Shown: positions 1 to 39,290 of the stretch, in pieces
How the letters are laid out: the number at the start of each line of letters is the position of its first letter
Numbering within the stretch: the first letter of the stretch is position 1
Source of the DNA: Actinomycetales bacterium
GTDB lineage: Bacteria > Actinomycetota > Actinomycetes > Actinomycetales > Kineosporiaceae
Length of the DNA stretch: 39,290 nt
Reading direction: 5' to 3'
Assembly (NCBI GenBank): GCA_012719445.1
Contig: JAAYAH010000157.1
Span: 1-39,290 of the forward strand
The notes under the pieces: model-generated
What the model saw: the letters and a program-made list of their open reading frames with translations, nothing else
What the model was told of the DNA's origin: nothing
Database searches by the model: none
Made by a program: the position numbers and the translations under genes

Positions 1-116
1 CCCACGTCTGCGCCAAGTACAAGGGCGTGTCCAAGGGCAGCGAACCGTCCTACCTCGGCGACGGCTGGAACGACGGGAACTGCAAGGTCAGCCAGTCCGA
101 CGTCACCTACCGGTAG
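1..116 (+). CDS. C-terminal end of a truncated, probably secreted protein
   Basis: An open frame enters from the left edge (first full codon at base 3) and stops at 114-116. About 37 residues are visible, beginning HVCAKYKG and ending QSDVTYR. Two cysteines about 26 residues apart and a Gly/Asn/Trp-containing stretch (LGDGWNDGNC) suggest a disulfide-bonded extracellular domain. That is an inference from composition; no family is recognised. A strong hairpin begins 18 nt after the stop, which supports this as a real gene end. Confidence 0.6.
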   Translation, partial: HVCAKYKGVSKGSEPSYLGDGWNDGNCKVSQSDVTYR

Positions 117-133
117 GTGACGTCCGGTAGCCG

Positions 134-191
134 GCGCCGCCCGTGTCCAGGAACGTCCTGCCCCGCGCAGGCCTCCGGACACGGGCGGCGC
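134..191. terminator. Strong bidirectional intrinsic terminator hairpin
   Basis: A perfect 15-bp inverted repeat, GCGCCGCCCGTGTCC at 134-148 and its complement at 177-191. The loop itself contains two small stems (CCTGC/GCAGG and AGGA/TCCT). It lies between the end of a plus-strand gene (116) and the end of a minus-strand gene (212), so it can serve both. There is no U tract, as is common for actinobacterial terminators. Confidence 0.8.
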
Positions 192-211
192 TATCGGTCA
201 GGCCGGCCCCC

Positions 212-628
212 TCACGGATGCCGCGGCGGATTCCTGTCCTGTTCCCTCTGTTCCGGCGGCTTGTCCCGCGCCTTGTCCTTCTTCGGTCCCGCCGGAGGAC
301 GAGGAGTCGTCGTCGGAACCGTGAACGTCGGCTGCGCGGGTTCCACCGTGGTGGTGTCACCCGGAGGTCTTCCGCCGAAGCGATCGCTCATGGACAGGAC
401 GCCGATGTTCACAGCCAGGACGAACGCGACCACCGCGGCACCTGCCAGGGCCGCCATCACCTTCTGCCCGCAGCGCCAGAAGTGGTAGGTGGGCAGGACC
501 AGCAGCCAGAGCCCACCGGTGAACAGAGCGAGTACGGCATGCGCCTTCACGGGCATGAGGGGTGGCGGTGGGACGGGGATGTCGAGGGTTGCTCCCAGGT
601 CGGTGTCGTCCCTGGCCGTGCTCGGCAT
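212..628 (-). CDS. Small proline-rich two-TM membrane protein
   Basis: The protein has 138 residues from the ATG at 628. A short N-terminus with a PPPP stretch is followed by two hydrophobic segments: one around AVLALFTGGLWLLVLPTY and one around VMAALAGAAVVAFVLAVNIG. The tail is Thr/Pro/Lys-rich and polar, and ends in many Asp, Lys, Arg and Pro residues. The pattern matches the many small actinobacterial membrane proteins whose first helix reads LFTGGLWL; their function is unknown. The frame stays open upstream, and a GTG at 799 with a GAGGG upstream would add 57 low-complexity Thr/Arg/Gly residues, so the start is uncertain. It is followed by the 134-191 terminator and lies downstream of the diguanylate cyclase gene on the same strand. 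Confidence 0.65.
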   Translation of the reverse strand: MPSTARDDTDLGATLDIPVPPPPLMPVKAHAVLALFTGGLWLLVLPTYHFWRCGQKVMAALAGAAVVAFVLAVNIGVLSMSDRFGGRPPGDTTTVEPAQPTFTVPTTTPRPPAGPKKDKARDKPPEQREQDRNPPRHP

Positions 629-950
629 GACGGGCACGGGGCCACGCGTGGAACCGTCGGGACCACCGGTCGAGCCGGACCGCACGCCGTCGGTCCTCGC
701 GTGCCTCCCGTGGCCTGTCGGGGAGGCCGCCACCCGTTCGGGGGCGATCGCGGGATCGGTAGGGGTCCCTCTTCTCGTCGTTCCGGGTTCATCGATCACA
801 GCATCTTCACCCTCAGTCACCGTCTTCGCCGAGCGTGTTCGCTGGAGCGCCGAGGCAGCGTCAGGGTAGTGGGCCTCGGCGCTCTTCGCATGCAGTGTCC
901 GGATTGCCCGGGTCAGTTGCCCAGTCGGTAACCCAGGGAGATACGAAGGG

Positions 951-2912
951 TCACCCTGTCGACAGGTCCGGTGACCCCCAACCTCCGCCGGTGCCGGTAC
1001 ACCCCGGGTCGGTGACCCCGATGACGCTCGACCCGGCCCCGAGGAGTCGGTGCCCCAGGTCCGGCGAGGCGGCGCCGCCGGGTCGCGGACGGCACTGGTC
1101 AGCGGGTCGGGAGTGCGACTGGTGGACGACGATCCCGCTGTGGCTGCGCTTGGCCGTGTACATCGCCACATCGGCCAGGTGCAGCAGGGTGTCCAGGTCC
1201 GAGCCGTGGTCCGGGGACAGGGCGATCCCGATGCTCGCACCGATCTCCAGGGGGAGGCCCGCCAACCGGACCGGGCCGGTGACCGTCCGGTGGATCCTGG
1301 TCGCACACCGCAGGGCCGCCCGGGCATCGTCGACCGCCCGCAGCACGATCGCGAACTCGTCCCCGCCCAGCCGGGCCGCGAGGTCGCCCGGTTCCCCGGC
1401 ATCCGCGTCGCCGTCCCGGGCGTCGTCCAGGGCACCCCGCAGCCGCCGGGCCACCTCCCGGAGGAGCTCGTCTCCGGTGTGGTGGCCGAGGGTGTCGTTG
1501 GTCTCCTTGAACCGGTCGAGGTCCATGAGCAGGACGGCGACCCGATCGTCGTGGGCCAGCACCTCCCGCACCCGTCGGGCGAACATCGCCCGGTTCGGCA
1601 GTCCGGTCAGGGGGTCGTGCAGGGCCTCGTACTCGCGGGTCTCTGCCACGGCGTGCAGCGTCTCGACGAGCCGGCCGTTCTCCAGGGCGATGCTGGTGTG
1701 GGACAGCAGGGCGGTGAGCATCTCGACGTCCTCGGCGTCGAAGGTGACGATGCCGCCGATCCGGCCGGACACCAGGACCAGCCCGGCGATCCCGGCCCGC
1801 CCGACAAGGGGGGCGAGCACCCCGTCCGAGACCCCCAGCCGGGCGAGGAGAGCCCGCTCCGCCGGATCCCGGCTGTTGCGGGGGAGGAACCTGGCCGTGG
1901 CCTGGGCGATCACGCTGCGATGCGGTTCAGCGCTCGGGTCGGTGCACAGGTCGACGAGATCGGCCGAGCAGGGGCTGCCACGGGTGATCGCCACCGGGCT
2001 GCCACCGTCCAGCCCGAGGAGCACGACCGTCGCGCTCTCGGCACGCAGCAGGCTCAGGGCGCCGTCGAGCACCCTGTCGAGGGTCTCCTCCACGCTCTGC
2101 GGCTCGCTGGTCAACCGGGCGATTCTGAAGAGGGTCTCCAGCCCGGCGTTCCGCTTGACGGTCCGGACATACCCCCGGTAGGCCACGAACATCGCCGTCA
2201 CCACCACCAGGAGCAGCGTCATGCTCAGGGGTTCGGCGACGAGCAGCACCGCCGCGATCACGGCAAGGGACGCGACGCACCCGGTGGTGGCTCCCGCCGC
2301 GAGCAGGAGCGAGCGGAAGTCGGTACGGGCGCCGTAGGACCGCACGACCCCCCAGACCGCGACCACCCCGAACACCGTGGCCACGGTGGCCCCGGCCAGA
2401 GCCGACGCCCACACCCGCGGACACAGGTCGACGGTCTCGCCTGCCAGGAACCGGAGGACGACCTGGGCGAGACAGGCCTGGGCGGAGAACAGGGCGAGGT
2501 TCAGCACGATGCAGGCCGGCGACCGCCTGCCGCGGATCAGGCCCACGGTCAGCCCGCCGACGAGCAGGGCCAGGACGAGCTCCCGCGGCGAGGCGAAGAA
2601 CAACCCGAGGACGAACGCGATCTCGCTGAGGGAGATCGGGTGTGCTTCGCCGTTGATGTGGAGGTTGAAGGAGGTCAGCTCGAGGACGACGAAGGCAGGG
2701 GCTACCACCCACCAGGCCAACGTGGGACCGGTCACCGCCTGCCGGTCACCCCACATCTCCGACAGCAGCAGGACGGCGGTGAGCGTGAGCGCGGAGAGGA
2801 TCGCCATCCGGGTCCTCGTCCCGGGACGGCGACGCTGCGAGCCCACCCGGGCCGGGCCGCGAGCGCCCCCGCTCGCGTCGGGAGCCGCGCCGGCCACCGG
2901 GGTGGGGTCCAT
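951..2912 (-). CDS. Membrane-bound GAF-GGDEF diguanylate cyclase
   Basis: A 653-residue protein predicted to make cyclic di-GMP from two GTP at the membrane. The ATG at 2912 is preceded by GAGGAGG with 8-nt spacing. Residues 36-245 hold about seven hydrophobic helices (a MASE-like membrane sensor). Residues 260-415 form a GAF-like domain. The GGDEF domain follows, entered by the typical HDPLTGLPNR (432-441), with DLDRFKETND and an intact RLGGDEF (GGDEF at 516-520), so the active site looks competent. The inhibitory I-site (RxxD just upstream) reads EPGD at 507-510, so product feedback should be weak or absent. The last 55 residues are low-complexity. No EAL domain is attached. The EAL/HDOD protein at 13128-14405 and the degenerate GGDEF protein at 9835 are the other c-di-GMP-type proteins in the window. 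Confidence 0.93.
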   Translation of the reverse strand: MDPTPVAGAAPDASGGARGPARVGSQRRRPGTRTRMAILSALTLTAVLLLSEMWGDRQAVTGPTLAWWVVAPAFVVLELTSFNLHINGEAHPISLSEIAFVLGLFFASPRELVLALLVGGLTVGLIRGRRSPACIVLNLALFSAQACLAQVVLRFLAGETVDLCPRVWASALAGATVATVFGVVAVWGVVRSYGARTDFRSLLLAAGATTGCVASLAVIAAVLLVAEPLSMTLLLVVVTAMFVAYRGYVRTVKRNAGLETLFRIARLTSEPQSVEETLDRVLDGALSLLRAESATVVLLGLDGGSPVAITRGSPCSADLVDLCTDPSAEPHRSVIAQATARFLPRNSRDPAERALLARLGVSDGVLAPLVGRAGIAGLVLVSGRIGGIVTFDAEDVEMLTALLSHTSIALENGRLVETLHAVAETREYEALHDPLTGLPNRAMFARRVREVLAHDDRVAVLLMDLDRFKETNDTLGHHTGDELLREVARRLRGALDDARDGDADAGEPGDLAARLGGDEFAIVLRAVDDARAALRCATRIHRTVTGPVRLAGLPLEIGASIGIALSPDHGSDLDTLLHLADVAMYTAKRSHSGIVVHQSHSRPADQCRPRPGGAASPDLGHRLLGAGSSVIGVTDPGCTGTGGGWGSPDLSTG

Positions 2913-3161
2913 GACCCGGCCCTCCTCCCCGCCGACACGACGTCCGTCGCCACCGTTCCCGGACGGCGGAGCCGCCCGGCAGGGTCAGGACCCGGTCGGT
3001 CCATGCCATGCCGAGCCGGTCATCGAGTCGCTCGATGGGGCGTCGGGTCCCCGGGGGTTGTCGCTCGGACGCGACCCGCTGTTGAGCGCCACGGGTCCTG
3101 ACCACCCGTCCGGAAGCACCCTCGACCCGACCGGACGGCGCCTCACCCGGACGGCGTCCGT

Positions 3162-3230
3162 CCTGGGCCGTGGGTCCGCCCTGGGTCGTGGTCCGTCCTG
3201 GGTCGTGGTCCGTCCTGGGCCGTGGCCGGG
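3162..3230. repeat. 17-bp tandem repeat, four units
   Basis: Four units of about 17 bp (core CCTGGGTCGTGGTCCGT) run from 3162 to 3230. Units 2 and 3 are identical; units 1 and 4 diverge. It lies in the 389-bp intergenic stretch between the divergent diguanylate cyclase and tetR-type genes. Apart from this and the promoter-proximal sequences near 3247-3301, nothing else is recognised in that stretch. Confidence 0.75.
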
Positions 3231-3246
3231 TCGACACGGTCGACCT

Positions 3247-3301
3247 CGGAGTGAACTCCGAGAACATGCCGTATGAACTTGGCTTCGTTGTAACATGAAC
3301 T
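3247..3301 (+). promoter_or_regulatory. Putative promoter/operator of the TetR-ABC operon
   Basis: An unusually AT-rich patch lies just before the GTG start at 3302. It contains a small hairpin (CGGAG/CTCCG, 3247-3260), the motif ATGAAC twice (3273-3278 and 3295-3300) and a -10-like TAACAT at 3291-3296. A start point about 6 nt after that -10 would fall at 3302, giving a leaderless transcript. No convincing -35 is seen. TetR regulators commonly repress their own promoter; the ATGAAC repeats are candidate operator sequence, by inference only. Confidence 0.4.
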
Positions 3302-4033
3302 GTGATTCATGACGCCGGGGACGACGCCTCCCCCGACCTCGAGGAGACCGCCGCCTGGCAGCGGCAGGTACTCGCGCTCGAGGCCCGGGGCCGGGTGACC
3401 AGGACCTTCCGACGGCTGGACCCCGACCGGCAGCGCGCCGTCGTCGACGCGGTCATCGACGAGATCGCGGAGCACGGCCCGGCGGCGGTGCAGGTCAAGC
3501 GCATCGCCGAGCGGGCAGGGGTCTCCGTCGGCTCCCTCTACCAGTACTTCCCGCGGCGTGAGGGCATGCTCGACGCCGCGGTCGAGATGACCACCGGATT
3601 CCTCACCGCGTCCCTCGACAGCTACGCGCCGTTCATGGCCGAGCTCCCGCTGCGCGAGGGACTGCGGTGCTACCTGTCCGAGGGCATCGAGTGGAGCGCC
3701 TCGTACACATCGTGGCTCGGCCTGTTCGCCCGGGCCGCCTACTCCGGAACCCCCGGATACGCGGACACGCTGGTCCGGCCGGTCGCCGGCGCGCTGCAGC
3801 GGATGCTGCGCGCGCTGCTCACCGGCGCCCGCGATCGCGGCGACCTGCGGCCCGACCTCGACCTGGAGACCGCGGTCCGGCTCGTGCACACGCTCACCAT
3901 CGCCGTCGGGGACGCCGAACTGATGCCCCACCTCAACGACTACTACCTGTTGCTCGACGCGGACCATCCGCCCGAGCGGATCCGGGAGGCGACCGTGGAG
4001 CTCATCGTGCGCGCGATCGGTCGGCAGCCGTGA
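3302..4033 (+). CDS. TetR/AcrR-family transcriptional regulator
   Basis: A 243-residue protein with a TetR-type helix-turn-helix at residues 45-90: VIDEIAEHG, then IAERAGVSVGSLYQYFP, ending in the family's characteristic L-Y-x-Y-F recognition-helix motif. The divergent C-terminal half is the ligand-binding and dimerisation domain (TetR_C type). About 40 extra residues precede the HTH. The GTG start at 3302 has no Shine-Dalgarno sequence but sits where a leaderless transcript would begin. The stop overlaps the GTG of the ABC ATPase gene by 4 nt (GTGA), so this regulator is co-translated with, and probably controls, the exporter that follows. The likely effector is a substrate of that exporter. 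Confidence 0.92.
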   Translation: MIHDAGDDASPDLEETAAWQRQVLALEARGRVTRTFRRLDPDRQRAVVDAVIDEIAEHGPAAVQVKRIAERAGVSVGSLYQYFPRREGMLDAAVEMTTGFLTASLDSYAPFMAELPLREGLRCYLSEGIEWSASYTSWLGLFARAAYSGTPGYADTLVRPVAGALQRMLRALLTGARDRGDLRPDLDLETAVRLVHTLTIAVGDAELMPHLNDYYLLLDADHPPERIREATVELIVRAIGRQP

Positions 4034-4962
4034 CCGGGCCGGCGCTGACCCTCGACGGACTGACGAAGAGCTTCGGCGACCTCACCGCGGTGTCCGACCT
4101 GCACGCGACGGTCGAGCAGGGCGAGGTGTTCGGGCTGCTCGGCCCGAACGGCGCCGGAAAGACCACCACCATCCGCATGATCAGCGGCGAGCTGCGGCCC
4201 GACCGCGGCCAGGTGCTGCTGCGGGGGCACCCGCTGCGGGCGTCGGCGGACGACCGGGCCCGGATCGGGGTGTGCCCGCAGGAGAACGTGCTGTGGGACA
4301 AGCTGACCTGCCGCGAGCAACTGGAGTTCACCGGCCGGATGTACGGGCTGTCCCGCCCGCTCGCCCGCCGACGCGCCGACGACCTGCTGGAGGAGCTGGG
4401 CCTGGTCGAGAAGGCCCGGGCCAGGGGCGGTGCGCTGTCCGGAGGGCAACGACGCCGGCTGTCCATCGCCCTCGCGTTGGTGCACGAGCCGGAGCTGGTG
4501 ATCCTCGACGAGCCCAGCGCCGGGCTCGACCCGCAGAGCCGGGCGCTGGTGCGGGACGTCGTCCGGTCCAGGGCCCGGGTTGCGAGCGTCGTGCTCACCA
4601 CCCACGACATGGACGAGGCCGACCGGCTGAGTGACCGGGTGGCCGTCGTCGACAGGGGACGGCTGCTGGCCTGCGGACCGCCGGCCGAACTGCGCAGCCG
4701 GCTCGGCGGGGGCGTCGTGGAGCTGAGGTTCTTCGGCGGGGGTGAGGACGCCGCGGTGGCAGCGCTCTCCACCGTGCCGGACCTCGCCGTCCAGGCCGGG
4801 CCGGGCCTGGTCAGCGTGCGGACCGACCGACCGAGCACCGTCCTGCCCGGCCTCCTCGCCGCCCTCGACGAGCGCGGGGCACCGGCGGACGAGGTGCGGC
4901 TGCGCTCGCCGTCGCTGGAGGACGTGTTCCTCGAGCTCACCGGAAGGAGTCTGAGGTCATGA
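4030..4962 (+). CDS. ABC exporter ATP-binding subunit
   Basis: A 310-residue cytoplasmic ATPase of a drug/antibiotic-type (DrrA/NatA-like) ABC exporter. Visible motifs are Walker A GPNGAGKT (about residue 41), a Q-loop at CPQENVLWD, the signature LSGGQRRRL, Walker B LVILDEPSAGLDP, and the H-loop in LTTHDMDEADRLS. The C-terminal extension after the nucleotide-binding domain resembles the DUF4162-type tail of DrrA proteins. Translation starts at a GTG that overlaps the tetR stop and ends in an ATGA overlap with the permease gene. It should assemble as two copies with two copies of the permease at 4959-6161. Confidence 0.95.
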   Translation: MTGPALTLDGLTKSFGDLTAVSDLHATVEQGEVFGLLGPNGAGKTTTIRMISGELRPDRGQVLLRGHPLRASADDRARIGVCPQENVLWDKLTCREQLEFTGRMYGLSRPLARRRADDLLEELGLVEKARARGGALSGGQRRRLSIALALVHEPELVILDEPSAGLDPQSRALVRDVVRSRARVASVVLTTHDMDEADRLSDRVAVVDRGRLLACGPPAELRSRLGGGVVELRFFGGGEDAAVAALSTVPDLAVQAGPGLVSVRTDRPSTVLPGLLAALDERGAPADEVRLRSPSLEDVFLELTGRSLRS

Positions 4963-6161
4963 GGACCCGGATGGCCGCGTGGACCCAGGTGGTCACGAGA
5001 ACCGCCGTGGTGTTCGGCAAGACCCTGCGCGAGGTGCGGCGCGACTGGATCATGGTGGCCCTCACCCTGGTGTTCGCGCCGGCCTTCGTGCTCCTCTACT
5101 ACGTCGTCTTCCCGGAGATGGCGCCCGCGTACCGGGTGGCCGTCGTCGACCAGGACACCGCCGAGCACCGAACCGGCGAGTCGATCACCCCCGACCGGGG
5201 CGTGGTGGCGGCGTTGGGGGCGGTCCGGGACGCCGACGGCCGGCCGCTGCTCCGGGTGCGGGTCGAGCCGTCGCGGGCGGAGGCGCTGGCGGCCGTCGAA
5301 CGCCGGGACGTCTCGGCGATGCTGGTGATCCCACCGGGCTTCTCCGCCGCGGTCTCGGCACTGGCGGCCGACCCGGTGGCGACTCCCGCCGGTTACACCC
5401 TGGCCGGGGACCTCACCAACCCCTCGTACATGGTCACCGCGACCCTGGCCGACGCCGCCGTCCAGGACTACGTCCGGCAGGCCACCGGGCGGGAGACCCC
5501 GGTCCGACCGACCGAGGAGGCCCTCGGCGCCTCGGCCTCGCGGACCGACTTCGAGATCTACACCCCCGGACTGATCGTGTTCTCCGTGATCATGTTGATC
5601 TTCCTCGCGGCCATGACGGTGGCGAGGGAGATCGAGTCCGGAGCCATGCGCCGGCTGCGGCTGACCCGGATGACGGAGGTGGACTACCTCACCGGGACCA
5701 GCGGGGTGCTCGCCCTCATCGGGATCTCCTCGGTGGCGCTGACGTTCGCCACCGCGCGGCTGTGCCACTTCCACAGCCACGGCCCGGTCTGGGTCGCCCT
5801 GCTGGCGCTGGGGCTGACCACCCTGTCGGTGATCGGGGTGGGGATGGCGGTCGCCGCGGTCTCCCGCTCGGTGGCCAGGGCCTTCGTCATCGCGAACTTC
5901 CCGATGGCGCTGATGATGTTCTTCTCCGGATCGATGATGCCCGTGCCCCGGGTGACCTGGTTCACCGTCCTCGGCCATCCGGTCGGCCCGTTCGAGAGCA
6001 TCGCACCGACGCACGCCGTCACCGCGCTCAACGAGATCCTGACCCTCGGCGGCGGGTTCGCCGAGGTGAGGTTCGAGCTCGCCTCACTGCTGGTGCTCAC
6101 CGTCGTCTACTTCGGTTGTGGTGCGCTCCTGCTCCGGCGGGCCAGACGGCGGGCTGCCTGA
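4959..6161 (+). CDS. ABC-2 type exporter permease
   Basis: A 400-residue integral membrane protein. One helix lies near residues 28-48 (IMVALTLVFAPAFVLLYYVVF). It is followed by a roughly 170-residue extracytoplasmic domain and then five hydrophobic segments in the C-terminal half, among them LIVFSVIMLIFLAAMTVA and the FFSGSMMPVPRV region typical of ABC-2 permeases (the NatB/YhaP-like ABC2_membrane_3 group). The ATG start overlaps the ATPase stop codon (ATGA), so both subunits are translationally coupled. Substrate is not predictable; the linked TetR suggests an inducible detoxification or lipid export role. Confidence 0.93.
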   Translation: MRTRMAAWTQVVTRTAVVFGKTLREVRRDWIMVALTLVFAPAFVLLYYVVFPEMAPAYRVAVVDQDTAEHRTGESITPDRGVVAALGAVRDADGRPLLRVRVEPSRAEALAAVERRDVSAMLVIPPGFSAAVSALAADPVATPAGYTLAGDLTNPSYMVTATLADAAVQDYVRQATGRETPVRPTEEALGASASRTDFEIYTPGLIVFSVIMLIFLAAMTVAREIESGAMRRLRLTRMTEVDYLTGTSGVLALIGISSVALTFATARLCHFHSHGPVWVALLALGLTTLSVIGVGMAVAAVSRSVARAFVIANFPMALMMFFSGSMMPVPRVTWFTVLGHPVGPFESIAPTHAVTALNEILTLGGGFAEVRFELASLLVLTVVYFGCGALLLRRARRRAA

Positions 6162-6279
6162 GCGACCCGGCCCCCCGCGACCCGAACCCTCCCGCGCCGG
6201 GGTCGGGTCTCCGGCTCGGGCTCGGGTTCTCCCGCTCAGGGGTATCGCGCCGTATCCGCTCCGATGCCACGATTTCCCC

Positions 6280-6729
6280 ATGAATGACGCACCCGGCCAC
6301 GGACCAGGTCACCCCCTTCGGCAGGACGGGGTGGACCCGCGACGGCAGGACGGGGTGGACCCGCGACGGGGGGACGGGGTGGACCCGCGACCGGGGATCG
6401 ATCCGGTCGATCCCGTCGTGGTCCCGGTGGAGATCGAGGACATCGACGAGCTCACGGCACCCGAACTCGAGGACCTCCTCCAGCCGGCCGGGCGAGGTCC
6501 CGAGGTGCTCATCGTGGACCTGAGCAGGGTGCAGTTCATGTCGTCGACGGGGATCAGGATCCTCGTCATGGCCTGGCGGCGGGCGCAGCTCATGGGCGGG
6601 GATCTCGTGATCACCGGATGCTCCGACCTCGTGGCCAGGGTGCTGCGGATCTGCGGGGTGGACAAGCTGATCACCTGCTACCCCTCGGTGACCGACGCGC
6701 GGAGGGCTCTCACGGTCTCCGCGTCCTGA
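6280..6729 (+). CDS. STAS-domain anti-anti-sigma factor with octapeptide repeats
   Basis: A 149-residue protein. The N-terminus carries three copies of an octapeptide (RQDGVDPR, RQDGVDPR, RGDGVDPR), and residues about 45-149 form a STAS domain (VEIEDIDELTAPELEDLL, then EVLIVDLSRVQFMSSTGIRIL). STAS proteins of this type bind and sequester anti-sigma kinases of the SpoIIAB/RsbW class and are switched off by Ser phosphorylation. In the usual DSSG site the Asp is replaced (MSSTG), but a phosphorylatable Ser remains at about residue 88. The ATG at 6280 has no clear Shine-Dalgarno sequence, so the start is moderately sure. No partner anti-sigma kinase is adjacent. Confidence 0.88.
   Translation: MNDAPGHGPGHPLRQDGVDPRRQDGVDPRRGDGVDPRPGIDPVDPVVVPVEIEDIDELTAPELEDLLQPAGRGPEVLIVDLSRVQFMSSTGIRILVMAWRRAQLMGGDLVITGCSDLVARVLRICGVDKLITCYPSVTDARRALTVSAS
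6320..6391. repeat. In-frame 24-bp tandem repeat, three units
   Basis: Three 24-bp units (6320-6343, 6344-6367, 6368-6391). The first two are identical and the third differs at three bases. They encode the octapeptide repeat at the N-terminus of the STAS protein, so copy-number change keeps the reading frame. Confidence 0.9.
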
Positions 6730-6789
6730 CCACCCCGGTGGCACGACGCCGCCCCGCGATCTCGACGGCAGGACCGGCGGTGGGCGCAC

Positions 6790-6828
6790 GCCGCCCCTCA
6801 CAGTGAGGGAAGGCCCACGAGGGGCGGC
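6790..6828. terminator. Terminator-like inverted repeat after the STAS gene
   Basis: A perfect 10-bp inverted repeat, GCCGCCCCTC (6790-6799) and GAGGGGCGGC (6819-6828), with a 19-nt loop. It starts 60 nt downstream of the STAS gene stop. Confidence 0.6.
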
Positions 6829-6955
6829 GCGGCCCCGGCTGGCGACCTCCACGGCCCCTTCCGGCCACGGAGCGCACCGGGCGTCCTGGTACCCGGCCCG
6901 AGCCGAGAGCTGGGCGAGTCGTCGGCCGGGGCCGGGCAGGCTTCAATCTACCCGT

Positions 6956-6965
6956 TTCCCGGGAA
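6956..6965. promoter_or_regulatory. Possible operator upstream of the XRE regulator
   Basis: A perfect palindrome TTCCCGGGAA lies about 90 bp upstream of the XRE gene. TTTCCCG recurs at about 6990 and TTCCCG at about 7029. XRE proteins often autoregulate through such sites. Assigning it to this regulator is inference. Confidence 0.3.
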
Positions 6966-7056
6966 TCTGTCACCTGTCCAAAGATGCCCTCCTGTTTCCC
7001 GCACACCACTCCCCCGGGCTATGGCCTGCTTCCCGAGACGGGCCGACCATGACCGG

Positions 7057-7299
7057 GTGCCGAGACTGAGCAGCGTGGTGGCGAGCAACATTCGCGCCGA
7101 GCGCGCACGTCGACACTGGGACCAGACCGAACTGGGTCGCCGCATCGGCTGGTCGCGCTCGACGGTCTCGGCCATCGAGTCCGGCCAACGGAAGATCACC
7201 CTCGACCACCTGGCCCCGCTCTGCCGGGCGTTCGGCATCCCGCTGACCAAGCTGACCGAGGGAGCCGATCCGGAGGACCTACGGGTGCTCGGCTTCTGA
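7057..7299 (+). CDS. Small XRE-family (lambda CI-type HTH) regulator
   Basis: An 80-residue protein that is essentially a single HTH_3 domain: NIRAERARRHWDQTELGRRIG, recognition helix SRSTVSAIESGQRKI, then TLDHLAPLCRAFGIPLTKL. The GTG at 7057 gives a compact family-sized protein; an in-frame ATG at 7021 would add 12 residues. Neither has a good Shine-Dalgarno sequence. It stands alone, with no adjacent toxin or restriction gene, so it is probably a stand-alone transcription factor rather than an antitoxin. Confidence 0.82.
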   Translation: MPRLSSVVASNIRAERARRHWDQTELGRRIGWSRSTVSAIESGQRKITLDHLAPLCRAFGIPLTKLTEGADPEDLRVLGF

Positions 7300-7380
7300 C
7301 GACCCGGGCGTCACGGCTCCGGCTCCACCCCCATCACCGCTCCCCCGCCCTCAGGCACGCACCTACGATCCGTAGCGTCT

Positions 7381-7397
7381 GGTGATCTTTGGGTGAC
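7381..7397. promoter_or_regulatory. Pair of GGTGA(T/C) motifs 11 bp apart
   Basis: GGTGAT at 7381-7386 and GGTGAC at 7392-7397 have the same 11-bp period as the array at 7562-7600 and may be a second half of the same regulatory region. It is weak on its own. Confidence 0.3.
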
Positions 7398-7561
7398 GGC
7401 CCGTCTGGCGAGCCCTCCGGCGGGCGACACCCTCCGCGTCGGGTCAGCCCGCCACGGAGCGCGACCACTCCCCCCGCACACACCGAGACCCTGCCGTCAT
7501 GCCCTGGGGGGCATGACACCCGCGACGGCGCCGTGACCTGCACCGACGGGACGGATTCTTT

Positions 7562-7600
7562 CGTGATCCTCCCGTGATAGCTTCGTGATCATCAATCACG
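7562..7600. promoter_or_regulatory. CGTGAT direct-repeat array with exact 11-bp period
   Basis: CGTGAT occurs at 7562-7567, 7573-7578 and 7584-7589, and its inverse ATCACG at 7595-7600. Every step is 11 bp. Direct hexamers one helical turn apart are the classic binding pattern of OmpR/PhoB-family response regulators (the PHO box of Streptomyces has 11-nt units). The array sits 83 bp upstream of the -35 of the metalloprotease promoter candidate, a reasonable activator position. The regulator is unknown. The rest of the 7300-7833 stretch holds only the promoter, the 7381 pair and a small palindrome CATGCCC/GGGCATG at 7498-7515. Confidence 0.6.
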
Positions 7601-7682
7601 GATTGTGCACGGTGGCCCCCGGATATTCCATGCTCCCCCCACGAGGACGCCCGAACGAACCGAACTGAAACGCATCCCCGCC

Positions 7683-7712
7683 TTGACTCGGGTACGCGAT
7701 CCGCACCACAAT
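7683..7712 (+). promoter_or_regulatory. Vegetative-type promoter of the metalloprotease gene
   Basis: TTGACT (7683-7688, 5/6 to the -35 consensus), an 18-bp spacer, and CACAAT (7707-7712, 4/6 to -10). The predicted start is near 7719, leaving a leader of about 115 nt before the TTG start at 7834. Confidence 0.5.
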
Positions 7713-7833
7713 CCTCGACCAATGCTTTCCGGAGTAGCGGGACCGCAGGTCAGGCCAGGGCCGTGGCTGTGGTGACGCACGTTTCACCGCCGACTCACGC
7801 GACCGCGGATCCCATCGTCTGGAGGATTTCCCG

Positions 7834-9621
7834 TTGACTGGCATATCGCGTACACCACCTCTTTCGAAGCGTTTCGCTCTCCGCCTGGCCGCCGCCGTCG
7901 CGGTCGCCGCGCTCCCGGCGGCCGGGGTCGTCGCCCTCCGGGCAGCCACCGACGTCCCCCAGGGATCCGCCCCCGCCGATGCCCTCGTCGTCCAGGAGGC
8001 CGTCCGCGTCGACGCCGCCACTCCGGCGGGCAAGCCCTCGGTCCGGAAGGCCGCCGATCCCGTCCCCCTCGGCCCGGAGGCGGTGCGCCCGAACCCCGAG
8101 CGCGGGCTGGTCTACCGGGGTCTCCGGCGCGCCACCAAGGGACCCTGCGTCGGCCTGTTCGCGCTCGGCACGACGTCCGACGAGTGCACGCACGGCCCTG
8201 ACGCCGCCCCGAAGGGCGTCGACGTCGACACCCGGGTCCCTCCCGTCAACGACCCCGAGGTCGCAGCCCCCGGCGGGTCGGACGCCGAGGTCGCGGAGGC
8301 CGTCGCCCCGGACGCCGAGCTGGCCGCGGCCGTGACCGGTGCCGTGCCCTGCGACGGCGACGGCGTGTCGGGCAACCGGGTGGAGGTGCTCTACGTGCAC
8401 CCGGAGGGGACCGACCGCTACGCGACCTACCTCAACTCCTTCCGGACCTGGGCCGCCGGCATCGACACGATCTACGACGAGAGCGCCAAGGAGACCGGCG
8501 GTTCGCGGCACGTGCGGTTCGTCACCGAGACCGTCGACGGGACCTGCGTGCCCACCGTCGCGAACGTCACCGTCTCCGCCTCGGCCATCGGCAACTTCAG
8601 CTCCACGAACAAGGAGCTCCAGGCCCAGGGCTTCAACCGGCGCGACCGCAAGTACGTGATCTTCGCCGACGCCGACGTCTACTGCGGCATCGGCAGCTTC
8701 GCCGGTGACACCACCAAGGGAGCGAGCAACCGCAGCAACTTCGGCCCCTCCTACGGGCGCAGCGACTCCGGGTGCTGGAACGCCACCACCGCGGCCCATG
8801 AGCTCGGCCACAACCTCGGGGCCGTGAACAACGACTCCCCCAACACGACCGGGAGCGGTCACTGCGTCGACGAATACGACATCATGTGCTATTCGGACTC
8901 ACCCGACTATCCGAGCATGGTCGTCAAGTGCAATGACCGCGCCGGCGACTCCCGGCTGGACTGCAACCACGACGACTACTACAACACCTCGCCCGCACCG
9001 GGCAGCTACCTCGCGACGTCCTTCAACGTCGCCGACAACGTCTTCCTCAGCGTCCCCGGAGCCTCGGTCACCACGACCACGACAACCCGGACCACGACCT
9101 CGTCGCGGCCGACGACCCCGGTGACCACGAGCCGGGTGACCTCCAGCCCGGTGGTCACCACGCTCCCGCCCACCACGGCGAGCCCGACCTCCACCCCGGT
9201 GACCACGAGTTGGGTGACCTCGGTCGGACCCACCACCGGACTGCCACCGTCCTCGACGACCGGGGCCACCCCCACCGCCACCACGTCACCGGACACCCCG
9301 CCGACTCCCTGCGGCCTGCCCGAGGCCTACACCGGAACCCTCACCGGCCGGGGGGACGGCAACTACCAGCCGGACGGCGGGTACTACTACCAGTCCCGGC
9401 GCCAGGCCACCATGACGGCGTGCCTCAGCGGCCCGGACGTCACCGACTTCGACCTCTACCTCAGCCGGTGGACCGGCCGCTCGTGGCGCACGGTCGCCAG
9501 GAGCATCGCGACCGGCTCGGCCGAGAGCGTGACCTACACCGGTGGCCGCGGGTACTACCGGTGGACCGTCCGGTCGTGGTACGGAGACGGCGACTACACC
9601 CTCGGTCTCCAGCGCCGCTGA
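7834..9621 (+). CDS. Secreted zinc metalloprotease with Thr/Pro linker and PPC-like domain
   Basis: A 595-residue exported protein. The TTG start at 7834 is preceded by GGAGGA with 7-nt spacing. A signal peptide covers about residues 1-38 (a basic stretch, then ALRLAAAVAVAALPAAGVVA). After a pro-region, the catalytic domain contains HELGHNLG at about 322-329 and a Met-turn-like DEYDIMCYSD. The usual third zinc ligand position (HExxHxxGxxH/D) is Asn here. As in related actinobacterial proteases ending in CxDEYDxMCYSD, another residue (perhaps the His of GSGHC) must complete the site. Many paired cysteines fit an extracellular fold. Residues about 411-489 are a Thr/Ser/Pro linker, and 490-595 resemble a bacterial pre-peptidase C-terminal domain (FDLYLSRW and repeated Tyr/Gly). 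It is probably an extracellular degradative protease. Confidence 0.9.
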   Translation: MTGISRTPPLSKRFALRLAAAVAVAALPAAGVVALRAATDVPQGSAPADALVVQEAVRVDAATPAGKPSVRKAADPVPLGPEAVRPNPERGLVYRGLRRATKGPCVGLFALGTTSDECTHGPDAAPKGVDVDTRVPPVNDPEVAAPGGSDAEVAEAVAPDAELAAAVTGAVPCDGDGVSGNRVEVLYVHPEGTDRYATYLNSFRTWAAGIDTIYDESAKETGGSRHVRFVTETVDGTCVPTVANVTVSASAIGNFSSTNKELQAQGFNRRDRKYVIFADADVYCGIGSFAGDTTKGASNRSNFGPSYGRSDSGCWNATTAAHELGHNLGAVNNDSPNTTGSGHCVDEYDIMCYSDSPDYPSMVVKCNDRAGDSRLDCNHDDYYNTSPAPGSYLATSFNVADNVFLSVPGASVTTTTTTRTTTSSRPTTPVTTSRVTSSPVVTTLPPTTASPTSTPVTTSWVTSVGPTTGLPPSSTTGATPTATTSPDTPPTPCGLPEAYTGTLTGRGDGNYQPDGGYYYQSRRQATMTACLSGPDVTDFDLYLSRWTGRSWRTVARSIATGSAESVTYTGGRGYYRWTVRSWYGDGDYTLGLQRR

Positions 9622-9678
9622 GCGGACGGCCGGGACCCGGCACCGGGGGCCGGACACCCAGGACCGGAGACACCGGTC

Positions 9679-9710
9679 GGTGACACCCGGGACCGGTGAC
9701 ACCCGGGACA
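9679..9710. repeat. Two tandem copies of a 16-bp unit
   Basis: GGTGACACCCGGGACC at 9679-9694 and the same unit with one change at 9695-9710, between the metalloprotease stop and the following hairpin. Confidence 0.75.
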
Positions 9711-9713
9711 GGG

Positions 9714-9756
9714 GACGGCGGGTTAGCCCACCTTCGGGGTGGGAGAACCCGCCGTC
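9714..9756 (+). terminator. Long hairpin terminator after the metalloprotease gene
   Basis: Outer arms GACGGCGGGTT (9714-9724) and AACCCGCCGTC (9746-9756) pair perfectly. Inside them, after an AG/AG mismatch, CCCACC pairs with GGTGGG around a short TTCGG loop. The in-frame GTG at 9739 of the next gene lies inside this hairpin, which argues for a later start for that gene. Confidence 0.85.
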
Positions 9757-9834
9757 GGGTCAAGTCGGCGGACACGGGTGCCGATGGCCGGAGGAGAGCC
9801 GTCAACGGTCCCGTTGCGTCCACCGGTGGAGGAC

Positions 9835-12099
9835 ATGGCCGCGACCCCTGCCCGTTTCGTGATCGTCCTCGTGACGGGCATGGACGAGTACCAGTCCCGC
9901 CTGGTCGACGGGATCCACCGGGTGCTCGGTGAGCAGGGGGTCGGCGTCCTCGTCCTCATCACGAGCTGGAACGCCGTCCTCCCGCCCTCGCTGGCCCACG
10001 TGATCGCCGCCGCCGAACCGTGCGGCGTCGTGGCCACGAATCTCGAGGCGCAGGAGAAGGAGACGAGCCTCGCCGAGATCCTCACGTCCCTGCACGTCCC
10101 CGTGGTGTACGTGGGCCAGGTTCGTCCCGATCACACCTGTGTCCGCGGTGACAGCGTGCCCGGCATGCGCACGCTCATGGCCCACCTCCTCGACGACCGG
10201 AAGGTGCGCCGCCCGGTGCTGGTCCGGGGGGTCCCGCACCACCGGGACTCGATCGAGCGTGAGGAGATCTTCCGGGAGGAGATGGCCCGCCGCGGGCTGC
10301 CCGTCGACGAGCGCCTCGTCCTCGACGGGTACTTCTGGAACGAGATCGCCTACGGCGAGGTGCGAACCCTGCTCGACGAGGTCGACGACATCGACGCCGT
10401 CATCGCGTTCAACGATCTCTCCGCCCTCGGCGCCCTCGGCGCGCTCAACAACGCCGGCCTGCGGGTCCCCGAGGACGTGCTGCTGACCGGGTTCGACAAC
10501 GAGGCCATCGCCTCGCTGAGCTGGCCGGGCATCACCTCCGTCGACCAGAACCTGGAGGCCCAGGGCGCCATCGCCGCGGAGCACCTGCTCGCGGTCATGG
10601 AGGGCGAACCGCCCATGGGGCTCATCCAGATCCCGTCGCACGTGGTCGCCCGCCGGTCCACCGGCGACGCCCCCCCGCTCACCGAGGCGCTGCGGGACGC
10701 CACGGCCATGGCCCGTGGGGCACAGCGACGGCTCGCCTCGACGGACTCGATCATGGCGTTGAACTTCGCCATGCTCCAGTCGCGCACCGTCGACGAGGTG
10801 GTCACCACCCTCACCGAGTCCCTGCACCGGCTCGGTCTCCGCCGGTTCTTCCTGGTGGTCCGGGACTCCCCGCTGGTGGACGGCGATCGGCTCGACCGGG
10901 GGGTGCCCCTCGCCCGGCTGGCCCTCGCCCACCGGGACGGCGAGGTGATCCCGTTCCCGGACGAGCCCTACCCGGCGCACCACCTGCTGCCGGAGCCGCT
11001 GCACGCCGAGCTCTCCTCCGGGCTGCTCTCCTGCCAGGCCCTGCGCACCGGGATCAGGGAGCTGGGATACATGCTGCTGGAGCGGGCCGGCGGGGCCCCC
11101 TCGGAGAACAGCATGATCCACAACATCCTGAGCCGGGCCCTCGAGGCGATCCTCGGCGGGAGGGAGCTCGAGCACCGGGCCAGGCGGCTGGAGCAGGAGG
11201 TGGACGCGCACGACCGCGACCTGCGGGCGGAGATCGCGGCGAGACGCCGGGTGGAACGGGACCTTCAGGCCGAGGTGGCACTGCGCCGACGGCTCGAACA
11301 GGACCTGCGCACGGCGACGGCCGTCCGCCGTCGGACCGAACACGAGCTCCAGGCCGAGATCTCCACCCGGCGCAAGGCGGAGCGGGACCTGCACCGGGTG
11401 ACCTCCGAGCTGCGACAGTCACGGACCCTCGACCCGCTGACCCGGCTCGCCACCCGGGAGACCTTCGCCCGGAGGCTGGGGGAGCTGTGGGACGCGGGCT
11501 CCACCATGCACCAGCGGCTGACCCTGCTCCTCGTGGCCCTGGACCGGGTCCCGGCCACCCGCGACGGCAGCGCCCGGCCCGACGCCTCCGTGGACGACGC
11601 CTCCGTGACCCACGCCTCCGTGGACGACGCCTCCGTGACCCACGCCCCCGTGGCCGGCACCCTGACGGCCGACGACACCCTGGTGAACGTGGCCCGGTGC
11701 CTGGAGCGCAGCGTGCGCCGGGAGGACGACCTGGCCAGCCGGTACGGGGACACCGTGTTCGCCGTCCTGCTGCCGACCGGCGGGGTCCGCGGCGCCGCCG
11801 AGGTGTCCCGGTTGTTCCGTCGTCACCTCGCCGACCTGGCCGTCCCGCCCGGGGCGTCCACCGATCCCCCGGTGCTGACGGCGAGCATCGGGATCGCCGT
11901 GCGCGCCGGGCACCCGGGACTGACGCCGGCCTCCCTGGTCACGGTGGCCGAGGACGCGCTGCACCGGGCCGAGGCGCTCGGCGGGAACCGGACCGTGCTG
12001 GCCCCCGGCTCCGGCTGTCCACCGGACTGCCTCGGCGCGGAGCACCGGCCCGTTCCGCCGTCCGTCCCGTCCGAGGTGGTGGGGATCCCCCACCGGTAG
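9835..12099 (+). CDS. LacI-type periplasmic-binding-like sensor fused to a degenerate GGDEF domain
   Basis: A 754-residue protein from the ATG at 9835; in-frame starts at 9784 (ATG) and 9739 (GTG, inside the terminator) are less likely. Residues 5-285 match the effector-binding domain of LacI/GalR regulators (FVIVLVTGMDEYQ, AVIAFNDLSALGALGALN, DVLLTGFDNEAIASLSWPGITSVDQN) but no HTH precedes it and no signal peptide is present, so it looks like a cytoplasmic small-molecule sensor. Residues 438-528 are an Arg/Glu-rich coiled coil built of repeated RRxERDLQAE-like units. A GGDEF fold follows (LDPLTRLATRETFARRL), but the signature reads RYGDTVF at about 636, so diguanylate cyclase activity is unlikely. 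A repeat-rich insertion (residues about 576-612) interrupts the domain. It may act as a GTP- or c-di-GMP-responsive scaffold. Confidence 0.85.
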   Translation: MAATPARFVIVLVTGMDEYQSRLVDGIHRVLGEQGVGVLVLITSWNAVLPPSLAHVIAAAEPCGVVATNLEAQEKETSLAEILTSLHVPVVYVGQVRPDHTCVRGDSVPGMRTLMAHLLDDRKVRRPVLVRGVPHHRDSIEREEIFREEMARRGLPVDERLVLDGYFWNEIAYGEVRTLLDEVDDIDAVIAFNDLSALGALGALNNAGLRVPEDVLLTGFDNEAIASLSWPGITSVDQNLEAQGAIAAEHLLAVMEGEPPMGLIQIPSHVVARRSTGDAPPLTEALRDATAMARGAQRRLASTDSIMALNFAMLQSRTVDEVVTTLTESLHRLGLRRFFLVVRDSPLVDGDRLDRGVPLARLALAHRDGEVIPFPDEPYPAHHLLPEPLHAELSSGLLSCQALRTGIRELGYMLLERAGGAPSENSMIHNILSRALEAILGGRELEHRARRLEQEVDAHDRDLRAEIAARRRVERDLQAEVALRRRLEQDLRTATAVRRRTEHELQAEISTRRKAERDLHRVTSELRQSRTLDPLTRLATRETFARRLGELWDAGSTMHQRLTLLLVALDRVPATRDGSARPDASVDDASVTHASVDDASVTHAPVAGTLTADDTLVNVARCLERSVRREDDLASRYGDTVFAVLLPTGGVRGAAEVSRLFRRHLADLAVPPGASTDPPVLTASIGIAVRAGHPGLTPASLVTVAEDALHRAEALGGNRTVLAPGSGCPPDCLGAEHRPVPPSVPSEVVGIPHR
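11584..11643. repeat. In-frame 30-bp tandem repeat inside the GGDEF-like domain
   Basis: Two exact 30-bp units (11584-11613 and 11614-11643) plus partial copies on each side. They encode ASVDDASVTH twice and sit as an insertion within the degenerate GGDEF domain. Confidence 0.9.
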
Positions 12100-12224
12100 G
12101 CGACGCGCGGCGCGAATCGGTGCACCCGGCCCCACTGGTCGTGTACCTGCCCCGGCGGCGTCGGAACGAGGCCCCGGGTGTCCGGGATCGTCGCCAGACA
12201 CCATGCCCGGCGGAGATCCTGACA

Positions 12225-12248
12225 CCGCCCGCTGGACGCTGCGGGCGG
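12225..12248 (+). terminator. Hairpin terminator candidate
   Basis: CCGCCCGC (12225-12232) and GCGGGCGG (12241-12248) form a perfect 8-bp stem with an 8-nt loop, 126 nt after the stop of the sensor gene. Confidence 0.5.
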
Positions 12249-12359
12249 CGAACGGTCACCGACAGGTGTTGACCGGTCCTGCGATCGAGGGTTGTCCAGA
12301 CGCGACGACCGTGGCGAGACGCGGACGACGCCACCACGACACGGGAGAGAGGCTGAACT

Positions 12360-12947
12360 GTGAGTGTTCGTACGAATGCGGCACGATCCTTCACCAGATC
12401 ACTGCGAGCGTTCCACCGGTGCACCGCCCGGAGGACCGCGGCCACCGACACGGTCACGGGATCCCGCCTCCCCAGGCATCGAACCATGCGACGGGTCGGC
12501 GTTCTCGCCGCCACGTCGGTGCTCTGCCTCAGCTCCCTGGCTGCGGCCGGCCCGGCGCAGGCCAACTTGGGCACGTGTTACTACTACGGAGGTGTCGAAC
12601 CCGAGCCGAATGCCTACAACCGCTGGACCGTGTACGAGAACACGATCTACTCCAACTGGTTCTGGGGCGAGGTCAACCTGGGGCTGCGGGTCGGCACCCT
12701 GAACAACCGGCAGGTCGCCTGGGCACGGCTCACCGGCCCGGCCCAGAAGAGCAACGACGCGGTGTGGCTCGACATCAGCGAGGACGGTGGCCAGAGCTGG
12801 GAGCAGTGCGGTCCGGTGTGGAACGGGGACGGCAGCCGCAATCTCTGGACCTCCGCCATCCCGACGCGGAGCGATCCCAACTTCCGGTTCCGGGCCTGCG
12901 GGCAGGCTGCCAGGGGCGGTGGCATCCGCTGCGGCTCCTGGTGGTGA
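12360..12947 (+). CDS. Small secreted cysteine-containing protein of unknown function
   Basis: A 195-residue protein from the GTG at 12360, which has GAGAGAGG upstream. A signal peptide is clear at MRRVGVLAATSVLCLSS, ending PAQA about residue 68. An in-frame ATG at 12486 would start directly at that signal peptide (153 residues) but has a poor ribosome site. The mature part begins NLGTCYYYGG. It has five cysteines and many aromatic residues, including AVWLDISEDGGQSWEQCGPVW and a C-terminal RFRACG...IRCGSWW. The pattern resembles small secreted actinobacterial proteins with a WxDxSxDGGxTW core, of unknown function. A terminator-like hairpin follows at 13016. Confidence 0.8.
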   Translation: MSVRTNAARSFTRSLRAFHRCTARRTAATDTVTGSRLPRHRTMRRVGVLAATSVLCLSSLAAAGPAQANLGTCYYYGGVEPEPNAYNRWTVYENTIYSNWFWGEVNLGLRVGTLNNRQVAWARLTGPAQKSNDAVWLDISEDGGQSWEQCGPVWNGDGSRNLWTSAIPTRSDPNFRFRACGQAARGGGIRCGSWW

Positions 12948-13015
12948 CCCCGCGGAGGCACTGTTGATCGCCGAAGGGCCGGCCCGGGAGGCGTGAACCC
13001 GGGGCACTGAGACAG

Positions 13016-13052
13016 CCGGGTCACGACCACGACGCACGTGGCCGTGACCCGG
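13016..13052. terminator. Bidirectional hairpin between convergent genes
   Basis: A perfect 10-bp inverted repeat, CCGGGTCACG (13016-13025) and CGTGACCCGG (13043-13052), with further pairing inside. It lies between the plus-strand secreted-protein gene and the minus-strand EAL/HDOD gene. Confidence 0.7.
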
Positions 13053-13076
13053 ACCGTCCCGCCGTCGGCGTCCGCG

Positions 13077-13142
13077 CGAGCGTTCTGCCCGGGTGAGGCG
13101 AGCGCTCTGCCCGGGTGAGGCGAGCGGTCAGCTCCGGGTGAG
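13077..13142. repeat. 22-bp tandem repeat overlapping the 3' end of the EAL/HDOD gene
   Basis: Three 22-bp units (13077-13098, 13099-13120, 13121-13142) share CTGCCCGGGTGAGG. The third contains the last codons and stop of the EAL/HDOD gene, so the gene's tail appears to have been duplicated downstream. Confidence 0.75.
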
Positions 13143-14405
13143 GTCGTGGACGAGCTGCAGCGACTCGCTGAGCGACTCGAGGTAGGCCCGGGACACGTCG
13201 AAGGGCACCAGCCCGGTGTCGTTGATGCCGGCCAGGTCGTCGTGCTCGTGGGCGAGGACGGCGCGCAGCACCTTGCCCGCCTCGCCGACCCCCTCCATCA
13301 GGGCCGAGCGGGCCTCCTCGCCGACCCCTGCGCCGTCCGCCACCATCCCCGGGTCGCTGCCGAGCAGGTCGGCCGCCCCGGACAGCAGGCCGATGGTGAA
13401 GGCCAGGTCCTCCTGCGCGGTCGCCAGCTTCTGGCAGGCGAAGGCCCTGGCCAGGACCCGCCACAGGTCGTCGGAGGCGTTCGTCGTCGTGCCACCCTCG
13501 AGCAGGGTGAGCACCACCCAGGAGCGCAGCCGGCGGGGGCCGATGAGCACGAGGGCCTGCCGCAGCGAGGTGACCTCGCGCTTCGCCCCGGCGGCCGCGG
13601 AGTTGGCGGTCCGCAGCAGCCTCAGGGTCAGCCCCGGGTCGCTGCCGACCATCTGCTCGATCCGGCTGATGGGGACGTCGGGATCGGCGAGGTCGTTGAG
13701 CAGCCGGACACAGATCAGCTGCGACGGCGAGAGGGTCCGCTGCTCCAGCATCGTCGGCCGCTGCAGGTACAGCCCCTGGTAGAGCTCGAACCCCAGGTCG
13801 ACGCAGCGCTGGAAGGTCTCGGCCTCGGCGACGCCCTCCGCCATGAGGGTGGTGCCGGCGCCCTGGCAGGCCTGGACCAGGCCGGGGAGCAGGACCGGGG
13901 GCACCGCGTTGATGTCGATCTTGACGAAGTCCGCCAGGTCGAGCAGGGCGCTGCGGTCGACGCCGCCCTGGTAGTCGTGCACGGCGAGCCGGTAGCCCTG
14001 GTCGTGGAGCTGGTTGAGCCCGATGATGAGCTCCCGGTCGACGACGACGTGCTGCACGACCTCGACCACCACCCGGTCCGGCTCGACCGGCAGCGGGATG
14101 ATCCCGGTGAGGAAGGCCCGGGTGAAGTTGATGAAGACCGGTTTGCCGTCGGAGATGTTGTCGAGCCCGAAGGTGCCGAAGGTCGAGGCGATCACCTGCG
14201 AGGTGGCCTGCTCCCCCGCGACCTCGTCCTCGCCCTCGCCCGCACCGGTGCGGAACAGCAGCTCGTACCCGACCAGGTTGCGGCGGGGATCGTAGATCCC
14301 CTGCCTGCCGACCCGCACGTACCGCACCAGACCGGTGCGGCCGCTTCCCCGGTCGGAGCCACCGGGCTGGTGGGGCTGTCCGGCCTGGACGTTCGACACG
14401 GTCAT
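13128..14405 (-). CDS. EAL/HDOD-domain signalling protein (YuxH/CdgJ-like)
   Basis: A 425-residue protein. The ATG at 14405 has GAGGAG 6 nt upstream. Residues about 30-235 form an EAL-type fold starting at YVRVGRQGIYDPRRNLVGYELLFR. The EAL signature is ELL and other catalytic acids are replaced (VHDYQGG, KIDI), so c-di-GMP hydrolysis is not expected. Residues about 235-400 are an HDOD domain (ISRIEQMVGSDPGLTLRLLRTANSA, then RQALVLIGPRRLRSWV). This EAL-HDOD architecture is that of YuxH/CdgJ proteins, some of which influence motility without phosphodiesterase activity. It lies 59 nt downstream of the chemotaxis operon on the same strand and has its own sigma28-like promoter candidate. Confidence 0.9.
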   Translation of the reverse strand: MTVSNVQAGQPHQPGGSDRGSGRTGLVRYVRVGRQGIYDPRRNLVGYELLFRTGAGEGEDEVAGEQATSQVIASTFGTFGLDNISDGKPVFINFTRAFLTGIIPLPVEPDRVVVEVVQHVVVDRELIIGLNQLHDQGYRLAVHDYQGGVDRSALLDLADFVKIDINAVPPVLLPGLVQACQGAGTTLMAEGVAEAETFQRCVDLGFELYQGLYLQRPTMLEQRTLSPSQLICVRLLNDLADPDVPISRIEQMVGSDPGLTLRLLRTANSAAAGAKREVTSLRQALVLIGPRRLRSWVVLTLLEGGTTTNASDDLWRVLARAFACQKLATAQEDLAFTIGLLSGAADLLGSDPGMVADGAGVGEEARSALMEGVGEAGKVLRAVLAHEHDDLAGINDTGLVPFDVSRAYLESLSESLQLVHDLTRS

Positions 14406-14439
14406 GATCCGCTCCTCGGGTGTTCAGTCTCCCAAGTCC

Positions 14440-14468
14440 CTATCGGCACGCCGGGCCGCCAACCTCAG
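14440..14468 (-). promoter_or_regulatory. Sigma28/FliA-like promoter of the EAL/HDOD gene
   Basis: On the minus strand, CTGA (14468-14465), a 17-bp spacer, then GCCGATAG (14447-14440), close to the FliA/WhiG -10 GCCGATAA. The -10 lies 34 nt from the ATG, almost the same offset as the cheA site. The -35 overlaps the cheX-like stop codon. Confidence 0.45.
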
Positions 14469-14950
14469 CGGACCACGACGGACAACCGGCCCTCGCCGTA
14501 GCCGTGGACGGACAGGGTGACGTCGAGACGCTCGCCCGGGACGACGGCGAGCGCGGTGAGGTCGCCGGGGATGACGTCGCCCGGCCCGTACATCGCGTAG
14601 AGGCGGACGTGCGGGGCTGCTCGGACGTTGAACACCGAGGCCAGCACGTTGAGCACCTCCCGGCAGCAGTCGGTGAGCATCTCGGTGAGCTCGAACTCCG
14701 CGATCGCGTCGTCGACGGCGCCGGGCGGCACCATGCCGAGGGCCCCGCCGATCCGTGCCGCGGCCGCGAGGTCGAGGACGATCACCGCCGAGGTCACGAT
14801 CCGGTCGTTGACGTACACCGCGAGCACGCTGGTGTCCCGCACCGGCAGGATGTCGGAGTCCTCCATCTTGACCGGCCGGTTGACCAGGTCCTCGATCGTG
14901 GTGCGCACCGCGTGCCTGCTCGGCAGCTGGGACCGCTCGGTGAGGTTCAC
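14465..14950 (-). CDS. CheX/CheC-like chemotaxis protein
   Basis: A 161-residue protein, last of the overlapping chemotaxis genes. It resembles the CheC/CheX phosphatase family: an ABC-shaped alpha/beta domain (VLAVYVNDRIVTSAVIVLDLAAAARIG) and a long helix ELTEMLTDCCREVLNVLASVFN holding one ExxN active-site motif (EVLN). It is more diverged than the CheX at 15309-15818, so phosphatase activity is possible but less sure. It begins with a GTG overlapping the stop of the upstream cheY by 4 nt (GTGA), so it is translationally coupled to that gene. Confidence 0.7.
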   Translation of the reverse strand: MNLTERSQLPSRHAVRTTIEDLVNRPVKMEDSDILPVRDTSVLAVYVNDRIVTSAVIVLDLAAAARIGGALGMVPPGAVDDAIAEFELTEMLTDCCREVLNVLASVFNVRAAPHVRLYAMYGPGDVIPGDLTALAVVPGERLDVTLSVHGYGEGRLSVVVR

Positions 14951-15312
14951 GGCGTCATCACCTCGTCCAGCGCGCCCTGGAACGCCTCCGGCGTGAACGG
15001 CTTGGAGATCAGGCCGGTCGCCCCCGACTGCTCCGCCATCTCGCGCATCTCCGGGGAGCTCTCCGAGGTCACGAACACGAATGGGATCCGGTCGCCCCGG
15101 CCGCGCAGGGCCTTCAGCAGCTCGATCCCCGTCATCTCGGGCATGTTCCAGTCCGAGAGGACGAGATCCGGCCGGTCGCCGTCCACCATCTCCAGCGCCC
15201 GCCGTCCGTTCTCGGCCTCCACGATCGTGTGACCGCTGAACCCGGCCTGGCGCAGCGTGCGGATGACGATCATCCGCATCGCCTTGCTGTCGTCGGCCAC
15301 CAGGATCCTCAT
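14947..15312 (-). CDS. cheY: CheY-type single-domain response regulator
   Basis: A 121-residue stand-alone receiver. The acidic pair is DD (7-8, ILVADDS), the phosphoacceptor Asp53 is in LVLSDWNMP, the switch Thr is in FVFVTSES, and the conserved Lys is in LISKPF. There is no output domain. It should be phosphorylated by CheA and either bind the flagellar switch or serve as a phosphate sink. The ATG at 15312 overlaps the stop of the upstream cheX (ATGA) and its own stop overlaps the next gene. It is one of two CheY proteins in the operon; which acts on the motor cannot be told from sequence. Confidence 0.93.
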   Translation of the reverse strand: MRILVADDSKAMRMIVIRTLRQAGFSGHTIVEAENGRRALEMVDGDRPDLVLSDWNMPEMTGIELLKALRGRGDRIPFVFVTSESSPEMREMAEQSGATGLISKPFTPEAFQGALDEVMTP

Positions 15313-15818
15313 CGCCGTGTCACCTCGATCTCTCCCGGCCAGCGCAGACCGGACGGGTCGCCGTCGTCGTACACGACCAGCTCCACGACCTGCCCGAGGA
15401 CCTCGCCCAGCGCTGTGCGGCAGGCCCCGGTCGCCTGCGGCTCCACCCGCCCGCGGTCCACCAGCCGCGCCTCCGGCAGGGAGAGCTGGTGCGACCGGCC
15501 CAGCATGGTCTTCACGTTGCCGGCCAGGATGTTGGCCAGCTCGCCGACGGTGTCCAGGACGTCCTCGCGGGCGGGATGCGGCACCGAGAGCATCCAGGAG
15601 GCCAGCGCCCTGGCGATGGACGCCACCAGCCACACCTCGACGATGCTGTACCGGTCCCGCTCGGGATCGTGGATCGCGAGCCTCGCCATCGCATGCGGGC
15701 ACTCGACCGCGTCCCGCTCGGCGGCGACCATCGCGGGTTCCCCCGACACCGCCTCCAGGACCTCGACGAGCATCTCCTCGAGGTCGGGCGCCACCTCCGC
15801 CGTGCCCGTGGGGTTCAC
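15309..15818 (-). CDS. cheX: CheX-type CheY-P phosphatase
   Basis: A 169-residue protein whose central helix reads VGELANILAGNVKTMLG, the CheX signature ExxN followed by A-G-N-xK; Glu and Asn are the catalytic pair that dephosphorylates CheY-P. The N-terminal part (LEEMLVEVLEAVSG) and the C-terminal strands complete the CheC/CheX fold. Translation starts at a GTG overlapping the cheR stop (GTGA) and ends overlapping cheY (ATGA). Position next to cheY fits a phosphatase resetting the signal, since no cheZ is present. Confidence 0.85.
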   Translation of the reverse strand: MNPTGTAEVAPDLEEMLVEVLEAVSGEPAMVAAERDAVECPHAMARLAIHDPERDRYSIVEVWLVASIARALASWMLSVPHPAREDVLDTVGELANILAGNVKTMLGRSHQLSLPEARLVDRGRVEPQATGACRTALGEVLGQVVELVVYDDGDPSGLRWPGEIEVTRR

Positions 15819-16639
15819 CGGGTGCCTCCTGTGTGTCGGAACACGACGGCCCGGCCCAGTTCCAGGCGCTCGAAGACTGCGTCCAGGTTGAGGGTGCTCT
15901 CGGCCCCGCCCAGGACGAGGAACCCGCCCGGGCGGAGGACCGTGCGCACGTTGGCCAGCACCGCCCGCTTCGTGTCCAGATCGAAGTAGATGAGGACGTT
16001 GCGCAGGAAGACCACGTCGCACATGGGCAGGCCCAGCAGGGGCTCGACGAGGTTGCCCTGCTGGAACCGGCACAGCCGCCGCACCTGCTCCCGCAGCACC
16101 CAGTCCCGCCCCACCTGGTCGAAGTGGGCCACCAGCTGCGGGGCCCTGAGCCCCCGGTTGACCTCGAGCTGGGAGTACCGGGCCCGCTGCGCTCTCTCGA
16201 TCACGGACCGGGAGATGTCGGTGCCGATGATCCTCGCGCCGAACCCCGGGTGTGCCGGCAGCCAGTCGAGCAGCAGCATGGCCAGCGAGTAGGCCTCCTG
16301 GCCGGTGGAGCACCCGGCCGACCAGACGACGATCTCCTTGCTCTGCGACGTCGTGGCGATCTCGGGCAGCAGCTGGCTCGTGAAGGCGTCGAACGGGTGC
16401 ACGTCCCGGAACCACGACGTCTCGTTCGTGGTCATGGCGTCGACGACGGCCTCCTGCAGCCGCTCGTCACCGGCCCGGATCCGCGACACCAGGGAGGAGA
16501 GGTCATCGGCCCCGGCGGCGCGGGCGACCGAGATCAGCCGGGACTCGACGAGGTACTCCTTGCCCGGCTGCAGGTCGATCGCACTGCGCTGGCGCACCAG
16601 CCCACGGACGTAGGCGAAGTCCGGCGCGGAGATGCCCAT
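15815..16639 (-). CDS. cheR: Chemoreceptor methyltransferase CheR
   Basis: A 274-residue SAM-dependent methyltransferase that methylates glutamates of chemoreceptors. It has the N-terminal helical CheR domain (FAYVRGLVRQRSAIDLQPGKEYLVESRL), the conserved TTNETSWFRD segment, the SAM-binding WSAGCSTGQEAYSLAM, IGTDIS, and FLRNVLIYFD. Length is normal for the family. The ATG at 16639 overlaps the cheB stop by one base (TGATG) and the gene's stop overlaps cheX. It opposes CheB in adaptation. No receptor gene lies in the window, so substrates are encoded elsewhere. Confidence 0.96.
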   Translation of the reverse strand: MGISAPDFAYVRGLVRQRSAIDLQPGKEYLVESRLISVARAAGADDLSSLVSRIRAGDERLQEAVVDAMTTNETSWFRDVHPFDAFTSQLLPEIATTSQSKEIVVWSAGCSTGQEAYSLAMLLLDWLPAHPGFGARIIGTDISRSVIERAQRARYSQLEVNRGLRAPQLVAHFDQVGRDWVLREQVRRLCRFQQGNLVEPLLGLPMCDVVFLRNVLIYFDLDTKRAVLANVRTVLRPGGFLVLGGAESTLNLDAVFERLELGRAVVFRHTGGTR

Positions 16640-17730
16640 CAGGTCACCCCCGCCGCGGCGACCCTGCGGCCGACGAGGGTGAGCAGCTCGGGGCCGATCC
16701 GCTGCAGCGGCAGGACGCGGTCGGCCTGTCCCGCCGAGGCGACCGCCCCGGGCATGCCCCACACCACGCTGGTCGCCTCGTCCTGGACGACGATCTCTCC
16801 CCCGGCCCTGCGGATGGCGCCGGCCCCCTGCTCGCCGTCCCTGCCCATCCCGGTGAGGACCAGGCCGAGGGCCGCCCCGCCGTAGACCTCGGCGACCGAC
16901 CGGAACAGCACGTCGACGGAGGGACGGCAGAAGTTCACCGGAGGAGCGTCGCTCAACCTCGCCGTCACGCCGGCGCCCTTCCTGCTCAGCTCCAGGTGCG
17001 CTCCACCCCGGGCGAGCAGGACCTGCCCGGGGACGAGGACGTCCCCCGCCTCCGCCTCCCGGACGGTCAGCGGGCATCCGGCGTCCAGCCGCTCGGCCAG
17101 CAGCCGGGTGAAGACCGGCGGCATGTGCTGGACGACCACCACCGGCACCGACAGGTTCGCCGGTAGCGCGGCGAGCACCGTGGCCAGGGCGTCCGGTCCC
17201 CCGGTGGAGGAGCCGACGGCCAGGACGCCGACGGGTGCCCGGGACGGCGCTCTGCCGCGGGGGGTCGGCGGCCTCGGGGGCCGGGCGGCCTCCAGGGTGC
17301 CGACGAGCCGTCGGGTCGCGCACAGTGCCTTGATCCTCGGTATCAGCTGGTCGCTGATGCACCGCAGTCCCTCGGTGACGCTGCCGACGTTGGCCGGCTT
17401 GGTGACGTAGTCGCTGGCCCCCGCGCCGAGGGCGTCGAGGGTCGCCGAGGCCCCGCGTTCGGTCAGCGTGGAGAACATGACGATCGGCAGCCGGGGACGG
17501 GTCCGCCGCAGCTCACGGACCGCCTCGATGCCGTCCATCACCGGCATCTCGACGTCCATGATGACCAGGTCGGGGGACAGCTCCGCGACCTTGGTCAGGG
17601 CGACCCGCCCGTTCTGGGCTGCGCCGACGACGTCGATCTGCGGGTCGGCCCTCAGGGCGTCGGTGACCAGGCGACGGACCACCACCGAGTCGTCGACGAC
17701 CAGAACCCTGATCGCTGCGGTCTCGCTCAT
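16639..17730 (-). CDS. cheB: Receptor methylesterase/glutamine deamidase CheB
   Basis: A 363-residue two-domain protein. Residues 1-125 are a receiver domain (VVDDS; phosphoacceptor Asp59 in VIMDVEMP; KPAN). A Pro/Arg-rich linker covers about 148-165, and residues 167-363 form the methylesterase with the catalytic triad Ser (VGSSTGG, 172-178), His202 (VQHMPP) and Asp298 (TGMGRDG). It removes methyl groups from chemoreceptors when phosphorylated by CheA. The ATG overlaps the stop of the cheY-like gene (ATGA), and the stop overlaps cheR by one base. All key residues are present. Confidence 0.96.
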   Translation of the reverse strand: MSETAAIRVLVVDDSVVVRRLVTDALRADPQIDVVGAAQNGRVALTKVAELSPDLVIMDVEMPVMDGIEAVRELRRTRPRLPIVMFSTLTERGASATLDALGAGASDYVTKPANVGSVTEGLRCISDQLIPRIKALCATRRLVGTLEAARPPRPPTPRGRAPSRAPVGVLAVGSSTGGPDALATVLAALPANLSVPVVVVQHMPPVFTRLLAERLDAGCPLTVREAEAGDVLVPGQVLLARGGAHLELSRKGAGVTARLSDAPPVNFCRPSVDVLFRSVAEVYGGAALGLVLTGMGRDGEQGAGAIRRAGGEIVVQDEATSVVWGMPGAVASAGQADRVLPLQRIGPELLTLVGRRVAAAGVT

Positions 17731-18221
17731 GAGCCGACCAGTCCGAGGGCCGAGAGCTTCTCGGCGATGATCTCTTCGGTGAACGGCTTGGTGACGTACT
17801 CGTGGACGCCGGCCTCCAACGCCCTGACGATCTGCCGCTGTTCGCTCTCCGTTGTCACCATCATCAGGGTGGTCTCGCGGAGCTCCGGCCGGTCACGGAC
17901 CGCCTCGACGAAGGACAGGCCGTCCATGACGGGCATGTTCCAGTCGATGAGGATCAGGCCGGGAAGGGTGCCGCCGTCGAGGACGGCGAGTGCCTCCGCA
18001 CCGTCCCCCGCCTGGGCGACGTCGAATCCCAGGCTGCCGAGCTGCCGGGTCAGGATCGACCGGATCGCCCGGGAGTCGTCGATGACCAGGGCGAGCATGC
18101 GCCGTCCCGCTGCGCTCGGGTCGCCCGCCCTGGTTCGCTGCTGGGCTCCCGCCCGCCCCTCGCCCCCGTTCTCCCGGCGGACGGCCGTCCCGGGGCACCC
18201 CTGCGCGATCTCACTGGTCAT
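17727..18221 (-). CDS. cheY: CheY-type response regulator with N-terminal extension
   Basis: A receiver-only protein: IDDSRAIRSIL, phosphoacceptor Asp in LILIDWNMPVMDG, the switch Thr in MMVTTES and the Lys in YVTKPF. The ATG at 18221 lies 2 nt from the cheW stop and gives 164 residues with a roughly 40-residue Gly/Arg/Ala-rich leader. An internal ATG at 18098 would give a normal-sized 123-residue CheY but has a weak ribosome site and would leave a 125-nt gap in an otherwise overlapping operon. The receiver assignment is sure; the extension is not. Confidence 0.88.
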   Translation of the reverse strand: MTSEIAQGCPGTAVRRENGGEGRAGAQQRTRAGDPSAAGRRMLALVIDDSRAIRSILTRQLGSLGFDVAQAGDGAEALAVLDGGTLPGLILIDWNMPVMDGLSFVEAVRDRPELRETTLMMVTTESEQRQIVRALEAGVHEYVTKPFTEEIIAEKLSALGLVGS

Positions 18222-18223
18222 GG

Positions 18224-18658
18224 TCAGGCGACCCTCGCGTCCTCGATCCGGAGCACCTCGCGCACGTCGAGGGCGAGCAGCAGCCGGTCCGGCAACGTGT
18301 ACGCGCCGACGAGCAGTTCGCGCACCCGCTCGGGCACCGTGCTGGGCGTGCTCTCGAAGGGCACCCTGTCCAGGGCCATCACCCCGTCGATCTCGTCGAC
18401 GAGCAGGCTCACCGGCTCGTCGTCGAGCCGGACCACCACGTTGACCTGGTCCTGCGTGGACGGCGCCGGGTGCATACCGAGCCGGACCCTCAGGTCGACC
18501 GCCGTGAGCACCTCCCCGCGAAGGTTGATCAGTCCGGCGATCTCCGGTGGCGCGAGCGGGACCGGGGTGATCGACGGCAGGCGGACGATCTCCTGCACCA
18601 GGCTCACCTCGACGCCGAACAGGTACGCGCCGACGTGAAAGGTCGACAGCTGGGTCAT
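18224..18658 (-). CDS. cheW: Chemotaxis coupling protein CheW
   Basis: A 144-residue single CheW domain that links receptors to CheA: FHVGAYLFGVEVSLVQEIVRLP, then PPEIAGLINLRGEVLTAVDLRVRLG (the conserved INLRG segment) and VSLLVDEIDGVM. Its ATG overlaps the cheA stop (ATGA), so stoichiometry with CheA is probably set by translational coupling. CheA here already carries two CheW domains, making three CheW domains in the operon. Confidence 0.94.
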   Translation of the reverse strand: MTQLSTFHVGAYLFGVEVSLVQEIVRLPSITPVPLAPPEIAGLINLRGEVLTAVDLRVRLGMHPAPSTQDQVNVVVRLDDEPVSLLVDEIDGVMALDRVPFESTPSTVPERVRELLVGAYTLPDRLLLALDVREVLRIEDARVA

Positions 18659-21339
18659 GCCAGGACCTCCTCGTCGAGGTCGCCCGGCCGGTGCGGGTCG
18701 GGCTCCGCCCGCTCGGCGGAGAAGAAGGTGGGATCGGCCGCGAGCACGGCGGACTCGACGTCCAGCAGCTCCACGACCCGGTCGCCGACGACGACGCTGC
18801 CGAGGAAGCCGTGCCCGTCCACGTCGCTGCGGGTGCCACAGCGTTCGCTGGCGATGTCGTGGATGCGCTGCACGACCAGGCCGACGCTGCGAGTGCCCCG
18901 GGTGTACACGACGGTCTGGACCCGGTCCTCGTCGAGGATCTCCGTCGAGGTCCCGAGCAGGTCCGCCAACCGGACCAACGGCATGATGTGCCCGCGGTAC
19001 TGGACGACCTCCCGCCCACCGACGCGCTCGATCGCCGAGGTGTTGATCTCCTCCAGCCTGGTGACCATGTCGAGGGGGATCGCCGAGCGTCGTCCGCTGC
19101 CGACCTCGACGACGAGCACCGGCTCCGCGGTCCCGGCCTCGGTGCTCACCTGCTCGGTCGCCTGCGCCGTCGCCCCGTGCAGGACGTTGGCGCTGCGGGC
19201 GAGGGTGGCCGCGTCGAGGATGAGCACGACGCTGCCGTCACCGAGGATGGTGGCCCCGGCGTAGACCTGGATCCCCTTGAGGTGCCGGCCGAGCGGCTTG
19301 ACGACGATCTCCTGGGTGTCCAGGACGTCGTCGACGACCAGGCCGAACCGGCTCTGCTCGGCCTGCAGCACGACGATGAACCCGCCTCGGACGTCGTCGT
19401 CCTCGCCCCGCTCCGGGTCGACGGGGGCCAGCCCGAGCTGCTCGTCCAACCGGACCAGCGGGAGGAGGGTGTCGCGGAGCCGGTAGACCGGCGCCCCGGC
19501 GATGAGCTCGATCCCGCCCCGCGCGTGCTCCCCGGACAGGCGGACCAGCTCCAGCACGCTGACCTGGGGGACCGCGTACCGGCGGCCCTCGCAGCCGATG
19601 GTCAGGGCGGGGATGATCGCCAGGGTGAGGGGAATGGTGAGCCGGAACGTGGTGCCCTTCCCGACCTCGCTGACGACGTCCACCGAGCCGCCGATGCCCT
19701 CGATGCGGGTCTTCACCACGTCCATACCGACCCCGCGGCCGGACAGGTTGGTGACCTCCTTCGAGAGGCTGAACCCGGACAGGAAGATCATCTGAATGAT
19801 CTCCTGCGGACGCAGCTGGGCCAGCTGGGCCGGGGTGACCAGGTCGCGTTCCAGGGCCTTCGCGGCGATCCGCTCCGGATCGATCCCCGCGCCGTCGTCG
19901 CTGATCTCCAGGTGCACCTGCCCTGCCTCGTGGTAGGCGCGGAGCCGGAGCACCCCCTCCTCGGGCTTACCCGCCGCCCGGCGGACCTCCGGCGGCTCGA
20001 TGCCGTGGTCGACGGCGTTGCGGACCATGTGCGTGAGCGGGTCCCTGATGGCCTCCAGCACGCTGCGGTCCAGTTCGGTGTCCCGGCCCTCCATGGCGAC
20101 CCGCACCTGTCGACCGCACTGCTTCGCCAGGTCCCGCACCACCCGGGGGATCTTGTTCCACGCCGTGTCGACGGGCTGCATGCGGGTCCGCATGACCTGC
20201 TCCTGCAGCTCGCTGGTGACCAGGCTCAGCCGCTGGGCCGACCGGGTGAGCGCGGGGTCGCTGCTGGTGTCGTCCAGCCGGGAGACGAGCTGGTTCCGGG
20301 CCAGCACGAGCTCGCCGACCAGGCGCATCAGGGAGTCGAGCAGCTCCACGTCGACCCGGACCGAGCTGTCCACGACGGAGCGCCGACTGTCCTGGACCTC
20401 CAGGGCCTGCGTGACGGCGTCGACGGTCGCGGTGCCGTGGTCGACGAGGATGTGCCCGATCCGGCGGGAGTCGCCGAGCTCCTGCTCCATCCGGGCGATC
20501 TGCACGGCGTCCGGGCTGGTGGCTCCCGCCTCGACGAGCACCTTGCCGAGCGGGTCCGGCGAGCCGGTGGCGGGCTCCGGCGCCGAGCCCCCGGCCGCAC
20601 CGGCCGCACCGACCGCGTCGGCCGCGTCGGCCGCGTCGGCGGCAGGGGCCTGGGGGCCGCCGGTGGACGGCTTCCGGCGGGAACGCTGCCCCCGACGGCT
20701 CCTGGCGGTGCCGCTGCTGCCACCGGCTGGAGTGGCCTCGGCGCCGGCTGCGCTGCTGCCTCCGGACGCGGTGCCGTCCCCGGATGCGGTGCTGTCCTCG
20801 CCGGGTGCGCTGTCGCCCCTCGATCCGGTACCGGCCCCGGGGGCGCTGCCATCCTCACCGGGTGCGCTGCCGTCCTCACCGGGTGCGCTGCCGTCCTCGC
20901 CGGGTGCGCTGCTGTCCTCGCCGGGTGCGCTGTCGCCCCTCGATCCGGTGCCGACGTCCTGGAGCAGCGCGGTGAGCTGGCCGATCAGCCCGTCGAGGTC
21001 GCAGACGCCCTCCTCGCCGGTGCTCTCGATGGTCCGCAGCAGGTAGCGGACGACGTCCACCAGGCGCAGCAGCGCGCTCAGCCGGTCCTCGTCGAGCGGG
21101 ACGGCTCCGTCCCGCAACCGGTTGAGGAGGTTCTCCCCGACGTGGGTGAGCCGCTCCAGCTGGTGGAACGCGAGGAAGCCGCTGGTGCCCTTGATGGTGT
21201 GAATGGTGCGGAAGACGCTGGCCAGCAGCTCCGGGGACGCGGGGGAGCGCTCCAGAGCGAGCAGGTCCCGATCGAGCTGGTCCAGGTTCTCGTGGGACTC
21301 GACCAGGAACTCGGCGACGATCTCGTCCATCGCTTCCAC
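18655..21339 (-). CDS. cheA: Chemotaxis histidine kinase CheA with two CheW domains
   Basis: An 894-residue kinase, first gene of the operon. The GTG at 21339 has GGGGAG 8 nt upstream. Domains in order: Hpt (1-110) with the phosphorylated His47 in TIHTIKGTSGF; a 120-260 linker of Gly/Ser/Ala/Pro repeats where a CheY-binding P2 domain would normally lie; a small helical pair (262-316, VLVEAGATSPDAV and ILVDHGTATVDAV); dimerisation helices (328-390); an ATPase domain with N box HMVRNAVDHGIE (437-448), G1 DDGAGID (481-487) and G2 GRGVGMD (534-540); and two CheW/P5 domains (about 575-715 and 738-870) where most CheA proteins have one. All catalytic motifs are intact. Two promoter candidates lie upstream. 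Confidence 0.96.
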   Translation of the reverse strand: MEAMDEIVAEFLVESHENLDQLDRDLLALERSPASPELLASVFRTIHTIKGTSGFLAFHQLERLTHVGENLLNRLRDGAVPLDEDRLSALLRLVDVVRYLLRTIESTGEEGVCDLDGLIGQLTALLQDVGTGSRGDSAPGEDSSAPGEDGSAPGEDGSAPGEDGSAPGAGTGSRGDSAPGEDSTASGDGTASGGSSAAGAEATPAGGSSGTARSRRGQRSRRKPSTGGPQAPAADAADAADAVGAAGAAGGSAPEPATGSPDPLGKVLVEAGATSPDAVQIARMEQELGDSRRIGHILVDHGTATVDAVTQALEVQDSRRSVVDSSVRVDVELLDSLMRLVGELVLARNQLVSRLDDTSSDPALTRSAQRLSLVTSELQEQVMRTRMQPVDTAWNKIPRVVRDLAKQCGRQVRVAMEGRDTELDRSVLEAIRDPLTHMVRNAVDHGIEPPEVRRAAGKPEEGVLRLRAYHEAGQVHLEISDDGAGIDPERIAAKALERDLVTPAQLAQLRPQEIIQMIFLSGFSLSKEVTNLSGRGVGMDVVKTRIEGIGGSVDVVSEVGKGTTFRLTIPLTLAIIPALTIGCEGRRYAVPQVSVLELVRLSGEHARGGIELIAGAPVYRLRDTLLPLVRLDEQLGLAPVDPERGEDDDVRGGFIVVLQAEQSRFGLVVDDVLDTQEIVVKPLGRHLKGIQVYAGATILGDGSVVLILDAATLARSANVLHGATAQATEQVSTEAGTAEPVLVVEVGSGRRSAIPLDMVTRLEEINTSAIERVGGREVVQYRGHIMPLVRLADLLGTSTEILDEDRVQTVVYTRGTRSVGLVVQRIHDIASERCGTRSDVDGHGFLGSVVVGDRVVELLDVESAVLAADPTFFSAERAEPDPHRPGDLDEEVLA
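20791..20953. repeat. Tandem repeats in the CheA linker
   Basis: Four 21-bp units run from 20845 to 20928 (core CTGCCGTCCTC, encoding SAPGEDG on the minus strand). A 39-bp segment at 20791-20829 is repeated exactly at 20911-20949. Every unit is a multiple of three, so the linker can expand or shrink without a frameshift. Confidence 0.9.
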
Positions 21340-21375
21340 GGACAGCTCCCCTCGGCACCTGGTCTGCTGAGGAGT

Positions 21376-21403
21376 CCATCGGCGGGGCGGGGGCCGACTT
21401 GAG
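21376..21403 (-). promoter_or_regulatory. Sigma28/FliA-like promoter of the chemotaxis operon
   Basis: On the minus strand, CTCA (21403-21400), a 16-bp spacer, then GCCGATGG (21383-21376). Read as TCAA-N15-GCCGATGG it matches the TAAA-N15-GCCGATAA arrangement of FliA/WhiG promoters. The CTCA-N15/17-GCCGA form is, as I recall, that reported for FliA of the motile actinomycete Actinoplanes. It ends 36 nt before the cheA GTG. Confidence 0.6.
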
Positions 21404-21573
21404 CCGATGGGGTGCTTCTGCGGGGCAGGCCGCCGCGAGCCGACGAGGCGATCCGCAGGCGGGCCGATCGGGGTCGTCCGAACGCCGCTCCCGCTGCCGG
21501 TGACGCGACGCGGCCTGCCGCCAGAGTGCTGAGTCTCTGACGACAGGCCGAGCAGTGCGTCCCACGCCGTTGT

Positions 21574-21675
21574 GTGACGTACTGGTCACTCAAACGAGTT
21601 GTTGTCTGTTATAGCACATTTGGTCACCCAGGTCAGCGATCCACTGTCATCGAATCGTCACGCTGTGAAGTGACG
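21574..21675 (-). promoter_or_regulatory. Second (vegetative-type) cheA promoter candidate with flanking GTGAC palindromes
   Basis: On the minus strand, CTGACC (21636-21631), a 17-bp spacer and TATAAC (21613-21608), in the only clearly AT-rich patch of the 462-bp gap 21340-21801. The implied leader to cheA is about 260 nt. Two dyads flank it: GTGAC-N6-GTCAC at 21574-21589 and CGTCAC-N8-GTGACG at 21656-21675. They may be operator sites; no regulator is known. No gene is recognised in this gap. Confidence 0.45.
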
Positions 21676-21801
21676 CTGGTCTCACAGGGTCACCGAACAC
21701 CACAGGGCGGGCGACCCGCGCGTCCCGGCCGGCCCGGGCAGCTGTCCGCCGGAGACGGCCTATCGGCGTCCTGACGTTCCCGGAGGTCGTACCTGACGTT
21801 C

Positions 21802-22869
21802 TCAGAGGTAGTACCGGTCGAACCAGAACCCGTCCTCGTCGACGAGGATCCCGTCGGTGACCTCGACGAGAGAGCGGGTGACGGCCGCGACGACGGGAGC
21901 GACCCGACGGCGACGGGCAACGAAGTCCGCCGTCGGCACGCGTTGCTCACGCGCGTGCTGGTCGGGGCACACCCACCGGACCTCGTAGGTGACGAAGGGG
22001 CGGTCGCCCCACGGTTGATCGACGACGGACGGTTCGACGGACTCGGCCACGTGCGCGATGACCTCGACCGCGCCGTCCTCACCGTCGCTCCCCACGTCGC
22101 CGACGACCGCGTAGCCGTCGATGACGTGCTCGCCGGAGAGCACGGCGATGTCGAAGTCGTCCGCAGCGGAGTGCAGGGCCTCCAGTTCGGCGGCGGACAG
22201 CGGGTCGTGCCCGGTGTCCCGGGAGATGGCCTCCCCGGAGTAGGCGTCCTCGCTGGGACCCGTCCACTCGATCCCCTCGATGGCGAGCCGGGCGGTCGGC
22301 AGGTCACGGACGACGACGCCGAGGAGCACGTCCGGCTCCAGCCAGCAGGGCGCGTGCACGCGGTAGTCCACCGCCCGCGCCGGATCCGGCTGGATCAGCT
22401 CGAGGCTGCCCGCGGTCCGGACCACGCCGTGCAGTCTGCGGGCCAGGCTGACGAGGAGTTGCAGGCCCCGGCCCTCCTCGCGCCAGGGGAGCCCGTCGGG
22501 GAAGGCATAGGTGAACCCGTCCCGGTCGTCGAGCCCCGGCAGCGGCGGGTCCTCGCGTTCCACCGGTGCGTCGAGGACGTAGGCGACGGTCCACGGCATG
22601 GGTACGGCCGCATCGACGGCCTCCTCCATGGACAGCACGAAGGGGCCGAGGAACCGGCTCCGGCGCCCGAGGGGCACCGCACCGGTGTTCGCCAGATCAC
22701 TTCCGGCGACCCGGGCTCTGACCAGGGTGGACACATCGTCGACGGTCACCGTGGACGGGACCAGCAGGAGATGGCAACCAGCCAGGTCCCGCGCCGTGGG
22801 GCGATCCCCGTCCGGGCCGCCCGCACCGTCCCCGTCCTCACCGGGCTCCCGCCGGAACCAGAGTGCCAT
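21802..22869 (-). CDS. Unrecognised conserved-looking acidic protein
   Basis: A 355-residue, acidic soluble protein from the ATG at 22869 (MALWFRREPG), with GGAGGG 12 nt upstream; an in-frame GTG at 22899 would add 10 residues. No signal peptide or membrane segment is seen. It has a variable Gly/Asp-rich stretch near residues 10-25. The fold reads as alternating strands and helices, with tryptophans and a C-terminal half rich in Val, Glu and Asp ending GFWFDRYYL. I do not recognise the family. It is a stand-alone minus-strand gene between dcd and the cheA upstream region. Codon use is typical of the window, so it is probably a real gene. Confidence 0.75.
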   Translation of the reverse strand: MALWFRREPGEDGDGAGGPDGDRPTARDLAGCHLLLVPSTVTVDDVSTLVRARVAGSDLANTGAVPLGRRSRFLGPFVLSMEEAVDAAVPMPWTVAYVLDAPVEREDPPLPGLDDRDGFTYAFPDGLPWREEGRGLQLLVSLARRLHGVVRTAGSLELIQPDPARAVDYRVHAPCWLEPDVLLGVVVRDLPTARLAIEGIEWTGPSEDAYSGEAISRDTGHDPLSAAELEALHSAADDFDIAVLSGEHVIDGYAVVGDVGSDGEDGAVEVIAHVAESVEPSVVDQPWGDRPFVTYEVRWVCPDQHAREQRVPTADFVARRRRVAPVVAAVTRSLVEVTDGILVDEDGFWFDRYYL

Positions 22870-22948
22870 CGCGCCAGCGTCCCTCCCTTCCGTCTCCACC
22901 CGATGCCGAGGGCCGGCTCCCTCGCGCCGCGCCCAGCAGGTCTCCTTC

Positions 22949-23524
22949 CTACACCGGCGTCCGGTGGAAGGACCGGTAGGACCTGCTCGCCGTCGGCCCG
23001 CGTTGACCCTGGTAACGGGACCCGCAGTCCCGGGTCCCGTAGGGGAACTCGGCCGGGCTGGAGAGCCGGAAGAAGCACAGCTGACCGATCTTCATCCCCG
23101 GCCACAGCATGATCGGCAGGGTGGCGACGTTGGACAGCTCCAGCGTGACGTGCCCGGAGAAGCCCGGATCGATGAAGCCCGCGGTGGAGTGGGTGAGCAG
23201 ACCGAGCCGGCCGAGGCTGGACTTGCCCTCCAGCCGGGCGGCGATCGTCGGGGGCAGGGTCACGACCTCGTGCGTCGAGGCGAGCACGAACTCCCCCGGG
23301 TGCAGCACGAAGGGCTCGTCCGGCTTGACCTCGACGAGGCGGGTGAGCTCGGGCTGTTCCTCCGCGGGGTCGATCACCTTGTACTTGTGGTTGTCGAACA
23401 GCCGGAAGAAGCGATCGATGCACACGTCGATGCTCGACGGCTGGACCATCGCGGGGTCATAGGGCTCGATGACCACCCGACCGGCGTCGATCTCCGCGCG
23501 AATGTCCCGATCGGAGAGCAGCAC
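22949..23524 (-). CDS. dcd: dCTP deaminase, dUMP-forming
   Basis: A 191-residue homotrimeric enzyme of thymidylate precursor synthesis. The GTG at 23524 gives [13 protein letters not shown], the usual N-terminus, and family length. The core [19 protein letters not shown] with the following [15 protein letters not shown] contains the catalytic Glu region and substrate site, and [11 protein letters not shown] and [16 protein letters not shown] close the protein. The sequence closely follows the M. tuberculosis bifunctional enzyme, which converts dCTP directly to dUMP plus pyrophosphate (EC 3.5.4.30), making a separate dUTPase less necessary. The assignment to the bifunctional form rests on that similarity. 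Confidence 0.96.
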
Positions 23525-23784
23525 CGTCCCACCGTACCGGTGTCCCGGCGACTCTCCGTACCTCGGCCGCCCGGCGCCCGATACCCGATGTTTGGCTACG
23601 TGGCGTAGATGCTTCACTCCTCAGCGTCACAGGGTCTTGACGCCGGGCTAGAAGATCGCGTATTCAGCGCTCACGGCGCGGATTCGAGGGGCCTCGCCGA
23701 CGGTTCACCGATGTTTGGAATGAGATCTCGTCGGGCACCTGCAGGGGGGGATGATCAGTCCCGCGCACCACCGAGGAGGAACCT

Positions 23785-24048
23785 GTGGACATCGACAGCA
23801 TCATCGGCGCCATCATCATCGGAGCGATCATCGGCGCACTGGGGCGCCTCGTTCTCCCGGGCAAGCAGAACATCGCCATCTGGCTGACCATCGTCATCGG
23901 GATCATCGCCGCCTTCATCGGCACCGCCATCGCCGCGGCATTCGGCGTGGCGGACTCCAGCGGCATCGACTGGATCGAACTGATCCTCCAGATCCTCGTC
24001 GCTGCGGGCGGCGTCTACCTCGCCACCGCGCTCCGCTCCCGCAGCTAG
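23785..24048 (+). CDS. GlsB/YeaQ/YmgE-family small membrane protein
   Basis: An 87-residue protein with three hydrophobic helices: IIGAIIIGAIIGALGRLVLPG, ITIVIGIIAAFIGTAIAAAFGV-like, and LILQILVAAGGVYLATAL. The family's G-x-L-x-R-x-x-x-P-G motif (GALGRLVLPGKQ) is present, and length is typical. The GTG at 23785 is preceded by GAGGAGGA. These 'transglycosylase-associated' proteins are membrane stress proteins without a proven enzyme activity. The gene is monocistronic, followed by a strong terminator at 24070. Confidence 0.9.
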   Translation: MDIDSIIGAIIIGAIIGALGRLVLPGKQNIAIWLTIVIGIIAAFIGTAIAAAFGVADSSGIDWIELILQILVAAGGVYLATALRSRS

Positions 24049-24069
24049 CGCCCCCTCCGAACGGTCGCT

Positions 24070-24098
24070 GTGCCCCCGTCAGGTCCTGGCGGGGGCAC
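24070..24098 (+). terminator. Strong terminator hairpin
   Basis: GTGCCCCCG (24070-24078) pairs perfectly with CGGGGGCAC (24090-24098), and CAG/CTG pairs inside. It begins 22 nt after the GlsB-like stop. Confidence 0.85.
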
Positions 24099-24146
24099 GG
24101 TGTCGTTCCGGGCGCCTCGGCGTCCGGCCGGTGCACCGACCGCGGC

Positions 24147-24215
24147 GAACCGGGAGCGGGTCGCCGGCCGCTCGGAACCGGGAGCAGGTAGCCGATCGCT
24201 CGGAACCGGGAGCAG
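24147..24215. repeat. 28-bp intergenic tandem repeat
   Basis: GAACCGGGAGC recurs at 24147, 24175 and 24203 with an exact 28-bp period; the spacers are similar (GCCGGCCGCTCG, GCCGATCGCTCG). Confidence 0.8.
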
Positions 24216-24295
24216 GGAGGACGACCCGGTGAGGCGCTGATCCCATCGGGTCGCGCCGAGGACGGTGAGCCGCGGTCGGGAGTACCGTCACCGCC

Positions 24296-24883
24296 ATGAG
24301 CAGCGACCCCATCTCCCGTCTGCAGTCCCTCGACCGCTTCCGGGTCAGGCAGCGGATCACCCCGATGGTGAACCGGTACGAGATCCGCGCCATCGACCCC
24401 CGCGGCGGGCACGGGGAGATCCTCGCGATGGCCCAGCAGAAGAGAATGGCCCTGAAGGAACAGGTGACGTTCTTCGCCGACGAGAGCCGCACCATCCCGG
24501 TCTTCGGGTTCCGCAGCCGGGCGGTGCTCGACGTCAAGGGCGTCACGGACGTCGTCGACGCGACCGGTCAGCCGCTCGGCACCTTCCGCAAGGACTTCGC
24601 GGCGTCCCTGCTCCGGTCGACCTGGTACGTGGAGGCTCCCGGGCTGCCCACGATCACCGGACAGGAGCGCAACGTCCTCATCGCGATACTCCGGCGGTTC
24701 GTCCTGGAGTTCCTGCCGTACCACTTCGACTTCACCCGGCCCGACGGGTCGCTGGTGATGAGCGTCGACAAGAAGTTCGCGTTCGGGAGGGACAGCTACG
24801 ACGTGGCCCTCCACGAGCCCGGACTCGACCGGCGTCTCGCCGCTGCGGTCGCCGTCGCCCTGGACGCCCTGCAGGCCCGCTGA
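24296..24883 (+). CDS. LURP-one-related (tubby-like) family protein
   Basis: A 195-residue soluble protein beginning MSSDPISRLQSLDRFRVRQRITPMVNRYEI. It shows the pattern of bacterial LURP-one-related proteins: an F.x.RQRITPMVNRY entry, a strand-rich barrel (FGFRSRAVLDVKGVTDVVDATG, LGTFRKDF, STWYVEA) and repeated D..G turns. The tubby/LURP fold is a beta-barrel that in eukaryotes binds phosphoinositides; no bacterial function is established. The ATG at 24296 has no strong ribosome site but is the family start. It lies between two repeat-rich intergenic stretches. Confidence 0.82.
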   Translation: MSSDPISRLQSLDRFRVRQRITPMVNRYEIRAIDPRGGHGEILAMAQQKRMALKEQVTFFADESRTIPVFGFRSRAVLDVKGVTDVVDATGQPLGTFRKDFAASLLRSTWYVEAPGLPTITGQERNVLIAILRRFVLEFLPYHFDFTRPDGSLVMSVDKKFAFGRDSYDVALHEPGLDRRLAAAVAVALDALQAR

Positions 24884-24900
24884 TCGGGCCGGCGCTGTTC

Positions 24901-25053
24901 CGATCCGGTACCTGCACCCGGCGGCTCCGTCGACGTGAGGGACCTCGGCACGCCCCCGTCCCCTGATCGCGTCCGCGCGCCCCGATCCGGTACCTGCACC
25001 CGGCGGCTCCGTCGACGTGAGGGACCTCGGCACGCCCCCGCCCCCTGATCGCG
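24901..25053. repeat. Two 71-bp direct repeats, 82-bp period
   Basis: 24901-24971 and 24983-25053 are identical except for one base, separated by 11 bp. They lie in the gap between the LURP-like and FG-GAP genes (24884-25228). Apart from these and an AT-rich patch at 25105-25150, likely promoter sequence, nothing else is recognised there. They have no clear internal dyad and no coding potential. Confidence 0.9.
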
Positions 25054-25228
25054 CAGTGCGTCACCGAGCAGGGCATCCCGCGACGCCCCGGCCCGGCACC
25101 ACCGATTGTCATTGCTGATAGTCAACAATGGGTCACTGTCAGTTGCCATCGGTCTGGTCCCACGCCGGGCCATCAGGGACTGGTGCCGCGCGTCCGGTGG
25201 GCGCGTCGTCGAGAGGGGATCCGTCGCC

Positions 25229-26854
25229 ATGAGGTCGTGTGCGTCCACCGCCCGAGCCGGGTCGCAGCGGACCGCGCAGGACCGCCGGCCCTGCCGCGGC
25301 CCGTGGATCCGGAGAACCGTTCTCTGTGCAGCCCTGGTCACCGGTTCGGCAGGCCTCGTGGTGTTCGGTGAGCCGGCCGCCCCAGCCGCGGCGGTGCCGG
25401 CCCCACATCCGGACTTCAACGGTGACGGGCTGGCGGACCTGGTCATGTCCGGCAAGGACACCGTGGTCGTCAGTTACCCCGGGCCCCAGGGCGACGAGAT
25501 CATCCGGGCTCCCGGGGGTGACAAGACCGAGTTCGGCTCGGCCGTCGCCAGCGGGGACTTCAACGGCGACGGGTACGACGACCTCGCCATCGGCACGCCG
25601 TGGACGTCGGCGGGAACGGCCACCCACTCCGGCGCGGTGTGGGTGTACCACGGCGGGTCGCAGGGCCTGCTGACCACGGCCACCAAGCCGACCCGCAGAG
25701 TGTCCCTCCGGCAGGGAAGCGGCGGCATCCCCGGGAAGGCCGAGAAGAACGACCAGTTCGGGTACTCGTTGGCCGCTGGCCGGCTCGTCGGGGCGGCGTA
25801 CGACGACCTGGTCGTCGGCAGCATCGGGGAGAGCATCGGGGACAAGGCGTGGGCCGGTTCGGTCACCGTCATCCCCGGCAGTTCCACCGGGCTCGACCCC
25901 AAGACGTCCCGCGCCATCCACCAGGGAACGACAGGGGTTCAGGGAAGCCCGGAGAGCTACGACCGCTTCGGCGCCTCCGTCGCCCTCGGGGACGTGACCG
26001 GTGACGGACGCCTCGACCTGGCGATCGGCGTCCCCGGGGAGAACGAGACCGGGGCCGTGCACCTGCTGCCCGGCTCGACCACCGGACCGAAGGGAGTCGG
26101 CTCCACGAGCGTCCCCGGTTCGACGATCGGTGTCGTGGCGTCCGCCCTCTCCTCCGTCGACCCGTCGAGCAGCGGCTACGCCGCCCTCATGGGCTGGTCC
26201 CTCGTCGTGGACGATCTGACCGGGGACGGACTCGCGGACATCGTCGCGGGCACCCCCTACGCGAAGATCGGGAAGACGGAAGCCTGCGGCGCGGTCGTGG
26301 TGCTGCGCGGGGCCGCCTCCGGCGTGGCGGCCTCCCGCACCCAGATCGTGTCGCAGTCGTCGACGAAGGTCGCGGGAGCGTGCGAGCAGGGAGACTTCTG
26401 GGGCTGGGCGGTCACCATGGGTGATCTCACCGGGGACGGCCGGCCGGAGGTCGTCGTGGGTGCCCACGGCGAGTCGATCGGCAAGACCCTCGGCGCCGGC
26501 GCCTACACCGTGCTGAGGACCACGACCAAGGGGATCACCGGTACCGGGTCGTTGGGCATCAGCCAGGCCTCGCCGTACGTCGCAGGATCGCCCGAAGCCA
26601 GCGACGGGTTCGGCTGGTCGCTCTCGCTGCGGGATCGCAACGCCGACGGGCGGATGGACGTCGTCGTCGGTGCTCCCGGCGAGGTGGTCGCCGGCTGGCC
26701 GGCGGGTGCGGTTGCCCAGCTCACCAGCGACAAGAACGGACGACCCGCCACCGGGTCCGTGACCGTGAACGGCACGAAGTACGCCGACGCCGACGGCAAG
26801 GTGATCTGGCTCGGGTACGCCCTCGGCGTCCTCTCCGCCGTCACGGCCGGGTGA
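25229..26854 (+). CDS. Secreted FG-GAP/integrin-alpha-like calcium-binding protein
   Basis: A 541-residue exported protein. The ATG at 25229 follows GAGAGGGGA. The signal region has a basic N-terminus, then RTVLCAALVTGSAGLVVFGEPAAPAAA. The mature part is a seven-bladed-propeller-like series of FG-GAP repeats, each with a Ca-binding loop: DFNGDGLADL, DFNGDGYDDL, DVTGDGRLDL, DLTGDGLADI, DLTGDGRPEV and DRNADGRMDV. Between them stand FGSAVA, FGYSLA, FGASVA and WGWAVT segments. Proteins of this kind in actinobacteria are extracellular with no assigned enzyme activity; adhesion or a sensor role is inferred only. It is convergent with, and only 42 bp from, the sigma-factor partner gene. Confidence 0.9.
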   Translation: MRSCASTARAGSQRTAQDRRPCRGPWIRRTVLCAALVTGSAGLVVFGEPAAPAAAVPAPHPDFNGDGLADLVMSGKDTVVVSYPGPQGDEIIRAPGGDKTEFGSAVASGDFNGDGYDDLAIGTPWTSAGTATHSGAVWVYHGGSQGLLTTATKPTRRVSLRQGSGGIPGKAEKNDQFGYSLAAGRLVGAAYDDLVVGSIGESIGDKAWAGSVTVIPGSSTGLDPKTSRAIHQGTTGVQGSPESYDRFGASVALGDVTGDGRLDLAIGVPGENETGAVHLLPGSTTGPKGVGSTSVPGSTIGVVASALSSVDPSSSGYAALMGWSLVVDDLTGDGLADIVAGTPYAKIGKTEACGAVVVLRGAASGVAASRTQIVSQSSTKVAGACEQGDFWGWAVTMGDLTGDGRPEVVVGAHGESIGKTLGAGAYTVLRTTTKGITGTGSLGISQASPYVAGSPEASDGFGWSLSLRDRNADGRMDVVVGAPGEVVAGWPAGAVAQLTSDKNGRPATGSVTVNGTKYADADGKVIWLGYALGVLSAVTAG

Positions 26855-26896
26855 TCGCGAGCCGGGGCCGGTACTCGACCGGGTCTGGGCTCGAGA

Positions 26897-28045
26897 TCAG
26901 GTGAACGGGACGTCCGTCCAGAGGTCCGAGTCGTCGGGGGACCCGACGAGGCAGAGGTCCTCGAACACGGCGTCGGCCCGTGCGTCCGCGACCTGCACGG
27001 TCACCTTGGTCCCGCCGTCGAGGGCGACCAGGGTGTTCCGGTCCTGGCTCAGCCACACGGCCTCGCCGCGGACGGTGGTGTTCGGCGTCCGATCCCGGTT
27101 CGAGCTCGACGTGGCCTGCACCACGTCGGTGACCTCGACGGTGACCCCCGCGCCTCCGGTCATCGTCGAGGTGCCCGACCCGCTGTCGAGAACCAGGCGG
27201 GCAGACCACCGGGCGCCGCTGCCCCCGACGGCCCGCTTCCGCTCCTGGACCACGACCCGGGTCGGGGTGAAGGTGGCGGTGTTCCCCCCCACCCAGAAGG
27301 GCAGCTTCACGGACTCGGGCTTGTCGATGGACACCGACTCGGCGACCTGCCGGGTGACCTTGGCGATGGTGGTGGAGGAGAGCTCGCGCCGGGTGGTGTA
27401 GGAGACCGACATCCAGGACTCCGGTTCGTACTCCCACCGGAGCACCGGACAGGAGGCGTCGTCCCCCGGCACGGACAGGCAGACCGCAGGCGCACCGGCG
27501 ACGGGACGTGCGGCACGGGTGGTCCACCCCTTGAGACCCAGCACAGGCTCGTGCTCGGAGAACCGCTGGCCCCGGGCCAGCACGGTGACCGTCACGCCTC
27601 GATCACGCCGCTCGGACTCGAACCCGGTGTACTGCTGGCGCAGCGGCGTCGACTCCCACCGCTCCTCGATCACGGAGCTGGGGAGCCACGTGATCGACAG
27701 GTACCGGCTCATCGGATTGAACGCCCGCATGGTGATCGCGGCACCCGCGATCGCCGATCGCTCGATGTTGCCGTCGTCGGTCGATGCCGACACGTCGGCC
27801 GCCACCCCGGAACCCGAGGCAGGCCCCTGGGACGCCGCCTTGATCCGGTAGGTCGACAGGGTGATGCCGGTCATCAGGGAGACGGCGACGACCGCGGGAA
27901 GGACTCCTGCCGTGATGCACAGGGTCACCCGACGGACCCGGCGCCGGTGCTTCGCCGTCCGGACCGCCTCGCTCACGTTGACCGTGGACGGAGGGATCTC
28001 CGTCGTCGCCTCCTCAAGGAGGACGTGGACGTCATCGCCACGCAT
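26897..28045 (-). CDS. Membrane-anchored protein linked to the sigma factor (putative anti-sigma)
   Basis: A 382-residue protein. The N-terminal 36 residues are cytoplasmic, one hydrophobic helix follows (about 40-62, VTLCITAGVLPAVVAVSLM), then a roughly 320-residue extracytoplasmic part rich in Thr, Ser and Val, with two Cys about ten residues apart (VCLSVPGDDASCPV). No zinc-anti-sigma (HxxxCxxC) motif is present. The start at 28045 lies 5 nt after the sigma-factor stop, so the two are one operon. This position and topology are those of anti-sigma or sensor partners of SigE-family ECF factors. The function is inferred from context; the extracellular part matches no family I recognise. Confidence 0.75.
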   Translation of the reverse strand: MRGDDVHVLLEEATTEIPPSTVNVSEAVRTAKHRRRVRRVTLCITAGVLPAVVAVSLMTGITLSTYRIKAASQGPASGSGVAADVSASTDDGNIERSAIAGAAITMRAFNPMSRYLSITWLPSSVIEERWESTPLRQQYTGFESERRDRGVTVTVLARGQRFSEHEPVLGLKGWTTRAARPVAGAPAVCLSVPGDDASCPVLRWEYEPESWMSVSYTTRRELSSTTIAKVTRQVAESVSIDKPESVKLPFWVGGNTATFTPTRVVVQERKRAVGGSGARWSARLVLDSGSGTSTMTGGAGVTVEVTDVVQATSSSNRDRTPNTTVRGEAVWLSQDRNTLVALDGGTKVTVQVADARADAVFEDLCLVGSPDDSDLWTDVPFT

Positions 28046-28050
28046 GTGAC

Positions 28051-28620
28051 TCAGGCACCTCTCTGGACCACCGGGACGCCGACGAGCTGACCGAGGACGG
28101 GAAGGGTCTCGGTGATCTCCGGGGCGCGCGCGGCCTCGGGCGCATCCGCAAGGGCGAGTCGGAGCGCCTCGAGGGCTCGGTGGGTCTGGCTCTTGATCGT
28201 TCCTGGCGAGCAGCGCAGCGCATCCGCGGCCTGCTCGATGGTGAGGTCCTGGTAGTACCGCAGGACCAGGACGGCGCGATGCCGGGGGCGCAGCGTCGCG
28301 AGGGCGTCGCGGACCGACAGCCGGGTGGCGGTGTCCTCCGGCTCGGCCACCCGGTCCGGCGTGCGGTCGGTCAACCTCACCTTCCACCAGCCCCTCCGCT
28401 GCTCGTCGAGGAACACCCGGACGAGGACGGTGTAGGCGTAGGCGTCCAGGCTGTTGGCGCGGCAGGCACGGTGCCAGTTGAGGTAGAGCTTGGTGATCGT
28501 GGTCTGCACGAGATCGTCCGCCTGGTGCACGTCGCGGCACAGCAGGAACGCGGATCGTCTCAGCGGCTCCTGTCGAGCCATGACGTACTCGCAGAAGTCG
28601 CGGTCCTCTTCCGTGCCCAT
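28051..28620 (-). CDS. SigE-family ECF RNA polymerase sigma factor
   Basis: A 189-residue sigma-70-family protein with only regions 2 and 4. Region 2 is RSAFLLCRDVHQADDLVQTTITKLYLNWHRA; region 4 is LATLRPRHRAVLVLRYYQDLTIEQAADALRCSPGTIKSQTHRALEALR with a clear HTH. This is the actinobacterial SigE (TIGR02983-like) subgroup. The ATG at 28620 has GAAGGGG 7-8 nt upstream; an ATG at 28641 would add seven residues but lacks a ribosome site. The C-terminal 40 residues extend beyond region 4. It is co-transcribed with the membrane protein at 26897, probably its regulator. Confidence 0.93.
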   Translation of the reverse strand: MGTEEDRDFCEYVMARQEPLRRSAFLLCRDVHQADDLVQTTITKLYLNWHRACRANSLDAYAYTVLVRVFLDEQRRGWWKVRLTDRTPDRVAEPEDTATRLSVRDALATLRPRHRAVLVLRYYQDLTIEQAADALRCSPGTIKSQTHRALEALRLALADAPEAARAPEITETLPVLGQLVGVPVVQRGA

Positions 28621-28780
28621 GCCCTGCCCCTTCGCGGTCATGCCGTTCGCATGACGGGCCCGACACCAGGGAGGTTCCCCCCGCTCGGTCTCGAACAGAT
28701 CACGATCCACCGACAACGGATTCGGATGCCACGCGACTCAGTTGGTAGGGTAGGCCCGATCGTCCCCCCGTGGGGCGCTC

Positions 28781-28854
28781 GCGGGTGTAGTTCAATGGCA
28801 GAACATCAGCTTCCCAAGCTGACAGTGCGGGTTCGATTCCCGTCACCCGCTCCA
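28781..28854 (+). tRNA. tRNA-Gly (anticodon CCC)
   Basis: Acceptor stem GCGGGTG (28781-28787) pairs with CACCCGC (28844-28850); the discriminator T at 28851 is followed by an encoded CCA. The anticodon stem TCAGC/GCTGA encloses the loop TTCCCAA, giving anticodon CCC, and the T-arm contains GGGTTCGATTCCC. The 71-nt cloverleaf plus CCA is complete. Its 3' half is the attachment site of the island that follows. Confidence 0.97.
28811..28854 (+). repeat. att1: tRNA 3' half used as attachment site
   Basis: These 44 bp, from the anticodon loop to the CCA, recur at 29768-29811 (one mismatch) and 33822-33865 (identical), and the first 15 bp recur at 35527-35541. Similarity beyond the CCA continues for about 40 bp between this copy and the one at 29768. 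Only this copy has the 5' half needed for a functional tRNA. Confidence 0.92.
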
Positions 28855-29008
28855 CCCAAAGCCCCAGGTCAAGAGCATGATCCCGACCCGGCGACCTTCG
28901 TCACGGGGGTCATTCTTCCCTCGCGTGACCCCAACGTGCCCTCGACTTCGGGCGAGTCGGCCTGTGGAGCCGCAGACCTCCCGGCAAGACCGCGGGTACC
29001 CTTCTGCC

Positions 29009-29311
29009 ATGGACGCCGGGACCGGACTCCACGTCGACCACGAGCGCCTGTCCGAGATCTGTCACCGCTACGGCATCGCTGAGCTGCTGGTCTTTGGTTC
29101 CCAAGCTCGCGGCACCGCCCGCACAGACAGCGACGTCGACATCCTCTACGTCCTGCAGCCGGGACGCCGCCTAGGATGGGAGATCGAGCAGCTTTCCGAC
29201 GAGCTGTCGACCCTCCTGGACCGCCCCGTCGATCTCGTCTCCCTAAGCGCCCTCCATGCGCTCCTTCGCCCTGCGGTCCTTGCGGAAGCCCGGGAACTCT
29301 ATGCAGCGTGA
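29009..29311 (+). CDS. mntA: MntA-type minimal nucleotidyltransferase antitoxin
   Basis: A 100-residue protein of the MNT (NTP_transf_2) family. It carries the catalytic GSx10DxD motif exactly: G30-S31, then D42-V-D44 (LLVFGSQARGTARTDSDVDIL). In characterised HepT-MntA pairs this enzyme transfers AMP units from ATP to a Tyr of the HEPN toxin, neutralising it. The ATG at 29009 gives family length. The stop lies 11 nt inside the next gene (hepT), so the two are translationally coupled. It is the only operon between the first two tRNA-derived att copies. Confidence 0.92.
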   Translation: MDAGTGLHVDHERLSEICHRYGIAELLVFGSQARGTARTDSDVDILYVLQPGRRLGWEIEQLSDELSTLLDRPVDLVSLSALHALLRPAVLAEARELYAA

Positions 29312-29684
29312 TCTCTTGCTCCTGACCGAGCTCATCGACGCCGGCGAACAGGCCCAACAGCTCGTCCATGGAGTCACTCCTGAGGAGCTGACCAACGATC
29401 GCCCTCGGCGCGACGCCCTGCTGTGGAACTTCACAGTCCTCGGTGAAGCCGCCGCGCAGCTTTCCCCCGATCTCAAGCAACGCTTCCCCACTGTCCCGTG
29501 GCAGCAACCGACGCGTCTTCGCAACCGGATCGTCCACGGCTACTGGTCCGTGGACATCGGCATCCTGCACACCACGGCAACCGACCAACTGCCCGGCTTC
29601 ACCACCCAGGTACGTCAGGTCCTCGATCAACTCACTCACGACAACCCTCCGGCCCCGGAGCCCGGGCCATTGCCGGGCCATTAG
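29301..29684 (+). CDS. hepT: HepT-type HEPN ribonuclease toxin (DUF86)
   Basis: A 127-residue all-helical HEPN protein. The active-site motif Rx4HxY is present as R74-NRIV-H79-G-Y81; Arg and His are the RNase residues, and Tyr81 is the residue AMPylated by MntA in known systems. DUF86 features such as WNFTVLGEAAAQLSPDLKQRFP and PWQQPTRLRNRIVHGYW are present. The ATG at 29301 overlaps mntA by 11 nt. The C-terminal PAPEPGPLPGH tail lies against the element end. All key residues are intact, so the pair is probably functional as a phage-defence or stability module. Confidence 0.92.
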   Translation: MQRDLLLLTELIDAGEQAQQLVHGVTPEELTNDRPRRDALLWNFTVLGEAAAQLSPDLKQRFPTVPWQQPTRLRNRIVHGYWSVDIGILHTTATDQLPGFTTQVRQVLDQLTHDNPPAPEPGPLPGH

Positions 29685-29782
29685 CCCAGGTCAACCAGGG
29701 GCACTCCAGGCCACTCCAGACCCGCCCGACCAGCGCGAACGCCGTGGTTCCTGGGTGATTCGGGCGGTTCCCAAGCTGACAG
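29675..29782 (+). repeat. Element-end repeat A (108 bp, ends in att)
   Basis: This 108-bp segment, ending in the first 15 bp of att2, recurs without gaps at 35434-35541 with roughly 80% identity (89 of 108 by eye). Shared blocks include CCCAGGTCAACC, GAACGCCGT and TGATTCGGGCGG. It appears to be the right end of one family of integrated elements. Confidence 0.8.
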
Positions 29783-29811
29783 TACGGGTTCGATTCCCGT
29801 CACCCGCTCCA
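29768..29811 (+). repeat. att2: tRNA 3'-half copy
   Basis: A 44-bp copy of tRNA positions 28811-28854 with one mismatch (A for G in the variable region). The 5' half of the tRNA is missing, so it is not a tRNA gene. The right flank (29812-29850) still resembles the sequence after the real tRNA. Confidence 0.92.
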
Positions 29812-29881
29812 TGCAAAGCCCCAGATCAGGAGCATGATCCGGACCCGGGGCCTCGTTGTTTTGGATGATCGCACACTCATC

Positions 29882-29899
29882 GTGCAACCCATGTGCAAC
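29882..29899 (+). promoter_or_regulatory. Arm-type integrase site candidate (left)
   Basis: GTGCAAC twice with an 11-bp period (29882-29888, 29893-29899), about 70 bp inside att2. The same pair with the same spacing lies about 90 bp inside att3. Direct repeats near both att sites are typical arm-binding sites of tyrosine integrases. Otherwise the 29812-30309 stretch holds only the 103-bp inverted repeat. Confidence 0.55.
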
Positions 29900-30035
29900 T
29901 ACCGCGAGGGCACGAGCGCCCCGACGGCCCCGTCGTCGGGGTCGTCGCGGGGTACCGTCCCGTCGTCCTCATCGCTGCTGTCCCTCTTCCCGATCATGTC
30001 GGCGATGGCGTCGGCGATGTGTCGATCAGCCGTCT

Positions 30036-30138
30036 GGACGACAACCTCTGATCTCGCGAGTGACGCGTTTGAGGACCTCTTTCCGCCTCCACAAACCGCG
30101 AATCCGTCTGTTCTTCTTCTGATTCTGCACACTGCTGC
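30036..30138 (+). repeat. 103-bp inverted repeat, left copy
   Basis: The reverse complement of 31935-32037 with 99 of 103 matches and no gaps. The right copy encodes the C-terminus of the FkbM-type gene. The left copy is therefore a decayed, oppositely oriented fragment of a related gene end, or one terminus of a mobile segment of about 2.0 kb. Confidence 0.93.
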
Positions 30139-30309
30139 AGAGATGAAGGTTGCCACGCCAATCCGCTGGATCGACCCATGAGGACGCCGGGTCCGCGGCC
30201 CCCTGCTGGTCGTCTGCCAGCAGCTCACCCTGTTCCCATCCCCATCCGGAAGCTGGGAGATCATCTCGCTACACTCCGGCGGCCATCCCACCAGCACAGG
30301 GACTCCGCA

Positions 30310-30681
30310 GTGATCCAGAACATGCTCAAGCGGCGCGTGGAGACGCGCCTTGTCACCTTGCTCGGTCTTGTCCTTGTCGCGCTTGTCCTCGGCGGGTACG
30401 TCGGCAATCACCTGGCGTGGGGCAGCAAGACCCTCACCGTGGCGAAGGGACGGGTCCACCTGCTCAACGCCGACACCGGTCTGATCAGCTTCGCAAGCCA
30501 CGACGCCCCCACCATGACCGTCAGCGGCAGCATCTCGTGGACTGCCGCGAGCGGAGAGGGTGACGGCAGGCCGCCGTGTCTGCGGTTGGGCCAATCGATC
30601 GAGGCGGAGATCGGTTACACCTGGGTGAGAGAACCGGGCGGTGGGCGCCACCCGGTGATCGCCTGGATGCGGTGCCCCTGA
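30310..30681 (+). CDS. Small membrane-anchored hypothetical protein
   Basis: A 123-residue protein. The GTG at 30310 has AGGGA 7 nt upstream. A basic start (LKRRVETR) leads into one hydrophobic helix (LVTLLGLVLVALVLGGYVG), then a roughly 90-residue extracytoplasmic region with two Cys (near GRPPCLRLG and the C-terminal WMRCP). The topology is that of a signal-anchored protein. The family is not recognised. It lies inside the segment bounded by the 103-bp inverted repeats, with no operon partner; transcription probably ends before the gap that follows. Confidence 0.6.
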   Translation: MIQNMLKRRVETRLVTLLGLVLVALVLGGYVGNHLAWGSKTLTVAKGRVHLLNADTGLISFASHDAPTMTVSGSISWTAASGEGDGRPPCLRLGQSIEAEIGYTWVREPGGGRHPVIAWMRCP

Positions 30682-31084
30682 GCCTTGCTCTCGACGGGAC
30701 ACTTAACGGACACGATTCGATGGCGAACGACGCCCAACGACCACGACGGGCGTCGCCGAACCGACGCCTATCAATGCAGGTCACGCGCCTTGATGACCGA
30801 GGACCGCAATCATGGTCGGTGTATCAGCGGGATAGGGGCCGTCGTCACAGCTCGGTCCACTCCAGGCCCCTTTACCAACAAGTCAAGTGACCCCCAACAA
30901 GTGAAGTGACCCCCACCCCCATCACGTGGGCAGACCTCGGGACGAGGGCGGCCCACCGCCATCACGTCCACAGGAGGCGGTGTGTCTCGGCAGGAGCGGG
31001 GTTGGCGTTCACCAATACCACTATCAACCACTTTTGGTAGGGGCTCTGCTACTCTTCGACGCCACAACAGGGGACTGGGGAGAG
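30682..31084. other. Gene-poor stretch with a mobile-element-like end
   Basis: No supported gene. At 30878-30915 two 19-bp units lie in tandem: ACAAGTCAAGTGACCCCCA and the same with one change. On the minus strand they read TGGGGGTCACTT, similar to ends of some actinobacterial insertion sequences, so they may be a relic terminus. The AT-richer bases 31010-31060 probably hold the promoter of the FkbM-type gene. Confidence 0.5.
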
Positions 31085-32047
31085 ATGGCTGTCAACGAAA
31101 CCGCTCCGCCCACGGCGACCGCACCAGGAGCTCCCCACAAGGAAGAGATCCTGGTTGACAGGGACTTCGCGATGCTGGTGACCGCGTGCAGGTACAACCT
31201 CACGGACCGGGCCGAGGCTCAACGCTCTGCACATGATCTTGTTGAGCTCTTCTTCACACTTGCCAAGATCCTTCAGGTGGACCTGTTCATCGAGGCCGGC
31301 GCGAAAGAGGCTGACAGTTCGCGGCGGGCACGACGGACGCTCAAGCCGGAGCGGGTTGTCGCCTTCGAGGCCAACCCGTTCACGTACAAGAGGTTCGCCA
31401 GAGTCAATGCGGACGCGACAGGTGTCGAGTACGAGCACCTTGCCCTCAGCGACGAGCCGGGGACCGTGACGCTCAACGTGCGGCGCGCCGCAGACGGCAG
31501 GCCGTCGGCCGACGGCCAGGCCTCGCTGCTCACGCGAGCTTCTGACCAGTCGACAGATTTCGTCGAGATCACCGTGGACGCGACGACGCTCGACCTCTAC
31601 TTCGGCGACCAGGATTTCGAGCGGGCAGCGCTCTGGATCGATGTCGAGGGCGCGGCTCGACCCGTTCTGAACGGTGGCCGGGTCACTTTGGAGAAGGCCG
31701 CGGTCGTCATCGTCGAGGTCGAGGATCGGCGGTTCTGGGGTGAGGACCAGTGGCTACGGCCAGAGGTCCTGTCCTACCTCTACGACCGGGGCCTTGTGCC
31801 GGTCGCCCGGGACTTCCAGTCCCGGTACCAGTACAACATCGTCTTGGTGCGGTCGAACCTGTTTGAGACAGTCGACCAGGTGCGCTGGGCGGTCACGTTG
31901 TTCAGTTCCGGAGCCTACGGCAACCATTCATTACGCAACAGTGTGCAGAATCAGAAGAAGAACAGACGAATTCGCGGTTTGTGGAGGCGGAAGGAGGTCC
32001 TCAAACGCGTCACTCGCAAGATCAGAGGTTGTCGTCCATCCGCCTGA
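31085..32047 (+). CDS. FkbM-family methyltransferase-like protein
   Basis: A 320-residue protein with the FkbM SAM-methyltransferase layout: LFIEAGAKEADSSRRARR (motif I), VVAFEANPFTYKRFARVN (motif II with acidic E), YEHLALSDEPGTVTLNV, then LWIDVEGAARPVLNGG and VVIVEVEDRRFWG. Motif I has Ala-Lys where many members have Asn, so activity is not certain. FkbM enzymes O-methylate sugars, lipids or polyketides. The ATG at 31085 has GGGGAGAG directly upstream. The last 35 residues are strongly basic (QNQKKNRRIRGLWRRKEVLKR-like) and are encoded by the 103-bp inverted repeat. It lies in the middle island unit and may be cargo from a surface-polysaccharide locus. Confidence 0.8.
   Translation: MAVNETAPPTATAPGAPHKEEILVDRDFAMLVTACRYNLTDRAEAQRSAHDLVELFFTLAKILQVDLFIEAGAKEADSSRRARRTLKPERVVAFEANPFTYKRFARVNADATGVEYEHLALSDEPGTVTLNVRRAADGRPSADGQASLLTRASDQSTDFVEITVDATTLDLYFGDQDFERAALWIDVEGAARPVLNGGRVTLEKAAVVIVEVEDRRFWGEDQWLRPEVLSYLYDRGLVPVARDFQSRYQYNIVLVRSNLFETVDQVRWAVTLFSSGAYGNHSLRNSVQNQKKNRRIRGLWRRKEVLKRVTRKIRGCRPSA
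31935..32037 (-). repeat. 103-bp inverted repeat, right copy
   Basis: The partner of 30036-30138. It lies within the last codons of the FkbM-type gene, whose stop is at 32045-32047. Together the copies bound 2,002 bp. Confidence 0.93.
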
Positions 32048-32178
32048 ACGGCCAGGTGCAGGAAGCCCCGGCGCGCCCCGACCCGAACCACCCCGGATGT
32101 CAATCACGGAACCGTCAGTAGAGCCCTGCACCTTGCCAGAACTCGTCACATGCCTGTGAGTTGGGCTTCTGCTGAGTC

Positions 32179-32814
32179 GTGCATCCTGGGTGGCATGGCG
32201 GTCCGGTTGCAGTACTTGTTCGCGATCCGCGTGTTCGGAGGTCTCGTACTGCCCAGGCCGCAGGCACCCCGGCCATCGACTTCTGCCACGTCGAGACGGT
32301 GACCCTGACCCGGCTGTACGTCCTGTTCACCATCGAGGTCGGCACCCGTCGGGTCCACCTGCTCGGCGTCACCGCACACCCCAAGGGCGCGTGGATGACC
32401 CAGGTCTTCCGGAACCTGCTCATGGACCTCGAGGACCGGGCGAAGAGGTTCTCTCTCCTGGTCCGAGACCGCGACACGAAGTCCACGGACTCCTTCGGCG
32501 CTGTCTTCGGCGCGGCGGGGGTCCAGGTGGTGATGACCCCGCTCCGGACGCCGCGGGCGAACGCATACGTCGAGCGCTGGGTGTGCACGCTCAGCCCGGA
32601 GCGCCTGGACCGGATCCTGATCTTCAACGAGATCCACCTGCTCAGGGTCCGGGCCGAGTATCTACGGCACGACAACGTTGCGTGCCCGCTCCGCGGACTC
32701 GGCCTGAACGTTCCCGTCCTCGCGCCCGTCCAGCGAGGTCAGAGGCGGAGTGGCGAGTTCCAGCGGCGAGGCATCCTCGGCGGGCTCATCCACGAGTACA
32801 GCAACGCGGTCTGG
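32179..32814 (+). pseudogene. Truncated integrase-core (rve) transposase
   Basis: From about 32270 the frame matches the DDE integrase core of an actinobacterial transposase family: AIDFCHVETVTLTRLYVLF (first Asp), VTAHPKGAWMTQVFRNLLMDL, FSLLVRDRDTK (second Asp) and TPRANAYVERWV (Glu), then ILGGLIHEYSNAV, the usual C-terminal end. The N-terminal third with the helix-turn-helix is missing, the first roughly 30 codons do not match, and the normal stop after IHEY is lost so the frame runs on into unrelated sequence. A decayed insertion sequence. Confidence 0.8.
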
Positions 32815-33015
32815 CCTCCACACCACAGCGACATTCCCTGGCAGGGCTCCCATCGGTCAGGCACGCCGGCGGACTGTCGACGCGACGGTACCTACCCGTC
32901 ACCCCGTCGGAACGGATCCGCGTGGTCCGCCGGCATCCCATGCCAGTCATCGGCCGCTGGCCCACCGGCGTCGGCGTGCCTTCGCACCGACATCCCCTCC
33001 GCCGGGCACGCCCCC

Positions 33016-33422
33016 TTACCGGCCGCCAGTCACCAACTCAAGCCCGTACTCGGCGACGAGATCCTCATAGTCCTTCACGTTCACCGTCGCCAAGGGCAGG
33101 TTCTCGGCCAGGCAGCAGGCCGCGATCCAGGTGTCATTGATCGGCCGCGACCGGCCGTGGAGCTTGCCCCACCCGGAGATCGTGCCCCACAGCCGAGCAG
33201 CCTCCACACTGCTGTTGATCACAACCAGGCTACCGAGCCAGTGATCCAGCGCCCCCCGGTTCCTCGCCCCCCAGGACCGCAGTTGCGCCCACTGGGTCAT
33301 CTCCCCGATGGTCACATAGGTCACGCACCAGGTCCGATCCACCAGGAGCGGGACGAGATCCGCGGGCAGACGCCTGCGGAAGGCCAGCGAGGCGACACCG
33401 TGTCCAGGACGACGAAGCTCAC
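33016..33422 (-). pseudogene. vapC: VapC-type PIN toxin inactivated by a frameshift
   Basis: Reading from the GTG at 33422, the protein begins MSFVVLDT, then one base is missing in what should be the next Asp codon (about 33397-33400; the sequence reads GACACGGTGTCGCC). The original frame resumes as VASLAFRRRLPADLVPLLVDRTW and runs intact to the stop at 33016, with CVTYVTIGEMTQWAQL, INDTWIAACCLAENLPLATVN and the C-terminal DYEDLV. The PIN active site needs the N-terminal D-T-D, which the shift breaks. An internal start gives 108 residues without those acids. The antitoxin gene lies immediately upstream and looks intact. Confidence 0.85.
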
Positions 33423-33428
33423 CGGCAC

Positions 33429-33632
33429 CTACGCCAGGTTGGCGTGACGCTCGGCGTACACGTGAGCGAGGAACGCGTCGAGCTCCTCATCGGACTCGAA
33501 CACGTCGTCCCGGGCCATGTCCTCGACCGATCTCACTGGCCGGATCCCTCGCCGTCGCGCCTGCTCCTCGACCGTCTCCCGCGGAGAGGACCCGCCGGGC
33601 ACGGCCATGGCCGACTCAGCTCCACTGGTCAT
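33429..33632 (-). CDS. vapB: VapB-type antitoxin
   Basis: A 67-residue protein from the ATG at 33632, with GGAGG 9 nt upstream. The body ETVEEQARRRGIRPVRSVEDMARDDVFESDEELDAFLAHVYAERH matches the small actinobacterial antitoxins encoded before PIN toxins; the acidic C-terminal half normally wraps the toxin. The stop is 6 nt from the GTG of the frameshifted vapC. It is an orphan antitoxin if that frameshift is genuine. The gap 33633-33949 holds arm-like repeats and att3 but no gene. Confidence 0.8.
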   Translation of the reverse strand: MTSGAESAMAVPGGSSPRETVEEQARRRGIRPVRSVEDMARDDVFESDEELDAFLAHVYAERHANLA

Positions 33633-33717
33633 CACGATCGCCTCCGCCCTTCCAGTGTCGCACCGCTGTCCACCCCCGGCAGCCCTCCTCCACGGATCCC
33701 GCCGGGCAGACCCGGGC

Positions 33718-33735
33718 GTGCAACAGCCGTGCAAC
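33718..33735 (+). promoter_or_regulatory. Arm-type integrase site candidate (right)
   Basis: GTGCAAC at 33718-33724 and 33729-33735, the same motif, strand and 11-bp period as at 29882-29899. It lies 87 bp before att3. Confidence 0.55.
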
Positions 33736-33821
33736 AACGAATAGATCCAAGGGGGCGCGAGCGGTCAACGGCGGGCACCCATACCCGCAGCTCAGACCCC
33801 TATCCATTAGTTGATCTTGTT

Positions 33822-33865
33822 TTCCCAAGCTGACAGTGCGGGTTCGATTCCCGTCACCCGCTCCA
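33822..33865 (+). repeat. att3: exact tRNA 3'-half copy
   Basis: Identical to tRNA positions 28811-28854. The sequence before it is unrelated to the tRNA 5' half, so it cannot fold as a tRNA. It marks the right end of the middle island unit and the left end of the HTH/PIN unit. Confidence 0.93.
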
Positions 33866-33949
33866 CAAAACCGCAGGTCAGAGCCGCATCTTGGCGACCG
33901 CAGCCCGCTGATGCGGTGATACGCAACCCGGGCGTCGCTCGGCGCCCCG

Positions 33950-34189
33950 TTACTGAGCCTGATCCCCTGAGACCTCGACCGCGCACCCGCAGATCTCCTC
34001 AACGCGAGCCTGGAGCCCGGGTGCCAGGTCGCCCGGGCGGTACCGTTCCGCGACCACAAACTGCACAGGCGGTCCCTGCCTCACCAGAAGGCGCCTCGCG
34101 GGTAGGAACTCAAGCAGCCAGAACTGCACTCGCTGTAGCTGGTCAGTCGACAGCTTCAAGTCCGGATTCGACACCGTCAGGCAGAGCAC
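33950..34189 (-). CDS. Possible small hypothetical protein
   Basis: A 79-residue frame from the GTG at 34189 (MLCLTVSNPDLKLSTDQLQRV). It is amphipathic with balanced charge (FLPARRLLVRQGPP, ERYRPGDLAPGLQARVEEI). Base composition is lower in GC than the core genes, like its island neighbours. The ribosome site is weak and I do not recognise a family. It could be real cargo of the third island unit or chance. Confidence 0.35.
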   Translation of the reverse strand: MLCLTVSNPDLKLSTDQLQRVQFWLLEFLPARRLLVRQGPPVQFVVAERYRPGDLAPGLQARVEEICGCAVEVSGDQAQ

Positions 34190-34307
34190 ACACCCAAGAT
34201 CTCAGATCACAGCTCGACGTAGGCGCCCCAGTGCCCAGGGCAACCCGACTCCCGTTCGGCTCGCGCATGACTTCCAGCCTGCATCAGCTGACCAAGGCTC
34301 ACCGTGA

Positions 34308-34862
34308 TCAGCGTGCCCGAAGAACCGCCGTGGAGAGGACCAGCCCGGCACGCTCCAGCCGGTCGAGGACGTCGTCGACGGTTCCGGGTGGACGTCGCCA
34401 AGAGTCCGCGATCCGCTGGACAGCCGCATACACCGCGCTGCGGTCCAGATCGATCTGGGCCCGAACGAACTCGTCAGGCGACTTGGGTTCGATATCCCAC
34501 TGGTTCAGGGCATCAATGGGAAAGTGCCGGAGATTGCTGGTGACGATGACCTGGGCGTGCGTTCTGATGGCGGCGGCGAGGACGTGCCGATCATCGGGGT
34601 CGGGCAGTGATACCGACTCGACCAGGGGCTCGTACCCGCTGACCCTCCAGTCCCGCACTGCCGTACCCATCAGCGTCCGAGTCCGGTCGAGCCGGGCCGG
34701 GTCCAGGTCGGGACGGTTACGGCGCACGGCGGTGAACACCTCGTCGAGGATCTGCTCGGTCCACTTGGCCTGCACCAGTTCGGCCTGGGCGATTCGGATG
34801 AGAAGGCCACGCAGCACGTTGGGGTACAGCACGCTGGCGTCGTAGACCACGACGAAGCTCAC
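34308..34862 (-). CDS. PIN-domain RNase toxin
   Basis: A 184-residue protein with PIN-fold acids in place: VVYDASVLYPN (Asp8), then the central acidic residues around VSLPDPDDRHVLAAA, and VIVTSNLRHFP near the C-terminal active-site strand. It belongs to the longer PIN toxins (about 180 residues, COG-type 'PIN domain nuclease') rather than classic VapC. The GTG at 34862 is 3 nt after the stop of the HTH antitoxin gene, a typical antitoxin-first arrangement. It probably cleaves RNA when the antitoxin is lost. It looks intact, in contrast with the frameshifted vapC 1.3 kb away. Confidence 0.87.
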   Translation of the reverse strand: MSFVVVYDASVLYPNVLRGLLIRIAQAELVQAKWTEQILDEVFTAVRRNRPDLDPARLDRTRTLMGTAVRDWRVSGYEPLVESVSLPDPDDRHVLAAAIRTHAQVIVTSNLRHFPIDALNQWDIEPKSPDEFVRAQIDLDRSAVYAAVQRIADSWRRPPGTVDDVLDRLERAGLVLSTAVLRAR

Positions 34863-34865
34863 GAC

Positions 34866-35324
34866 TCAGCTCAGCCCCATCTCCTGAGCCAGCACACTCA
34901 GCTCATCTGCCGCACCACGACGACGGGCATCATCGTGACGCTTGTACTCCAGCAACGACCCCGCCAGGACCCTCCGGTGCGTCCCCACCCGCCGGTACTC
35001 GATCTCCCCCGACTCCAGCAACCCGATCAGGTAGGGACGTGAGACGTTCAGCAGGTCAGCGGCCTGTTGCGTGGTCAGCTCGGCATGCGAGGGCACGATC
35101 GACACCCCCTGCCCACCGGCCAGGTGCGCCAGCACCCGAGCCAGCAGTTCCACCACCATGCGCGGAACCACCAGCTCGCTGCCGCCCTCGTCGTCCGACA
35201 GACGCACCCGCGCAGGGCCCTCCGTATGCCGACTCAGGTACGCCTGCACCCGCTCCAGCGCCTCCGCAGCCGTCCGTGCCTCGTCCTCATCCGGAGCCAC
35301 CGCCCCAGCCAGCCTCGTCACCAT
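34866..35324 (-). CDS. Excisionase-type HTH antitoxin
   Basis: A 152-residue protein. The ATG at 35324 has GGAGG 8 nt upstream. The C-terminal half is a MerR/excisionase-like HTH (LTTQQAADLLNVSRPYLIGLLESGEIEYRRVGTHRRV), preceded by an acidic helical region (DEDEARTAAEALERVQAYL) and a LVVPRMVVELLARVLAHLAGG segment. This domain pair next to a 180-residue PIN protein is a recurrent toxin-antitoxin type in actinobacteria. The antitoxin binds its own promoter and the toxin. A stand-alone excisionase role is less likely because no integrase is present. Confidence 0.85.
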   Translation of the reverse strand: MVTRLAGAVAPDEDEARTAAEALERVQAYLSRHTEGPARVRLSDDEGGSELVVPRMVVELLARVLAHLAGGQGVSIVPSHAELTTQQAADLLNVSRPYLIGLLESGEIEYRRVGTHRRVLAGSLLEYKRHDDARRRGAADELSVLAQEMGLS

Positions 35325-35433
35325 CACGACCACCTCCAGCCATCCGCATTATCCGCAATAAACGCAGCGGACGCAACGCTGACTGGCTAGGCCGGCGCTC
35401 AGCACCACCCAGCGGGCACTCCATCGTCATCCT

Positions 35434-35541
35434 GGGCCATTACCCCAGGTCAACCGGGGTCGCTCCAGGCAGCTCATATCACACCCGACCAGCGGGAACG
35501 CCGTAGCACCTACATGATTCGGGCGGTTCCCAAGCTGACAG
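35434..35541 (+). repeat. Element-end repeat B with att4 remnant
   Basis: The gapless partner of 29675-29782 (about 80% identical). It ends in TTCCCAAGCTGACAG (35527-35541), the first 15 bp of the tRNA-derived att, after which homology stops abruptly. It marks the right end of the HTH/PIN unit. Confidence 0.8.
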
Positions 35542-35549
35542 CTTCAGTG

Positions 35550-35562
35550 GCCCCTTCGGGGC
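35550..35562 (-). terminator. Short terminator hairpin after the lipoprotein gene
   Basis: GCCCC-TTC-GGGGC, beginning 23 nt past the lipoprotein stop on the minus strand. It is small but GC-only. Confidence 0.4.
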
Positions 35563-35585
35563 GCTCCAGCCAGCAGTGACTGGCG

Positions 35586-36131
35586 CTAATCGGCAGCCGC
35601 GGCGGCAGCCATCGAGTCACTCACCACTTCCGGGATCGACTCATCAGCGGCTGGCTGTCCGGCCTCCCACTGGCCATCGGTCCCGACACGCCATCGGTGT
35701 GGACCCCCAGTTGCCGTCCACACGGTGTCCGGCCGGGTCGCCGCCCACGCAACCACTGACCCGACACCACCGTCGATCTTCGGATGATCGGGTTCCAGGA
35801 CGACCTTGCCCGTCGTCACGTCCACCACCCGGAACTGCCAGTCCTCGCTGTCAGTCACCGGGTCGGCGCGCATCACCTCCAGGCGGTACCGGCCCGACGG
35901 CGAGACAGCCGGCCGACCGGGCCAGCTCACACCGCCACCCTTGACCGGGCAGTACGCGTTCCGGTCCGGGCAGAGGGTGGCGTCCCCGACGTCGTCCGGA
36001 CCTGGCGCAGCTGGTCTCTCCTTGTCTCCGTGGCCGGAGCAACCCACGCACAACGTGATCGCGGCCATCGCAACGACTGCCACCCGCGCACCCCGCCTCA
36101 ACGCTGCCCGCACCATCACCGTCGTCGCCAT
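35586..36131 (-). CDS. Small lipoprotein of unknown function
   Basis: A 181-residue protein. A basic N-terminus (MVRAALRRGAR), hydrophobic VAVVAMAAITL and lipobox LCVGC place the lipidated Cys at about residue 31. The mature part is strand-rich (RYRLEVMRADPVTDSEDWQFRVVDVTTGKVVLEPDHP, VVAWAATRPDTVWTATGG), suggesting a beta-propeller-like or single-blade domain with Trp/Asp motifs. No family is recognised. The start codon at 36131 is only a few bases from the 3' end of a group II intron, so the gene has no ribosome site of its own in the unspliced state. Confidence 0.8.
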   Translation of the reverse strand: MATTVMVRAALRRGARVAVVAMAAITLCVGCSGHGDKERPAAPGPDDVGDATLCPDRNAYCPVKGGGVSWPGRPAVSPSGRYRLEVMRADPVTDSEDWQFRVVDVTTGKVVLEPDHPKIDGGVGSVVAWAATRPDTVWTATGGPHRWRVGTDGQWEAGQPAADESIPEVVSDSMAAAAAAD

Positions 36132-36186
36132 TGGTAGTCAGGGGCGCCGGTACCGCTGCGCGGTCCGGGTTCCCCATCCCCCTTTC

Positions 36187-36219
36187 AATCCGTACGTGCG
36201 GTTCTCCCGCATACGGCTT
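36187..36219 (-). ncRNA. Group II intron domain V
   Basis: On the minus strand the sequence AAGCCGTATGCGG, a GAGAA loop, then CCGCACGTACGG forms the conserved domain V hairpin, including the AGC catalytic triad and the two-base bulge region. It lies 23 nt after the reverse transcriptase stop, the standard position. Domain VI follows to about 36135. Confidence 0.9.
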
Positions 36220-36241
36220 ACCGATGATCTTCTAGACATGG

Positions 36242-37678
36242 TTACGCAGCCTTCGGATAGCGGACGGTGCCACGCAGACGGTGCAGGCCGTGCCCGTTGA
36301 ACCAGGCCTCGTTCCACTGCCGGGCCTGACCGGCACGCAGATTGCGACCTCGCTTCTTGACCATCAGGCCATGAAGACGGTCGACCACGTACCGGTCGAC
36401 CTGGGCGAACTTGACGGCGGCGTTGCCGGTTCGGAAGTAGGAACCCCAGCCCCGGATGATCGGGGTGATCTCCGCGATGACCACGCGGATGTCGACCCCG
36501 ACCCGGTTGCGACCGGTCCGGTCTCGGATCTTCTCCCGCAGCCGCTTCATCGCCCGCTGACTGGGCCACCGCTGCAGGTAGTAGCGCACGATCCGCCTGC
36601 GTTCCCACAGCTTGCCCGACATGCGAGCCCGGAAATGGCATCCGAGGAAGTCCAGGCCCTCCCGGCCCTCGCGCAGGTCGACCACCCTCGTCTTGTCCGG
36701 ATGCAGCTCCAACCCCAGGTCCGCCAGCGCATCGCTGACGACCCGCAGGGCCGCCCGCGCCGCCGCCGGAGTGCGACACAAGATCACACCGTCGTCGGCG
36801 TAGCGGACCAGCTCACCCAGACCCGCGTCGGTGACGTGGGCCTGGACGTGCCGGTCGAAGGCGTGCAGGTAGACGTTCGCCAGCAACGGGGAGATCACCC
36901 CGCCCTGCGGCGTCCCAGCGATGGTCGGCTGCCGCGTGCCGTCGACCATCACCCCCGCCTGCAGCCACAACCGGAGCAGTTTGAGCACCCGCCGATCCGA
37001 GACCCGTCGTCCGACCGCCACCAACAACCGCTGATGCTCGATCGAGCCGAAGAAGTCGCGGATGTCGAACTCCACGACCTGGGTGTAGCCGGCGATGAAG
37101 GCGGTACGAAACCGTTCCATCGCCTGCGTGGCCGACCGCCTCGGCCGGAACCCGTAGGAGACCGGCAGGAAGTCGGCCTCGAAGATCGGCTCCAACACCA
37201 GCTTCACAGCGGCCTGCGCCACCCGGTCCCGCACCGTCGGGATCCCCAACGGACGCTTACCACCATCTGGTTTCGGGACCTCCACACGCCTGGCTGGCGC
37301 GGGACGGTACCTGCCCTCGCGGAGGTCGTGTTGGAGTTCGCCCAGCATCCGGGCCACCCCGTAGACCTCCACCTCCGCCAGGGTCAGCTTGTCGACCCCG
37401 GCGGCACCCCTGTTGGCCCGGACCCGCTCCCACGCCGCCACCAGGACGTCACCCCGATGGACACGGTCGTACAAGGCATGGAAACGCCGACCCGGCGACT
37501 GCTTGGCCGCAGCCCATAGCGCACGTTGCAGTTCTCCCGCTCTGCCCACCCGCGGCACCACCAGCACGCGACCCGCCGGTCCCCCGGCAGGCTCAGGTGC
37601 CGGTGATCCGACACGACCCACAGCAGCGGCAGGCCCAGATTGCCTACCGGGGTAGTTGGACCGGGACACCCCGGCCAT
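36242..37678 (-). CDS. ltrA: Group II intron reverse transcriptase/maturase
   Basis: A 478-residue protein from the ATG at 37678. The RT domain has RPLGIPTVRDRVAQAAVKLVLEPIFEADF, SYGFRPRRSATQAM, GTPQGGVISPLLANVYLH and the catalytic YADD (LVRYADDGVIL), followed by LHPDKTRVVDLREGREGLDFLG. The C-terminal maturase (X) region is present (WGSYFRTGNAAVKFAQVDRYVVDRL), ending RGTVRYPKAA. No HNH endonuclease domain is seen, which implies retrohoming without second-strand cleavage. All core motifs are intact, so the intron may still splice and move. Confidence 0.93.
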   Translation of the reverse strand: MAGVSRSNYPGRQSGPAAAVGRVGSPAPEPAGGPAGRVLVVPRVGRAGELQRALWAAAKQSPGRRFHALYDRVHRGDVLVAAWERVRANRGAAGVDKLTLAEVEVYGVARMLGELQHDLREGRYRPAPARRVEVPKPDGGKRPLGIPTVRDRVAQAAVKLVLEPIFEADFLPVSYGFRPRRSATQAMERFRTAFIAGYTQVVEFDIRDFFGSIEHQRLLVAVGRRVSDRRVLKLLRLWLQAGVMVDGTRQPTIAGTPQGGVISPLLANVYLHAFDRHVQAHVTDAGLGELVRYADDGVILCRTPAAARAALRVVSDALADLGLELHPDKTRVVDLREGREGLDFLGCHFRARMSGKLWERRRIVRYYLQRWPSQRAMKRLREKIRDRTGRNRVGVDIRVVIAEITPIIRGWGSYFRTGNAAVKFAQVDRYVVDRLHGLMVKKRGRNLRAGQARQWNEAWFNGHGLHRLRGTVRYPKAA

Positions 37679-38051
37679 GCCCACACGGTTACCCACTCCC
37701 TGCGCGTGATCAAAGTCGGGGCCCTTCCCTCCCACCGGGTTCCTCCCGGCGATCAGCGGTACTACGACCCCGTCGGACTCCCGCTGGCCTCCCTCGGACT
37801 TCACCATCGGCTTATACCTCGGGTCTCTGCCGGACGTCGGCCGGCCAGACGGGCCTCTCCTGTTCCACCCCAAACCGTGATCACGTACCGCTCCCCGTAC
37901 CCCGGGAGAACCCACCAGGCTGACCCCGGAACAGGGCCCGGCAGACATGGCCTTCACCGTGACATGAGCGGCTCGGCTTCTCCATTGTGAGTGTGACGAG
38001 GCTGCAGGACTCGCGCCGCGTGGCGCTACGGCCATCGGCCCAGGCCAAGGG

Positions 38052-38885
38052 TCAGGACCTGATGGCACGCACCCAGCGGACGACGCGACGGGGGACGAGC
38101 GACCGCCAGGTCCTGCGCCTGGCCCTGAGGGGTCGCACGATGGGCTCCGCAGTCCGGGAGGGACGCGCGATGGGGGCGTCGGCCCCGTCGTCCGCGGTCA
38201 GGTGCCAGTACGCCGACTTCTTGACGGTCCGTGCGTCCGGCTTGTAGTACGGCTTGGCCAGGGTGAGGTGCGGCCGTTCCCAGGCGATATCCCGTCTCAC
38301 CACGTGCGCCGGCACCCCCACGGCGACCACGTTGTTGGGGATGCGTCTGGTCACCACGCTGCCGCACCCGATCACCGAGCCGTCGCCGATCGTCACGCCG
38401 CCCAGCACCATGGCGCGGTAACCGAGCCAGACGTGGTTGCCCACCGTGATGTCTCTGGACACGTTGACGCGCTTACCGGTGCGAACGTCGAAGATCGGGT
38501 GCCCGTCATCCGCGCGGAGTTGGTTCCCCGTCGCGAACATCACGTCCTCGCCGATCTCGATGGTGGTTCCCTCGGCCGCCGACATGTACACCGTGTCCGT
38601 CGAACTGACGTTGTGCCCGATGACGATACGGCTGTCCTGCCCCACACGGAGGGTGCCACGGAACGGCGTTCCGTGACTGTTGCCGCCGATCGTGATCACA
38701 CCGTTGCTGCAGTCGAACACTGCCGACAACCGGAAAATCTTCGCGTCGGCGGCAACCACAAGGCGATTGCCGTTCCCGCGGAACTTGATCGAGATATTCT
38801 CGGCACGCGGTTCACCCTCGTACTCGACGCAGTTACCGGTCTCGGCGTCGGTGAAGGGCTCGAGCTTCCTGAGGACTGTGACCAC
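38052..38885 (-). CDS. Hexapeptide-repeat acyltransferase
   Basis: A 277-residue left-handed beta-helix protein. Hexapeptide turns include GNRLVVAADAKI, DSRIVIGHNV, GTTIEIGEDV, VSRDITVGNHVWLGYRAMVLGG and VTIGDGSVIGCGSVVTRRIPNNVVAVGVPAHVV, the standard end of the NodL/LacA/maltose-acetyltransferase family. The C-terminal 80 residues (YYKPDARTVKKSAYW and an Arg-rich tail) are an added domain, seen in polysaccharide-modifying members. The likely role is O-acetylation of a sugar during surface glycan assembly. The GTG at 38885 has a poorly spaced ribosome site, so the start is moderately certain. The group II intron lies downstream. Confidence 0.9.
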   Translation of the reverse strand: MVTVLRKLEPFTDAETGNCVEYEGEPRAENISIKFRGNGNRLVVAADAKIFRLSAVFDCSNGVITIGGNSHGTPFRGTLRVGQDSRIVIGHNVSSTDTVYMSAAEGTTIEIGEDVMFATGNQLRADDGHPIFDVRTGKRVNVSRDITVGNHVWLGYRAMVLGGVTIGDGSVIGCGSVVTRRIPNNVVAVGVPAHVVRRDIAWERPHLTLAKPYYKPDARTVKKSAYWHLTADDGADAPIARPSRTAEPIVRPLRARRRTWRSLVPRRVVRWVRAIRS

Positions 38886-39290
38886 CCTTCGAGCCTAGCC
38901 CGTGCCACTGCTGCCGTAGATCGAAATGACCGGGTAGGTGCACTGCTGATCACCGCAGGCCCGGCGAGAGGCCTGTCGTCGCTGCTGCGGGCGCACCTCC
39001 ACGGTCGGAGCCGCAGTGGCGCGACCCGAACTGCCGGCCCGTGATTCCGCGGCGGAAGGACCCGTCGCCCCACACCCTCTCCCCCGGCGTAGTCGTGACC
39101 TCGCACTGCAATGGTCCGTTAGTCATCGATTAAGACGTCTCCTTGTCAGTCGCCCGGAGATCTGTCACGGCAGCCGTAGTTTGTGATGTTCCGGACATCA
39201 CTGCAGGTGGCGGGCATGTCGGGTGGCATGCGGGACGGCCGTCGTGATCACGATGAACTGTGACGAAACACCCTGACACGACGACCGTCG
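38886..39290. other. Gene-poor right end with palindromes
   Basis: No supported gene. Two dyads are seen: GTGATGT-TCCGG-ACATCAC at about 39183-39201, and the perfect palindrome TCGTGATCACGA at about 39242-39253. On the minus strand AAGGAG precedes an ATG at 39128 opening a 58-codon frame (MTNGPLQCEV), too short and featureless to call. Confidence 0.5.

Follow-up and report, generated by a model that had tools for sequence, protein, structure and literature searches.

A 5'-truncated group II intron from an Actinomycetales bacterium belongs to a family that appears to insert into promoters at leaderless-type start codons

We regard with good confidence a group II intron found in front of a lipoprotein-like ORF as a 5'-truncated, probably splicing-dead member of a family whose insertions fall in promoters, almost without exception at a start codon of the leaderless type. 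The copy lies in a stretch of 39,290 nucleotides from an Actinomycetales bacterium of the Kineosporiaceae (contig JAAYAH010000157.1), which was analyzed as a whole and is called the window here. Taken alone this copy is ordinary and broken, and the interest rests in the family. Judging by the bases around the insertions, the target of the family is best read as a promoter with its putative transcription start, mostly of leaderless-type genes. The first-pass annotation of the window had proposed that the position of the intron beside a start codon is meaningful, and this was borne out as the insertion rule of the whole family.

All features discussed for the window are located on the minus strand, where the order from 38885 down to 35586 is acyltransferase, group II intron (which encodes a reverse transcriptase, RT) and lipoprotein-like ORF. 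The hexapeptide-repeat acyltransferase upstream of the intron (38052–38885) is apparently complete, with a C-terminus comparable to those of three homologues and a stop codon ending 18 nt before the truncated intron. The intron itself spans 36130–38033. Its start, initially placed at 38000, was moved to 38033 by alignment to relatives: this is the earliest base aligning to full-length relatives in local alignment, and a second search with a 5' query gave the same base. An intron start inside the acyltransferase C-terminus was considered and rejected on account of both the homology limit at 38033 and the likeness of this C-terminus to the three homologues. A remaining part of domain I at 37899–38003 matches positions 115–216 of the 225 positions of RF02005 with 39 bits (E-value 6.6e-9), below the gathering score of 49. 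Covariation in relatives places the presumed EBS1 (AUG) at 37963–37965; its predicted partner is the triplet that ends the 5' exon. The ORF of the intron-encoded RT/maturase (36242–37678, 478 aa, YADD motif, GIIM domain) is intact, as had been annotated, with matches to RVT_1, GIIM and TIGR04416 above cut-off (TIGR04416: 401 bits against 300). No endonuclease domain was found among its domain matches, and 7uim and GsI-IIC are its best-scoring solved RTs. Domain V had likewise been annotated: its pattern matches at 36188–36218 with 0 mismatches, while the RF00029 match to domains V/VI at 36163–36221 scores 35.9 bits where gathering requires 40. The domain VI region and the intron 3' end, ...CTGACTACCAAT, occupy 36130–36187.

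The downstream ORF (35586–36131, 181 aa) contains a lipobox-like ITLCVGC, read by eye, and was not matched by Pfam or NCBIfam. Apart from the genome of the window itself, one of the 297 genomes of the order that were searched contained a homologue, with 48% identity. At the transition between intron and ORF the minus strand reads ...CTGACTACCAATGG. The first-pass annotation had the intron adjoin the ATG of this gene on the same strand; the ATG indeed follows two bases after CTGACTAC, but two of its letters are not the gene's own. Comparison with relatives places the intron end at ...CTACCAAT and the exon start at G, and because of this the A and T of the ATG are intron bases. In the start codon at 36129–36131 the AT would thus come from the intron and the G from the exon, as its first base. 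This 3' boundary was set by same-genome copies and by empty sites of relatives.

The alignment with the full-length relative L023 sets in at 38033, approximately 150 nt inside the L023 intron. The 5' 150 nt or so of the relatives, including the 5' splice site, are absent from the window copy. We searched 13 genomes of the family, including the window's own, with the first 268 nt of the L023 intron region. At the window locus this query matched only from base 153 on, and there was one further weak match of 54 nt in another genome. The missing 5' end was not found elsewhere in the window's genome by this search, and the other copies in that genome are only fragments with 69–84% identity. Four of five relatives tried matched RF02003 over all 138 model positions with 70.6–93.2 bits, the fifth (L115) being rearranged; no such full match exists in the window. 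RF00029 scored 31.8–42.6 bits in the five relatives, one of them above gathering. The window copy is probably an inactive, shortened mobile element: a deletion or an incomplete insertion would have taken away its 5' end, and the lipoprotein-like gene would merely carry intron DNA in front. Since the 5' splice site is missing, ordinary splicing of this copy is not expected, contrary to the earlier suggestion that splicing is maintained.

For the family we first consider 31 loci that had been fetched by RT similarity alone. The 3' ends of 27 of these (all but L043, L044, L047 and L048) were covered, and 26 end in CTACCAATG. The exception, L052, encodes a distant Chloroflexi RT with 50% identity, and its intron end is not located at an ATG. 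As a separate observation, in a more distant intron (L183) an ATG likewise adjoins the 3' sequence CCCTAC. In a tree of 25 RTs the 18 start-codon introns, assigned by their 3' end and including the window, group together. The family split is without support as long as the very divergent L081 with its very long branch is included; in the tree without L081 the 18 start-codon RTs are separated from six others with a support of 0.97, and the window RT is located within the start-codon clade.

Both intron boundaries were delimited from copies within the same genome: two pairs gave the 5' boundary ...AT^GTTGCG (the caret marks the junction) and three pairs the 3' boundary CTACCAAT^G. The exact boundary base was fixed by empty sites together with native GTG starts. 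On these comparisons the native start codon is split by the intron between T and G, and the intact introns are oriented along the direction of transcription. The introns of the relatives begin with GUUGYG or GGUGYG and end with AAU, where group II introns have GUGYG and AY. The window shows the family 3' junction CTACCAAT^G against the gene start. The 5' junction of the family, (A/G)T^GKTGYG after a -10 box, is present in the relatives and missing in the window through truncation.

Upstream of the 5' junction a TAnnnT motif recurs at a narrow range of distances. In the RT-found set it is located 6–8 nt before the (A/G)T in 20 of 21 readable junctions (19 loci plus L042 and L045). We also searched 297 genomes of one genus, presumably Mycobacterium, with the 5'-end pattern of the intron and obtained 46 sites in 20 genomes; the reversed pattern gave one match in the 297 genomes. 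Long regions were fetched for 39 of the 46 sites, and three of the other seven (L086, L089, L104) were counted as short search loci. All sources together yielded 55 distinct 5' junctions, of which L142 and L144 were dropped as chance or degenerate matches, leaving 53. These are not independent events, some being orthologous or sharing one genome, and three of them (L086, L104, L117) rest on approximately 33 nt of intron at contig ends. TAnnnT is found 6–8 nt upstream of the split start codon in 52 of the 53 junctions, with a spacer of 6 nt in 27 cases, 7 nt in 22 and 8 nt in three, and never at 0–5 or 9–12 nt. In the only site without it (L116/L047) the -10 box is missing its first T, and EBS1 is unpaired as well. 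Position -1 is T in all 53 junctions, position -2 is A in 43 and G in 10, and position -3 is C in 43. Mononucleotide shuffles of the flanks produced on average 1.0 junctions with TAnnnT and at most 5 (2000 trials), and such a box preceded 17 of 4691 RTG triplets in DNA flanking 12 loci. No -35 motif was present in the aligned flanks. The position had been considered unusual for a group II intron; with 26 of 27 3' ends and 52 of 53 5' junctions it is the rule in this family. The same arrangement was also found in a Planctomycetota MAG contig, in a contig binned as Rubrivivax and on an Embleya plasmid.

Both intron ends are present in 37 of the 53 sites, and the introns are uniform in length: 31 measure 1978–1990 nt, four are shorter and two longer. 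In 31 of the 36 judgeable sites with both ends the host ORF stays open for at least 80 codons past the junction; the ORF is shorter than 80 codons at L114, L121, L133, L148 and L149. We also considered whether translation from the captured start codon might continue into the intron as a functional ORF. Most full copies have an open frame of 121–127 codons, but this candidate was rejected: 5-nt and 1-nt indels change the frame, and column entropies of 0.32, 0.30 and 0.37 in 18 sequences show no clear codon periodicity.

To identify unoccupied versions of the target sites, the two flanks were joined for each of four insertions in G856 and compared to 119 relatives of this genome; 73 of them gave a match. 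Empty sites were matched for L126 and L128 too, while base-level inspection covered L125 (n = 4) and L127 (n = 25). All 29 inspected sites are contiguous across the junction, and all 29 carry RT^G (R: A or G) with TAnnnT at a spacer of 6–8 nt. The native start codon at L127 is GTG in 19 and ATG in six relatives, these 25 sites sharing descent. A different situation is found at L121: the junction of one intron-less relative shows no RTG, and the conserved start of the gene is located 109 nt downstream. Going by this single case and its one empty site, the L121 intron appears to have entered a promoter and not a start codon. For L148 and L149 no empty site was found in the relatives searched.

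How much of this specificity can be accounted for by pairing between intron RNA and exon was assessed in the 41 of the 53 sites with a readable domain I loop (12 sites have none). The loop triplet, which is AUG, AUU, ACG or AUA, can pair with the exon triplet before the junction in 40 of the 41 sites when wobble pairs are counted, against a maximum of 37 in 20,000 permutations. Loop and exon covary: AUG occurs with CAT, CGT or TAT, AUU with GAT or GGT, and ACG with CGT. When the third loop base is U, position -3 is G in 7 of 7 sites; when it is G, this is the case in 0 of 33. By this covariation the loop is identified as EBS1. The first base of the 3' exon is G. Three pairs and a G at +1 are too few to choose the sites, so that recognition of the -10 box must have another basis. 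A second RNA pairing at a fixed distance fits poorly with the variable spacer, which points to a spacing-tolerant protein such as RNA polymerase.

The targets have the form TAnnnT-N6-8-(A/G)T^G with mostly C before the A/G, which is the consensus of a transcription start site with the start codon at +1. An account of mapped transcription starts in M. tuberculosis (PMC3898074) describes TANNNT centred 7–12 bp upstream of 73% of primary starts, with C (position -1), A/G (+1) and T (+2) as the commonest bases around the start. The same account gives roughly a quarter of the genes as leaderless and reports that a -35 motif was not found (PMC3898074). By analogy, the A/G of the intron targets would be the +1 of the transcript, and the intron would enter between +2 and +3. 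As the -10 box is located 6–8 nt before the start codon, the presumed transcript would begin at or next to the start codon and leave no room for a ribosome site; on account of this spacing the target genes are predicted to be leaderless. The specificity not provided by EBS1 presumably comes from the promoter.

We prefer a mechanism in which the endonuclease-less RNP reverse-splices into the non-template strand, which would be single-stranded once RNA polymerase opens the promoter. The non-template strand is the strand joined by the intron RNA, and the insertion point would lie near the downstream edge of the bubble. A need for single-stranded DNA has been described for endonuclease-less introns (PMC8914252). 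Once inserted, the intron would be transcribed from the promoter starting almost at its first base, and the AAT at the intron terminus would rebuild an ATG on the host gene. The intron might in this way capture a promoter for its own RNA, and splicing of its two-base 5' exon (AU or GU) to the G could give back a leaderless mRNA. We put this forward tentatively, with somewhat more doubt than belief. A 5' exon of two bases is hard to reconcile with ordinary two-step splicing.

The main rival to this promoter-based reading involves the replication fork instead of RNA polymerase. A protein or RNP would recognize TAnnnT...RTG as a motif in single-stranded DNA at forks, as in RmInt1, and promoters would be entered only because they carry this motif. 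Co-orientation with replication was seen in 12 of 12 assessed copies, which are located on three chromosomes whose first ORF is DnaA-like; one copy is within approximately 5 kb of the midpoint; the count left out 11 copies in four chromosomes without a DnaA-like ORF at the contig start. A precedent is given by RmInt1, which has no endonuclease and is described as using the lagging-strand template (PMC8914252). An orientation bias of promoters could, however, alone explain part of the co-orientation. Furthermore, the variation of the spacer from 6 to 8 nt and the restriction of fixed bases to those typical of a -10 box are as expected for recognition by a sigma factor, and the C-R-T at the insertion point fits the start-site consensus. 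We judge a pure replication-fork mechanism doubtful, though a serious contender. The two ideas may be combined: the promoter could supply the site and the fork the primer.

The other alternatives concern the meaning of the start codon. If the introns inserted broadly and only copies at leaderless start codons persisted, the open host ORFs in 31 of 36 judgeable sites would be the expected outcome. Harmless intergenic copies would then be expected as well, yet none of the 53 sites is without a -10-like box, and the L121 insertion at a promoter 109 nt from the gene also speaks against such survivorship, which we consider very unlikely. The original proposal for the window was a switch in which a splicing-competent intron keeps the lipoprotein start codon apart from its ribosome site. 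RT, domains V and VI and the adjacent ATG are all present as it supposed. With about 150 nt of the 5' end and the splice site gone, a working switch is nevertheless extremely improbable in the window copy, and a ribosome site in the 5' exon finds no room in the full-length relatives, where the -10 box lies 6–8 nt before the start codon. Finally, the ATG at the 3' junction might be a by-product of the AAT end and the exon G and have no biological meaning, given that its A and T are intron bases. This is barely conceivable, as AT or GT after a -10 box also forms the end of the 5' exon, independently of the 3' junction, and RTG starts are conserved in the inspected empty sites.

Three types of targets have been listed for bacterial group II introns: homing sites, terminators and attC sites (PMC4424553). 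A promoter with a leaderless start would be a fourth type, which we did not find described: the open-licence literature searched contained no report of an intron targeting promoters, start codons or leaderless genes, though a paper in a subscription journal could exist. Such a target type would link the entry of mobile introns to transcription initiation, and the family would provide a natural marker of leaderless promoters in Actinomycetota. It would also pose the question of whether splicing is possible at all with a 5' exon of two bases, and by what route, and it suggests an insertion tool that reads promoters and needs almost no guide pairing.

Several described introns share single features with the family. 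UHB.I2, a group IIB1 (CL1) intron from a soda-lake metagenome, is described with a similarly unusual 5' end (UUGCG), with exons that are poorly conserved save for the first two 3' bases and with promoters predicted directly upstream (PMC7923331). In contrast to the family, it has a typical IIB structure, is located directly after attC and ends in GU at the 3' side (PMC7923331); this comparison was made by description and not by sequence. In C.te.I1 of Clostridium tetani the annotated starts of downstream ORFs similarly lie within domains V/VI, whereas this intron does not encode an RT and joins coding exons through alternative splicing (PMC3919590). RmInt1 of Sinorhizobium meliloti, with no endonuclease domain, a need for single-stranded DNA and an orientation linked to replication (PMC8914252), resembles the family, in which 12 of 12 assessed copies are co-oriented and single-stranded DNA is presumably needed as well. 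Its pairing is reported to extend from -13 to +1 and its natural target to lie in ISRm2011-2 (PMC8914252), whereas the family pairs approximately 3 + 1 bases and enters many different genes. The group IIC introns, found at terminators or attC, likewise have no endonuclease domain. Their EBS1-IBS1 pairing is given as 3–4 bp, with no evidence for an EBS2 according to the description in PMC7923331, and is about as short as the 3-bp EBS1 assigned by covariation in the family. GsI-IIC is moreover among the best-scoring solved RTs, although the likeness is one of features and not of the full secondary structure. In both groups the remaining specificity comes, for the family presumably, from a gene-expression signal in the DNA. 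For group IIC introns this signal is a hairpin, whereas the family appears to use the opposite end of the transcription unit, the -10 box and the start site.

A GAAAGGGGG run is located between domains V and VI, both in the window (36178-36186 on the minus strand) and at the 3' ends of the related introns. Judged against the anti-Shine-Dalgarno sequence, this run resembles a ribosome site, and the domain VI hairpin could perhaps bring this putative site near the ATG. In one family intron (locus L063/L118, G374:C1 near 657225) domain V is intact and is followed by a domain VI that has been disrupted or replaced. At the intron loci of relatives (L113-L151) most full copies have about 121–127 open codons in the reading frame that the captured start codon sets; no coding signal was seen in this frame over intron nt 1-378.

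A lone 45-nt piece at the start of a contig (L015, G001:C44:11-55) shares 98% identity with the domain VI region of the window copy and stands shortly upstream of the ATG of an ORF which, by eye, looks like a phosphomannomutase gene; the piece is perhaps a relic of another insertion. Outside the window, its own genome contains fragments matching parts of the intron reverse transcriptase region with 69–84% identity (L002, L003 and L004, on G000:C131 and C132). Downstream of the lipoprotein-like ORF a PIN-domain gene adjoins a helix-turn-helix gene (34308-35333, minus strand), possibly a toxin-antitoxin-like pair.

Some target genes that carry the intron in one genome have an apparent orthologue that carries it in another (L132 and L136; L120 and L123), reflecting either inheritance or repeated insertion. 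On three chromosomes whose first ORF is DnaA-like (C1 of G816, G856 and G706) all copies (12/12) are co-oriented with replication. In a more distant, plasmid-borne intron (L183, NZ_CP108821.1; 51% reverse transcriptase identity) the 3' end CCCTAC is directly followed by an ATG, which could be chance.
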